64,000 nt of DNA from Linderina pennispora (taxonomy: Eukaryota > Kickxellomycota > Kickxellomycetes > Kickxellales > Kickxellaceae): the NCBI RefSeq assembly GCF_002104995.1, contig NW_024468259.1, forward strand, positions 708,782 to 772,781, read 5' to 3'. Below, one piece after another: positions 1 through 64,000 of this stretch. Position numbers and translations under genes: made by a program. Position 1 is the first letter of the stretch; each line of letters starts with the position of its first letter. The notes under the pieces were generated by a model. It did no database searches and was not told the origin of the DNA. It saw nothing but the letters and a program-made list of their open reading frames with translations.

Positions 1-2455
1 GCCGACCTCAACGGCGGCTTCCAGGCGATCCCCGATCTCAAGGACGCCGTTGCCCGGCCTGCGTGCCAGCATCCGCGAGTCCAGCGATATCAAGAAGGCT
101 GTTGCTGCCGACTCGTCGCTCGACTTCAAGACGGTTGCCGGTGCCAAGAAGGAGCGCCTGCACAAGACGCGCGTGGTCAAGCCGCGCGCCAACCACAAGT
201 TCCCGTTCCCCGAGGCCAAGCCGTTCGACCAGCTGGAGCATCTGCGTCACCTGCAGGGTATGGTCAACCTCGACAAGGTTGTTGTGGTGACTGGCTACGG
301 TGAGGTCAGCCCGTACGGTAATGCCGAGACGCGCTGGGAGATGGAGGCATATGGCGAGTTCTCGCTCGAGGGCTGCATTGAGCTGGCCTTGGATCATGGG
401 CTACATTAAGCACTTCAACGGCCGCCTCAAGACCACCAAGCAGCTGTACTCGGGATGGGTTGATGCCAAGACCGAGGAGCCGGTCGACGACAAGGACGTC
501 AAGGCCAAATACGAGAAGCAGATCCTGGAGCACACGGGTATCCGCCTGATCGAGCCCGAGCTTCTGGACGGCTACGATCCGAACAGGAAGCCGATGATGC
601 GCGAGCTGCAGCTCGAGCATGACATGGAGCCGTTCGAGGCCACTGCCGACGAGGCAGCCCAGTTCAAGCTGCGCAACGAGGACAAGGTTGATATCTGGGA
701 GAACACCGATGGCTCGTGGTCGGTGCGCTTCCTCAAGGGCGCCAACCTGATGGTGCCCAAGGCGCTGCGCTTCGACCGCCTGGTCGCCGCCCAGATCCCG
801 ACTGGCTGGAACCCCGAGCGCTACGGTATCCCCAAGGACATTGCCAACCAGGTCGATCCGATCACCTGCTACGTGCTGGTTGCCACCGGTGGAGTCGCTG
901 GTACGCTCCGGCATCACCGACCCGTACGAGTTCTACAAGTACGTGCACGTCACCGAGGTCGGTAACTCGATGGGCTCTGGCGTCGGAGGCATGAACTCGA
1001 ACAAGCTGATGTACAAGGAGCGCTACTTTGACAAGGACATCCAGAACGACATTCTGCAGGAGACGTTCATCAACACGATGGCGGCCTGGGTCAATCCTGC
1101 TGATGATGTCGTCGTCGGGTCCGATCAAGCCCACTGTCGGTGCCTGCGCTACCTCAGGTTCTGTCGATCGACGTTGCTGTCGAGACCGATCCAGACTGGC
1201 AAGGCCAAGATCATGCTGGCTGGCGGCTTTGACTACTTCCAGGAGGACGGCTCGTACGAGTTTGCGCAGATGAAGGCGACCAGCAACACGCTGGAGGAGT
1301 TTGCCCGCGGCCGCACGCCCAAGGAGATGTCGCGTCCGTGCACTACCACCCGCTCCGGCTTCATGGAGGGCGAGGGAGCTGGCATTGTTGTCGTCATGAA
1401 CGCAACCACTGCGCTCGAGATTGGAGTGCCTGTCTACGGTATTCTGGCCATGACTGGCACTGCCACCGACAAGGAGGGCCGCTCGGTGCCTGCTCCGGGC
1501 AAGGGTGTGCTGACAGTCTGCTCGCGAGGTTGCGAGCAGTGTGCCGTCGCCGCTGCTTGACATGAAGTACCGCCGCCGCCAGCTCGAGCAGCGCCAGTCG
1601 ATGATCGGCGACTGGGTCAAGCGCGAGCGCGAGTATGTGCAGCAGGAGCTGGAAGTCGCTGAAGCAGTCGCCTGCTGGCCTGCCGTGCGACGAGGCCACG
1701 TTCGTCAAGGAGCGCAGCGAGTTCATCGAGAAGGAGGCCAAGCGCCAGCAGCGCGAGGCTCTGGACACGTGGGGCAACGAGTTCTGGCGCCAGGATGCGC
1801 GCATTGCGCCGCTGCGTGGCTCGCTAGGCCGTGTGGGGCCTGACTGTCGATGACATTGGCGTTGCCTCGTTCCACGGCACGTCAACCAAGGCCAACGACA
1901 AGAACGAGTCGCAGGTCCTCGACAAGCAGCTCAAGCACCTGGGCCGCACTCCGGGCAACGCTGTTCCGGCTGTCTGCCAGAAGTGGCTCACAGGCCACCC
2001 GAAGGGCGCCTGCCGCTGCCTGGATGCTCAACGGTGTCATGCAGGTTCTGCGCACCGGTATCATCCCTGGTAACCGCAACGCCGACAACATTGCCGCTGA
2101 GCTCGAGCAGTTCGAGCACATCCTGTACCCATCGCGCTCGATCCAGACCGACGGTGTCAAGGCTGGTCTGCTCAAGTCCTTCGGTTTCGGCCAGGTCGGC
2201 GGCGAGATTCTGGTCATCCACCCCGACTATCTCTATGCCACCCTCTCTGAGGAGCAGTACGAGCAGTACCAGAACAAGGTCAAGGGCCGCGAGCAAAAGT
2301 CGTACCGCTACTGGCACGACACTCTGGCTGGCAGCCACGGCTTTGTCCAGATCAAGGATGCTCCTCCGTACACTGAGGAGCAGGAGCAGCAGGTCTACCT
2401 GAACCCGCTGGCCCGCGCCAAGTTCAACCCGGCTACCAACAGCTACAAGTTCTAA
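1..2455 (+). CDS. FAS2: Fatty-acid synthase alpha subunit, 3' part (ketoacyl synthase region)
   Basis: C-terminal part of the fungal cytosolic type I fatty-acid synthase alpha chain; the 5' end lies outside the window. It covers the end of the ketoreductase region and the full beta-ketoacyl synthase domain, which condenses malonyl-ACP with the growing chain. The KS catalytic set is visible: Cys in GACATS (codon near 1145), His in [11 protein letters not shown], and His in TGHPKGA. Other hallmarks are [17 protein letters not shown] and SVPAPGKG. Reading frame changes near 50, 395, 895, 1100, 1190, 1530, 1660, 1840 and 1990, always with the family sequence continuing in the next frame and no splice signals, so I read these as base-calling indels. 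It ends NPLARAKF...SYKF then TAA, followed by AT-rich 3' UTR; the usual C-terminal phosphopantetheinyl-transferase domain is not seen. Convergent with the next gene. Confidence 0.93.
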
Positions 2456-2544
2456 AGACTTTATTTCCTTTTTCCACTTTTTTTATATCAAAAATACCAA
2501 TATTCGCATTCTATGTGGTCGGACATGGTGATGATATATTGAAA

Positions 2545-2595
2545 GGTGGTGATGGTGATGGTGATGGTGAGAATGAGGATGGGGATGAGGATGGA
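2545..2595. repeat. GATGGT / GATGAG microsatellite
   Basis: Imperfect hexamer and trimer repeat of GGTGAT and GAGGAT type in the 150-bp gap between two convergent genes. It lies in the presumed 3' UTRs of both. Confidence 0.8.
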
Positions 2596-2605
2596 GTATT
2601 AGTGT

Positions 2606-3515
2606 CTATGCCTTGGCAGTAGCATTGCCCTTGTAGCACTCGATGGTGATTGACTTGATTGCCATGATTGAACGACGGCAGCTTCTCCCAGTTGACGTAT
2701 CCGCCGGCCCACGCTCTCGTTCCAGGCCTCTCCAGAGCCGCCGTCCCAGATCGAGAAGCTCACATAAGACTTGGCATCTGGGAACTGGAACCCGTTGGCT
2801 GGGTCCCAGGTGTCCTTCCTGTTGACCGTGCGGAACGTCTGGCCATTGACGCTCCACTCAATCTTGTCGGGTGTCCAGTCGATCTTGTACGTGTGGAAGT
2901 TCTGCGTCGTGTCCGAGAGCACCTGCGACTTGACCATCTTTGTGTAGTCGAGCTTGTTGTGCCAGTAGTAGTTTGACTGGACCGTGGCCGTGTCGGCGCC
3001 GACAAACTCAAAGTCAATCTCGTCACCCACCTGGTCGTTGCGGATAATTAGCGAAGACACAACTCCGCCGCTGGTGCATCCGGATTTCACCTGGGCTGTG
3101 ACGGTTCCGTACTGGATCGCGCGCGTGCTGATCACAGGTCGCCCCGAATCCCTTTTCGCCCTGCTTGACCAGCGCCAGCTCAAGCTGTCCGTTGTTGAGC
3201 TTTGCGTTTGAGGGCTCGAACTTTGACACAAATTTGGCAATCCCCGGGTCGTTGGTCTTGTAATCGGCGATGTTTGCAAAGGCACCAGGCTGGCCGAAAT
3301 CGACGGCGGAGTCGGCGCAGTCCATCAGTGCCCCAGCAGCTGGTGGGCGAGTGCGAGTTGGACGGCTCGCAATCAAATGGCATGCAGTATTGTGCATTTC
3401 TGTTGCAGAAGCCCTTGACACAGCATGGGGTGTCGGCGCTGCAGGTCTGGGTGCCACAGGTGCCGGCTGAGGCTGCAGCAAACAGCGACAGTGCAGAAAC
3501 GATGCAGAATTTCAT
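2606..3515 (-). CDS. CRH-type GH16 chitin-glucan transglycosylase
   Basis: Secreted cell-wall enzyme of the Crh1/Utr2 kind, which transfers chitin chains onto beta-glucan. The start at 3513-3515 gives a signal peptide (MKFCIVSALSLFAAASA), followed by a cysteine-rich module with the chitin-binding spacing CGTQTCSADTPCC...C...YC. The GH16 catalytic core has the ExDxE motif as DEIDFEFVG, then NYYW, the WTPDKIEWSVNG strand and FSIWDGG. The C-terminal strand IKSITIECY is typical of CRH enzymes. Frame shifts occur near 3345, 3140 and 2690 inside conserved segments, consistent with indel errors; no intron is needed. No GPI tail is evident: the protein ends soon after IECYKGNATAKA. Convergent with FAS2, 150 bp apart. 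Confidence 0.88.
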
Positions 3516-3902
3516 GTTGGTTTGGAGAAATGCAAGGATTATAGCTCATGAAAGAACGAAAGGAGCCGTAGAGCGAGTGAAGGGAAGCGAAAGCGAGGTG
3601 CTTCTTTGCTGCCCCATTCATGTTTTCGTTGCTGCTGTTGTCCTGCGTTCTGCGCCTCAAATGCACAATGGCCTGAACCATCGGACAGTAATACATGTGT
3701 TGGCTTGTAGATAAACAACACAATTGGGTTTGGCAGCCTTCAGCCCATTGTGTATATTATTGTCGCATATACTGATTGGAGAACGTAGGAAACACAAGCC
3801 ACCTTCTGGATGCTTGCTCAACCAAACCTATATTTTTCAGCTTCTGTCGAGGGGAATGGAGACAAAACAATTAATGAACATAGTTCTACTAAATCAACAG
3901 CA
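3516..3902. other. Intergenic, 387 bp
   Basis: Promoter side of the CRH gene and 3' side of the velvet gene. Moderately AT-rich; no further gene or repeat recognised. Confidence 0.5.
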
Positions 3903-6353
3903 TCAGTCTGACCGGTCGACATCGTCCTCAACGCTATTCGACGATTTGCCAGACTCTTTCCGCACTGGAATTTTGACACCCTGTTTGGCGAAATGTTTTG
4001 ACAACGAGGTTGATTCTAATGGACTCTGAGAGCGTTTATTAGCCATTCTGTCGGTTCCAGGCAACTACTGTCTTTCCAGCCAGGCGCTGTTGTCCTTGTG
4101 CTCCTCTTACCTATCATGCCCGGGAATTGTTTTGCGGAATACACTCTGAATGGATCGGAAAATGTCCTGGCCTTGATGTTGGTCGATGTGCGCATTATAC
4201 CGCCTGTCTCGCTACGAATCGTAGATCTCCCATTCATTGAGTTAGCAGAATAGGTATGCAATATGTAGAGCTGCCACCCATTTTGCTGAACAACCGGAAA
4301 GCAGAATGCACAGGGGCGGAGTGGGAACTCTGACCCAATGCTGGTGCAGCAGATGGATGGGAGGCTAGTGGACTCACAGTAGGCACTTACCTTTTCAGAT
4401 CAAAGAATGAGAACCGCAGACGATACTCGCCGTCCTTGCGGATTGACAGATCTGGGAACACAAAAAATATGCCCAGTGAACCATCGGTGTTTTGCAGTTT
4501 GGCCCCTGTGGCTATGCTCGATCCAATGAGATTGCGCACTGTGTCTGCTGCCGAGGGCGTGGTGCTGGATGGGAACGCCATCGATGTCGAGCCCATTACG
4601 GTGCTTGGGCTGGATGTTGTGTGCGGATGTGATAAGGAGTAGTGGTATACAGACGGCTCAGCAGAGATGTTTGTGCTCATTGAGTGTGGCGACATGTCAT
4701 TTGTGATTGGGCCGTCAATGATCTCTGGCTGGTGGAAGTCGTACCCGGGCTGGTACGATGATATCTGGTGCTGCTGGTGGATCAACGACGCAGCGCTGAC
4801 AATGCCTGTGGCGCTGCCGTGACCAGAGTCATGCGACGACCGTTGCCGGATCAAATCCATCTCGGCCTCCATGTCCGCCGAAACCAGATTGCATGTCGCT
4901 GTGAAGAAAGACGTGTCCGTGTGCCTACAGGGGTAGCAAAGCGGGTATAAATATTGCTATGCCATTGTTGGACAGAGCGATTTGCAGTAAAGTGGGAGAA
5001 CGAAAAAAAAAAAAAAAAAAAAAAGAGGGACAGGAGGCAGAGCAACAATCTGCATGGCGTTTTTGGGAAATGTGCGGGTTGGTTGGTGTATAGTGGACCC
5101 AGAAAATTTCAAAAAAGGCAGAAACTGCATGCATTGTCCCCACCTCACAGAAGAAAAAGCACCGTTCGCGCACGCCCTACCATGCAAGAATGCATGGTAT
5201 CCGGTTGACCGAGAGGGGGAGTGCATACCCGAAGGCACACTTGTCCCTTCATATGCCTTACTTACTCTACGCTTAGCTGCTGGCCGGTGACTCGATCGTA
5301 GATGAACAGCTGCAAAATGGGCGGTGGAGTACACGGTCGCCGATCCTATAGAAATGACAAGCCGATAAGAGTAGGTTAGGCGGGGAGATTCTAGAGCTTA
5401 CCCACCGGGCCAAGAGCGGCCATCCAAGAAGATTGCCATAGCAGCAGGTGCGACGATATGCGGGGATAGGTGTAAGCCAATGCGGCACTACCCAGGATCG
5501 AGCAGGTGAAAACCGCGCTGTGGCTCTTGGGAAGAAGTTTGCACTAGATGGCGGCACCATGTCCGTCACCAGCCTATCTCACGCATGTTGCAGATGGGGC
5601 TCATTGGGGAGATCGACCCATCCACGGATACAAAAATAGTCGTAAGGCCTGGTTGCCAAAGCGAGAGGGAAAACCAGGGAGGGTAGCGAGACACTCCCCA
5701 TGAGAAAAATTGCTAGTGCGCGGTTGAAATCGGAATGAGGCGTATTTACCTTCTCACCAAACCCACACATGCGTGCGCGCAGCGGCTGCTGGATGACACG
5801 AAGCTCGTACGTGTACCTATGTGTTCAGATTTTTAATTTCCAGCGATGGAGGCACTAGTAATGAAACCAGTGTGCGTGGGTGTCCCGATTCTGTCCTTTT
5901 GGAGCGCAGTAACGATAATATTTACATGTCACGAACTATACAGCAATCTATCGAGCTGGCAACGGGGAAGAAGCGAGAGAGGCGAAAAATGAGAAAAGGG
6001 GGAAGCCTTGGGCAGTAAGAGAAAGCAAAGAGGCGAGCATACTGCTTGGACCCAGAAAAATCGTTCATGCGGCCAGAACAGGAAACGAGAAAGCAGCAAG
6101 CGAAAGGCGCCTGGAAATTTGTTTTACTAGCTCGATTGACCAACAAGGCAGCTCGGGCCTGTATGTGGCAGACAAGCGAGCACCCCCAGTAGCCGAAAAG
6201 GATCAAAGGAAATTGAGTTGGACACGCATGAGCCCCGCCAGGAACTCCCTTCTGCCGGCACCTGATTCAAGAAATAATAGGCACTTACGGTTGCGAGGTA
6301 GGAACATGGTCTGGGCGGATCCTCAATCCGCTGGCTGTGTCTGAGGAGAGCAT
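3903..6353 (-). CDS. Velvet-domain regulator (VelB/VosA-like), six exons
   Basis: Nuclear velvet-family DNA-binding regulator linking development and secondary metabolism in fungi. I rebuilt it from splice sites: exons 6289-6353, 5750-5816, 5266-5345, 4391-4924, 4111-4226 and 3903-4015 sum to 975 nt, exactly 325 codons (324 aa). Every junction keeps frame and has GT donors (GTAAGT, GTAAAT, GTAAGT, GTAAGT, GTAAGA) and AG acceptors. Velvet landmarks run across the junctions: YELRVIQQPLRARMCGFGEK, then DRRP..TPPPILQLFIYDRV, then DTSFFTATCNLVSAD, a Ser/His-rich insert, FFVFPDLSIRKDGEYRLRF, FSDPFRVYSAKQFPGM, and KHFAKQGVKIPVRK. The fourth exon carries a loop of about 90 residues inside the domain, as in VelB. 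The exon-5 acceptor (4226) could instead be a few codons further in. TATAAAT lies about 160 bp upstream. Intron 1 is long (472 bp). Confidence 0.85.
5003..5024. repeat. A22 homopolymer in a velvet intron
   Basis: Run of 22 adenines (plus strand) inside the third intron of the velvet gene (4925-5265). Length is likely unreliable. Confidence 0.9.
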
Positions 6354-8107
6354 GGCGGTATATTAGCGAGTATATAACTCCGAGTGTGAGAAAGCAAGAA
6401 TATCGAAAAAGTAGCTGAAAGGGGAAGTGGGAGGTGAGAAAAGAGCAGAGGAAAGGAAAGCAGGTGAAGCAGCTGGAGATTAGCGCATGGCCATGCCGGC
6501 AGGCTGTGCCGATTTATACTTGTACGCCTCTCCACGGGCTAGCTGCCGCAAAATCGCAAAAAACCTTATCAAGCGCTTAGCGAACACCCTTAAGCCCTTT
6601 TCTTTCTCAGGGGAGGGCTAGCCTGCCCGGAGCCCGGGTTCGAGATGGGGCCACTTACCCCCTCTCCTCATCCACCTGCCCCCAAAACACCCTCGCTTTA
6701 TTCCTTTCATTCTCTGTATGGGAATAGAAAGGTCGACTCCAGAATGGAAAATCTGAAGTAGCGCCCGCATTCGAGTAACAAATGAACCTTGGCGGCTGCA
6801 TGCTAGCGGAGGGAAATTACACCCCCTCCTTCTGCACAGTCTTTCACCCCTTGTTTAGCTCTTGGGCCTAATGTTTGTGAATGTAGCATGGCCTATTCCT
6901 GGCGCGGAGTCTCATTCACGACGCATTGCGTTGCAACGAATGCGTCGGTGCTAAGGCAGATGCGTCGATGGCAGCTGTATGAGTGTACGTGCCACTGGAT
7001 CCTGTAGCCTCCAGCCGGAGCAATCGCTTGTCCAGGTCTATTCCGGACACTAGCCTGAGCAATTTCTACTCTAGGTTCACAGAAGCACCGAGGGTGTTGG
7101 TGGCTCCGCCTCTGCTCGGCCGTCCGCTGGTCACACAGCCTCCGCGATGCCGACTGGTGTCTGTGGGCAGCAAACCACAGGCCGACCCTGAGAACGACAC
7201 GACAAACCCACCAATGCGTTTGCTTAGGGCACAGCCTGCTGCTCTTGCTGCTGTCGCTCCTGGGGAGGCGATCTTCCAGGCACCTTCTACCCTTGGCTTA
7301 AGTAAGTGCATCGACGAATTGGCGCGGACCCATTGCCATCTGCCTGGGCAGAAGGGGGTAGATCCACCGATGCTGGGCCCTTTCATGCCGAGGGGTCAAC
7401 CCACGCCCCCAGCCCACCACTGGCCATTTCAGCCGTAATCGAGCAGTGACGGCGATCCAATATCGCACACCCGCTTGGGCAGTTCTGCGTTTGGCAGCTA
7501 TTTGTGTCTGTGCAACTAGGCCATGTGCTTGCATCTGAGTGGCCAGAGATACACTTGGTGGGCCTGCCTCCTGTCCACTTGCTGCAGAATCGCACCAGCT
7601 CGTTCTCTGGGTAGACCCACTAGCGGCGTTCCGGCCATATTCCAGTGAATAGGTATGTTGCCAAGCAGGATGGCGCTGTCGATCAAGCCTACCCATGTCA
7701 CATGACACGGAATCCAGCTTTCGGGATCTGATTTAACGATCAGATTATACCGCAGCCCAGTCCGCCCTCGCAGGCATTTAGTCAGGATGGCAATGTTTTC
7801 TCCGCCTGGCCAAAAGGGTACCTTGGCCAGGCGAAGATTGCTCTGAAGATAGGTATGGCGACATCAGGACACATTTGTATTCGTCGAGCCAATTAATAAT
7901 GTTCGACTGGCAAGGTCGCTTGATGAGAGGCGCTTTGGCTCGACACTTTGCGTACAAATAGTGGCTGTCCGCCTGCCATCCTGGTCAGGCTCTGCAAATA
8001 TCCCTCTTTTTCTCTTCTTCCTCTCCATCCTGCCTCTCCATCCTGCCTCTCCATCTTGCCTCTGCTCTGTATTTCCATTAGCCTCTACATACACGCACAT
8101 TCGGTCC
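6354..8107. other. 1.75-kb gap between velvet and cystinosin genes; unexplained coding-like stretch
   Basis: 6354-6980 is promoter-like, with pyrimidine-rich tracts toward the velvet start. 7000-7870 is GC-richer and holds open frames on both strands that change frame repeatedly. The best is minus strand ~7700-7870 continuing to ~7380 after a shift, with a Cys-rich segment (CSKWTGG...CISGHSD...CTDTNSCQTQNC). I recognise no family. It may be a decayed or indel-damaged gene. Confidence 0.35.
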
Positions 8108-9490
8108 ATGGACACCAGCATTGAGACAACAGCGTCGTTTGGCGCATTCATATCGAATGTTCTCGGATGGGTACGTTTACGTCGCTCCCACGACGTGGTA
8201 GGAGGTCCTACGATTGTGCTCTACTATCGCCTCCCTACCATCCCCTTCTCCCTGCTCTGGCACAATTGCATGCTACCCATGTTGTTTGTTTGTTTGTCTC
8301 CTTTCATGATACTCGTGGTGTATGTGGTAACGGTTTCCAGAATCCAGCACTGCCACAGCCCAGGAGGGAGCTCATTCGTGGGCACTGGTGCAGGAGGACA
8401 GAGGTGGTTTTCCCTTTTTGGCTATTAGTGACTTTGTTGCCAGTACAATTGCCCGACTTCGTGCATTGCCCACACTAATTCCACCCAGAACCCATTGTTT
8501 GCTATAGACGTACTTTCTCGCGTGGTCTGTGAGCTTCTATCCGCAGATTATTCTAAACTACCGGCGCAAAAGGCAAGTACCTGTCTCATCCAAAATAATG
8601 TCCCCCAGGGCTACTGCGCGTTCATCTCCGGTGGGATTAATATCTATATATTGCCAATTCATGTAGTGTCGAGGGGCTGTCAATAGACTTTTTAGTATAC
8701 AACGTGTACGGGTTCGCCTGCTATGCCACCTTCAACACAGCCTTCTTCTTTAGCGATTCGATCCGCGACGAGTACGCAAAGCGCAACGACGGCCACCAGA
8801 ACCTGGTGCGGTTCAACGACCTGTTTTTCTCTTATCACGCGCTGGTGCTGAGCATCGTGACCTTTGTCCAATCGTTCCTCTACAAGGTAAAGGTCGAAAT
8901 AGCGTGCCTGCATGGATGTCCTACTGCAAATGCAAATTCTGATGACGATGTCATTATATTAAAGCGTCACGCACTTCCCCCTCCACCCCCCAAACTAGAG
9001 AGCCCCCGCGCAAGAGTCGTCGCTGGTCGTGCGTGTCTTCTTCTTCGCCACCGCCACAGGGGCCGTGCTACTGTCGCTGTTCTCGACAGCATACAACGTT
9101 GTGTACTTTTTGAGCTTCATCAAGCTCGGGTGCAGCCTGATAAAGTACATTCCGCAGACATTCTTGAATTTCCGCCGCAAGTCGACCGTTGGCTGGTCGA
9201 TCCACAACATCCTGCTGGACTTCACTGGCGGCGTGCTGTCGTTCACACAGCTGATTCTCGACGCGGCCAGGTCGGGCAATGTTGGCGAGGCGTTTGGCAA
9301 CCCGGTCAAGCTGGGCATGGGTCTGGCCAGCATTGGGTTTGACGTTATCTTTATGACGCAGCACTACCTGCTGTACACCGATCGATATGACCCGCGCAAC
9401 TTTGAGGCCCAGCTGCAGTTCCACAGCGACGGCACGCCGAACTACGGATCGGCTGACAACAGCGACGCCGAGTCTCGGTCTACTCTGTAA
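8108..9490 (+). CDS. Cystinosin-like lysosomal/vacuolar cystine transporter
   Basis: PQ-loop family membrane protein (human CTNS, yeast Ers1) that exports cystine from the vacuole with protons. Four exons, 8108-8170, 8508-8572, 8667-8886 and 8999-9490, sum to 840 nt (279 aa) with consistent phases. The first PQ loop is WSVSFYPQIILNYRRKSVEG, spanning the exon 2/3 junction; the family signature GLSIDFLVYNVYGF follows. The second PQ loop is IKYIPQTFLNFRRKSTVGWS, then LLDFTGGVLS. About seven hydrophobic segments can be counted. Intron 2 (8573-8666) uses a GC donor (AG|GCAAGT) with a TAG acceptor; the others are GT-AG. The tail is acidic and Ser-rich. No frameshift is needed in this gene. Confidence 0.92.
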
Positions 9491-9560
9491 TATCTCACAT
9501 CACTTTTGTAATCCATTGCCAATCATCTACAATGTCTCGATAACATCCATTACCCATGGG

Positions 9561-12299
9561 TTAGGCCGTGATCTGCGAGTCGTACTTGGCGCGCAGCTCA
9601 ACGACGCGCTGCGCAACATCCTTGCCAGCCATGTCGCTGAATCCAGGCGTGGCCACCAGCTCGGCCAGGAATGCCTCGATCAGCTTGGATCCGCTCGCCA
9701 TCTGGGCCTTGGTGAATTCTGTCGCCTTGCTTCTTTGGCTCACTGTTGACCGACGAGAAATCCTCGAGCTCGGTCACCTTGCGCTTGGCAAGCTTGATCA
9801 CCGACTCAGGGAACTGCGCCAGCTCTGCAACATGGATGCCGAAGCTCTGGTCGCACACGCCCTTGCCAATCTTGTACAGCAGCGTCAGCTTCGCGCTGGC
9901 CCGCTGTGCTGCCTCTTACGTGCCCGCTGCTGATCCTTGCCATGACATGGCGGTTATTCACAGCTGGGTACAGCTTCTCGAGCTCTGTCAGCTCGTGGAA
10001 ATGGGTGGCAAAGAGACACTTGCTCCTGATCTCCTTGACAATGTGCTCCGAGATAGCCCATGCCAGGCCAAATCCGTCGTAGGTGCTGGTGCCACGACCC
10101 AGTTCATCGATAATCACCAGCGAGTTCTCGGTCGCCGTCTTCAGAATCGACGCGGTCTCGAGCATCTCAGCCATAAACGTCGACACGCCCTTGAGCTGTG
10201 CATCGCCCTGCACCCACACGCGCCAGAATGCAGTCGAAAATGCACAGCTGCGCCGAGTCGCACGGTACAAAACAGCCGACCTGCGCCATCAGCGCAATGA
10301 CACCAATCTGGCGAATGTACGTGGACTTGCCACCCATGTTGGGTCCGGTGATGATGACAAACTCCGACTCGCCCTTAGTCATGCTGACATCGTTCGCGAT
10401 AAAGCTGATCCCCTCCTGCACCTCCAGGCAAGGATGGCGAGCGGCAGCCAGCTCGACATTGCCACTTTCTGTCAGCACTGGCCGTGTATACGGGATCGGT
10501 GCTGTTGCTGATGCTTCGGCAAAGCTGGCAATGACATCAAGATGGGCAACAGTCGTGTTGAGCCGCTCCAACACTGGGCAGTACGACGCTGCAACCTTGA
10601 TCACCTCCCTGACCAGTGCCGACTGAGCCTTGTCATAATCGGAGGAGAGGTCGCGATACATCCGGCTGGCATCACGCAGGGTAGGTGTCGTAAAGTACAC
10701 GCCTGTCTTGAGCGTCGACAGCTCGAATGTACTTGGTCCCCTTGCGCAGCTTGGCTCCGTCAGTGCGCGAGACCTTTAGGCAGTGCCCAAACGTCGAGTG
10801 CTTCTCGAGCTTCAGCTTCTTGTTCATATCAAGCCCCAATGCACTGGCCACTCGGCTCTGCTCAGCGACGATTGTGTGCATCTCCTTCGCCATCTGCGCC
10901 TTGGTCTCCTGGAGCCCCTCGTCAAAGTCCGCCTTCAGCATGAACTCGTGCTGGTCCGCCATCTCCAGATCGACAGCAGTCTCGACCATGCCTTGGAATG
11001 ACTCCAGGTCGTTTGCAATGGACACCAAATCGTTCAGGTAGTACTGGTCCACCAACTGGCCCGTTGTTGGCCAATACATCGCAGAGCGCAGGCAACGACA
11101 CAACCACTTGGTACACGCGCACAATGTCCTGTAACGTAGCATACCCGCGCTGGAATCGGTTAGACAGACGTTTAAAGTCCGGCAGGCTGCGCAAGATTCA
11201 CACTGCGCAGGGTCTCGCGACACTCGATGTTCATGAAGAACTGCTCGACCAAGCCAAGCCGGTCCTCAATATCCGTAATCGACAAAAGCGGCTGCTTGAG
11301 CCACTGCTTCAGCAGACGCTTTCCTTGTGAGGTCTTGCAGCGGTCGAGCAGTCCATACAGGCTCATGGTCTTGCTTGCCCCGTCCTGGGGCGACGGCATC
11401 AGGTTCAGTGCCTGGACCGCCGACGCATCAAGTTTCATGTACTGCGACAGGTTGTGTGTACTGATAGTGAAGTTGGCGTAGTTTGACTCGTCGACCAGGA
11501 GGTTGAGATAGCCGATGATGGCCGCCAGCGCGCCCATCGAGCGCTTCAGATCATACTCGGGCAGGCTCACAACCGGTGCCTGTGAGTTCACCAAACGCCC
11601 CAGATCCTGCTCGATATTGCTGACAGTGAACTTGCTCTTTTGCATGCTGGTGATCACAACCCCGCACCTGTCCAGCACGCTAACCAGTTTGCGACTCTCC
11701 AGACTCTGCGCCGCGCCAAGCTGCTCAATCAGGCATTCCTTGACATTGAGCTGGATCACCAAGGGATTCGAGGTTCGAATAGACATCATTATCGACAAAC
11801 TCGCACACGCCGATACTGCGTTGCGCCGGATCCACAAACGCGACACCCACCTGCTCGCCTCTGACGCTGACGGCCATGACCAGCGGGACTGTCACCACCT
11901 CAGAGTTCCGGAACAGCATCTCCTCGACCTCCTGCAGGTTTCCGGGCGATGCGGTCTTTGACACGTTCCACGACCCCTGCCGGGAATCGCTGGCGTAGAT
12001 CTCTACGCGCAGCTGGTAGTTGAGCAGCGCATCGCGCATAAAGCTCTCGGCGACCACGCGCGACATTGTGCAGCTGGGAAGGTTGCTGCCCAGCATCTTG
12101 AGTACTGAAGGCGTCTTATAAACCACAGTAGCCACATATTTGGCATCAGGCCCGTGGACGCTGTAGTAGTCGCCATTGGAGCGCTCAAATATGGCGGACC
12201 GTGTTCACCTTTTGCTCCAGTGTGCTAAAGAACCTGCAGAACCCTTGCTCCGACGACTTGTCCAGAGCCAGATCGGGGACGCTCTTCTTCCTTGGTCAT
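9561..12299 (-). CDS. MSH2: DNA mismatch-repair ATPase MSH2
   Basis: MutS homologue, common subunit of MutS-alpha and MutS-beta, which recognises mismatches and insertion loops in the nucleus. Domains in order: mismatch-binding/N-terminal domain ([36 protein letters not shown]), connector, lever/clamp helices, then the ATPase with Walker [15 protein letters not shown], Walker [17 protein letters not shown] and the [11 protein letters not shown] segment. The helical tail ends KYDSQITA. The span of 2739 nt (~912 codons) matches the family. Start chosen at ATG 12297-12299, just before the conserved PDLALDK segment. At least seven single-base frameshifts interrupt it, each inside conserved sequence without splice signals. 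Its stop is 70 bp from the convergent cystinosin stop. Confidence 0.93.
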
Positions 12300-12592
12300 T
12301 CCTCTGAATCAGTGAAAAAGGGGGGTTTAAATGCGAAAGAATTCGTTTTTGAAAAAACAGTGGAAAGCAGTGTAGAGAGCTGCGCGTCGAGGACGATGGG
12401 CAGGGCTAAGCCACGCTGCACGCGCGCAATTTGCGACTGTTTAGATATAATCAGATTGATCCTTTGTAATTAGAAGCAGGCTTCGTAGCTTGGGGCATTG
12501 TGAGCTCTGGATATTGGGCTGCTTCGTCACTCGACCCTCACAACGATCCTCGTTTCTTTTCTCATTGTACTCAAATTCAGCTGTTTGTAATA

Positions 12593-14377
12593 ATGCGCAA
12601 ACGACATCAATACCGCCAAAACCACGTCCAAGCCACCGTACAGGCCCTCGCCCGGCTGCCTCGGCTGCCTCGGCTGGCCCGAACAAGAAGAGCCACCAGC
12701 TGTCTCATCTGGCCTTGCCACTGGCTATCAGCCAGTCAGCATATACTGGCACCCGGAGCGTGTTCTGGTGCCAGTGTCCCGCCTAATGCAGCAATCGTAA
12801 AGTTTGCTGACAGAAATATCGTTCGGCTAGTGCACCATGAAGACGGCGAAACCATCCCTGACGTCGTAGACGGCGAGACAAAGGTAGTGGTGCCAGGCCT
12901 TTGCCCCTTCCATATGGTGGGTACCGAGGATACCGACCAGGCAGCATTGTGCGGGGGATTCCATACGCACATACACGAGCATAAGACGCTGGCTGTACAG
13001 GAGCCTATCACCAGGAGGGTCGCTGGTCTTGCGCTACAACCTGGTGACTGTGCCAATGCCAATCGACATCCTCATTAAATCGCCAGAGCTGCGGATGGTT
13101 TCGTTATACGTGTACCGCGACAAGATGTTCAATGGGTCATCTCCAAAACTCTACCAAAAGGTCGACCATGGTGTCGTGCTGGATCCTGGGTTTGACGGCA
13201 AGCATCACTTGGACCATTATCCGAATCCAACGTGCCGCCGGCTACTGCAACAGCATGCAATGGAGCCACTGTGGAAGTTGGAATGAGGAGTACATATATT
13301 CGCTCGAAGAGTGGACCCGAAGGATCGGCAGCTCCAATGTGTTTATGTACAGGACGCGAAACAAGGTGCCATTTCCTCCAGATAAGCGGTTTCATTCAGG
13401 CTCCGACTCGTTCAAGGTTGCATTTGGGTTCTGGACGGAGTTCCAGCAAGAGATGTGGAAGTACTTTTTGGAGAACGATACTGGCCCGTGTTACCTGGAT
13501 GCTGTGTATCAACCATCCACCGACGGCTTCCAGATCTGGGCCCTGTTTTTTGAGCGCAACAGCCAGCCGGTGCCAGTCTCGTATCTGATAACCACCTGGC
13601 GTCTCAATGCAGCTGATCAGCGACTGGCTGCTTGACATCGTCCAGACCGTTCCAAACCTGCCAAAGAAGACGCTGTTCGCCAACATTTTCAAGCACCATT
13701 TGCTGCAGCAGGTGTTTGAGACGTGGAGAATCCGATACTCAAAGTATTACATTGCACAGGTGGTCCGCAAACAGGTTCTGCGCAAAAAGGGCTCCGCCAG
13801 CGATGAGCTGAAACAGGCGGCATGCTCGATCAACTCGAGCTTCTCAAAATCGCTCACCACTATATTGAAGCTGAGCAGCGATGCAGCATTCTGCATTTTC
13901 TCAGAAAACAGTCAGAAATGGCTACCACGTCCAGTCCAGAGACATGGCAGACTTCAACTACAGCGCTGACGCTGTGTGCCGCTGGCGGTTCCAGCTCTGG
14001 GTGGCAATGCTCAGTCGGCCAAACACTACGCGGATTGACTCGGTTCTGTACCACTTGGTCGACGTTATAGAGCCCCAAGTCAAGGTGGCGGATGGAGGAT
14101 TCTGGCATGGAGGGTACTGGTGAGCCGTTCAGTCTTGACACAATCGAGAATGGCCATATCAATGACACTGGGCACCCGTACATGTCTCCGAGGAAGATCG
14201 ATAGCAAGCTGTTCTATGTGCACCGGACATGACAACCTCCAGAGCAGGACCATCACCGATACCCGTCTCAATGTGTGCTACTGCGAGGTATTCATGCGGC
14301 GCGGGTTATGCGAGCACCTCATTTTCTGTGCACCCGACGACATCCACCACCCGCAACTACCAAAAGCTCTTGTGTGA
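12593..14377 (+). CDS. SWIM zinc-finger protein, probably derived from a MULE transposase
   Basis: Roughly 590-codon gene in several frames. The middle (13.3-13.7 kb) has a stretch resembling the MULE transposase core (CYLDAVYQPSTDGFQIWALF, then a segment rich in W and K). The C-terminus carries a SWIM-type finger, C-x-C-x(n)-C-x-H, as VCYCEVFMRRGLCEH. Such proteins come from Mutator-like transposons and are often kept as host genes. No terminal inverted repeats were seen around it, it lies between housekeeping genes, and it ends 47 bp from the convergent PLAA stop, so domestication is more likely than an active element. Frame changes near 13030, 13160, 13610, 13830, 13960, 14110 and 14230 look like indels, but true decay cannot be excluded. 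The start at 12593 is the first ATG of the block. Confidence 0.55.
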
Positions 14378-14423
14378 GATTCCAGACGCATAGGCGCGGT
14401 TTAATGTCAATAAACAAAAATCA

Positions 14424-16826
14424 TTATGCACTGAGGAACGCACCGACATCCCTGGCAGCCTTCCTTACTGCATCTGTCTGGCCCTTGATGCCCAAGATGA
14501 CAATCATCTCGTCGCCCAGGATTCTGGCGCTGTCTTTGCACATGGGGAACTTGGCGGCCAGAATGCCAAACACGTTGATCAAACGAAGCTGCGCGTCCGC
14601 GTTGTTGGTAGATGTCAGGAACAGACTCGCTGGCGACAGAATCGTGAGTCCATCGTCATCGTCGCCCTTTTGTGTGGCAGCAATAGCCATGTTCATGTAC
14701 ACGTTCGACAGTGCAGTGACCAGGTTCTTGTTGGTCAGCGGTGTGCCACGAGTCGTCCAGCGCCTTCAGGATTTCGCTGCGTGATGCCCAGACTAGATCG
14801 ATGCCCTCTGCATGTGCAAACGAATTGCCGATGGCACGGGCGCCCATCATCAGGTTGATTTCGTCCTCCTTGCTGAGCGCTGCCTGCGAGCTGGATAAGA
14901 GGGAAAAAATCCCAGTAGCGTCACCAACAATCTCCACAAACCCTTTGCCATCGACGTAACGCGAGAAGGCAGCCGGGGAGGATGCCACAACCAAGACGCA
15001 GCAAGTCCAGCCCTGGGAACCGCTTGTTCTTTGGCCACATCAGTACCGCTCTCAGCACAACGTCAACTGCCTCAGGCGACACAGCCTGGCCCGATACCAC
15101 TGCAGCCTCAATAGTGCGGACTGCCTCGATCTGCGGCTCGGTCAACGCAGCGCTGTCGCCTGCATGGGTCAACAGCCCGTTGAACTCGGCAAACTTGTTG
15201 ACGATCGCCGATGCGTTACCTTGTCCTGTTGATGATGTAGTCGCGCGGCGGAGCATAGCTAGAGAGCGCAGCTGCGGATGATCCGCCTGGGACATACCGG
15301 TTGCCGCCCGTGAACGGATCTCCCGAATGCCCACCGGCTGCCTGTCCGGACCCGCCAGGAATATACCGGTTGCCACCAGTGAACGGATCTCCCGACTGTG
15401 AGGCAGCCGCTGATCCTCCACCCGGCACATACCGGCTGCCACCAGTAAACGGATCAGCCACCTTGGTTTTGGTCGGTACCGATCTGCGCGCCATCAGTGT
15501 TTTTGATAATGAAGTCGACGACCTTGGTCAAGGAACTCCATGTTGAGCTGATTCCGCTCCAGGAACTTTTGTGCTGCCGAGTACACGTTCTCGGTAACAT
15601 TGTAGGGAAGCTTCAGCGGTGGCGCGCCTTCCTGGATATCTACGTCGAACACGTAGTCATACTCTTTGCCGTCAAATACCTGCTTCTGACTCTGTCCAAC
15701 AGCATCGACAACCTCGCCGACCTTGGACCATTTCTGTGACGACTGGATCCCACTGGTACGCCTCGACGACCGTGCCCTCCTTTGACCATGATCACCTGCT
15801 GGTCCTTGGTGCCAGGCTGGCCCAGGCGCTCCTTGCCGGGCAAGCTTGCTTGTGTCGAGCCCGCCCATCGTCTTCTTGTTCATGGCGAACGATGCATTTG
15901 CAGCTTCGAACTCTTTGGTCGCTTCTTCCGAAGCCTAGGCGTGTCGAGTCAGTGGAAAACACACGGACCAGGCCATCGCTGGTGCCGCAGGCAATATCGC
16001 CGATTTGGCAAGCCCACAACGGCCCACACCAGATGTCGACGGCACAAGAATTGTCTGTTCAACCCCACCGTTGCGCCATACCTTGACACACCGGTCTTCT
16101 CCGCCAGAAACGATGGCTCCGTCAGGGAGCACATCAATCGAGTAGACAAACGATGTGTGGTCATAGAGCTCGCTTAGACATGCGCCGTCAAGGCTCCATG
16201 TCCTAATTGCGCTGTCGTTGCCAGACGATACAAACCCGACCCCAGGCAGCACTGCCAGAGCGCGGACACAGTCGGTGTGACCCGTATAGACATGCTTCGA
16301 TACACCGTCGACCCAGCGCCTAATTGTCTTATCCGCCGAACCAGTCAGAACCGACCCATCATCGAGTACCAGTACGCTCCACACGGCATGTGCATGTCCC
16401 TGCAATGTATGCTTCAGCACGCCGTTCTCCCACACCTTTGCCGTCTTGTCCCATGACCCAGAAACCAATGTCTTGCCGTCTTTGGAGGCTGCCAGGGCAC
16501 AGACGTTGTCGGTGTGGCCAGTGAGCTTGGACACCGGCTGAGCCAGGTCTGTCGGGTCCCAGAGATTAATTTCCTTTATCGGCACCACCAGTAGCGATGA
16601 GGCCGCTGGGGCACTCAGCAGTGGCGGAGAGAACGGCGACCGAGTTGACGTAGCCAGTATGGCCGATGAACACGCTGTCCTCAGCAAAGTCGTGGGTAGT
16701 GGTGCGTTTCCAGAGGCGGCCGGTCTTGTCGCGGGAGGCAGAAATGAGCGCGTCGTTGCCTTGGGCGGCGAGAGCACGTACGTCTGACGAGTGTCCGCTC
16801 AGCGACGCCGAGAGCTTGAATATCAT
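14424..16826 (-). CDS. DOA1: PLAA/Doa1 (Ufd3) ubiquitin-binding Cdc48 cofactor
   Basis: WD40-PFU-PUL protein that binds ubiquitin and Cdc48/p97 and controls ubiquitin recycling and endosomal sorting. The N-terminus (from ATG 16824-16826, KLSASLSGHSSDVRAL) forms a seven-blade WD40 propeller with repeated GH..., D..I..WS units. The PFU domain follows (YDYVFDVDIQEGAPPLKLPYN). A linker has three or more near-identical DPFTGGNRYVPGG repeats (15280-15460), as in other PLAA proteins, and the PUL armadillo-like domain ends at 14424. Length of ~800 codons is normal. Frameshifts near 16590, 15950, 15830, 15500, 15240, 14980 and 14740 are read as errors. It shares a 258-bp divergent promoter with MED6. 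Confidence 0.93.
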
Positions 16827-17084
16827 ACTTTTGAATTGAACAGTTGAAATGAGTAAGCGAATTCCCAGCAGTAGAGAGCAGACCTGCCGCTGTCCAAGGC
16901 CTGCCTGTGCCTCAAGACACCCCCGCATTGCGTCACTAGCTCTGATCCATCACAGCGGACTAATCGTGATCAATCCCTGATTCGATCCCACCCAAAAGCC
17001 AATGTGTGCGAGTCAGGATGATACATGGCAAAGGCATGTGCTGCACCAACATGCGCAACACAGCTGTACTTTGCACTTCATAGG

Positions 17085-17588
17085 ATGTCTACCGACCTAA
17101 CTGGAATCGAGTGGCGCTTCACAGAATGGATCGGACCCAACGGCGGCCTGCGCCCCGACAATGTGCTTGAGTACTTTGGCCTGTCTCCGTTCTGGGACCC
17201 GTCAAGCAACAACGCAATCCTGCGAATGCAGACGCAGTTTAACGAGCTGCAGAACGCATCCCTGGACCTGCGGCAGATGACTGGCATAGAGTTTGCAGTC
17301 ACATACCACGAAGCACCAGCACTGTTCATCATCACCAAGCAGCGGCGGTCCAACCCGACAAAGGTGACGCCAGTGTCGATCTACTATGTGGTGAATGGGA
17401 ATGTCTACGAGGCGCCGTCGCTGTACTCGATTATCTCAACACGGATGCTGAGCAGTATCAAGCACGTAGAGGACGCGTTTGAGTTAGCCAACAAGCACGC
17501 AGAGTTTCATCCGTCGTACGGGTACTCGTGGAAGGAGACAGCAGAGCAGAAAGAGGCGCGCAAGGCCGAAATTAAAGAGTTCAAATAG
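17085..17588 (+). CDS. MED6: Mediator complex subunit 6
   Basis: Head-module subunit of Mediator, bridging activators and RNA polymerase II. The start ATG 17085-17087 places the conserved opening [20 protein letters not shown] at the N-terminus. [16 protein letters not shown] and the [21 protein letters not shown] segment are standard MED6 signatures. It is 167 aa with an intact frame and no intron. The C-terminus is short and basic ([12 protein letters not shown]), lacking the long tail of animal proteins. Its 3' end is 64 bp from the convergent AsnRS stop. Confidence 0.93.
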
Positions 17589-17652
17589 CTTTTTATTGGA
17601 GATTTTTTGTTTTCAAAAGCAGGCAGGCGCCTGCCACACAGCCGAGATGAGA

Positions 17653-19454
17653 TCAGGGCATGCAGCGGCCGACGAAGCGGGGGTACAGGCAGCAGTCCTC
17701 TGACAGTGAACCGGTTGGTGAGCCAGGCAAGGAACCGCTCGACGCCGAGGCCGAAACCGCCGTGCGGGCACGTGCCGTACTTGCGCTGGTCCAGGTACCA
17801 GTAGTAGGGAGCCGGGTCCAGGCCCTCGCGCTTGTAGGCAGCAAGCAGCGTGTCGTAGTCCCAGATACGCATGGATCCGCCGACGATCTCGCCGACACCC
17901 GGCATCAGCAGGTCAACAGACTCGGTGACGCGCGGGTCCTCCTCGGTGGGCGGCATGTAGAAGGCCTTGATGGGGCCAGGGAAGTGCGTGAGCAGAATAG
18001 GTTTGCCGATGGTGTCGGTCATGAAGCGCTCGGGCGACTCGGGGATGTCGTCACCGAAACTCAAAGTCCTTGCCATCCTCCTCGCGCTTGATGCCGCGCT
18101 CGTTGAGCCACTTGATGGCATCCTCGTAGCGCATGCGCAGGAACGGCTCGTCGGTGATGGGCTTGAAGCCCGGGTTGAGCTCCTCAATCATGGCGCGCGT
18201 CTCCGGCTCGGCCCACACGCGGTTCACGACGTCCTTGACCATGTTCTCGATACCGTCGAGCAGGTCGGTGAACGAGATGAACGGGATCTCAGCCTCACAG
18301 TGCGAGTACTCCGAAAGGTGGCGGCGCGTGTTGGACTTTTCGGCGCGGTACGACTCGGAGATTGTGTACACAGCACCCATCGACGGCAGGCATGTCTCCA
18401 GGTACAGCTGCGACGACTGCGTCAGGTACGCGTTCTCGCCGTAGTAGTTGAATGAGAACAGTGTCGAGCCCCCCTCAACCTGCGTCTGGACCATGCACGG
18501 CGGCGTCACCTCGTAGTAGCCAGCGCTGTCAAAGTGGTCGCGGAACGCGCGCATCACACGCGACCGCACCTTCAGCACCGATGACGCCGTGTCGCCGCGG
18601 ATCACCAGGTGCCGCTGGTGGTACTTGATCGACGGATCGGACTCCGAGTTCAGGATGTTCGTCACTGCATCGTCGCCGCCCGGCGCCTTGCTGACAACCT
18701 CCCAGTAGTCAACGATCAGCTCGTGGCCGCCCGGAGCCGTCTTGCCCTCAGGCACCTCCTTCAGCTCACCGTACAGCGCAACCGTCGACTCGAGCGTTAG
18801 AGTAAGCGCATCGTACGTGTGGCACAGGCGGTTGGTCAGCACACACTGCAGGAAACCACTGCCGTCACGCAGCACAATGAACATCATGTCCTTGCCCTGC
18901 ACGCGCAGCCGGTTGACCCACCCAAACACCTTGACACGCGTGTTGCGGTTGGCGGCGCCGTCCCGGATCTTGATCTGCTTGGCGGCCGGCAGAGACGCGT
19001 CCTCGGTGAGCACAATCTTCTTGCTCTCATCCAGCTTGCGCTGCTCCTCGGCCTGCTTGGCAGCAGCCTGCTCCGACTCCTTGGCGGCCTGCTCGGCCTG
19101 CTTCTTCGCCTTCTTGATGTTGAGGTCATGCGTCTTCTTGGCCTTCTTCAGCGCAGATGCAGTGATCTCGGCATACTCGTCGCTGCCAGCCTTCTTCACC
19201 TGGACCTTGAAGGACGCCTGCTTCTCAGCAGGCATGCCGGCGATCGCTGCAACAGCCGCCACAGCGGTCTTGAACGGCGCGGTCTGAACTCCGCTACCAG
19301 TCTCGTCGGAGCCGGCGGCCTCGTCGACAAACAAAACTAGAAATGTGTCGTTAGCACCGTGTTCGATTTACAGGCGAATTTCAAAGGAGCGATGCTTACA
19401 GTTTTCGTTAAGGCTCATTTCCTGTGTCTTGGAAGCGATTTCGTCCGCGGACAT
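17653..19454 (-). CDS. DED81: Cytosolic asparaginyl-tRNA synthetase
   Basis: Class IIb synthetase charging tRNA-Asn in the cytosol. Exon 1 is 19400-19454 ([18 protein letters not shown]); the intron has GTAAGC and CTAG ends; exon 2 is 17653-19336. A Lys/Ala-rich charged N-terminal extension (about residues 70-120) precedes the OB-fold anticodon domain ([19 protein letters not shown]). The class II core follows: [28 protein letters not shown], motif 2 region [15 protein letters not shown], and motif 3 [14 protein letters not shown]. It ends YPRFVGRC.P. Two single-base insertions, near 18057 and 17697, break the frame; removing them gives 579 codons including the stop, the expected length. Confidence 0.95.
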
Positions 19455-19781
19455 TTCTAGCGATTTAGAAAAATAAAAAAGTCTTCTGTGGGAGAATACG
19501 AAGAGAAAAGAAGAGAAAAGAACCGTTGACTCGCCGCTTTTAGGGGCGCATTTATGCGCGCTGGAAAAATTTGCTCAAAGCCCACGCTGTTTTGGCTGAG
19601 CTATATGCAATCAGGGATGGTGACTAACTTCATCGCCAGCTGCGAGTGCTCAAGCCGCAGTTCCTTGCTTCTGATATATCATGTGATGTATTCGTTGTTC
19701 GGTGTTTCATAATATTGTCAATGACCTAAGCCGCTCGCTGATGGGCAACGATAAGCCAGGAAGGAAAACAGGCTCTAAATC
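19455..19781. other. Intergenic, 327 bp
   Basis: Upstream side of the AsnRS gene and 3' side of the small membrane-protein gene. An AGAAAAGA-type purine tract lies at 19500-19520; nothing else recognised. Confidence 0.5.
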
Positions 19782-20295
19782 TTACAGGGACTTGGGCGGC
19801 TGGAAGTTCGGGTCGTCGTTGTTCTACACAGACCAGAAAAGCAAATTAGCTGCAGGTATCTGCGCTTAAACGCTATATGATCTAGATATATGGATGTAGT
19901 CCCTTACCTTGAACTGCTTCGACCACATCATCGACGGGGTCCACACGCGAGGGTAGATGGTGCGCTCCTACAAAACATGCATGCAAGCAAACAATTAGCG
20001 TGGTACATTCTCTGAAGGAGTGCAGCAGTGCTACAGCTGTGGCACTTACCTCGAGCTCAGCCGACTTCTTGAACACGAACGCAACGACTGCCGCCGCACC
20101 CAGACCAACAATGACCGTGTTGCGCTTCCACGACTTGGGCTGCGCCCACCAGCCACCGGCCGGAGACCACACCTGCTTCGGATAAGGCTTCTGAGGAGTT
20201 CCACCCTACAAATGTAAATTTGAACACCGGCGACTTCAGCATCCACGCAATAGCGACTGCTCCGGACTCGAATTGATCTACCTTCAACGTACCAT
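19782..20295 (-). CDS. Small single-pass membrane protein, four exons (first exon = ATG only)
   Basis: 86-aa protein assembled from splice sites: exon 1 is the codon 20293-20295 alone, followed directly by GTACGT; exons 2-4 are 20050-20205, 19908-19967 and 19782-19823, all in phase 0. Order: GGTPQKPYPKQVWSPAGGWW, one hydrophobic helix (TVIVGLGAAAVVAFVF) followed by KK, then ERTIYPRVWTPSMMWSKQFK and an acidic/polar tail ending PPKSL. The VWSPAGGWW and MWSKQF blocks recall a conserved small fungal mitochondrial protein, possibly a complex I accessory subunit, but I cannot name it. Four exons in 514 bp is unusually dense. Confidence 0.8.
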
Positions 20296-20523
20296 TGTAT
20301 ATAATTGTGAATGAGGTTTCTTTTTCTGAAATTGACAGTGCTGGAAAAGGTGCAGAATTCGCCCTGGCGTGCTCACAGCGCTAACTCTGGGCTCGTTTAT
20401 CTCGACAGATGCTGCCCATCGCTGATCCAGATCTGATCCGATGATTTTACTATTTATGGTATGATAGTGTGAACAGCCTAAAGTAGAAAAACAATGTGTA
20501 TAAACGTTTGCCCCTTGGGTCCC

Positions 20524-21951
20524 TCAGTAGTGGCACACTGGCGGGAATGCCCGCGTGGTCAACGGATACGGCAGCCATGACCGATCCAATGAGTCCAAAA
20601 ATGACCACTCTGGGGATGACTCTGTCTTGAGACACCAAAAGAACCACCCTGCCCCGCCCTTCTCGTACGCATCCAGCTGTGCCTCGGCAAACCTACGCCG
20701 GGCCTCGTTCTCTCTGCCCCCCAGCGCTGCCGTCGGAAGCGCCAGTGACCACTCGCCAACGATTATCGGGAACATGGTCGCGTTCGACTGCAGGTCACGC
20801 CCATTGCTGCACACCAGACTCAGATGTCTCTCCAAGGGCCAGTCGTCGATATTGCGGTCGAACACATGGTACAGGTGCGCATCGAGCCATGTATCGGTAT
20901 GGTACGAGTTCCAGTCCCTGGGGAAGCGCCCGTGCCACCAACTGAACTCCTTGAACCCGCGGTCGATGATGGAAATAACGGGCGGCGTCTTGTTCAGCCC
21001 ATTGGTTATCAGCGAGTGCGCACCCGTGTTGTACTCCCACAGCTGCGAGAAGTCAAGCGCATCAATCATCGGCTCATTCAGCACATCGACTGCATCGACT
21101 GTCGCCAGCAGCACCGGGTCTTTGGAGATATACCGCAGCATGTTCAGCATCGCCTGCTTAGAGAGCCGGATGTTGTTTGGATCCCTGGTCCAGTTGATAC
21201 CCTGGGTTGTCCCCGAGTTGTCGAAGCCATTCTGGCTACCCTGGCGCCGTGTGCATGTCTGGCACGACCTTGAGCCCGTACTTGTTGGCCCAGTACACCA
21301 GCTGCTTGAAATACGGCAGCCCGCCACCAACGAATCCCTCGTCAGTCTCGATAAACTCCCAGTGTCCAATAGGAATCCCGCAGATGAGTTATGCCGGAGC
21401 CTGCAAGCCGGCTGATCTCATCCTCGGAAACCCATGTATCCCAGTGTCGCTTCATCAGTGCCAGTGTGCGCTCCGGCCCGAGGTACTTGCAGAGCTGTAG
21501 GTAATCAGTAGGCTTGGGCTCAGGTAAGTTGGCAATCCATCGACGGCGTGATCCAGAACTCGGGCACCAGATACCCTCCTATATTGACGCCGCGCACAAT
21601 CTTGCGACCATGGTAGATCATTGATGAGCTAGACGGCGGCTGCTGCCGGATATCTGATGCGACCTTTCCCGTTTTCCCTCCAGGCAGGATTGGCACTGCA
21701 GTTTCTGCTGGCGCAACCGACAGGTACTGGTGCTGCGCCTTCACACCACTATTGGAGGTATTTATTTCCTCGTGTAGATCTGGCTCCAGTGCCACCCGCT
21801 GTATCCTCTGTGCCATGACTTGCTCCTGGTCGATTTCTTCAGCCGTTCGCAGCTTCTCCCCCGAAACACTACTGCTCTGTGTGGCATGCTGCGCGTCCGC
21901 AACAGACTTACTGTTGCTTTCGTTTTTGGACGCACTGCTCTTCGTCTCCAT
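20524..21951 (-). CDS. GH5_9 exo-beta-1,3-glucanase, first of a tandem trio
   Basis: Glycoside hydrolase family 5, Exg1-like, acting on cell-wall beta-1,3-glucan. GVNIGGYLVPEFWITPS opens the catalytic domain; [10 protein letters not shown], the acid/base Glu in VDVLNEP and the nucleophile Glu in IIVGEWSLA are present, and WFFWCLKTE closes the barrel. A long Ser/Gln/Glu-rich segment (from ATG 21949-21951) precedes the domain and no signal peptide is seen there. An open frame upstream (22057-22240, MRSRHSFIRNLALVAG...) could supply an anchor if one indel is allowed, giving a type II membrane enzyme. Frame shifts near 21560-21250 damage the middle. Related to the two GH5 genes downstream on the same strand but more divergent. 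Confidence 0.85.
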
Positions 21952-23006
21952 CTACTGAATTATCGTGTGACGACGAAGCTGGACTTGGAGTTTGCAAAAC
22001 CTGTTGCAAGATCTGGTTTGGTATTTCGGTCACAGCGGAAGACACGGCAGCAGGAATCAAGGCTGTGTGTGCGGCAACCGCAACCGGTGGTGAATCGGGG
22101 CCCTGAAAAAGCTCCTGTAGCCGAAAACCACATCTGGGTATATAAAGCCATCACCGGATACCTCGCCCAATGCAAAGCGTTGCAAGAACATACCTGCCAC
22201 TAGGGCCAAGTTGCGGATGAAGCTGTGCCTTGACCGCATCGAGTCTATGAGAATGTAGCTATCAAAAATGTCTATGTGATGAAAAAGGTTTAGAAAGAAA
22301 ACGTGAGAGACAAAATACAAGTCGTGTGCCAGACTAAATGGATGTCGGACTGATTGCTTGGATCGAGTAGAGGTGAAAGAAAATGTTTCGCAATCGGTCT
22401 CCAGACTATAGAATAAATGAATGTAATTAGTGGATAAACAGTTTCATGTTGTTCGACTCATCCAGATACTCGTCTGAACAAATATGAAATTCCAGCCATC
22501 TCCATACTCTTCGTTGTCCAGTGACCAAAGAGAGGGAGCGGGTGACCTTGTGGCCAGCCTTTCAATATACTGCGTGTGCAAGAACATGTCTTTGAATTTC
22601 AGAAAAAAGTGTAAACAAGTCAGAAATGAGCCCGATAAACCAGTGATGTGTCTGCCATGTTTCCTACTACCTTTTTGCCTTTGCGTTCAGTAACGTCCTT
22701 TTTCTATCGAAAAAATACCAACTAGTGAGACATAATTCAACAGTAGAGGTGTGGAATATGAACCAAGCTCATTTGACAAGCGTCCGATCTTATAAACAAA
22801 CTATCGAGCAGGATGGCATCATGTCTGAATGAGAGCGTCCTGTCACCCATCAATCGCATATCGCAACCATGCATCGTAGATAAATGGGAGTATGGAGTCA
22901 CTGATTGCACTGTCACTGTAGTGAAGGTACATTAAATTAATTGGCGTCGACAGGGGCTATCTATATGACGTTTAGGGAACCTGATGCACATCCCCTCCTC
23001 CTTCCT
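21952..23006. other. Intergenic, ~1.05 kb
   Basis: 21952-22245 may be the 5' end of the adjacent GH5 gene (Ala/Pro/Ser-rich frame TALIPAAVSSAV). The rest, 22250-23006, is AT-rich with no gene, repeat or RNA recognised. Confidence 0.5.
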
Positions 23007-24277
<1,271 letters not shown>

Positions 24278-25125
24278 AATGAAAAATAGAAGGGTATACT
24301 ACAGCAAAGGAGAGAAAAGTCAAGGGGATGCGAGAAGGATGAGCAAAAGACAGAGAATCTTATAGTCTATGCGCTGCTGTTTTTGTTGTTTTAATACAAT
24401 CTTCAAACATCACGAACGCTAGAGGGATGCAGGCGAGTAGTCCGCGAGTCTGGGTCTCAATACGGGCTATTCTAACTTGAACATGCGGTAATATTGACAG
24501 CAATTCTATTTTTATAGCATTCCACAAATTTGTTGTGACCCTAATTGGTGATACCCCCCAAAAGGCGTTTTTTGGCAGCAAGGATATCGCAAGCTAGCTA
24601 TTCGCAATTCAAATGGTAACTTACAGTGCTGGTTTAAATATAGACAGATATAAAGTGGGGAGGAGGAAGTATATGAGGGTCTAACGTGGTGGAAAGAGGG
24701 GTGGTGGAAAGAGAGAAGCAGGACCAGTAATGCGCTCAACAGGTGACTTTTGCAGCCTCTCTTATATACGGCAGACCGCCAATGCAAGGTGTACGCGCCT
24801 TGGGACCGTAATCAAAACAGCTTTTGAATGGAATCCTCAGACATTGTCGTCCGCCGGCGCACAAGGAACGTGATGCCACAGACTATTTTGGCCCCAACTA
24901 CCTATTGCATTGTGCTCAGCGAAACATAGTTTAGCAGACTGAGTACAAATTCCTATGACCACCTTCCTTTCCGCTCTGTGTACTACGGGCTCTGGTCACT
25001 GCAGTGAGGGGGCGCAGACACACTATGCATGCTATTGAGCACTCCATGCCAAAAAGAGGTGAATAGTAAAATTAGAGCGAAAGGAAATGGTAAAGAAATT
25101 ACACAGATCAGATGGGAGACAGGCA
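24278..25125. other. Intergenic, ~850 bp
   Basis: Promoter side of the second GH5 gene. CT-rich tracts and several TATA-like AT blocks; no coding or RNA feature supported. Confidence 0.5.
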
Positions 25126-26439
25126 TCACTCGTGGCACCATGGCGAGCTGATTCTTATGGACCAATGGCTGCCTTCGAGCGAGTACCTCGAGTACGTGCG
25201 GTTCGTTGGTGGCACTGGAATAAGTCCGTTTTGCGCCAGCTTTATGTAGTTCCAGTCGTCGGCCTCCTCGGTCTTGAAGTTCCAGAATGCCCAGCCGCTG
25301 CCAGCCTCATAGGCATCCATCTGGGCCTCCGCAAACTGTCTGAAGAAGGTGCGAGTGCTGCTGTCCCAGGCACCAATCGAGTTCTGGCCTGCGCAGGTGG
25401 CGCCTGGGTAAACTGGTCCGTTCATCTCCCAGTTCATTGTCCCATCCCAGCGCGCACCTTTGCCAAACCCATTGAGCCACCTGGCACAGTCGGTTGTGGC
25501 CAGAGACCACTCGCCAGTCACCGTCCACAGGTGGGTGTTGAATCTGCGCACATTGGCCGCATCCTGGCAGGTTGCTTGCAGATGGCCGTCACGGGACAGC
25601 GTGAGCCGGTCCTTGACAAAGACGTGGTAGGTGTGTGTGTCCAGAATGACATTGTCCCAGCCCTTGATGTTGAAGTCGTCCCACTTGTCGGGCGACATGA
25701 ACGCATCGTGGATGACATAGAGTACATGAGGTGCGATCTCACGAATGGCGGTGTAGGCGCGCTTGTAAAAATCAATGATGCCCTGCTCGCTTAGACCCCA
25801 GATGGCAGGCTCATTGACAGCCTCGATCGCGTCGACGACACTCGGATACTTGTTTGCGATCCTTGCCAAGCCCTCGAGTGCCTCGATTGTCCGGTCAATG
25901 TTCTCCGAGTTGTCCTGCCAGTGGATGCCACCGAGTCTGCCCGAGTTGTCAAACCCATTCTGCGATCCCGGCGCACCGTGCAGGTCAAGAATTGCGTTAA
26001 GGTTGTACTTGCCAATCCATCCCAGGATGCGCTCCAAATATGGAGTCTGCCCCTGCACGTATGGCTCGTTGTCCTTGACGGTAAAAGCCCAGTATCCGAT
26101 GGGAATGCGGATGTGGTTGAGTCCGAGTGCCGCCAGAGTCGAAATGTCATCCTCGACAACCCACTCGTTGTAGTGCTGCTTCAGGCGCCTCAAACACTCC
26201 TCCTTGCCCAATGCAGCGCAATATGTCCACTCGTCCACCACCGACAGGCTTGACCCCTGCCACTCCTGGAACAGCGACGGCCGGATCCACGGCTCAAGGA
26301 CAAAGAGTCCGCCAAGGTTGACAGCGCGGATGGTGTCTCCGCCCCTGCCAAAGCGCTTGGCCTGACGGGGGACCGGCTTCGACAGAGCGGTGCTGCCCAA
26401 AAGAGACAGTAGAGTACAAACTGCCGCAGCTATCTTCAT
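25126..26439 (-). CDS. GH5_9 exo-beta-1,3-glucanase, intact third copy
   Basis: Intact 437-aa secreted exo-beta-1,3-glucanase. The signal peptide (MKIAAAVCTLLSLLGSTALS) is followed by a KPVPRQAKR region that looks like a Kex2-type site. Catalytic domain landmarks: [48 protein letters not shown], acid/base Glu in IEAVNEPAIWG, HTYHVF, nucleophile Glu in VTGEWSLATTDC, and AFWNFKTEEADDWNYIK. Length and order match Exg1/ExgA. It is the only member of the trio without a frameshift. A G-quadruplex-type G tract lies 72-104 bp upstream of its ATG. Confidence 0.95.
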   Translation of the reverse strand: MKIAAAVCTLLSLLGSTALSKPVPRQAKRFGRGGDTIRAVNLGGLFVLEPWIRPSLFQEWQGSSLSVVDEWTYCAALGKEECLRRLKQHYNEWVVEDDISTLAALGLNHIRIPIGYWAFTVKDNEPYVQGQTPYLERILGWIGKYNLNAILDLHGAPGSQNGFDNSGRLGGIHWQDNSENIDRTIEALEGLARIANKYPSVVDAIEAVNEPAIWGLSEQGIIDFYKRAYTAIREIAPHVLYVIHDAFMSPDKWDDFNIKGWDNVILDTHTYHVFVKDRLTLSRDGHLQATCQDAANVRRFNTHLWTVTGEWSLATTDCARWLNGFGKGARWDGTMNWEMNGPVYPGATCAGQNSIGAWDSSTRTFFRQFAEAQMDAYEAGSGWAFWNFKTEEADDWNYIKLAQNGLIPVPPTNRTYSRYSLEGSHWSIRISSPWCHE

Positions 26440-27569
26440 GATAAACAGCTATCAATGCAAAAAGACAGAGGTATTTGGTTAGTGGGAAGTCAAAAACCAA
26501 ATGACAGTTAGGTGGGAGGGGACAGGGAGGGACAGGGAGAGGGATAGGAATCGGGTAACTCGGTATTAGTCATGTACGTCCATATACCGCTTATATTAAA
26601 TCGTGATTGCTGGCGTGAATTGGGCCAAAAAGGACAACGACAATATTGGCCGGCGCTAACCACACGGAAAAACTAATGTAACCACGCAGAATGCGAGTCA
26701 TCCCACCATAGAGACTCATGGCCATTGTCGGGCCGTGAAAAAAAAAGCGGAGGAGTGCGGGATGAGACGAGCATGGTCGGGCGGCTACTTTTGATCGCGC
26801 AGCTAATTTCTCCGTATTCCTCCTCAGTGAGGAATCTGGTGAGTGCTCGATGTCAAGCATGGCTGCATGTGTCGGAATGTGGGGAGGAGTAAGCTGAGAT
26901 ATTAAGATGGCACTGCCAGAGCACGGCTTGCATGGGCACAGTAAATTGATGAAAAGCATGAGCGAGAAACAGCGGCCATGGCACTAGCAGCAAGGCCAAG
27001 AGGAGGGTGGCGCAACAGAGCAGTTATTTAAGCGGGACATGTCGAGATAGATACCTTACAATCAAATACAGGTGAGAGATGTCGTGGTGAGGCTGGGGGC
27101 TGGTGAGGGCTGGTGAGAGTTGAGAGAAGGAAAACAGAGTACGGCCCTTCAGCTGCCGGCGTGGCAGCATTTGTGGTCTTTTAAACGGATACGACTCGGG
27201 CAGATTTCTCGAAGCTCGCACCCTGCCCACAGAGAAAAACAATTGTGAAATTTTGCTATTGCAGCAGTCGGAGCTGGCACTCCTATTGTCGAGTTTACTG
27301 CTCGGAGAGGATATTGTAGGCGTGATGTCCCTCATACCCTTCTGTCTCCGCCCCTTTGTAGTCGGCAGGTAGTTGGTTGTGGCCATCTTTTTCGCCCATC
27401 CTTATTTTTGCCTGGCACGGCTACTGCGCACGGGGCATATCATCCAGGCGTGACAAACATTGCAATTCTTCGCCACTGTCCTGTGCCATATAATCCGGAA
27501 TCTCGACAAAAAAGGTGCATGACCATTGCCACGCACCCCGCCCGACCTGTGAAAAGAAGAGCATTTTAT
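26440..27569. other. Intergenic, ~1.1 kb
   Basis: Promoter side of the third GH5 gene and 3' side of RNASEH2C. GGCTGGTGAG-type short repeats near 27095; no gene supported on either strand. Confidence 0.5.
26511..26543 (+). promoter_or_regulatory. G-quadruplex-type tract upstream of the GH5 gene
   Basis: Six runs of three or more G within 33 bp (GGTGGGAGGGGACAGGGAGG and onward). Sequence pattern only; role not known. Confidence 0.5.
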
Positions 27570-28149
27570 TCAGGCACCACTGCAGTCTGCATGTATGCTG
27601 GCAGCGACTTCCACCCATTCTAGGGAGGAGATCAACTCGTCGTCGTCCATTGGCGCCCTGTCGTGCTCCCACACGACAATCTCGCTGAATTCGCCTGCCG
27701 ATGTGAGCTCGCGCTGTCCGACTGGTGTGGCAGGGGCCTCCTTGGCTTCAAATGCCAAGTCCTGTGGGCACTGGGAACTGACACGTTCGACAAGCACATG
27801 ACCGGTAAATTGCTCAGGAACTTGGATCCGGCGCCCACACAGGCGGCGGCCGCGGAACGACGCTTCTACGATCACACGAGTTGCTTAAGCTAGCAGTTTA
27901 ATATGTGTCAGATGGACGACATGTGGCCACACTCAAGGTGGGAGGCAGAAGCTAAATTGGAGGTTCGGTGTGGGTGCAACGCGCTTACCTTCTGTCTGAT
28001 CGTTCCCCTTGCTCACCACAAAGTAGGCTTGCGTCTGTGCTGGGCCGCTATACTTTATTGAGCAAGGCAGCCAGGTCCATCCGCTTGATTTCGGCATTGC
28101 TGTCGTCGTGTCTGAGGTTCACGACGTCATAGGTGACACCTGCTGACAT
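27570..28149 (-). CDS. Ribonuclease H2 non-catalytic subunit C
   Basis: Small RNase H2 subunit (human RNASEH2C, yeast Rnh203) that helps remove ribonucleotides from DNA. Exon 1 is 27989-28149, the intron runs from GTAAGC to TTAAG, and exon 2 is 27570-27883. Landmarks: LPCSIKYSGPAQTQAYF (the conserved LLPC...G.A..YF block), VIVEASFRGRRLCGRRIQVP (FRGR.L.G block), then EIVVWEHDRAPMDDDELISS and LEWVEVAASIHA. One extra G near 28050 breaks exon 1; removing it gives 158 codons including the stop. Not all family members share clear sequence, but the three blocks occur in the right order and spacing. It lies 130 bp from ERCC1, same strand. Confidence 0.8.
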
Positions 28150-28279
28150 GGTGGATAATGGAAATCAGCGCTGAAGGCATAGAATAATCGAGATCGCTAT
28201 TTTTGCCAATAATTTTTTTTGCTCGGGAGGCGTAGCGCCGATACCCCGTGTAAGACTATGGGGGATTGCCAGTGGCAAT

Positions 28280-29084
28280 TCAGGATTCGGATATAAATGG
28301 CTGGTTCAGGGCATCGTGGATCCGCTTTGCTTTTAGATCGCCAATTCCTGGACATAACGTCAGCTCAGCGACACTCGCCTTAGCCAGCGCCTCCAGTGTG
28401 GAGAAATTTGACGACAGAGTGAGCACATCGGCCTTGGTGACCGAGCGAATATCAGTCAGTGTATTTGTCAGCCTGGCCATGTAGCTGTCCTCGATGCGCT
28501 CGCGGATCATATCAGGACGAGCGGTGCTCGAATGCCTTCAGTGTCTCGATGTACCTGCCAGCCTCATCAAGTGACCACGCCAGCAGGAGCGTCACGTCGC
28601 TTAGCGCAGCAGTGCGGTTGATCTCTCTCAGTGGAAGCTTGCAGTCTTCAGTGTCGACATGGACAAGCAGCACGCGCAGCCTGTGGCCCTTGCCGAGCTT
28701 CTCTATGCGCTTGGAAATGTACTCGGGATGCAGTCGGTGGTACTTGATGCTCAAATACAGAATGCAGGCGGATTGCCCGACCACGTAGTCCGCGGCAATG
28801 TTGCGAGAGTAGCTCCAGCGCACGTTTCGGATGCAGGCAAGAACCGGGTTTCCGCGCTGCAGCTCGTTGACCAGCACTGTGGTGTTTGCATACCGCGGTG
28901 ACTGAGCTGGGCGAGGAGACGGTGTTTGCGCTGGAGCGGTGCGAGGGGGCGTGTGGCTAGCTGGCTGCGGCAGGCTGATAGTGGTGGCTACCCGGTTGGC
29001 TTCCTCCTGCGCCTTCTCAATTTCCTCCACCGTTGGGATGTGAAAGCGCCTGGTCTGCTGCTGCTTGTCAGGGGTCTCAGACAT
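28280..29084 (-). CDS. RAD10: ERCC1/Rad10 structure-specific endonuclease subunit
   Basis: Non-catalytic partner of XPF/Rad1 in nucleotide-excision and crosslink repair. Start chosen at ATG 29082-29084 (SETPDKQQQ); a longer frame upstream adds only hydrophobic residues. The Pro/Thr-rich N-terminus precedes the central nuclease-like domain: NTTVLVNELQRGNPVL, IRNVRWSY, DYVVGQSACILYLSIKYH, LHPEYISKRIEKL. The C-terminal tandem helix-hairpin-helix has LTLCPGIGDLKAKRIHDA. One frameshift lies near 28512 between ALKAFEH and MIRERIEDSYMARLT, where the family is continuous. About 268 codons, the usual fungal size. Confidence 0.92.
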
Positions 29085-29397
29085 GATCAAGATAATAGGC
29101 TGGAAAATGACGTATGCGTAGAGGACAAATGTGGTCGAAAAGAGCATGCTCCTGCGCCCTCATTGCTGCGGAGATGTGCTATGCAAGCGGACGATGGTGA
29201 TTATGGATTTGGCCTGGTGTATTATTGGATTTAGGCCAGCAGCAGCCTATAGAGCCTTCCTGGAGAACATATTCTCCCATGTACAGGGGTTCCAGGCAAT
29301 GTGTCAATACCAAAAGCGCCATGTACGGTGCATCATGCGTCAAGTGGATGTAAGAAATTACGTGGTTATTATACTAAACAATAGTGTCGAATTAAAT
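29085..29397. other. Intergenic, 313 bp
   Basis: Upstream of ERCC1 and 3' of FTR1. AT-rich; nothing recognised. Confidence 0.5.
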
Positions 29398-30446
29398 TTA
29401 ACCCCTGAGGACAGCGACGTTAGGCTGGAGCTTATCGGAGGTATCTTCCGAGATCTCCCCGGAGGACTTCTCGTTGGCGGACAGACTCATGGTGCGGTCG
29501 GTCATCTTCTCGGTGATGCCAAGGTACAGCAGGTAGGCGATCAGGGCGGCCCAGTAGAGGCAGTACGAGATGATGGTGCCGTAGCTGGCAACGTTGTTCC
29601 AGCCGAGGATGGCGTTGAAGATCTTCCAGCCACCGCTGTTGGTGGTGAGCTCGGGGTTTCCGTAGTCAAGGAACCAGATGTTCTGCTTGACATTGATGAC
29701 ATCGCCGGCATCGGGATCAGCACCAGCGTACTTTGCAAAAGTGTAGTTCTCGAAGAAGTTGACGCCGCGGGACATCAGACCAGCAGCAATCAGATAGAGC
29801 AGCGCGGTCGAGGCAACGAAGAACCAGTGGAAGGTCATGGCATTGCCGCTGCGGTAGATCAGGTAGCCGATGATGATGCCGCAGATGAGGCCAACAACGA
29901 CTGCCAGAGGGATGGACTTGGCCGTGGTGCTGATGGAGATGCCGGCGACGAACACAATGGCCTCGAGGCCCTCACGCAGCACGGTGAAGAAGGGCAGGTG
30001 GAAGAAAATGTACTTGCGCGAGAAGATCTTCCAGCTGATGAACCGTCCTCCAGCCCTTGTTGTCCGAGTCCTCCTGCAGCGCGGCGCCCAGCTTTGACTG
30101 CCACTTCTCCTGCATGCGGCCCGAACGCAGCATGCCGATGCCCATGGCGGTGATCATGATGACGGCGATAAGACAAAAGATTCCTTCCCACAAGTTTTCG
30201 GCCTTGCTCCACGCGTCGTTGGCGACCGTATACCAGAGAACAATGAAAGACGACACCGATGACGAGGCAGATGGCGAAACCAATGATAGCACCGATCCAG
30301 ATTTGTTTTCGAAGCTTTTTAAGCGACTCGGGGTCGTTGGCGAACAGCCGCTTGACAAAGGCAAGCAGCACGGAGATGATCATGCCTGCCTCGAGCGTCT
30401 CGCGCAGGATGATGAAGAAGATGGCCACGTTGAAGACGTCTGCCAT
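29398..30446 (-). CDS. FTR1: High-affinity iron permease Ftr1
   Basis: Plasma-membrane ferric permease that receives Fe3+ from the Fet3 ferroxidase. Start ATG 30444-30446 (MADVFNVAIFFI). Two REXLE iron-binding motifs of the family are present: RETLE in the first helix and REGLE in the fourth (near 29970). About seven hydrophobic helices can be traced, including WIGAIIGFAICLVIGVVF and IPLAVVVGLICGIIIGYLIY. Frameshifts near 30235 and 30050 are read as indels. The C-terminus is cytosolic, with Ser/Glu-rich sequence and lysines as in yeast Ftr1. It is divergent from FET3 across a 1.65-kb shared promoter region. Confidence 0.93.
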
Positions 30447-32093
30447 TGCTACTGCTGTGCGAAAATTAAGTGTTGGAGTGGAAAAGATAAAATAAAAAAG
30501 GCACTGGGGGTTGGATAGAACAAGCAAAGACAGGCTCCGGCTGGCGTGAAGGGGGCGTCCCTTTTTAAAACGGGCATTTGCAGAATCAGATGCGCAATGT
30601 AGGGGTGAGCGAGGGATGAAGTGGACGAGGGGGGTTGCAATGTCGGTCGGAATGGCCGACTCAGCGAAACAATCTCCCCCATGTCGGTCTTGCCACAATG
30701 AACTCTGGATAAGGTTGGGACAGCCAGCTGCTGCTTACTCGTCCGCCATCCGGCGCACATCCTTTTCGAAACAGACGCTACGGCTGAAGCTTCGACTCTG
30801 TGGGAGATAGGCTGGTGGAACGCGAGGATCATTAGCTGGAACAGAAAGGTCTCTCGGGAAATCCGAGACGCGTAGCTTCCACAGGCGAAGTCCGCCGCAT
30901 GCAATGGAAGCAATTATTTGCGCATATCTGACCTGCGAAAAGTTATTGACCACAATGGGTTTTTCCTTTGGGACCCGATCGACGCCGGCCAGGAAGGGCG
31001 GGCAAATAGTGCTCAAGCGATTTGCTTGGGACAGGCGAGTTGTCTGGGAGAAACGAGAAGTTTTAGCAGCTCGTCCTTATCTGTTTGAGCGCCCATCCTC
31101 GACAGGTCGCTCAGCACAGCCACTGTGGTGGGGAGAGCCATGGTCAAGGACTATCCGATGGAGCCATTGCCTTAACGAGTCACGGAGCTGCTGCCTCGTT
31201 TTGGGGATGCTGCGATATCGCCCGGGCGAAGGCGACGCATTTTCGGCCGCCGACTGGGCGGGAGTGGGAACATGCCCAATTTGCGACTGTGCATGGGCAG
31301 GCCGCTTATCTGTTGGAAACGAACTGTCCTAGGAGGGATTGACCGTGCATCTGGGCGCGAATGACACTGTATATGGCCATTGTCTAACAAACCAGACCCA
31401 GGCAGGTCAGATATGAGCAGCACAATTAGCGCAGGGAGGTGGAGCGCAACACGATCTGACAATGCGAAGAAAAATTTTCTCCTGTGAGCGGCCGCGAGGG
31501 ATGCGCCGGGCAATGAATTCCTGACGAGGAATGCCTCAGCGCTTGCACTTGCATGATAAGAGGGCCTTGGTCAGCCGAGGAGCATTCTACCATTGCCTCC
31601 CCCAAATGAAAAACCTTACTGGTTGTTCTGGAAAAAAAAAAAGGCATGGCTGTAAGCCTTGCACTCTGTCAGCTGCGATCGACGCAGTTGATGAGATACG
31701 TGCCCTCTCGGACTTGCCGCCAAAAACTATCAACCGCTTGTCTGTGCCCCCTTACCCATTCTGCTTCTGCTTCTGCTCCTGCTCGGGCAAACACGCACGC
31801 ACTTGTCCGACAGGCGCTTTGAGCAGAACGGGGGGGGACAGTCTGTCCCCAGCTGCTTGCAGTTTGGCAACTTGCCGTTGCCTGGCGAAGGGGCAGGGGA
31901 GTTATAAAAATTGCGGCCTGCGAACGGGGGTCTTGTCTGATTCCTTCCCTTGGTTTATCTATTCGGCACTTGACGCCCTCGCCTAATTCTTTTCCTCCAC
32001 TTTATTTTTTATTTCTTGGTTGTGGAAAAAACATTATATCATCTTACTGCTCCACATCGCTTTTCTTCAGACAAGTAATATACACACCTAATC
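30447..32093. promoter_or_regulatory. Shared FTR1-FET3 promoter region with GATA-type sites
   Basis: 1.65-kb intergenic region between divergent iron-uptake genes. WGATAA-type sites: AGATAA at 30485-30490, GGATAAG at 30717-30723, CTTATCTGTT at 31076-31085 and again at 31305-31314 (an identical 10-mer), and TGATAAG at 31554-31560. TATAAAA at 31903-31909 lies 185 bp before the FET3 ATG. Fungal iron repressors (Fep1/Sre1/Urbs1) are GATA factors; their use here is inferred. No gene seen inside. Confidence 0.6.
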
Positions 32094-33885
32094 ATGCTCA
32101 AGTCTCTGATCGGTCTGGCCCTCGCGGCGACCGCAGCAGCCAAGGAGGTCACATACTACTGGGATGTCACCTATACGAAGGCGAACCCGGACGGGCTCTT
32201 TGAGCGCCAGGTGGATCGGTGTCAACGGTGTGTGGCCGCCGCCGCCGATCGAGGTCTCGCTCAACGACACGCTGGTGGTCGAGATGCGCAACTCGCTCAA
32301 CGAGCTTACGACCCTGCATGCGCACGGGCTGTACCAGAACGGCACCAACTACTATGACGGACCCGACATGGTGACGCAGTGCGGAGTTCCGCCGGGTAGC
32401 AACATGACGTACCGGATTCCGATCCAGCAGACGGGCACGTACTGGATCCACTCGCACTGGTCGGCACAGTACATCGACGGCTTGCGGGCGCCCTTGATCA
32501 TCAAAAATCCCGACGAGCCGCACGAGTACGACGAGGACATCACCCTGACATTCGAGGACTGGTACCATGACCAGTCGGCCGACCTGCTGCACGAGTTTTT
32601 GAACTGGAAGAACCCGGGCGGCGCCGAGCCTGTTCCCAACAGCGCGCTGATCGGCAGCGTGGGCGGGGCGACCAAGAAGGTGCTGGACTTCAAGCCCGGC
32701 AAGACGTACAGGATCCGTCTTATCAACATGTCGGCGCAGGCCATGTTCCATTTTTCGATCGATGGGCATGAGATGCAGATCATCGAGGTGGACGGCATTG
32801 ATACTGAGCCCATGACCGTGGGCAATGTGATGCTGTCGGCGGCGCAGCGGACATCGGTGCTGGTGACGGCGCTGAACTCGACCGACAACAACTACCAGTT
32901 CCACGCAGACATGGACATCACCATGTTTGACAGCACGCCGCCCGGGCTCGACTACAACTCGACCGGCATCATCCAGTACGCGGCCGATGCGCCGATCAAG
33001 GAGGGCTACGAGGCCGACTGGTCGTTCTTTGACGACGCCACCCTGGTGCCATACAAGAAGGTGCCTGCGTTTGGCTTTGACGTGAACTACAACTTTGACG
33101 TGTGGTTCCTGCAGTTCACCGACTCGTTCAACCACTGGCACATTCAACAACAACACGTACGTGCAGCCCAAGGTGCCCACGCTGTTCACCGCGCTGTCGA
33201 TGGGCGAGCTGGCCAACAACAAGACCGTCTATGGCCCGCAGACCAACGCCGAGGTGATCCAGAACATGCAGGAGGTGCAGTTTGTCATCAACAACTACGA
33301 CGCAGGCACGCACCCGTTCCACCTCCACGGCCACCACTTCCAGATCGTCGGCCGTGGCGAGGCGCCCTACGACCCGACCAACAACCCGCGGCCCAAGACC
33401 CCGCCAATTATGCGCGACACCGTGACCATCCCCAGCATGGAGTACGTGGTGCTGCGGTTCCGCGCCGACAACCCGGGCGTCCATCTGATGCACTGCCATC
33501 TGCTGTTCCACGCGCTGTCTGGGCTCAACATGATCTTTATCGAGTCGCCGGATCTGATGCAGGCAGCAGCCTCGAGGTGCCGCAGCAGATCTACGACCAC
33601 TGCGAGGCACGCGGCATCAAGACGTCGGGCAATGCTGCTGGCCGCGAGGGCTTTGACCTCACCGGTGCCCCGTACGGTCCGTTCGTGTACCCGCAGGGCT
33701 GGACCAAGAAGGCCAAGGGCGCGCTGGCCGGCTGTGTGATCTCGGCGCTGCTGGGCATCTGCACTATTTTCTGGTACGGCTGGACCTCGCAGAAGGCTTA
33801 CAAGCCCGTGATGACCGTCGACCCGGCCGAGAACATCAACCTGCGTGACGAGAACGAGCGGATCGGCGAGGTTGCTCGTCTGTGA
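32094..33885 (+). CDS. FET3: Fet3-type multicopper ferroxidase
   Basis: Cell-surface ferroxidase that oxidises Fe2+ for Ftr1. The signal peptide MLKSLIGLALAATAAAKE is followed by three cupredoxin domains. Copper ligands: HAHG (near 32321), HSHW (near 32453), HPFHLHGHHF (near 33311) and HLMHCHLLFH (near 33482). A C-terminal helix (GCVISALLGICTIFWYGW) anchors it in the membrane with a short cytosolic tail, as in Fet3 and unlike secreted laccases. The segment LTFEDWYHDQ has Asp at the position I believe holds a catalytic Glu in yeast Fet3 (SEWYHD). Frame shifts near 32210, 33145 and 33565. The pairing with FTR1 supports ferroxidase over laccase. Confidence 0.93.
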
Positions 33886-34757
33886 AAGCCCCTGTCTAAT
33901 TAATTGCCTTTAATCCATTATTTCGTTGTGCAACAGCAGCAACAACAAAGAAAACCTGTTACATAATGAACCGCAGTGATGGCTTTCACATGTGATATGC
34001 ATCGGTGGGGTACTCGGGGGCCGACGGTTCGCGGTCGGAGCCAGCAGAGCGGAGTTTGTTGCGCTTTCAGATGCAGCCCTTTTAGTTTAGGGGTATCCTT
34101 GTGCATTCCCAGGATACCAGGAGGCTATTGTTTGGGGAGGGGGGAACATGAAATGTTACTATAGCGATCGATGGCATGGATACGGTAAACGGTCCTAGGG
34201 CAGCGCCATTGGTTTTTTGGGGGACGCAAGGGAGGGCCAGCAAACCCCTGGACAGTCTACGCCTTTTTGTTGAAAGCAACTTTCAAGCACATTCAGCGGG
34301 GCCGGGGGCGTGAGCTGAGGGGTTGCGAGCTTCATGTGACAGTGTCAGGCGATAACATCTTCTAGACGGCCAGGGCTTCTAGACGACGCAATTAACGACA
34401 AAAGGCGGTCTCGCTAGCCGGAGAGGCCCATCGCCATGCATTCCCACATGATTGGAGGCACTCTGGCTCGGAGGAGAACAATTGCAGAGGGATGGGTTTC
34501 CCCGGGGCCATGGATGGGGGAGAATGTGCTGAGCAAGAAAAATTACCTGAGCGCAAGCGCATTGCAGAGGGGAAAAATCGCGGCAGATGTAGGATCGGGT
34601 CTTGGATAAAAAGGAGGCCAGTTTCCAGACCCTCGTCTGACTGATAAAGACTCTAGCCAATTTTTTTCTCTTTCCTTCCTCAAAAAAAGAGAAACACTTT
34701 TTATAACGTCCCCATTTTTACCCGTCCTCCTACTACGTAACGAACCTATAGCCTATA
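33886..34757. other. Intergenic, ~870 bp
   Basis: 3' side of FET3 and promoter of the acyl-CoA synthetase gene. CT-rich leader at 34665-34740; no gene supported. Confidence 0.5.
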
Positions 34758-36812
34758 ATGAAGTCACCAGTTTTTCCAGTCGGTTGAAATCGAAGGCACC
34801 GGTGGCGTGCACGAAACGCCAGTGCACCGGTACCCGACGGCGGTCAAGCAGCTGATGGAGTGCGCGCCACCGGGAATCCGCACGGTCTACGACGCGCTCC
34901 AATACCGTATCAGCCAGGAGCCCGACAAGAAGTCGCTGGGCAAGCGCGAGATCCAGGAGATAGTGACCAAGGACAAGGTGGTGCGGCGCACAGTCAACGG
35001 GCAGGCGACCGAGAGCACGAAGAAGTGGAGCTACTTTCGGCTGACAGACTACTCATGGATGACGTACCAGGAAATCGGCCAGCGGACCCGTGCGCTGGGC
35101 GCGGGCTTCCGGCATCTGGGGCTGGTGAAGGACTCGCGGGTGATGATCTATGCGCCGACGTCGCGCGAGTGGATGCTGTGCGCGCTGGCGTGCTATTCGC
35201 AGGGCATGCAGGTGGTGACGGCGTACGACACGCTGGGCGAGGAGGGCGTTCTGCATGCGATGAACCAGGCCAAGGTGGACCTGGTGCTCATGCATGTGGA
35301 CCAGATGCCGGTGCTGGCCAATGTCATGGAGCAGGTCAAGACTGTCAAGCACATTGCGTTTTTCCACGACGCCTACGGCATGTCGGCCAAGGCCGAGGCG
35401 GCGCTGGGAAAGGTGCGGGGTGGGTTCGATGTGCACGCATTGGATGCGCTGGTGGCCATGGGCGAGCAGTTCCCGAGCGACCTGCATGTGGCCGAGCCCG
35501 AGGACACAGCGCTGGTGATGTACACCAGCGGCACCACGGGGCCGCCCAAGGGCGTGCTGATCTCGCACGGCGCGCTTATGTCGACCAGCGGCGCCATAGC
35601 CGAGCTGGTGCCCGACTACATAGACTTTGAGACGGACAAGGTGCTGTCGTATCTGCCGCTGTCGCATGTGCTGGCGTTTTTCGTCGAGACGTTCTGCATC
35701 TACTCGGGGCTGGGCGTGGGCTACGGATCGCCGCGCACACTGACAGAAGATAACGTTACGGATTGTTTGGGGGACATCCGCACGCTGCGCCCGGCAGTGA
35801 TGCTGGGGGTGCCCCAAGTGTGGAACACAATCCGTGCTGGCATTTTGCGACAGGTCAGCTCCAAGCCCGTGCTCGTGCAGAAGCTCTTCCACGGCGCCGT
35901 GGCCCTCAAGACGTGGCTGCGCTCGTACAACCTGCCGACGGGCCTCCTGGACGCCGTCATCTTTAAGAAGACGCGCGAGGCAACCGGCGGCAATCTGAAG
36001 ATTGTGATTACCGGCGGCGCGCCGATCAACCAGCACGTCCAGAAGCTGATCAACGCCGCCGTGTGCCCGATGATCCAGGGCTACGGCATGACGGAGATGA
36101 GCGGGCTGGCCACAGTGCAGGTGCCCGGCGACGTGACGCTGGCCAATATCGGTCACGCCGGTGCCGTCGTCCGAGTGCAAGCTGGTGGATGTGCCCGAGG
36201 CCAACTACTATGCGGCCAACAACGAGGGCGAGATCTGGCTGCGCGGGCCGTCCGTGTTCAAGGGCTACCTGGACGACGAGGAGGAGACCAGGAAGACGCT
36301 GACCGCCGACGGCTGGGTGATGACCGGCGACATCGGCCGCTGGCTGCCCAACGGCCGCCTGGCCATCATCGACCGCAAGAAGAACCTCGGTCAAGCTGGC
36401 CAACGGCGAGTACATTGCGCTGGAGGCGCTGGAGAGCGTCTACCGCAACAGCAAGTACGTCAGCAATCCTGTGCCTGTGCGCCGACTCACGCATGACGCA
36501 GCCCGTGGCGCTGGTCAACATCGACGCGGGCCAGATCGGCCACTGGGCCGACGAGGCCGGGATCCCGTACGCTGACGCTGCTGACGCAGCCCGCAACCCG
36601 CAGTTCCGGAAGCCTGGTGCTGGCCGATCTGCTGCACCACGCCAAGGTCAACGGATTGCTCAAGACCGAGTCAGCTGATGGACATCCGCATCGACCCCGA
36701 GCTGTGGACGCCCGAGAACGGCCTGCTGACCGCCGCGTCCAAGCTCAAGCGCGTCGACATCCAGAAGCACAACCAGAGCAACCTGGACGACATGCTCAAG
36801 ATGCAGGACTGA
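34758..36812 (+). CDS. Long-chain fatty acyl-CoA synthetase (Faa1/Faa4-like)
   Basis: AMP-forming ligase that activates long-chain fatty acids with CoA. The start ATG 34758-34760 (MKSPVF) needs one shift to join EIEGTGGVHETPVHRYP. Signatures: the P-loop YTSGTTGPPKGV (35521-35560), YLPLSHVLAF, the gate region GYGMTEMSG, ILTGDIGRW-like MTGDIGRWLPNGRLAIIDRK and the family segment LANGEYIALEALESVY. It ends near KRVDIQKHNQSNLDDM, giving ~685 codons. Further single-base shifts occur near 36170, 36395, 36470, 36615 and 36680. Likely cytosolic or on ER/lipid droplets; the fatty acids may come from the synthase at the left edge. Confidence 0.93.
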
Positions 36813-37017
36813 TTTTTTTTTTGTTTTTTGTTTCGTTCTACTTTTGGTCCCCTGGTCCACCCACGCGCTTTATTTTCGAAAAATATATTTCTTTTTTTAA
36901 GAATAGAACTGATTTGGGGGACCCTGCTTTGGCCCGGCCGACCTCTCCTTTGCTCTCTCCCCTCCCGCACCTCCTGTATACATATTTCCTATTCTTTTTA
37001 TTTATTTCTGTACAAAA

Positions 37018-38649
37018 ATGCCGTTCAGTGGCCCGGCCTCCGACCTGACTATAGACCTGGGCCCTGGCTCTTATGACGACACGACCGCGCTGACGCGCCA
37101 CCACGGCCGGGTTCTGCTGACGCTGACAAAGCCAATGGCCGTGCATTCGGTGCAGCTCTTGCTCCTTGGCGAGGAGACAGTCAATTTGCGCGCCTGGATC
37201 CCGCTTAGCACCAACACGGCGTCGACGCCCATAGTGGACATACAAAGGGACCTGTACAGCGGCGGGACACTAGAGCCCGGCATGCACGTCTTCCCGTTCA
37301 CACTGGTTCTGCCAGGCACGTTGCCGACGACGTTGGAGCGCGAGCTGTGCACAATAAAGTACCGTGTGCGTGCGGAAGTAGCCAAGGCGGCGTTTTTCTC
37401 ATCGCCCAGCATTGCCCTGGCCAAGGAGGAGGAGGTCCTGGTGGTGCATAGGCGCAGGGCCAAGCGCCTGGCGAAGACAAAGTCGCTGGACCAGTCGGTG
37501 GGCTGTCCCCGACGGCACCTGCCATGTAAAGTTCGCGGGGTCCATCAGCAAGGACGTGGTCAGGCCGGGCAGCAAGGTCAAGATCTCGGTCGCCGCCCGC
37601 ACATCGACAGTCGCAGTTTGGCCTGCGGCTGCTGGCGGTCAACTTTGCCGAGGCCGTGCAGTGCCACGTTCAGGTGCGCGGCGAGGAGCGGCTGACTACA
37701 CAGATCACAAACCTGGTTGGCTCCCGGCTGGATGCGCTCGAGGGCGACCCGGTGATTGCAGCGGGGGCCGAGAACGACGACATGCGGACGGTCAGGAAAA
37801 CCCGGTCGCGGCTCACGGATCTGCTGAAAGCCAGCACGCCGCCGCCCACGCCGCCGCAGATGCCCGGCAGCGTGGCCAATGGCAGCACCACCGGCCTGGC
37901 TCTTGGCGGGCGCGGGTCGGCGGGCACGCCCCGGGTGGTGCGGCAAATAAGGGCTACCCACACGCTCGAGGTCCCGCAGGGCCTGAGCCAGTTCGACGCC
38001 GAGTACATTTCGCGCGAGTACCGGCTGATGCTGGTCGCCGAGGTAGCGCCGATGGAGGACACGCCCGAGAACGCCGACTCGGTGCACATCAACGAGGCCC
38101 GGCTGGACATTTCGCCACGCAGCACCTTTGACAGCACGCGCAAGTCGTCCTCATCCATGGACCACCGGTCCCGCCAGAAATGGGCCGTCTCTGAGCAGTC
38201 CTCGGCCATGACAGGCTGGAAGATCGACGATTGTCGACACATTCAGCGTAGTCGATGCGTCGAAAAGCACCGCCGACATCATTGTCGGCCAGTACAGAAT
38301 GCTGGGCTCCGACGACCCGGCCAATGCCACGCTGGGCAGCACATTGCACCAGCAGATGTCGCTGCCGCCGCCTCAGCACGTGCATCACCGGCGCACGAGC
38401 TCGGGGCTGGTGGGCTTTCTGAAGCGGGGATTCCGCAGCTCGTCGCCGCGGCCCGAGAGCGAGCCGTCGGGCAGCTCAAGGTCGGTCACGCCGGTCAATG
38501 GCGATGCTTCGTATTCCGAGCATATACAGCAGCTCCCCGGCATTCGGGCCGCGGTGGCCGCCACCCGGTCAATGCGGTCCAGCAGTGCGCCACACCACCC
38601 TCCACCCAGCGCCATATTCGGCCAGCCGAATGGCAGTAGCAAGGAGTGA
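37018..38649 (+). CDS. Alpha-arrestin-like trafficking adaptor
   Basis: Arrestin-fold protein of the fungal ART type, linking Rsp5-like ubiquitin ligases to plasma-membrane transporters. The N-terminal arrestin domain is clear: VLLTLTKPMAVHSVQLLLLG, then LEPGMHVFPFTLVLPGTLP and the IKYRVRAEV strand. A second sandwich begins with HVKFAGSISKDVVRPGSKVK. The C-terminal third is Ser/Pro-rich and unstructured (SSSPRPESEPSGSSRS). I see no clear PPxY motif in the readable frames. Frameshifts near 37505, 37610, 38235 and 38260. The start 37018 directly follows an AT-rich leader; the gene is 205 bp after the acyl-CoA synthetase, same strand. Confidence 0.8.
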
Positions 38650-38776
38650 TATGTGCCAATACATTTGTGAAAGCGCAGCGATGGTAGTGTACCAATCAGG
38701 ACATGCAGAGTCTGCAGTAAAAGGGATCTGGGAAATATGTCTTTGCATAGATTGCAGGTTGATGCAATTCAGGCAA

Positions 38777-39914
38777 TCATGTGGATGCGTGGTCTATTTG
38801 AGAAACAACGGGCCGAAGGAAAAGAGGAAAAAAAAACAGAAATGCACGCTCCTGCTCTACAGGATCAGCACCGACACAAGCATTGCCAGCATGCATCCCT
38901 GCATCGACACAAGGCGCGACACTGCCCCGTTGCTTGGGCCGCTCGACGACGGACAGGTCCTTTGTGCTGTTGCCGTTGGTGTAGGTCGACGCGCTGGCGC
39001 CAGTCACCGAGGTGATAAACGACATGAAGTAGTTCACATGCGTGTAGAACGCCAGGCCGTCCGACAGCGCGCAGTCCGACGAGCCCGAGTTGGCCAGGTC
39101 CGTGCCCACGCTGGTCAGCGCAACAAAGTACAGCTGCCCGCCCTTCTCAATCACCGACGGCGAGCCCGAGTCGCCCTGGCACGAGTCCTTGCCGGGCGTC
39201 AGTGCGTTCACCGTGCACACCTCGGGCCCGCTGGCCGACTTGTACGTCGGGTTGGCCTGCGCGCACGTCCGCGGCTGGCCCACCTTCACGTCCACCGCCA
39301 TCAGGGTCTTCGCCAGCGACGTCGCGTTGTTCGACGTCTTCCCCCAGCCCATCGTCGTCATCGTCATGTCGACCGGGATATCGCCCGGTGTACACCGGAA
39401 TCGTCCGTCACCGTCGAGCTCAGCGTCCACCGGCTTTATCTGGATAATCGCAATGTCGTTTGTCACCAGCTTCGGGTTGTACTTTGGATGCACTGTAATG
39501 CTGACCGGTCGGTCCTGCTTCTGCAGCGTCCGTCGCATCTGCTCCGTATGCCACGTACACCTGCTCCGGCTCGGCTATCGTGTTGGTGTCCTCGTCCACC
39601 ATGCAGTGCGCTGCCGTCACTACTGTGTCTGCTGCGATCAGCGTGCCGCCGCACAGGAACGTCTCGGTGCCTCGGATAATCGTCAGCCGCACTGCAAACG
39701 TGTATTTGCCCGCCGGCGCCTTGGTGCCGCCGATAATGCGCTCGTGCATGACCGGGAGGGATGCATCCCGCCGCACCACGCGAACAGTCCGGCGGTTCGG
39801 CGTCTGCCGTGTGATGATGCCCTGGTTGTTGGGGCTAGTGCCTGCCAGAGTACTAACGCCGGCCAATGCCGACGACGCACACAGCAGGGTCCCCAGGAAC
39901 GAAAAAATCTTCAT
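38777..39914 (-). CDS. Trypsin-like S1 serine protease, secreted
   Basis: Chymotrypsin-fold protease. ATG 39912-39914 gives a signal peptide (MKIFSFLGTLLCASSALAG), then a propeptide and the activation site IIGGTKAPAGKY. Catalytic triad: His in VVTAAHC, Asp in TNDIAIIQI, Ser in CQGDSGSP. One frame shift near 39545. As read, the protein runs to 38777. A shift after NGNSTKDLS near 38955 would instead end at 38860 with SSSGPSNGAV followed by a hydrophobic tail (CMLAMLVSVLIL), which looks like a GPI-attachment signal. Given the indel rate here, the second version is plausible. Confidence 0.9.
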
Positions 39915-41093
39915 AATTACTGATACAGGAAAGAAGGGAAAAGAAAAGAAAAAACAAACAAAATCAACCGGGTTGTGCGGGACAGAGGAAACAAAGGTGG
40001 GCGTATATACGTAGTCTATAAAGGAAAGAAGGGGAGAGGGGAGGGAAAGGAGAAAACAGCAGGCGCAGACTTTTACAAGCTTGCTTTGTGCGAAAATACA
40101 AAAGGGCGCTGGTTTGCAATATGTCTGTGTGTTTTCGCCAGGAAGAGAGAGGCAATGACAATATCAAGAAAAGCAAAACAAATAGGTGCAGGAGGCAGAC
40201 TGGCAGGACGGGCTAAGAGGTGATCCTTTCTAAGCGAAAAGCACTTGCAATCAGCGCCCAACGGTATTTATAGCGGCAGCAGCAGCGGCAGCAGCAATGG
40301 CAACTGATGCCCATTAGCGGACACTCAGGAACAAGCCCGGAACGGCTGGGCCAAATAAAATTGTGTCATACCCGCTTGCATTTCCACCTGTACAACCCGA
40401 AGACGTCTTGCTGCGATTCGCCAGAGGGGGGCTCTAGTTCCGCATGCCGGACTGCGCGTTACAAGAGACAACCCTTCCAATTTCCTCGCCAGAGCTGCGC
40501 TAGCACGGCTGCACCAGACAAAAAAACAGCTGTTTCTTGGCGCCAAGAGCGTGTCAGGAGGTGGGGGTGTCCTTCTCCAGCCGATTGGGCTCAGATCGCT
40601 GTCCCCCGAGGATCTCTGGATCATGCTGTGACTACTCATTTCGCGATTTTGGCCGCCTTGCTGCCAGCCACTTCCGGTCCCTCGGCCCGTCTGGCCAGCC
40701 CAGGCTGTTTCGCCGAGCGTCGACGGCACACGCATGTTTCTGTTAAGCTCGGGCGGTAGAGGAGATGGACCTTTCGCCTCCGCCCCGGTGTCTATCGGCC
40801 AGCCGATTTGCATGAACGGGGTCAGCGCAATAAACTTGCTTCGCGGAATCAGCCGATTTTTGTAGTCGCAGATAAAAAAGACCACTGATCTCGAGACTCT
40901 CCCCGCATCCATGCCGTCTGCGTCTTTTTTCCTCCCTCCGCTCTCCCTTGCCTTGAAGTTCAAGTATTAAATTACACTTCTGAATTTGCGTCCACTTTTT
41001 GTTTTCCTCCCCTTCACTCTGCATTTTCCGTGCATGTACGATCATTAAAGCAGAATATCCAGCCTGTTCTTTTTTCTCGTTTCGCGTGATATA
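39915..41093. other. Intergenic, ~1.2 kb
   Basis: Divergent promoter region of the protease and SDR genes. A CAG/GCA-rich stretch lies at 40274-40303 and TTTATA-type sequence at 40265-40271. Frames on both strands in 40300-40960 show no recognisable family. Confidence 0.5.
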
Positions 41094-41972
41094 ATGGCAG
41101 ACAACAGACTTGTGGCGGTGGTGACCGGCGCCAATAAGGGCATTGGCAAAGCAACAGTCCGCCTCCTGCTTCTACAGACCGAACGGCCAATGGTCATCTA
41201 TCTGACGGCCCGGAACGTAGAGCGCGGCCAAGCCGCTTTCGATGACATAAAGCGCGAGCAGTCGCGGATACAAGCCGCATTCAGAAAACGAGCTGCGCTT
41301 CCACCAGCTCGATGTCTCAGACCTCGACAGCATACACACGTTTATCGATTACCTGTCATTAATACACGGCGCCCAGAGCGTCGACATCCTGATCAACAAC
41401 GCCGGCGGAGTCGTGCGCGCCCACAACGGCAAGGGCGTGTCGCGCGTCTGCAACATGGAGACCGCCCACAAGATTGTCCACATGAATTACTTTACTGCTG
41501 TCAACACCACATCGCTACTTGCTGCCACATATGCGCCCTGGCGGCCGCATCATCTTCATGGTCTCGGCCCTTGGCCCACCTGGGCATTTTCTCGGGCGAG
41601 CTGCCAAAGGTCCTGGTGTCGGACGAACTCAACCTGAACGGTCTCCACATTATAGAAAACGGTTTCATCTCGTCGGTTGGCAAAGGCACGTATGCCGAAT
41701 ACGGATTCCCGCCCATGCCCTTTGCGGTCGCCAAGGCTGGCCTGATCGCTTACTCGCGCATGCTTGCCCGGATCTTTGCTCCCGATCCGCGCAATCTGTT
41801 CTTTGCTGCTGTCTGTCCCGGCTACTGCCAAACTGATATGACTGGGCCCTACGCGCCCCTGCAGCCCAGCCAAGGCGCGGAGACCCCGGCCTATCTGGCC
41901 ACTGCAGACACTAAGCGCATTCAAAGGCACAATGGTTGCCTGTGGAAAAACAAGAAGCAGATAAAGTGGTAA
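41094..41972 (+). CDS. Short-chain dehydrogenase/reductase, carbonyl-reductase-like, with Phe at the catalytic Tyr position
   Basis: Classical SDR fold. The cofactor site VVTGANKGIGKATV at the N-terminus and TARNVERGQAAF resemble carbonyl reductase 1, which uses NADPH. DILINNAGG is the NNAG motif. In the YxxxK position the sequence reads MPFAVAKAGL: Lys is kept but Tyr is Phe. Then CPGYCQTDMTG (PG motif) and a C-terminus ending KKQIKW. Frame shifts near 41275, 41540 and 41590 are probable indels; the Tyr/Phe change is a substitution in an otherwise intact frame. About 292 codons. Confidence 0.85.
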   Translation: MADNRLVAVVTGANKGIGKATVRLLLLQTERPMVIYLTARNVERGQAAFDDIKREQSRIQAAFRKRAALPPARCLRPRQHTHVYRLPVINTRRPERRHPDQQRRRSRARPQRQGRVARLQHGDRPQDCPHELLYCCQHHIATCCHICALAAASSSWSRPLAHLGIFSGELPKVLVSDELNLNGLHIIENGFISSVGKGTYAEYGFPPMPFAVAKAGLIAYSRMLARIFAPDPRNLFFAAVCPGYCQTDMTGPYAPLQPSQGAETPAYLATADTKRIQRHNGCLWKNKKQIKW

Positions 41973-44810
41973 TTACATGCGTCCCGTCCATTCCTGTGCT
42001 AATTATTCTAGATCTCTTATCACTTTGGCTATTTGATTCATATACACATATCGTCGACTTTCCACTTGTGGACACCTGTCATTCAAAGTGAATGGCCGCA
42101 TCTCCCGCTGTAGCAGGAGAATGGTTGGATCTCTGCCATCCGTCTAGCTTGCATTTCGGTTCTACAGGTGATAAGGAGGCTGGCAGGAAGGAGCTCAAAC
42201 GTAAACAGTCCAAATTGCAAGGTATCCACAAACTGTGCCCTTTCCTGTGGATCCACAACCGTGACGTCTGGGCCGACAATCCGTCTCAAAATATCAGGGT
42301 ACTCTGCAAATCGTGGCTCCCAGTGAAGGCTGAGGAGACCAATCTGATTTATGGCTCAGACTATCACTCGGGTTCATAGTCTGGAAAGTATATGTTTCTT
42401 CAATGTCTTCAAGAGGCAATGTGATGGTACAGATGTAGAGCACTGTTGCCATGCTACTTTCGCCTAGTTTAAGCAAGTGAGAAGAGGGATGAGGAGACAT
42501 CTGTTTTTTAGATTAGTTTCGCAATCAGATTCTATATGGTATGTTCCACTGCTATGCCTAGTCTATATAAACGGCTGCGCACCTACAACGCTGGAGGTTC
42601 AATTGGACTTCCAGCTTATACTTGCTTGGTACATATATCTGGCTCTATTTATATACACCGCTTATTGTAAAACCTGCTTTCCACTTTTTTTTTTTGACCA
42701 TACAGCAGAACCACCTTTAACAGCCATCAAACGACATCGGTTAGTTCAACCTGGTCAGTTTCTTTTCTTATCCTACTTCTCAGTGTATCGCCTTTATCTA
42801 TGTCCTCTATGTAATCATCTCTGACGCCATATTCCAGGCCTCCTGCTACCTCGTCTAACCAGGAAAGCACGCTACCATGGATCAACCTCAGCGGCAAACT
42901 GGTGAAGAGAGCACTGCAAAACTACGATCGCATATGGAGAGGATCTATGTCAAGGAACCCAACGGTGTTGTCATATCAAACCCATCTGACGTGCGGCGTA
43001 TCCGTTGGATCCCACTCATTCCCTAAAGGCGGCATCACTTTATGGCCATAGATATTTTTGACGAGCAAAACAGCCTTAGCGGACGTGATATCCCTTTTGT
43101 CAAAATGCGCAAAGGGCAGACTGGGCATTTCCTAAACTCTAGCCTATCTCGGCCGCAATGGAAGAAGCGATACTGGCGCATGAGATTGTTGCACTGAAGG
43201 AGAAGTGGAGATTCGCAGCTCGAGCATAGTAACAGTGACATGGTTGAGGTGAACTATTTCGGACGATTTTTGCTTTAGCCGCATTCAGGACTATTGGTGG
43301 CTTGGCGGTTGGCCAGAATTTCAGCTCTCTTAAATGCGAGTGGAAACTCGCTATGCCATCAATGCACGAGACGCAGACCACTATCTGGTAATCCGCGCAA
43401 TATGGCCAGTGATGAAACACTTTCCTGTTCTCATTGCTTATCGGAAACCTGCAGGACGCAATACAATCGTATCAATGGACACGGTCTTTAAAATCGATTT
43501 CGCAAAGCAGGGAATGCATGGCTAATGGTGGTGAAAAAACCGGCGGAGCTTCTTCAGAGGTTCTTCGATACCGAAGACCCTAGAGTCCAAGATTCCATAT
43601 AAATGGCTCCCAGATCCTGCGCAGAATCATTCATCTTTCACAGCTTGCTGGAGCTTGATCCCAATCTCGCTAGCACTAGCCGTGGGTTATGCACTTCCTG
43701 ATGCTGCATCCGAGAATCCTATACAAGAGCAGTTGATGACGTGTGTTCAATCTTTTCGACCGACCACCTCATTACCTTTGCTGAAGCGCAAAAGTCGCTG
43801 TCTTTCATAGAAATATGCTCATAAGAGCCTCAACGCATACAGCCTATTGTCGTCATGCACAGCCCACATACTACAGGACCTTGTGTTATTGCACTGCAAG
43901 GCAATTTTCTCGCCATGCAAGAAACAATCTGGATTGAACTTGGAATGGCTCCTTCCACAACTTTTTTGGTCTTGAATGGCCCATGATGGCAGGACGTTCT
44001 TGCAGGGATTAAGCCCGCTGCAACTTCTTTGGCTTTAGTTATAGCATCTGCATCTGCGTAGATAGGGCCCTTGCTTGGATGTAGCTGCTTTCAATCACCT
44101 CTAATATTCTGAAAGATTACGATTTGTCGATTATATCGAGATATACTTATCTCGCCCTACGTGTTTTAGATGCGAATGCGTATCCAAAGATCATGGGCTA
44201 TGAGAGGTACATGGTTGCCTCTCCTACAAATTTAGACAGTGATTGTCGAGTTTGCATTGCCAAGCAGTCAGCTTAGTATCATAGGTAACAAGTAGATCCA
44301 GGCCATACCTATATACAACTAGCGGAGCGTTGATATCTATATATTCAGCGTCCAGGTGACAATTAGCAATGGTGTTTATCAAAGGGGCCAAAGTCATCAC
44401 GGCTTTGGAGTGTTGCAAAATAAAAAACTACATAGAAATACACTGTTTATTGCATACGTGGACCCAAGTTCTATGTCTTCACCTTGTTATAGGTCTAAAG
44501 CACACGGTGGGTGGTGTAGGGCAAAAGAAAAAAAGAAACGAGTAGCGAAAGATACCTTATATATGATTTTATGTGTAGCTTTCGTGTAGCGCGGATTCTG
44601 AATAAACTGTCAAGCGATAATATCTTAATCCAGAAATGTGCGAATGTTGTGAACGTATCAACAATAGAAAGTGACAGAGTCAAGGAATATATATTGATGA
44701 AGAAAGCTAAAGAGAAGTAGGAAGGGAGAGGTGATCGAAAAGGTTTCATACCATCGCTCAGGTGGCACAGCCAAAAAGAAGAAGAAAGAAAAAGAACAAC
44801 AGGATAAAAA
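41973..44810. other. ~2.8 kb AT-richer region with decayed coding-like fragments
   Basis: Composition drops in GC relative to the left. Short open pieces with protein-like composition occur at 42878-43020, 43334-43525 (MRVETRYAINARDADHYLV...) and 44224-44418 (minus), none long, joined or recognisable. It may hold remains of transposon or pseudogene sequence at the border of the repeat-rich block. Confidence 0.4.
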
Positions 44811-44814
44811 ACTA

Positions 44815-47800
44815 TGTAGTTCACAGGAATCGGATCTTGAGATTCTAACACAGCTCGCATCCCTTGCATCAACTGCTACACACGGTCGCGATAGACTGTG
44901 CAATGGCAAAACCTGGTCCTGGTCTCTGCGCAGCGACTGCTTCCGGTTTGGAGTCTTGCTCCCTTTGATCGTTCTGTCAGGTACAGCAGCCAGTTCGCCG
45001 CCCACCAGGCAACACCCGCCTGGTCGACAACCGTGCCACGATCGGTGCGGCCAGTACCCTGCTGTCGATTCTTCTGGCCGGACTCTCGCTCGGATGGCAG
45101 TTTTCTGCCAAAGCAACACATGAGAGGCTACTTTCTGGCGGCCTTGTACTAGCCATGCTGGCAATCGCAGTAGCATCAGTATTCTATTACATGGCTTTCA
45201 TGCGCGCTGCCGATCGCATCTGGTACAGAGGGCTGTTTCCGCTGTTTTTGACCTGGGCTATTGGTATTCTACTCGCCCTGGACTTGCTTGAGGTCTACTT
45301 CTTGTTCTTTATACCTGAGAACAGTGACGCTCCGTTCTGGTTTGGTGCCTCGCAGCGTTCGCACTACTTGCTCTTGATTACAGTCACTAACACTGTCTTG
45401 TTTTTCTTCCATGGAGCCGCGCAGCACCGTGCAATTTTCCTCCGCCCACACCAACCCTGCACCGATGAGACCGAGGAATATGTGGATGCTGAGCCGGACA
45501 GAGACTTTGTCGAAACACCGTTGGCACAAACACGTGGAAAGAATGGCTCCCCTTCCCTGGTCAATACACCTGAGTATAGTGGTTCGTTGTTCGATACATT
45601 CACATTCTTGTGGGACAGCGACATATTCTATAAGGGCTCTCGTCGTCAGCTCGATTATGCGGATCTTTACAAACTGGATACGAGTGACACGGCGATTCCA
45701 AACTGGAGCCGCTATGCAAAGCACCGCAAACCAGGTCGGTCTCTGCTATTGTCGCTAATCCTGACGTTTGCCCCTCAGCTCCTCGCTCAGCTGCTGCTTT
45801 CTGTGGCTGTTGCAGTATTAAACTACTCTGGCCCGTTCTTCTTGCAGCGCATTCTGCAGTCGATCGAGATTATTGGCAATACTACTGTGGGTGGTACTCC
45901 AGCAAAATCGATCCGTAGTGCATATCTAGATGCATTCGGGCTGTTCGTCTTCACACTCCTAAATGTGCAGCTTGTTGACCAAGCGATGTGGATTGGCCGT
46001 CATATGGATTTCCGCATAAAGGGTCTCTTGGTTGGCGAGCTGTCTACCAAGACCTTGAACCGTCGTGCAAAGGGATCACTTGAAGGTGTCACAGGCGATG
46101 GCGACGAGGATAGCAGCGACAATGGGTTAGAGTCGGCGCAGGAAGCGACAAGTGGCAAAATAATGAATCTGCTCACCACAAATCTCAACCGTGTCACCAA
46201 GGTCGTCGCCTACCTGGATGACCTGTACACGCTGCCTCTGTCAGCAGTCATTGGTGTCATTTACATGTTCAAGCTGCTGGGATAGTCATCGCTCATCGGA
46301 TTCTCGATCGTGATTCCGTATTACCCACTGACAAAGAAACTATTCTACTATTTGTCCGATCTTGAGGAGAAAACTTCGGAGCTGAGCGACGAGCATGTGG
46401 AAGCGATTACAGAGCTTCTGCAAGGAATCAAGGCTGTCAAGCTCTATGGCTGGGAGTCCCAGTTCCTCAAAAAGATCGACGCGCACCACGAAAAGCAGCT
46501 GGGTTCGATGTGGAGATGGCTACTCGGCTGGGCCAATGCATCCATCGTCACATCTCTGTCACCGATGATCGTCATGGTACTGATACTTGCATCATACACG
46601 GGCATATTCGGACATCAAATCAATGCTGAGATTGAATTTACAACGATCTCAGTGTTCCAGCTCCTGCGAATTTCACTGGAGCATTTCCCGGACCTTTTGA
46701 GCTGGGTCATTTCGGGCTATGTGTCGCTGAAACGTATCGATTCATACCTTGCGATGCCTCAGGCCCAGGACCTCGACAAGCGGATCTGTCGAGTAGATGG
46801 CAGTGGTGATGTGCTGGGATTTGTCAATGCCAGTCTAATCTGGGACACACATGGGAAGAACAACTTGACTAATTCAGCCGATGATACTAGGTATATGGTG
46901 AAGGTCGACAAGAACACACCACTGATATCAGACGCTTCGACCTATTCAGATGCTTCGTTGGACAGCCAGCAGGAACAGCCAGATAAGATTGCAATCAGGC
47001 TCAAGGACATCGATATTCGCTTCCCTGCTAATGAGCTATCCGTCATTGCTGGTCCGACGGGCAGTGGCAAGTCGTCATTGCTGTCAGCGCTCATTGGTGA
47101 GATGACATTGATCAGCGGGTCTATTCAGCTGCCAACTGTCAATGCTGACCAGAGCATCGCTTCGAACCAGGGCTATCAAGATGTTATCGAGCTGTCACGC
47201 GAACAGATGGCAATTCGCGATATTGGCCATGTCACGCAGGAGGCATGGCTGCGCAATGCCACCATCCGCGAGAACATCCTGTTTGGCGAGCCGTATGATC
47301 AGCAGCGCTACGAGGAGGTGCTGCGTGTCTATGCACTGAAGCCTGATCTGCGGATCCTGACTGCTGGTGACCAGACCAAGATTGGCAAGTGCGGCGTGAC
47401 GCTGTCGGGTGGCCAGAAGCAGCGTGTTGCATTGGCGCGTGCTGTGTACTCGGACCGCAAGATCCTACTTATTGATGATTGTCTGTCGGCTGTCGATGCG
47501 CACACTGCTAAGCACATCCTGATGGAATGCCTGCTGAACAAGACATCGCTGATGCAGGGCCGCACTTGTGTCCTCGTCACCCACCACGTGTCGATGTGCC
47601 TTCCGTATGCGCAGTACATCGCGGTGATGCGCGAGGGCGAGATTGCACTCAAGGGCAATCCGCAGGAACTGCAAGCCCTGGGCAAGTTCTCTGCCACACT
47701 TGCTGAGCTCAACACTAAGGAAGACACCAAGTCTGACGATGGATCAAAGGGCAAGGAAGTTGATGGCATCGAAGATGATGGCAATGCCGAGCGGGCCAAG

Positions 47801-49864
47801 GCTGTCAATGACCCGACATCGGAAGACGAGTACAACAGCAAGAGTCTGCACAAACTGGTCGCTGACGGGGGCTTGGGTGCAGATATCAATCCGGTAAACC
47901 TTGAAGGAACTTTGGTTGAGGACGAGGAGCGTGAGACTGGACGGGTCAAAATGGAGGTTTGGGGCATATTCTTCTCGGCATGCAGTGGCTACTCATACTG
48001 GTTTGCTGTTCTTTTGTTAAACTCCCTGGCCAAAGTGGTTACAATTGTTCAAGACTACTGGATCTGTATCTGGGTAACGGCAAACAATATAGCATCTCCA
48101 CATGTAGTTCTACCTGATTCCACTAACACAGTATCACCAGCAGCAAACACCAACATAATTGGCCAGCATACAGTATCGTTTTGGATTGGTATTTACCTGG
48201 CAATCGGTGTCATCGAAGTTTTTGCGCTGTTTATCAAGCTTGCCTATGCATATTCTGGACTGATCAAAGCCGCCAGAAATGTGCATGCAAAGCTGATCAG
48301 GTCAGTTGTCCATGCCACACCGCGCTTCTTTGATTCGTCACCATTCGGCCGGATCATTAACCGGTTCTCCCGTGACATGGAGTCTATTGGCACGAACACC
48401 CTAGATTCACTCATCTGGATGTTTGCAGACTTCACCTCTGCATTGGGTGTTATCGTCATCATCACTGCAGTTATGCCGCCATTCATTTTTGTTACTGTTG
48501 TCATCACAGTAGCATATGTGGTGATTGCCAAGTGTTACTTGGATTCAACCCGCGAGCTGAAGCGACTTGAGTCAAATGCCTCAGCGCCGCTGCTGTCACT
48601 GTTTGGCGAGCTGATACAGGGTGTATCATCAATCCGCGCATTTGGTCTCAAAAAGTACTACATCATGGAGGCTATTAACAGATCAGATGAGCTGAATCGC
48701 CCGTTCTACCTGACAATGGTGTCGAGCTGCTGGATGTCCATCCGACTTGATGCTGCAGGTGCAACAGTGTCATTCTTCTGTGCTTTCTTCATCTTGTGGA
48801 ATGTCTGCAGCTTCGACGCCAGTCTTGCTGGATTTGCGTTGGTACATGCACTACAGTTTAAAGACTATATGCTGTTTGCCATCCGGAACTATGGTGACAA
48901 CGAGCTGAACATGAACGGTGTTGAGCGGGTCAGCCAGTATCTAAAGCTTGACCAGGAGGCCAGTGCTCAGTCGACGCCCGAGAACAAGCCTGTCAGCAAC
49001 TGGCCTAGGACTGGTGACCTTGAGGTTGAGGACCTGGTCGTCGAGTATGTGCCTAATGTCCCAGTGCTGCATAGCCTGAGCATGTCGATCAAGCACGGCG
49101 AGAAGATCGGTGTGGTTGGCTGCACTGGCGCTGGTAAATCTACGCTGTCGTTGGCATTCCTGCGGTTCATCGAGGCAGCCAAGGGCCGGATCATGCTCGA
49201 TGGGGTTGACATCTCGAAGATTGGCCTGGAGGATCTCCGTCACAATGTCACGATCATTCCACAGGACCCAGTGCTGTTCAACGGCACTATTCGCTTCAAC
49301 CTTGACCCGTTCAGCGAGTACCCTGATGAGATTGTGTGGGATGCGCTGCACCGTGCACATCTGGTGCGTGAGTATGGCAGCCAGACTGCTAGCACAGCAA
49401 TCAGTGTGCTTGAAGGCAACGCCATCGATAGTTCGCTGGAGCACATGTCAGGCATATTCACTAGCCTGGAGGCCAAGATCAAGGAGAATGGCCAGAACCT
49501 GTCACTAGGTCAGCGTCAGCTAGTGGCACTGGCTCGCGCTCTGGTGCGCCGGTCACGACTGATCATCATGGATGAGGCAACAGCATCAGTTGATTTTGAT
49601 ACTGATGACCGTATCCAGCGCACGATCCGTGGCTCCGAGTTTGCCAACTCGACCCTGTTCTGCATTGCTCACCGGCTGCGCACCATCATTGACTATGACC
49701 GCGTGCTGGTACTGGACAAAGGCAAGGTTGCCGAGTTTGACACTCCGGCCAACCTGCTCAACAGGCAGGACGGCATCTTCCGCAGCATGTGCGAAAAGTC
49801 CGGCGAGTTTGAGTACCTTGCCGATGCTGCTAAGCGAGCCCAAGATCCCAAGCAGTTTTCTTAA
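44815..49864 (+). CDS. ABCC (MRP/Ycf1-like) transporter with an in-frame amber codon
   Basis: Full-size ABC-C exporter, probably vacuolar or plasma membrane, moving conjugates or drugs. An N-terminal TMD0-like part (from about 44815, true start not found, frameshifts near 44985 and 45120) is followed by TMD1. NBD1: Walker A IAGPTGSGKSSLL, signature LSGGQKQRVALARAV, Walker B ILLIDDCLSAVD. An acidic linker precedes TMD2 (RSVVHATPRFFDSSPFGRIINRFSRD is typical). NBD2: GCTGAGKSTL, LSLGQRQLVALARAL, IIMDEATASVD. From 45155 the frame is open for 4.7 kb except TAG at 46283-46285 between KLLG and SSLIGFS. The family has Trp there, so TGG to TAG is the simplest change. Confidence 0.93.
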
Positions 49865-49948
49865 AATTAGCATGATACAATATAGAGCCACAATTGCAGC
49901 TAGGGCTGCTCTCAGTGCTATCCTTATTTGTCATCGGTTCTTCAAGGT

Positions 49949-50850
49949 TTACTTATTCACCGTCACATTCGTACGTCGCTGACAGACTTGCATATCCTGG
50001 AACTTTATTGATACCATACTCATCCAGCATACTAATACCCGGGGAGATGTTGGGATGACCCTCGAGTATTGAGTCAGGTTCAGCAATGGGATCAACTGTA
50101 AGTCCACGATCAGACTGGCCTTCATGAACCCATCTGTAAACATCCCGATGCCGATCTGGGTATAATCTGAGGGCGTGATTGTTTCATGAGACAATGACCA
50201 TGTTATTGGTCTATGGTGCTCAGTTTTGGTCGATGTATTCGGTCTTGAGCGTGCAGAATAATGCTCAGCCTCAATGTTAGGCACTTCTTGGCTATTCAGT
50301 GCACTATCCACTGATTCAGACATTTCGGCTGTCACTGGTACTGTTGTGTCTCGGGTACGATACACTTGGGTAGACAGCCTCCTGCAACTGTCTAGAACAC
50401 GTTTACTTTTCAAGCACCTTTCCACGACGTATATTGAATGTATGAAATATGCTGTATGAAAGAAGGAAGGAGGAATCGCCAGGTGAAAGGGCAGGTGCCC
50501 ATCTAAGTAGTGGCGCCGGTCGCCCAGAATAGTATGGCCAGCCATTGTGGCCTAAAGGTCTTGATCCATGGGTTCCTAAGATCATAAGGATTTGGAACCA
50601 CAAGTACTATTGCTTCTGCCTGTGTGTCATCCAAATTCATCATCTCGTTTGCAGCTAGCACATGATATGTTGGCGTCCAGTGAGTCAGGCCTTGACTGCT
50701 TGGTCTCAACCCTGATCCACTGTCTGTTGGCGAACTAGGTGGCCCTCTTCTTGATCTGGATGATCCAAAGGAGCTACCGGGTGCTCCTGGTGCTCCTGGT
50801 GCTCCTGGTGCTCCTGGTGATCCGGGTCTGCTTGACGTATTGGTCTGTCA
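49949..50850 (-). pseudogene. Retroelement 3' tail after integrase
   Basis: Two open pieces on the minus strand: 50503-50840, with a Gly-Ala-Pro repeat followed by a polar segment (GLTHWTPTYHVLAANEMM), and 49949-50545, ending NVTVNK. They follow the integrase end without a gap and share its codon character, so I assign them to the retroelement. No domain recognised. Confidence 0.45.
50780..50815. repeat. Four GGTGCTCCT units
   Basis: Four perfect 9-bp tandem units. On the minus strand they encode Gly-Ala-Pro repeats within the retroelement tail. Confidence 0.9.
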
Positions 50851-52040
50851 CTATTCACCATCGTTGTCTTCCCAGTATCGCATCAAGTCAGTGCCGGCAA
50901 AGTTCTTTGCAAGCACATTTTCATGCCTGTCACAGAGCTTATAGACTATGCCTATTCTCTGGACTACTTTGTATGGACTGCGTTGGCGTTCTGGTGCTTG
51001 AGCAATGTTGTGTGCAATTGGGTGAGCACAGGTGGTCACCAGCTCACCGAGTAAGAAGTAGTGCAGCGCTACAATGGCATTCGCATGCAGTCTTGCTTAT
51101 TACCATATGTGCTGTTGCTGCTGACATGCTCGCTGGTAAAGGTTATCAGCCAGCTCGTTAATCGTGTGCTGATTTCATTCGCTGAAGAACAGCTCAACTG
51201 GAGTATATCCAATTGTACTGTTGGGGGTGACAGCATTTGCAGCTACGATTCGGGCTGCATGATGCATCCATGAATTCTTGTGTGGATGCTGCAGCAAGAG
51301 CAGCCTCAGGGCACTTTTGAAGCATTTTACTGCAGTTTCGGCAATATTGGCTTGTAGATGGTATGTCGATGATGGGTTCCATGCAATGTCGTTACTCTGC
51401 AAAAAGTTGCAGAATTCAACACAGTCGAACTGGGGCCCATGATCTGAGGTCAAAATCCGGGGTCGGCCATATGCCTGGAACCAATTCATAGTGAGCACGT
51501 CGATGACATCACCTGCAGTAGTATTTGTCATCAGATAGACTTCAAAATACATACTTGCAGCATCGACAATGACCAATGCTTCACATTCAGGGTCGTTAGT
51601 TGGACCAACTATAAGCAGATCGATGTAGACTTGTTCCCGTGGAGTTGGCATCTGTGAAGGCACCATTACCATACTAGGCCATTGCTGAATCGCTGTCATC
51701 TGGCATTTGGTACAGCATTTGGTTACATCATTGACCAGTTTGGATAACTGGTGGTACCATATCCATCAGCGTACAAACCCATAGAGCCGCTTATACCATG
51801 GATGTGCCAATGCCATGTGTGCCACGGCTATGTACTCATGAGCTGCAGATTTTGTAAGTACTGGCGCTCATAGATCAGTACCACGTAGACTTCTGAGCTC
51901 AAAAAAATGGACAAGTACTCCATTTTGGAGTCCGTAATCAGCTGCTTCGTCCAAATACAGCTGGTCTGCATCCGTGCCTACTTGTGTTCGCTCTTCACAC
52001 ATACGCTGGATCATAAGGGGGAAATTGTCAGTGTGCTAGC
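50851..52040 (-). pseudogene. Ty3/gypsy integrase
   Basis: The N-terminal HHCC zinc region (HEYIAVAHMALAHPW then CCTKCQ) is at 51700-51840. The catalytic core 51175-51699 is one open frame: Asp in VYIDLLIVGP, Asp in ILTSDHGPQF, Glu in QANIAETAVK, the D-D-E set. The C-terminal domain at 50851-51039 reads RQRSPYKVVQRIGIVYKL and ends RYWEDNDGE. At least two stops separate the pieces. This is the integrase half of the split pol gene. Confidence 0.82.
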
Positions 52041-52047
52041 ATTCAAG

Positions 52048-52719
52048 TTATTCTGATGGATATGGCAGATCAGAAAGCACCATATATATGTGCTCCATTC
52101 TGGTACCAAGCTCTTCTTCATCCAGCTGCACACCTATAGCATGCCGCTTGTCATTGTCATCATCATTGTCATCATCGTCCTGCTGTATGCTTTGTGTGTT
52201 GGCTTGTGGCATGTTCCTGCTGTCATTGTCAGACATCTCATTATCATAGTCATCAGCTGAGAATTCGACGTCCTCAACCTCCCCATCTGAACTTGACCCT
52301 TCGTCATCGGTGTCTGTTCGAATGGCGCCAAAGACATAGTGGACTGGCTCGGTAATTTTCTGGTTATTTTCGCCAACTGAAAGTGCAATATTGTGTGACA
52401 GCCAATCTGCTATTTGTTGCTTGATACCCGACCGATGCTCCATCATTCAGTTTGTGATGCCCATGCTGGACAGCTCCATCCTGAAGTTTGAGAGATTGTC
52501 TGCATCGCTCTCTGTCTTGTGTCGGAATATGGCATATGCGGTAGTAGCATCTGTCTGAATCCGCAGGTTGGCACATCCATTGAGATACAGGTAAAAATAC
52601 TTTGCTGCATCTACAATGGCCACATATTCTCGCTGTTGGACACTAGTTGATGGACTATATAGTTAGTCCTAAATCAGCAAGTCACTGTGAGGAAAATCCT
52701 GACTAGACAACCTACCAAC
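52048..52719 (-). pseudogene. Ty3/gypsy RNase H end and acidic linker
   Basis: REYVAIVDAAKYFYLYLNG and QTDATTAYAIFRHK (52480-52650) match the RNase H region; IADWLSHNIAL at 52385-52420 is its usual end. A very acidic stretch follows (DDDDNDDDNDK, 52130-52190), which would join RNase H to integrase. A TGA at ~52450 breaks the frame. The upstream half lies on the far side of the 4.14-kb insertion. Confidence 0.75.
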
Positions 52720-52722
52720 TAT
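52720..52722. repeat. 3-bp target duplication TAT (left)
   Basis: Matches TAT at 56861-56863, directly outside the other end of element 1. Inner repeat junctions show no such duplication. Confidence 0.8.
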
Positions 52723-53183
52723 GGGGGTCATTCCTGGACTTGTAAATTTTAGATATTTGCAATTTACTTAGTTAGATATTTGATTAATCGTTTTCAGAAC
52801 AGTTTTTTGCTACTAATTATTTTTATCATGGTTAATATTAATTATTGTGTCCAGAATGTTTCTGTGCTTATAATTGATTTTAAAAATATAAATATTTTTT
52901 TTGCCATTTCACCCAAACCGCCATCGGCATCTTGGAAAAGTTTCAGTGAACATAATTTCCTTGTGGTTGCTTAGCCACATCTATTGAGATATTGACTTTT
53001 GTTGCCCAATGATAATTAACCCCAAATATGCAAAGTTTTTCTTTCTGGTTGAAATTATGTTCACTGAAACTTTTCCAAGATGCCGATGGCGGTTTGGGTG
53101 AAATTTTTATTTCACTGAAATTGCCAATAGTTTCAATATGCACAAATAATTGTTGTGCAGATAACTATCTCTGAATGACCTCC
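52723..53183. repeat. Element 1 left terminal repeat (461 bp) with 54-bp palindrome arms
   Basis: Perfect inverted arms at 52906-52959 and 53051-53104 enclose a 91-nt loop (52960-53050) that reads CCTTGTGGTTGC... on the plus strand. It identifies as one unit with four other copies in the window. TCACTGAAA occurs in the right arm and again just outside it. It holds the presumed 3' end of the transposase transcript. Confidence 0.9.
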
Positions 53184-53244
53184 TTATTGAAGCATTTTCT
53201 ATCAATGCAAAATTCTTACTGAAAATTCTTATTTTAAAAGATGT

Positions 53245-54516
53245 TTATGACATGTCAACATAGAAGTTCATTGACTCATCAATTTTAGCTTGAATCAGTC
53301 TATCTTGTAGTTCTCTCATTGAAGCCTCTAACTCTACTTTTTGTGGTAAACTACTTCCAACTTCAGCATGTGTTGATCTCTCCTGATTGTTGCTTGGGTA
53401 GTCAAAGTTAGATAGAACCCAAAGTGTGTGGTGATGTTCAACAGGAACTTTACTAGCTGCTAGGATCTTCTTCATATTGTAGAGTAAGCAACAGAGTTTA
53501 AACTGCACATTGTACACAGTTGTGTTTCTAATTCTCACAACTTCTCTATTTGATAGTCTCTTAAATGTGTTACCTAGTTCTCCAAATGTGCTCTCAACCA
53601 TTGATCTAAATGACCCAAGTTTGCTATTATATTCTAACTCTGCCTCACTTAAGTTGGTTCCTCTTGGCTTTCTAACTGGTAAGCAAAAGTTATGCATTCC
53701 AAAATTTTCATTCTCTTCTGCTTCTGTTAACTCCTCCAGAATACTTTGAGGATAGCCACCATCTAACACAACACAATCTACTGGAGAGATATATTTCAAT
53801 AGTGACATGTTCTTAATCATCTTAGAGTCTGGGTGGTTTCTACATTCCTCAGTTGGTGAAACAAGGACAACCATTCCATTCAAATCAATGCAAACTTGTG
53901 TTCTATATCCTGACTTCTTCAACTTGAAGGAATAAAGATTTGGTTTGTAAGCACCATTATGTAGTGCTCGTGAGTCATGTCCATCTAACATAAGAGTAAT
54001 ATGCTTAAACCCTTTAGGATTCTGAATCTTTGCTGAGATCACTCGTAGTTCTGGAGTGGAGAACATTGTGTGCAAGTAGTGTGAAAGCTTCTTGTTCAAC
54101 TCACTTAACTCTGAGATATAGAACATATTATGAATCACTTGGTAGCTACTCTTAGGAATAAACCTTTCCATCTCATTGATTGATAGCCCAGCAACTAACT
54201 GGTACAAAATCAAGAGTCCTTTCTCAACATTTCTGTATGGACATGGATACTGCTTTCCACCAAACAACACATTTAAGAAGAAGAACACAGGGATCATTCC
54301 AAGTTGCTTAACAAGTGTATCTTTGATAAGCTTTATTTCTTTTACTTCATGAGCTTCACTCCTATAATACTTCTGCTGTTTATGCACTAACCAGTCGTCA
54401 TCAAGAAATCTCCACTTTGTTGTGTAGAGCACATTCCACTCCTTCTCTCTTAATTCTTGTAATTGATTATCCATCAGTGTGAGGTAGTCATAAATAAAAA
54501 TTTCAACTTTTATCAA
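53245..54516 (-). CDS. DDE transposase of element 1 (PIF/Harbinger/DDE_Tnp_4-like)
   Basis: 423 aa, intact. It carries a plausible D-D-E set at residues 178 (LMLDGHDSRA), 252 (CVVLDGGYP) and 308 (RSMVESTFGELGNTFKRL), the arrangement of the DDE_Tnp_4/IS5-Harbinger group; the last motif is typical of that group. The N-terminal 160 residues look like a helical DNA-binding part, and a Lys/Glu-rich helix ends the protein. A 3-bp target duplication also fits PIF/Harbinger, though those usually duplicate TWA. Its start is 9 bp from the divergent 79-aa gene. The copy in element 2 differs by only a handful of residues and is also open, which argues for function. Confidence 0.8.
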   Translation of the reverse strand: MIKVEIFIYDYLTLMDNQLQELREKEWNVLYTTKWRFLDDDWLVHKQQKYYRSEAHEVKEIKLIKDTLVKQLGMIPVFFFLNVLFGGKQYPCPYRNVEKGLLILYQLVAGLSINEMERFIPKSSYQVIHNMFYISELSELNKKLSHYLHTMFSTPELRVISAKIQNPKGFKHITLMLDGHDSRALHNGAYKPNLYSFKLKKSGYRTQVCIDLNGMVVLVSPTEECRNHPDSKMIKNMSLLKYISPVDCVVLDGGYPQSILEELTEAEENENFGMHNFCLPVRKPRGTNLSEAELEYNSKLGSFRSMVESTFGELGNTFKRLSNREVVRIRNTTVYNVQFKLCCLLYNMKKILAASKVPVEHHHTLWVLSNFDYPSNNQERSTHAEVGSSLPQKVELEASMRELQDRLIQAKIDESMNFYVDMS

Positions 54517-54525
54517 TTTTAGAAA

Positions 54526-54765
54526 ATGGGATCATTCCAGAACTTCTTCAAGCAACATTTAGCTGAGATGTGTGAGGAAGAAAGAAATATGCTTACTCTG
54601 CTACTTATTCATGATTTTAATATGAGTGATGACCTAGCAATACAAGTGCGTAATTGGATCCAACATATTGCTACTGATTGTGAGGTAAGGGTTGAACATG
54701 TGTATGATGTTTGTCATACTTTCCATAGAGATATGGAGAGAATGGTTGCTTATTCTTTGTTTTAA
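54526..54765 (+). CDS. 79-aa element protein (copy 1)
   Basis: Small protein MGSFQNFFKQHLAEM... with alternating acidic and hydrophobic helices and several His/Cys (VYDVCHTFHRD). No family recognised. It is divergent from the transposase (9 bp apart) and convergent with the 544-aa gene (8 bp apart). Element 2 has the same frame with five base changes in 240 (two silent, three replacing: N to D, S to T, L to M) and no indel. The start region GGGATCATTCCAGAAC resembles the element's outer end. Possible roles are DNA-binding cofactor or regulator; that is a guess from position. Confidence 0.65.
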   Translation: MGSFQNFFKQHLAEMCEEERNMLTLLLIHDFNMSDDLAIQVRNWIQHIATDCEVRVEHVYDVCHTFHRDMERMVAYSLF

Positions 54766-54773
54766 AATGGCTG

Positions 54774-56408
54774 CTATTCAACTGTGATTGTTCTATATCC
54801 TATACTTATAACTCTTAAGTAGCTTTGTTGCTTTGTTTCTCCTAACTGTTGAGAAATTGCTTTTCCAATTGAACTATCTGCTGGTGTCCTGATAAGAGTT
54901 GGCTGTTTATCTCTCCCTTTAATAATAATATCTAGATAGAAGTATGAATATCCTCTGAAAGTATGGAGTGCATAATGTGTAACTGTAAATTCATTACCTA
55001 ACTGAAGAACATTATAAGCAACTCTATATAATGATGGTTTCAGATCTGTATTCTCTTTGATATATATATGTCTAATTTCATCTAGTGTGATGCCTTCAAT
55101 TGCAGTTATTAGTGGATTGATATTTTGCTCATCTGCAGAATATTCAACCTCTGACATTTCTGATAGACATATCTTACTCTTTGCTTGCTTACTATCTATC
55201 CAACCAATATGCATTCCTTTGTAGTTAACTAATCCCATCTCTTCAAAAGTATGATACTGCTTAGTTATAGGATAAGTAGACCAGAAGGAGTTTCTCTGAC
55301 TTGGAACAATAGTTATATTCTCATCAACTCTTCTAAGAACTTTTTCTATTTCAAGACCACTCTCAAGTGAATCATATATTTGATAAAGTGTAGGTCTATT
55401 GTTGAATGAGAGATTAGCAACAACTACCATTGGATCTTCATTCTTAGTTAGCTTCTTAATAATTCCTTGCTTCTTTGATGTGATAGAGTTAAACCAATGA
55501 CAATATGCTAGAGTATGCTGTTGTCTCACATAAATACAAACTGTATAACAACTACTAACCTTATCAACAAGTGCCATCCACTGCTTTTCATAAGAAGTTG
55601 CAAATGTTCTGCATCCATTCATAAAGTCAAGTGTAGTAAGAAGCAAGTTACTATTCCATTCAACTGTTTGCATCTGAGAAGAATGTACAGTTAGTTCTAT
55701 CCTAGTCAAACCAGAGTTTCTACAAGCATACAATGTTTCTCCAAAGTTGTGCAAAGTTGGCATTACAAATTCTGAAAGTTTAGAACTAAGAGGATTACGA
55801 ACTTCACCACTCTCAAGAAGTTGAATAAACTTATTGTAAATTTTGTTCTTAACTTTAATATCTCCTTTCTTTGTGAACCAACTAATACAGTTAGAACCAG
55901 ACTTATGTAAATCATCAACTACATCTTTCTTTTCAATTCCTCTTTCTAAAAGGTATTTATAAATAATATTCCTAGAAGACACATTCTTACAATCCATTGT
56001 GATATCATAATTCTGTAAGTATATTTTGTGTTTAGCCATTGTAGCAAACTTCACTGTTAACAAAGAACTAACTATTGCAATGTTTGGTGTGGATACTTTG
56101 TAAATAGCAACTAGTCCATATTGTTCACTAATCTTGCTTCTAATATACTTATAGCCAAAACCTTCTCCAAATACTTTATGCAATCTAACACTAGCAGACT
56201 TCTGCTTTATCTTCATATCAGATTCAATGCATTTCTCAATAACAACCTCAACAATGAATGAGTCAACAAACATTTCAGAAGAATGCTCAAATCCAAGTTG
56301 CTCTATACCTCTAGCAGTATACCTAGCATCAGCAACATCAGGCATATTTCTTCTTTCTGACAACACTCTTGTTAGCAACACTCTTAGTTCACTTTGGAAG
56401 GGGGTCAT
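54774..56408 (-). CDS. 544-aa unknown element protein (copy 1)
   Basis: Large intact frame. Its ATG (56406-56408) is made by the first bases of the right terminal repeat (ATGACCCCC on the minus strand), so its promoter must lie in that repeat. No family recognised with confidence. The pattern DITMDC (135-140), KIYNK (189-193), LTRIELTVHSS (234-244) is reminiscent of replication-initiator proteins (a Tyr-Asn-Lys and R-x-E spacing), but this is weak. The rest is mixed alpha/beta with many Tyr and Ser. Element 2 encodes a near-identical protein, so it is under constraint or very recent. Confidence 0.7.
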   Translation of the reverse strand: MTPFQSELRVLLTRVLSERRNMPDVADARYTARGIEQLGFEHSSEMFVDSFIVEVVIEKCIESDMKIKQKSASVRLHKVFGEGFGYKYIRSKISEQYGLVAIYKVSTPNIAIVSSLLTVKFATMAKHKIYLQNYDITMDCKNVSSRNIIYKYLLERGIEKKDVVDDLHKSGSNCISWFTKKGDIKVKNKIYNKFIQLLESGEVRNPLSSKLSEFVMPTLHNFGETLYACRNSGLTRIELTVHSSQMQTVEWNSNLLLTTLDFMNGCRTFATSYEKQWMALVDKVSSCYTVCIYVRQQHTLAYCHWFNSITSKKQGIIKKLTKNEDPMVVVANLSFNNRPTLYQIYDSLESGLEIEKVLRRVDENITIVPSQRNSFWSTYPITKQYHTFEEMGLVNYKGMHIGWIDSKQAKSKICLSEMSEVEYSADEQNINPLITAIEGITLDEIRHIYIKENTDLKPSLYRVAYNVLQLGNEFTVTHYALHTFRGYSYFYLDIIIKGRDKQPTLIRTPADSSIGKAISQQLGETKQQSYLRVISIGYRTITVE

Positions 56409-56860
56409 TCCTGGACTTGTAAATTTTAGATATTTGCAATTTACTTAGTTAGATATTTGATTAATCATTTTCAGAACAGTTTTTTGCTACTAATTATTTT
56501 TATCATGGTTAATATTAATTATTGTGTCCAGAATGTTTCTGTGCTTATAATTGATTTTAAAAATATAAATATTTTTTTTGCCATTTCACCCAAACCGCCA
56601 TCGGCATCTTGGAAAAGTTTCAGTGAACATAATTTCCTTGTGGTTGCTTAGCCACATCTATTGAGATATTGACTTTTGTTGCCCAATGATAATTAACCCC
56701 AAATATGCAAAGTTTTTCTTTCTGGTTGAAATTATGTTCACTGAAACTTTTCCAAGATGCCGATGGCGGTTTGGGTGAAATTTTTATTTCACTGAAATTG
56801 CCAATAGTTTCAATATGCACAAATAATTGTTGTGCAGATAACTATCTCTGAATGACCTCC
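56400..56860. repeat. Element 1 right terminal repeat (461 bp)
   Basis: Direct copy of the left repeat with one difference (TCGT to TCAT near offset 68, a CpG transition). Arms 56583-56636 and 56728-56781, loop 56637-56727 in the same orientation as the left copy. It provides the start codon and presumably the promoter of the 544-aa gene. Confidence 0.9.
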
Positions 56861-56863
56861 TAT
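56861..56863. repeat. 3-bp target duplication TAT (right)
   Basis: Partner of 52720-52722. Confidence 0.8.
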
Positions 56864-57819
56864 GTAATATTGAGTTTCTCTCTGAAAGAACTTTTCTTTT
56901 TCCTTTTCCTTCATCAGTTTAACCACTTAGTATTTTCTCATTTCTTATTTACAAAACTTTGCATGTAATGCCTCAGTTTACTTCACTCACTATCCAAGGG
57001 GATGCTGACCTTTCAGCCCATCAAACTTCTTAGAGAAGAATGCTATAGGTGCCAAATCATCTTCATCAGGGGATATTTGTGTCAGCAATACTGCTCCCAT
57101 ACCAAGCTCTGATGCATCAGTCCGCAGTACTAGCAGAGCTCCAGGCTCAGGAATGTATAGTGTCTTGACATCAAGCAACACAGACTTGAGTTTATGCCAG
57201 GCTGGCTCCAAGTCATGTAACACCTTCTTCATGACCCATTTTGTGCTAGTATAAGCATGAAAAGGTGTAATCAGATGCTGAGTATGCAGTAGATGTTGAC
57301 CAACTGCTGTAACACTGCCACAAAGCTTGCAAATACCATGCTTTGTGGTTGGCATTGGTAAGTTGAACAGTGTTTCTATATAGTGGTCTGGAATCTTCCA
57401 GCTATGGTCTGCACTCTATATATATCCGAGTATCTTGACTTAGTCTGTAGCCACTAATACTGACTTGTCCATATTAATAAGCAGATTAACCTGTTCAAGT
57501 GCTCTGAACAGTGCATCTAAATTGGCTAGATGTGCATTGTAGTCTCCTGACACTAACTTCAAGTAGATGTTGTCAATGTATAAAAGCAACTTGCCTTTCA
57601 AGAATGGTGCATGTGATATGACAAACTCAATGAATGCTTGCGCTAATGCTGGTAACTCAGAGTTGCCTTAGACTAAACATGCTATCTCCACATATCCATG
57701 TTGCACCATATCATATGCCTATATATATTAAATCTCTGGTGATAGTCGGACTATAGTAAAAAAGGATGCCAAATCAATCAAACTAGTGATTTGGGTATCA
57801 TGCATAAAGGCTAGCACAT
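56864..57819 (-). pseudogene. Ty3/gypsy reverse transcriptase palm and RNase H start
   Basis: Right to left: SLIDLASFFTIVRLSPEI (RT block after the first insertion), the active-site block LLLYIDNIYLKL (57560-57590) where Asn replaces the second Asp of YIDD (codon 57569-57571), LLINMDKSVLV, then the RNase H start in 56990-57355 (LRTDASELGMGAVLLTQ and PIAFFSKKF). Stops and shifts separate them. Continues at 52720 and 61966 across the insertions. Confidence 0.8.
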
Positions 57820-57822
57820 CGT
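57820..57822. repeat. 3-bp target duplication CGT (left)
   Basis: Matches CGT at 61963-61965 outside the far end of element 2. Confidence 0.8.
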
Positions 57823-58284
57823 GGGGGTCATTCCTGGACTTGTAAATTTTAGTAAATTACAATTTTGTTAGATAGTTATTTGAATAATCGTTTTCAGAAC
57901 TATTTTTTGCTACTAGATATTTTTGTAACAGATATTTATAATTGTTGTGTCCAGAATGTTTTTGTGTGTATAATTGATTTTAAAAATACAAATATTTTTT
58001 TTGCCATTTCACCCAAACCGCCATCGGCATCTTGGAAAAGTTTCAGTGAACATAATTTCAACCAGAAAGAAAAACCTTTGCATATTTGGGGTTAATTATC
58101 ATTGGGCAACAAAAGTCAATATCTCAATAGATGTGGCTAAGCAACCACAAGGAAATTATGTTCACTGAAACTTTTCCAAGATGCCGATGGCGGTTTGGGT
58201 GAAATTTTTATTTCACTGAAATTGCCAATAGTTTAAACATGTATAAATAGTTGTTATGCAGATAACTAGCTCTGAATGACCTCC
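57823..58284. repeat. Element 2 left terminal repeat (462 bp), loop inverted
   Basis: Arms 58006-58059 and 58152-58205 are the same 54-bp sequence as in element 1, in the same relative orientation to the outer ends. The 92-nt loop (58060-58151) reads AACCAGAAAG..., the reverse complement of the element 1 loop plus one base. Flanks diverge (for example AGTAAATTACAATTTTG instead of AGATATTTGCAATTTAC). Confidence 0.9.
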
Positions 58285-58345
58285 TTATTGAAGCATTTTC
58301 TATCAATGCAAATTTCTTACTGAGAATTCCTATTTTAAAAGTTAC

Positions 58346-59617
58346 TTATGACATGTCTACATAGAAGTTCATTGACTCATCAATTTTAGCTTGAATCAGT
58401 CTATCTTGTAGTTCTCTCATTGAAGCTTCTAACTCTACTTTTTGTGGTAAAGTACTTCCAACTTCAGCATGTGTTGATCTCTCCTGGTTGTTGCTAGGGT
58501 AGTCAAAGTTAGATAGAACCCAAAGTGTGTGGTGATGTTCAACAGGAACTTTACTAGCTGCTAGGATCTTCTTCATATTGTAGAGTAAGCAACAGAGTTT
58601 AAACTGCACATTGTATACAGTTGTGTTTCTAATTCTCACAACTTCTCTATTTGATAGTCTCTTAAATGTGTTACCTAGTTCTCCAAATGTGCTCTCAACC
58701 ATTGATCTAAATGACCCAAGTTTGCTATTATATTCTAACTCTGCTTCACTTAAGTTGGTTCCTCTTGGCTTTCTAACTGGTAAGCAAAAGTTATGCATTC
58801 CAAAATTCTCATTCTCTTCTGCTTCTGTTAACTCTTCCAGAATACTTTGAGGATAACCACCATCTAAAACAACACAATCTACTGGAGAGATGTATTTCAA
58901 TAGTGACATATTCTTAATCATCTTAGAGTCTGGGTGGTCTTTACATTCCTCAGTTGGTGAAACAAGGACAACCATTCCATTCAAATCAATGCAAACTTGT
59001 GTTCTATATCCTGACTTCTTCAACTTGAAGGAATAAAGATTTGGTTTGTATGCACCATTATGTAGAGCTCGTGAGTCATGTCCATCTAACATAAGAGTTA
59101 TATGCTTAAAGTTTGTTGGATTCTGAATCTTTGCTGAGATCACTCTTAGTTCTGGAGTGGAGAACATTGTGTGCAAGTAGTGTGAAAGCTTCTTGTTCAA
59201 CTCACTTAACTCTGAGATATAGAACATATTATGAATTACTTGGTAGCTGCTCTTAGGAATAAACCTCTCCATCTCATTGATTGATAGCCCAGCAACTAAC
59301 TGGTACAAAATCAAGAGTCCTTTCTCAACATTTCTGTAAGGACATGGATACTGCTTTCCACCAAATAGAACATTTAAGAAGAAGAACACAGGGATCATTC
59401 CAAGTTGCTTTACAAGTGTATCTTTGATGAGCTTTATTTCTTTCACTTCATGAGCTTCACTCCTATAGTACTTCTGTTGTTTATGTACTAACCAGTCTTC
59501 ATCAAGAAATCTCCACTTTGTTGTGTAGAGCACATTCCACTCCTTCTCTCTTAATTCTTGTAATTGATTGTCCATCTGTGTGAGGTAGTCATAAATAAAA
59601 ATTTCAACTTTTATCAA
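58346..59617 (-). CDS. DDE transposase of element 2
   Basis: 423 aa, intact, same D178, D252 and E308. Compared with copy 1 it has about eight residue changes (for example NPKGF to NPTNF, EECRNH to EECKDH, SSLPQ to STLPQ), plus a number of silent third-position changes. No indels. It starts 9 bp from the divergent 79-aa gene, as in element 1. Confidence 0.8.
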   Translation of the reverse strand: MIKVEIFIYDYLTQMDNQLQELREKEWNVLYTTKWRFLDEDWLVHKQQKYYRSEAHEVKEIKLIKDTLVKQLGMIPVFFFLNVLFGGKQYPCPYRNVEKGLLILYQLVAGLSINEMERFIPKSSYQVIHNMFYISELSELNKKLSHYLHTMFSTPELRVISAKIQNPTNFKHITLMLDGHDSRALHNGAYKPNLYSFKLKKSGYRTQVCIDLNGMVVLVSPTEECKDHPDSKMIKNMSLLKYISPVDCVVLDGGYPQSILEELTEAEENENFGMHNFCLPVRKPRGTNLSEAELEYNSKLGSFRSMVESTFGELGNTFKRLSNREVVRIRNTTVYNVQFKLCCLLYNMKKILAASKVPVEHHHTLWVLSNFDYPSNNQERSTHAEVGSTLPQKVELEASMRELQDRLIQAKIDESMNFYVDMS

Positions 59618-59626
59618 TTTTAGAAA

Positions 59627-59866
59627 ATGGGATCATTCCAGAACTTCTTCAAGCAACATTTAGCTGAGATGTGTGAGGAAGAAAGAAATATGCTTACTCT
59701 GCTACTTATTCATGACTTTGATATGAGTGATGACTTAGCAATACAAGTGCGTAATTGGATCCAACATATTGCTACTGATTGTGAGGTAAGGGTTGAACAT
59801 GTGTATGATGTTTGTCATACTTTCCATAGAGATATGGAGAGAATGGTTGCTTATACTATGTTTTAA
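59627..59866 (+). CDS. 79-aa element protein (copy 2)
   Basis: Same frame as copy 1 with HDFDMSD instead of HDFNMSD and AYTMF at the end. Packed between the transposase and the 544-aa gene with gaps of 9 and 8 bp. Confidence 0.65.
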   Translation: MGSFQNFFKQHLAEMCEEERNMLTLLLIHDFDMSDDLAIQVRNWIQHIATDCEVRVEHVYDVCHTFHRDMERMVAYTMF

Positions 59867-59874
59867 AATGGCTG

Positions 59875-61509
59875 CTATTCAACTGTGATTGTTCTATATC
59901 CCACACTTATAACTCTTAGATATATTTGTTGCTTTCTTTCTCCTAACTGTTGAGAAATTGCTTTTCCAATAGAACTGTCAACTGGTGTCCTAATAAGAGT
60001 TGGCTGTTTATCTCTCCCTTTAATAAGAATATCAACATAGAAGTATGAATGTCCTCTAAAAGTATGGAGTGCATAATGTGTAGCTGTAAATTCATCACCT
60101 AACTGAAGAACATTGTAAGCAACTCTATACAATGAAGGTTTCAGATCTGTATTCTCTTTGATAAATATATGGCTAGTTTCATCAAGTGTGATATTGTCTA
60201 TTGCTGTTGTTAATGCATTGATGTTTTCCTCTTTTGCAGAATATTTATCCTCTGACATTTTTGATAGACATATCTTACTCTTTGCTTGCTTACTATCTAT
60301 CCAACCAATATGCATTCCTTTATAGTTAACTAATCCCATCTCTTCAAAAGTGTGATACTGCTTAGTTGTAGGATAAGTTGACCAGAAGGAGTTTCTCTGA
60401 CTTGGAACAATAGTTATATTCTCATCAACTCTTCTAAGAACTTTTTCTGTTTCAAGACCACTCTCAAGTGAATCATATATTTGATAAAGTGTAGGTCTGT
60501 TGTTGAATGAGAGATTAGCAACAACTACCATTGGATCATCATTCTTGTTTAGTTTCTTAATAATTCCTTGCTTCTTTGATGTGATAGAGTTAAACCAATG
60601 ACAATATGCTAGAGTATGCTGTTGTCTCACATAAATGCAAACTGTATAACAACTACTAACTTTATCAACAAGTGCTTTCCACTGCTTTTCATAAGAAGTT
60701 GCAAATGTTCTGCATTCATTCATAAACTGAACTGTGTTAAGAAGCAAGTTACTATTCCATTCAACTGTTTGCATCTGAGAAGAATGTACAGTTAGTTCTA
60801 TCCTAGTCAAACCAGAGTTTCTGCAAGCATACAATGTTTCTCCAAAGTTGTGCAAAGTTGGCATTACAAATTCAGAAAGTTTGGAACTAAGAGGATTACG
60901 AACTTCACCACTCTCAAGAAGCTGAATAAACTTGTTATAAATTTTGTTCTTAACTTTAACATCTCCTTTCTTTGTAAACCAGCTAATACAGTTAGAGCCA
61001 GACTTGTGTAAATCATCTACAACATCTTTCTTTTCAACTCCTCTTTCTAAAAGGTATTTATAGATAATATTTCTAGATGAGATATTCATACAATCCATTG
61101 TGATGTCATAATTCTGTAGAAATATTTTGTGATCAGCCATAGTAGCAAACTTCACTGTTAACAAAGAACTAGTTATTGCAATGTTTGGGGTAGATACTTT
61201 GTAAATAGCAACTGGTCCATATTGCTCACTAATCTTGCTTCTAACATACTTATAACCAAAACCTTCTCCAAATACTTTATGCAATCTAACACTAGCTGAC
61301 TTCTGCTTCACCTTTATATCTGATTCACTGCATTTCTCAACAACAACCTCAACAATGAATGAGTCAACAAATATTTCAGAAGAGTGCTTAAATCCAAGTT
61401 GCTCTACACCTCTAGCAGTATACCTAGCATCAGCAACATCAGGCATATTTCTTCTTTCTGACAACACTCTTGTTAGTAATGCTCTTAGTTCACTTTGGAA
61501 GGGGGTCAT
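59875..61509 (-). CDS. 544-aa unknown element protein (copy 2)
   Basis: Same length as copy 1 and open throughout. Scattered substitutions, for example AKHKIYLQ to ADHKIFLQ and a cluster around residues 425-450 (EVEYSADEQN to EDKYSAKEEN), with the central block DLHKSGSNCISWFTKKGD unchanged. The start codon is again formed by the edge of the right terminal repeat (61507-61509). Function unknown. Confidence 0.7.
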   Translation of the reverse strand: MTPFQSELRALLTRVLSERRNMPDVADARYTARGVEQLGFKHSSEIFVDSFIVEVVVEKCSESDIKVKQKSASVRLHKVFGEGFGYKYVRSKISEQYGPVAIYKVSTPNIAITSSLLTVKFATMADHKIFLQNYDITMDCMNISSRNIIYKYLLERGVEKKDVVDDLHKSGSNCISWFTKKGDVKVKNKIYNKFIQLLESGEVRNPLSSKLSEFVMPTLHNFGETLYACRNSGLTRIELTVHSSQMQTVEWNSNLLLNTVQFMNECRTFATSYEKQWKALVDKVSSCYTVCIYVRQQHTLAYCHWFNSITSKKQGIIKKLNKNDDPMVVVANLSFNNRPTLYQIYDSLESGLETEKVLRRVDENITIVPSQRNSFWSTYPTTKQYHTFEEMGLVNYKGMHIGWIDSKQAKSKICLSKMSEDKYSAKEENINALTTAIDNITLDETSHIFIKENTDLKPSLYRVAYNVLQLGDEFTATHYALHTFRGHSYFYVDILIKGRDKQPTLIRTPVDSSIGKAISQQLGERKQQIYLRVISVGYRTITVE

Positions 61510-61962
61510 TCCTGGACTTGTAAATTTTAGTAAATTACAATTTTGTTAGATAGTTATTTGAATAATCGTTTTCAGAACTATTTTTTGCTACTAGATATTT
61601 TTGTAACAGATATTTATAATTGTTGTGTCCAGAATGTTTTTGTGTGTATAATTGATTTTAAAAATACAAATATTTTTTTTGCCATTTCACCCAAACCGCC
61701 ATCGGCATCTTGGAAAAGTTTCAGTGAACATAATTTCAACCAGAAAGAAAAACCTTTGCATATTTGGGGTTAATTATCATTGGGCAACAAAAGTCAATAT
61801 CTCAATAGATGTGGCTAAGCAACCACAAGGAAATTATGTTCACTGAAACTTTTCCAAGATGCCGATGGCGGTTTGGGTGAAATTTTTATTTCACTGAAAT
61901 TGCCAATAGTTTAAACATGTATAAATAGTTGTTATGCAGATAACTAGCTCTGAATGACCTCC
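61501..61962. repeat. Element 2 right terminal repeat (462 bp)
   Basis: I find no difference from the left copy. Arms 61684-61737 and 61830-61883; loop 61738-61829 in the inverted orientation. Confidence 0.9.
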
Positions 61963-61965
61963 CGT
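61963..61965. repeat. 3-bp target duplication CGT (right)
   Basis: Partner of 57820-57822. Sequence on either side joins into continuous gypsy RT coding. Confidence 0.8.
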
Positions 61966-62600
61966 ATGGTTGAGGAAATTGCAAACCTATTGAAACCATA
62001 TTGACTTCATTATTCACCAAGTTGTTAAGCAGCACTCTACATGCAGTAGTATTCGGCTTAGGTTGCATAAATACTGGTACCTGTATGTGGCTACAACTTA
62101 GGTAATCGATGCTATATTTCAAATAGGTCATAGCAAATTTGTTCACTGCTTCCATAGTACTCTTGCTTTGTGAGTACTGGAGCACATGAATTGGTTTGGG
62201 TTCAGTAACTATTGGTACTATGATTGGTGATATTACTATGGGTTATAGACAGCCTGATAGATATTCTCTGGTAACTGATGCATACTATATCATAATATCT
62301 AGTAATTTTTATTTGATCACTGGTGTTGGACACTGCTCAGTAAGCCGATTCAGAATAATATTAATATCAACTAGTAGATACAATGCATTAAGGTGCCAGA
62401 ACTTGTCTTCACACTTATATGTTATGCCACTAGGGTGGTTCTAACTCACCTAAGGCAGATTACTCACTGAAAGTGGTGCAGCCTTATCCAGGACTGTATG
62501 CAGCTTAGATGAGGGCTCAGTATGCATACTCAGTGCTTACTTCAATACCCCTGGCTGGCTCCTAGCAGCAGGGATTCCTCCTAGTTTTCTAATATATTTT
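61966..62600 (-). pseudogene. Ty3/gypsy reverse transcriptase, N-terminal part
   Basis: On the minus strand QVPVFMQPKPNTTACRVLLN and LVNNEVNMVSIGLQFPQPYG match the start of a gypsy RT (the P..PVF..PKPN block and following strand). It continues directly into the RT block at 57819 once element 2 is removed. Further upstream (62200-62600) only short broken frames remain. Confidence 0.65.
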
Positions 62601-63061
62601 GGGGGTCATTCCTGGACTTGTAAATTTTAGATATTTGCAATTTACTTAGTTAGATATTTGATTAATTGTTTTCAGAACAGTTTTTTGCTAGTAATTATTT
62701 TTATCATAGTTAATATTAATTATTGTGTCCAGAATATTTCTGTGCTTATAATTGATTTTAAAAATACAAATATTTTTTTTGCCATTTCACCCAAACTGCC
62801 ATTGGCATCTTGGAAAAGTTTCAGTGAACATAATTTCCTTGTGGTTGCTTAGCCACATCTATTGAGATATTGACTTTTGTTGCCCAATGATAATTAACCC
62901 TAAATATGCAAAGTTTTTCTTTCTGGTTGAAATTATGTTCACTGAAACTTTTCTAAGATGCCGATGGTGGTTTGGGTGAAATTTTTATTTCACTGAAATT
63001 GCCAATAGTTCCAGCATGCATAAATAGTTAATGGGCAGATAAGTATCTCTGCATAACCCCC
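62601..63061. repeat. Solo terminal repeat (461 bp), older copy
   Basis: Same unit as the element 1 repeat, loop in the element 1 orientation (62838-62928), arms 62784-62837 and 62929-62982. The arms now differ at four positions, all transitions and three at former CpG sites. The outer right end is altered (GCATAACCCCC). Flanking triplets TTT and TGT could be a decayed target duplication. No element genes adjoin it. Confidence 0.85.
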
Positions 63062-63216
63062 TGTTTTAAAAATGAATATTTATATATATGACTACAAAAT
63101 TATAAATTTTTTGTAATTTCTCAGTGAATGAATAACCCTCATTACCAACATGTGTACTTCAGTCTAAAAAATACCAATAGTATTCCAAGGACTTTAAAAC
63201 TACTTTTTGTAGATAT

Positions 63217-64000
63217 TGAGAGAGGGGTTTAGAAAAAGGGGTTTAGAGGGGTTTAGAAAAGAGGGGTTTAGAAAAGAGGGGTTTAGAAGAGGGGTTTAGA
63301 AAGAGGGGTTTAGAAAAGGGGTTTAGAAAAGAGGGGTTTAGAAAGGGGTTAGAAAGAGGGGTTTAGAAAGAGGGGTTTAGAAAGAAGGGGTTTAGAAAGG
63401 GGTTTAGAAAAGAGGGGTTTAGAAAAGAGGGGTTTAGAAAGAGGGGTTAGAAGGGGTTTAGAAAGAGGGGTTTAGAAAGAGGGGTTTAGAAAGAGGGGTT
63501 TAGAAAGAGGGGTTTAGAAAGAGGGGTTTAGAAAGAGGGGTTTAGAAAGAGGGGTTTAGAAAGAGGGGTTTAGAAAGAGGGGTTTAGAAAGAGGGGTTTA
63601 GAAAGAGGGTTTAGAAAAGAGGGGTTTAGAAAGAGGGGTTTAGAAAGAGGGGTTTAGAAAGAGGGGTTTAGAAAAGAGAGGGGTTTAGAAAGAGGGGTTT
63701 AGAAAGAGGGGGTTTAGAAAGAGGGGTTTAGAAAGAGGGGTTTAGAAAGAGGGGTTTAGAAAGAGAGAGGGGTTTAGAAAGAAGAGGGGTTTAGAAAGAG
63801 GAGGGGTTTAGAAAGAGGGGTTTAGAAAGAGGGGTTTAGAAAGAGGGTTAGAAAGAGGGGTTTAGAAAAGAGGGGTTTAGAAAAGAGGGGTTTAGAAAGA
63901 GGGGGTTTAGAAAGAGGGGTTTAGAAAAAGAGGGGGGGGGGTTTAGAAAGAGGGGGTTAGAAAAGGGGGGTTTTAAGAAAAAGGAAGGGTTTAGGAAAGA
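63217..64000 (+). repeat. 14-bp G-rich minisatellite GAGGGGTTTAGAAA, to the window edge
   Basis: About 55 tandem units of AGAGGGGTTTAGAA with small length variants (AGAAAAG, AGAAGAG, GGGTTAG). A GGGG run recurs roughly every 14 nt on the plus strand. The last ~80 bp become irregular with long G runs. It resembles a subtelomeric satellite; it is not a TTAGGG array. Confidence 0.9.

Follow-up and report, generated by a model that had tools for sequence, protein, structure and literature searches.

Two DDE elements flanked by long direct repeats

The window analyzed is a 64,000-nucleotide stretch of Linderina pennispora contig NW_024468259.1, which contains two elements with the same R-INT-R plan, at 52723–56860 and 57823–61962. 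In element 1, the left direct repeat R (52723..53183, + strand, 461 bp) begins with GGGGGTCATTC, ends with GAATGACCTCC, and carries a hairpin module (52906..53104, + strand) made up of a 54-bp arm, a 91-bp loop in orientation A, and a second 54-bp arm. There follow a DDE transposase of 423 aa (53245..54516, − strand; PF13359, with D178, D252, and E308), a conserved 79-aa protein, P79, on the opposite strand (54526..54765, +), and a 544-aa protein, P544 (54774..56408, −), which appears Rep_trans-like by predicted fold and signature and whose start codon lies within the right repeat (56400..56860, +, 461 bp; hairpin module 56583–56781). Element 2 comprises a left repeat of 462 bp (57823..58284, +; hairpin module 58006–58205, with a 92-bp loop in orientation B), a 423-aa transposase (58346..59617, −), reading frames for the 79-aa P79 (59627..59866, +) and the 544-aa P544 (59875..61509, −), and a right repeat (61501..61962, +, 462 bp; hairpin module 61684–61883). 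A solo R with 95% identity to the element 1 repeat is located at 62601..63061 (+ strand; hairpin module 62784–62982), between unmatched flanks TTT and TGT. Ty3/gypsy-like reading frames, recognized by eye, surround the two elements.

The repeat identities reported in the initial annotation were reproduced, with one mismatch between the repeats of element 1 (460/461) and none in element 2 (462/462), and the DDE transposase and two further proteins that it described are real, the companions being P544 and P79. Its statement that reverse transcriptase is lacking also holds: no such domain was found in any of the three proteins, nor was an RT/integrase polyprotein found between the repeats in the reading frames or domain matches of the element. 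Each R, 461 or 462 bp in length, has GG..CC termini and its own imperfect terminal inverted repeats (TIRs) of ∼11 bp. Target site duplications (TSDs) of 3 bp flank the whole unit, as had been proposed, with TAT at 52720..52722 and 56861..56863 for element 1 and CGT at 57820..57822 and 61963..61965 for element 2, whereas the inner repeat flanks (TTA, GAA) do not match. Divergence between the two pairs was likewise borne out, with 33 of 262 flank positions differing (26/183 to the left of the hairpin and 7/79 to its right) and the loop, 91 bp in one pair and 92 bp in the other, being inverted between them. Loop orientation is not a copy-specific character, however, as the two repeats of one copy are discordant in 4 of 16 near-identical pairs.

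Repeat pairing follows the copy or lineage

For comparison of copies across the genome, 96 full-length repeats were extracted from fetched loci; several elements sit at contig ends. The 23 pairs made automatically for this family (family 1) were reduced to 21 by omission of C144_17604/C144_22738, which spans another left repeat, and C133_9191/C133_12869, which is cut by a contig end. The cut repeat C133_12869, in which an arm was misread, was the source of 7 of 115 one-arm changes and was kept out of the alignment. A second family in the same genome, represented by 21 repeats starting with GGAGATCAG that were chosen from a longer match list, also has the R-INT-R plan, with protein identities to family 1 of 53% (P544) and 75%; its repeat C24_727197 was assigned to the left by a permissive flank criterion, though it resembles a solo repeat with the TSD ATA. 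All genome counts are lower bounds, with 40 of 180 and 40 of 183 candidates scored.

The initial annotation had taken pairing of left with right repeats within each copy as support for template copying, and had named clustering of left repeats apart from right ones as the opposite outcome. The repeats paired within copies or lineages rather than by side, and no separate left and right clades were formed; the two repeats of an element therefore trace back to a single R at, or close to, the time of each transposition, as expected under template copying or passage through a one-repeat circle. Left and right repeats shared a common haplotype in 16 of the 21 fetched pairs, with five haplotypes represented. 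Homogeneity was complete in all 16 of these near-identical pairs, four of which (C1, C13, C157, and C212) retain single private differences. In haplotypes a, c, d, and f, the repeats of a copy agree with each other but differ from b. The five non-homogeneous pairs are the older ones, and three of them (C101, C196, and C201) have matched TSDs. Copies of haplotype b differ in INT at 0–1 of 3216 bp, a comparison in which INT sequence was missing for 9 of the 22 pairs listed and not every match was fetched with INT; with several copies 0–1 bp apart over 3.2 kb, the elements look young enough for experiments.

Outer 3-bp TSDs matched in 16 of 21 pairs, which is more than expected by chance, because 20,000 shuffles averaged 2.3 and never exceeded 9. 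The matched sequences are varied (e.g. TCA, ATA, CAT, TAT, CGT, ATC, AGA, TGC, and TAA). A TSD of their own was found for 17 of 29 solo R (2.0 expected), and tandem arrays are present at C133 and C1. Among the fetched loci, some of which were picked for carrying repeats, none of 74 INT ends lacked an adjoining repeat end, and no one-repeat copies (R-INT or INT-R) were seen.

A constrained hairpin and the proteins of the element

Every R carries the invertible hairpin, with arms of 54 bp and a loop of 91 or 92 bp. The hairpin is free of substitutions across seven haplotypes, the left flanks of which differ by up to 14%, and its core is kept in both families.

The genes of the element show selection, and P544 is under purifying selection. 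The predicted fold of P544 appears TBP-like and can be aligned with RepSTK1, a Rep_trans rolling-circle initiator, although in the fold comparison TBP-fold chains rank above Rep_trans; the best 50 fold matches listed included no staphylococcal Rep entries, which excludes nothing. Rep_trans enzymes are characterized by R/K-x-Y-x-K-x-x-E/Q and three acidic metal ligands (reference residues in PMC4797284). A putative counterpart in P544, K-x-Y-x-K-x-x-Q plus acidic residues, is invariant across 18 sequences, and D49 is kept in all 17 that have a residue there. Together, model and motif suggest a Rep_trans-like fold and active site. Neither P544 nor P79 has a Pfam match, and searches of Pfam, PHROGs, NCBIfam, and PDB sequences with P544 gave weak, scattered matches only. 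A profile search returned the same 16 relatives and two fragments, with no Pfam domain listed for any, and two scans of viral contigs for relatives (14 and 97 pattern matches) gave no confirmed one. The PF02486 profile matched neither P544 nor any other sequence in the host genome; for this reason P544 is described as working like Rep_trans and is not filed as a member.

The transposase matches PF13359 (E = 7.8e-15 and 1e-13 for the two copies) as well as IS5 models, and is classed as IS5/Harbinger-like. No C-x-x-C motif was detected anywhere in its sequence.

A proposed transposition cycle and its alternatives

In the reading that we favor, at a probability of roughly 0.45, R-INT-R is a composite-like DDE DNA transposon that was active recently, and its lineages go through a stage with a single R, as follows. 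Rep_trans-like P544 would nick R at its hairpin, whereby replication would start at one R and stop at the hairpin of the other, releasing a circle that holds INT and a single R, with the donor kept. The IS5/Harbinger-like transposase would then join both ends of the circle's R to the target with a 3-bp stagger, and replication or repair through R, as in cointegrate formation, would yield an R-INT-R unit whose two repeats are identical and whose TSD lies outside. Recombination between repeats would produce solo R and tandem arrays, and the loop could be flipped by hairpin processing or arm recombination. More tentatively, and at odds short of even, the elements may define a eukaryotic transposon class that pairs a plasmid-type (Rep_trans-like, non-HUH) rolling-circle initiator with a DDE transposase, in which the direct repeats are two origins, hairpin-to-hairpin replication makes the one-repeat circle, and insertion by the transposase rebuilds two repeats.

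A doubtful but substantial rival is that the transposase cuts any two R ends and R-INT-R moves by cut-and-paste, with P544 a DNA-binding helper and not a replicator. The repeats would then owe their similarity to gene conversion, to unequal crossing-over of sister repeats, or to circles born by recombination that insert homologously at a solo R. Such routes were proposed for the animal transposon KolobokP, which shares the layout, solo repeats, and multimers (PMC9587614). Recombination is evident here in the TSD-matched heterogeneous pairs, the mosaic haplotype g, and the tandem arrays, and the higher ranking of TBP-fold chains would suit a helper role for P544. Against this, with 16 of 16 near-identical pairs fully homogeneous over five haplotypes, conversion would need to outrun each fixed substitution; the 0/74 count, from loci partly chosen for repeats, contrasts with the 46 one-repeat copies alongside 90 monomers of KolobokP-4N1_CorFlu (PMC9587614); and the invariant hairpin and active-site signature are left unexplained. 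We consider it unlikely that R is a MITE mobilized in trans that came by chance to flank genes in direct orientation, with the outermost ends used and R + INT circles inserting as IS26-type translocatable units without a dedicated replicator. The TIRs and TSDs of solo R are consistent with this, and IS26 units are the comparison drawn for KolobokP itself (PMC9587614), but two families whose P544 proteins are 53% identical keep the plan and hairpin core, so the arrangement is not a one-off, and P544 is under purifying selection.

Collapse or copying of near-identical repeats of a young family during assembly is very improbable: the scarcely differing haplotype b copies and the contig-end positions would fit, but several haplotypes are homogeneous and unlike b, private differences survive, and left and right repeats that are otherwise the same can be discordant in loop orientation. 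Least credible is a reverse-transcription route in which retrotransposon enzymes are supplied in trans, to which the LTR-like layout and neighboring Ty3/gypsy-like frames might point; R terminates in the TIRs of a DDE element whose transposase is internal, TSDs are 3 bp, loops flip, and no RT was found among the element's own proteins.

If the proposed cycle is correct, it would link plasmid rolling-circle replication to DDE transposition, forming an analog of the LTR cycle that runs on DNA alone, and would make it testable how long direct repeats at both ends of a DNA transposon stay the same when no reverse transcription takes place. Rep_trans-type enzymes would gain a eukaryotic branch, P544 being, by statements in PMC13107129, the first Rep_trans-like protein beyond bacteria and archaea.

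Comparison with known systems

The initial annotation knew of no described family with this layout; KolobokP (Kojima and Bao 2022; PMC9587614), a DDE transposon of animals whose long terminal direct repeats measure ∼450 bp and bear short TIRs, has it. The LTR-shaped, composite-like arrangement is thus already known: in both, genes lie between such repeats with RR..YY ends, TSDs (3–5 bp in KolobokP) surround the unit, solo repeats and (R-INT)n-R multimers occur, and a DDE transposase is accompanied by a partner protein on the opposite strand (PMC9587614). Filing under KolobokP was nonetheless rejected because transposase and partner differ. The present transposase is PF13359/IS5, separated by motif and profile matches from that of Kolobok, which has zinc-finger motifs, the second being CCHC; P544 and P79, neither with a Pfam match, appear to stand in place of a His-Me finger nuclease, itself missing from some KolobokP families; the host is a fungus; and one-repeat copies were not seen among the fetched loci (PMC9587614).

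PIF/Harbinger-ISL2EU-Spy (PHIS) elements share the PF13359 domain, short TIRs beginning with G, and 3-bp TSDs (PMC4482050). They differ in that the present element has long direct repeats, a second protein without a recognized Myb/SANT domain, and TSDs outside the TWA, ANT, CWG, and TNA patterns (PMC4482050). As the TSDs are mixed and fall outside the TWA, AT, none, ANT, CWG, and TNA groups, the transposon is set near PHIS but in no named group.

LTR retrotransposons resemble the element in having direct repeats identical within copies, solo repeats, tandem arrays, and a gene start at the repeat, but here reverse transcriptase is lacking and the repeats bear TIRs and an invertible hairpin. With IS26 translocatable units and pseudo-composite transposons, the likeness is a one-repeat circle that gives repeat-body-repeat on insertion, flanked by the TSD (PMC9587614); here the transposase lies outside the repeat, the host is eukaryotic, and a dedicated replicator is presumed. 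The Rep_trans initiators (pT181 Reps, RepSTK1, and archaeal Rep-Arvir) are approached by P544 in its predicted, apparently TBP-like fold and active-site signature and by R, in which the presumed origin combines a hairpin with a near-palindromic core, whereas P544, whose activity is putative, has no PF02486 match, a eukaryotic host, and a linked DDE transposase (PMC4797284, PMC13107129).

That the KolobokP layout recurs in a different kingdom, there combined with a second group of transposases, suggests a functional role for it, and the conserved hairpin and Rep_trans-like partner suggest which: two origins for self-copying as a circle. New relative to KolobokP are the invertible hairpin in the repeat, the terms "hairpin" and "stem-loop" being absent from that paper (PMC9587614), and the predicted Rep_trans-like fold and signature of P544.

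Structure of elements 1 and 2

Both copies of the transposon in the window, element 1 (52723–56860) and element 2 (57823–61962), consist of an internal gene-bearing part (INT) between two long direct repeats (R). The initial annotation had reported near-identity of the repeats within each copy, and this was confirmed: those of element 1 (52723–53183 and 56400–56860; 461 bp) differ by one mismatch and those of element 2 (57823–58284 and 61501–61962; 462 bp) by none. Target site duplications (TSDs) were likewise found outside the whole units, TAT for element 1 and CGT for element 2. Repeat-to-repeat spacing is 3677 and 3678 bp, respectively. In both elements the repeat starts with GGGGGTCATTC and ends with GAATGACCTCC; these ends form R's own imperfect TIR of ~11 bp, and inside each repeat 54-bp inverted arms enclose a loop, which measures 91 bp in element 1 and 92 bp in element 2. 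At 62601–63061 there is also a solo repeat, with a minisatellite of 14-bp period (63233–63963) next to it at the contig end. By eye, Ty3/gypsy integrase- and RNase H-like pol frames could be recognized at 51175–51699 (−) and 56990–57355 (−), flanking and separating the two elements as if one retroelement had received both insertions.

Copies in the genome

The 26.17-Mb genome (222 contigs) encodes copies of P544, the 544-residue protein of the element. Copy counts are lower bounds, because the two DNA searches scored only part of their first-look candidates, 40 of 180 in one and 40 of 183 in the other. The fetched loci yielded 96 full-length repeats, which a flank rule divided into 33 left, 31 right, and 29 solo repeats plus 3 classed as "middle", one of which is truncated by a contig end. 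Outer TSDs matched in 16 of 21 usable pairs (expected 2.3, maximum 9 in 20,000 shuffles), and TSDs were found in 17 of the 29 solo repeats (expected 2.0, maximum 8 in shuffles). Within one hairpin arm of a family-1 repeat lies a family-2 element with TSD AGT (L016, C2:361161–365875), and within another a solo repeat of family 1 flanked by TSD TGA (L066, C157:155772–156696); the arm sequence, being known, acts as the empty site for these nested insertions and so supports a 3-bp TSD. A tandem R-INT-R-INT-R runs into the contig end at C133 (5513/9191/12869), and at the end of C1 R-INT-R is followed by further INT. All 74 of 74 INT ends adjoin the end of a repeat, which is full in 69 instances and interrupted or cut in the other 5; this count is not unbiased because some loci were picked for holding repeats. 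Same-orientation repeats just 942 bp apart (L068, C157:164149–165552) and 714 bp apart (L069, C157:178053–179227) are possibly short or nested copies.

Left and right repeats share a lineage

For comparison of repeats, loops were turned to one orientation, and 56 diagnostic columns were used. Left and right repeats carried the same haplotype in 16 of 21 pairs (0–1 of 56 columns differing; haplotype a in 1, b in 9, c in 3, d in 2, and f in 1), and these haplotypes differ mutually at 4–38 columns. Left-right distances summed to 0.333; in 20,000 permutations their sum averaged 0.970 and never fell below 0.572. A tree was built from 42 repeats representing 22 distinct sequences; in it left grouped with right by lineage for the 16 pairs, with neither a left nor a right clade. 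INT lineages coincide with repeat lineages among the 11 INT compared, with 0–1 differences between b copies, 2 between d copies, 1 or 25–26 between c copies, and 162–163 between a and b. Left and right repeats therefore did not diverge along these lineages; this evolutionary pattern, like the anatomy of the element, is shown. The non-homogeneous pairs are five older ones, with mismatches of 22 (C101), 11 (C157:1114229), 5 plus 10 gap positions (C196), 59 (C201), and 33 (C44).

The hairpin module

Across seven haplotypes, with a as the reference, the 199 positions compared in the arm-loop-arm module were free of substitutions (differences of one base in loop length, e.g. 91 versus 92 bp, being ignored), whereas the left flank differed at 18–26 of 182–183 sites and the right flank at 0–14 of 79. 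When every aligned copy is considered, including decayed and solo ones, 17–20% of module columns and 28% of flank columns vary in at least two copies; the constraint thus belongs to the propagating copies. Arm differences in this full set comprised 115 in one arm and 16 with the same change in both, many in CpG. In solo and old copies most of the arm decay consists of C-to-T and G-to-A changes at CpG positions, which would fit cytosine methylation of silenced copies. Loop orientation was discordant between the two repeats in 4 of 16 near-identical pairs, so flipping outpaces substitution; orientation within pairs is still more alike than random (probability of ≤4 discordant pairs under random assortment, 0.038). 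Haplotype g, carried by both L068 repeats, joins an exact c left flank (0/183) to an exact a right flank (0/79), and the join falls within the invariant module.

Related families

A second family encodes a 547-residue protein 51–56% identical to P544 and a transposase ~75% identical. In its 397-bp repeats, arms of 60/61 bp enclose an invertible loop of 46 bp; five pairs showed 0, 0, 1, 0, and 8 mismatches, with matching TSDs in three and discordant loops in two. The hairpin stem core is alignable between the families, and the flanks share just an AT-rich match and a terminal match. Another type of repeat, whose TIR (GGAGGTCATTCAC...) is longer (e.g. C212:208697, C212:209772, C35:4593, and C79:229865), has its right part in common with the family-2 repeat. 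Relatives of the 79-residue protein P79 of about 61% identity also exist, and together these probably represent a third family.

Encoded proteins

The transposase, with residues D178, D252, and E308, matches PF13359 at 7.8e-15 and an IS5 model weakly; many relatives, including named ones in Mortierellales, contain a chromodomain. P79, on the opposite strand, is kept between families (about 43–61% over full-length matches). Between elements 1 and 2, dN/dS was 0.064 for the transposase, 0.229 for P544, and 0.319 for P79, the last resting on 5 differences only. Profile searches gave no meaningful match for P544. Its relatives were found in Linderina, Actinomortierella, and unnamed records, and proteins named in NCBI as those of L. 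pennispora, a kickxellalean fungus, are 97% and 52% identical to the P544 of the window. Relatives P0004–P0011 and P0013–P0016 sit on short contigs of about 2–6 kb, some of them about as long as a single circle would be. The right repeat includes the P544 start codon within its first nine bases, a position suggesting that the repeat probably supplies the promoter.

Proposed mechanism and comparison with known elements

Rolling-circle plasmids with two origins and tandem geminivirus constructs release a one-repeat circle by origin-to-origin replication, and in cointegrate logic replicative insertion of a circle gives two identical repeats with the TSD outside. We infer nicking, a circle, and replicative insertion for the present element: both direct repeats would hold an origin, replication starting at one and stopping at the other to release a one-repeat circle, which would insert through both ends of its repeat to give R-INT-R with identical repeats and outer TSD. 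Within-copy identity, TSD placement, and tandem arrays would be accounted for by this scheme, as would the invariant hairpin and the mosaic joined inside it. The main rival is cut-and-paste transposition as in KolobokP, animal DDE composite-like transposons with long terminal direct repeats, accompanied by conversion and unequal exchange. At C101, where the TSD matches, the left and right repeats each have a different haplotype as their closest match, so recombination or conversion acts too.

No description of the present element appeared among the matches listed in a literature search whose coverage lay outside most subscription papers and Repbase. The layout itself had been thought undescribed, a claim that does not hold: KolobokP has this layout and occurs in seven animal phyla (PMC9587614). 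Within the library searched, no other paper mentions KolobokP. The layout is of a known kind, and the element's partner protein, P544, is possibly unprecedented.
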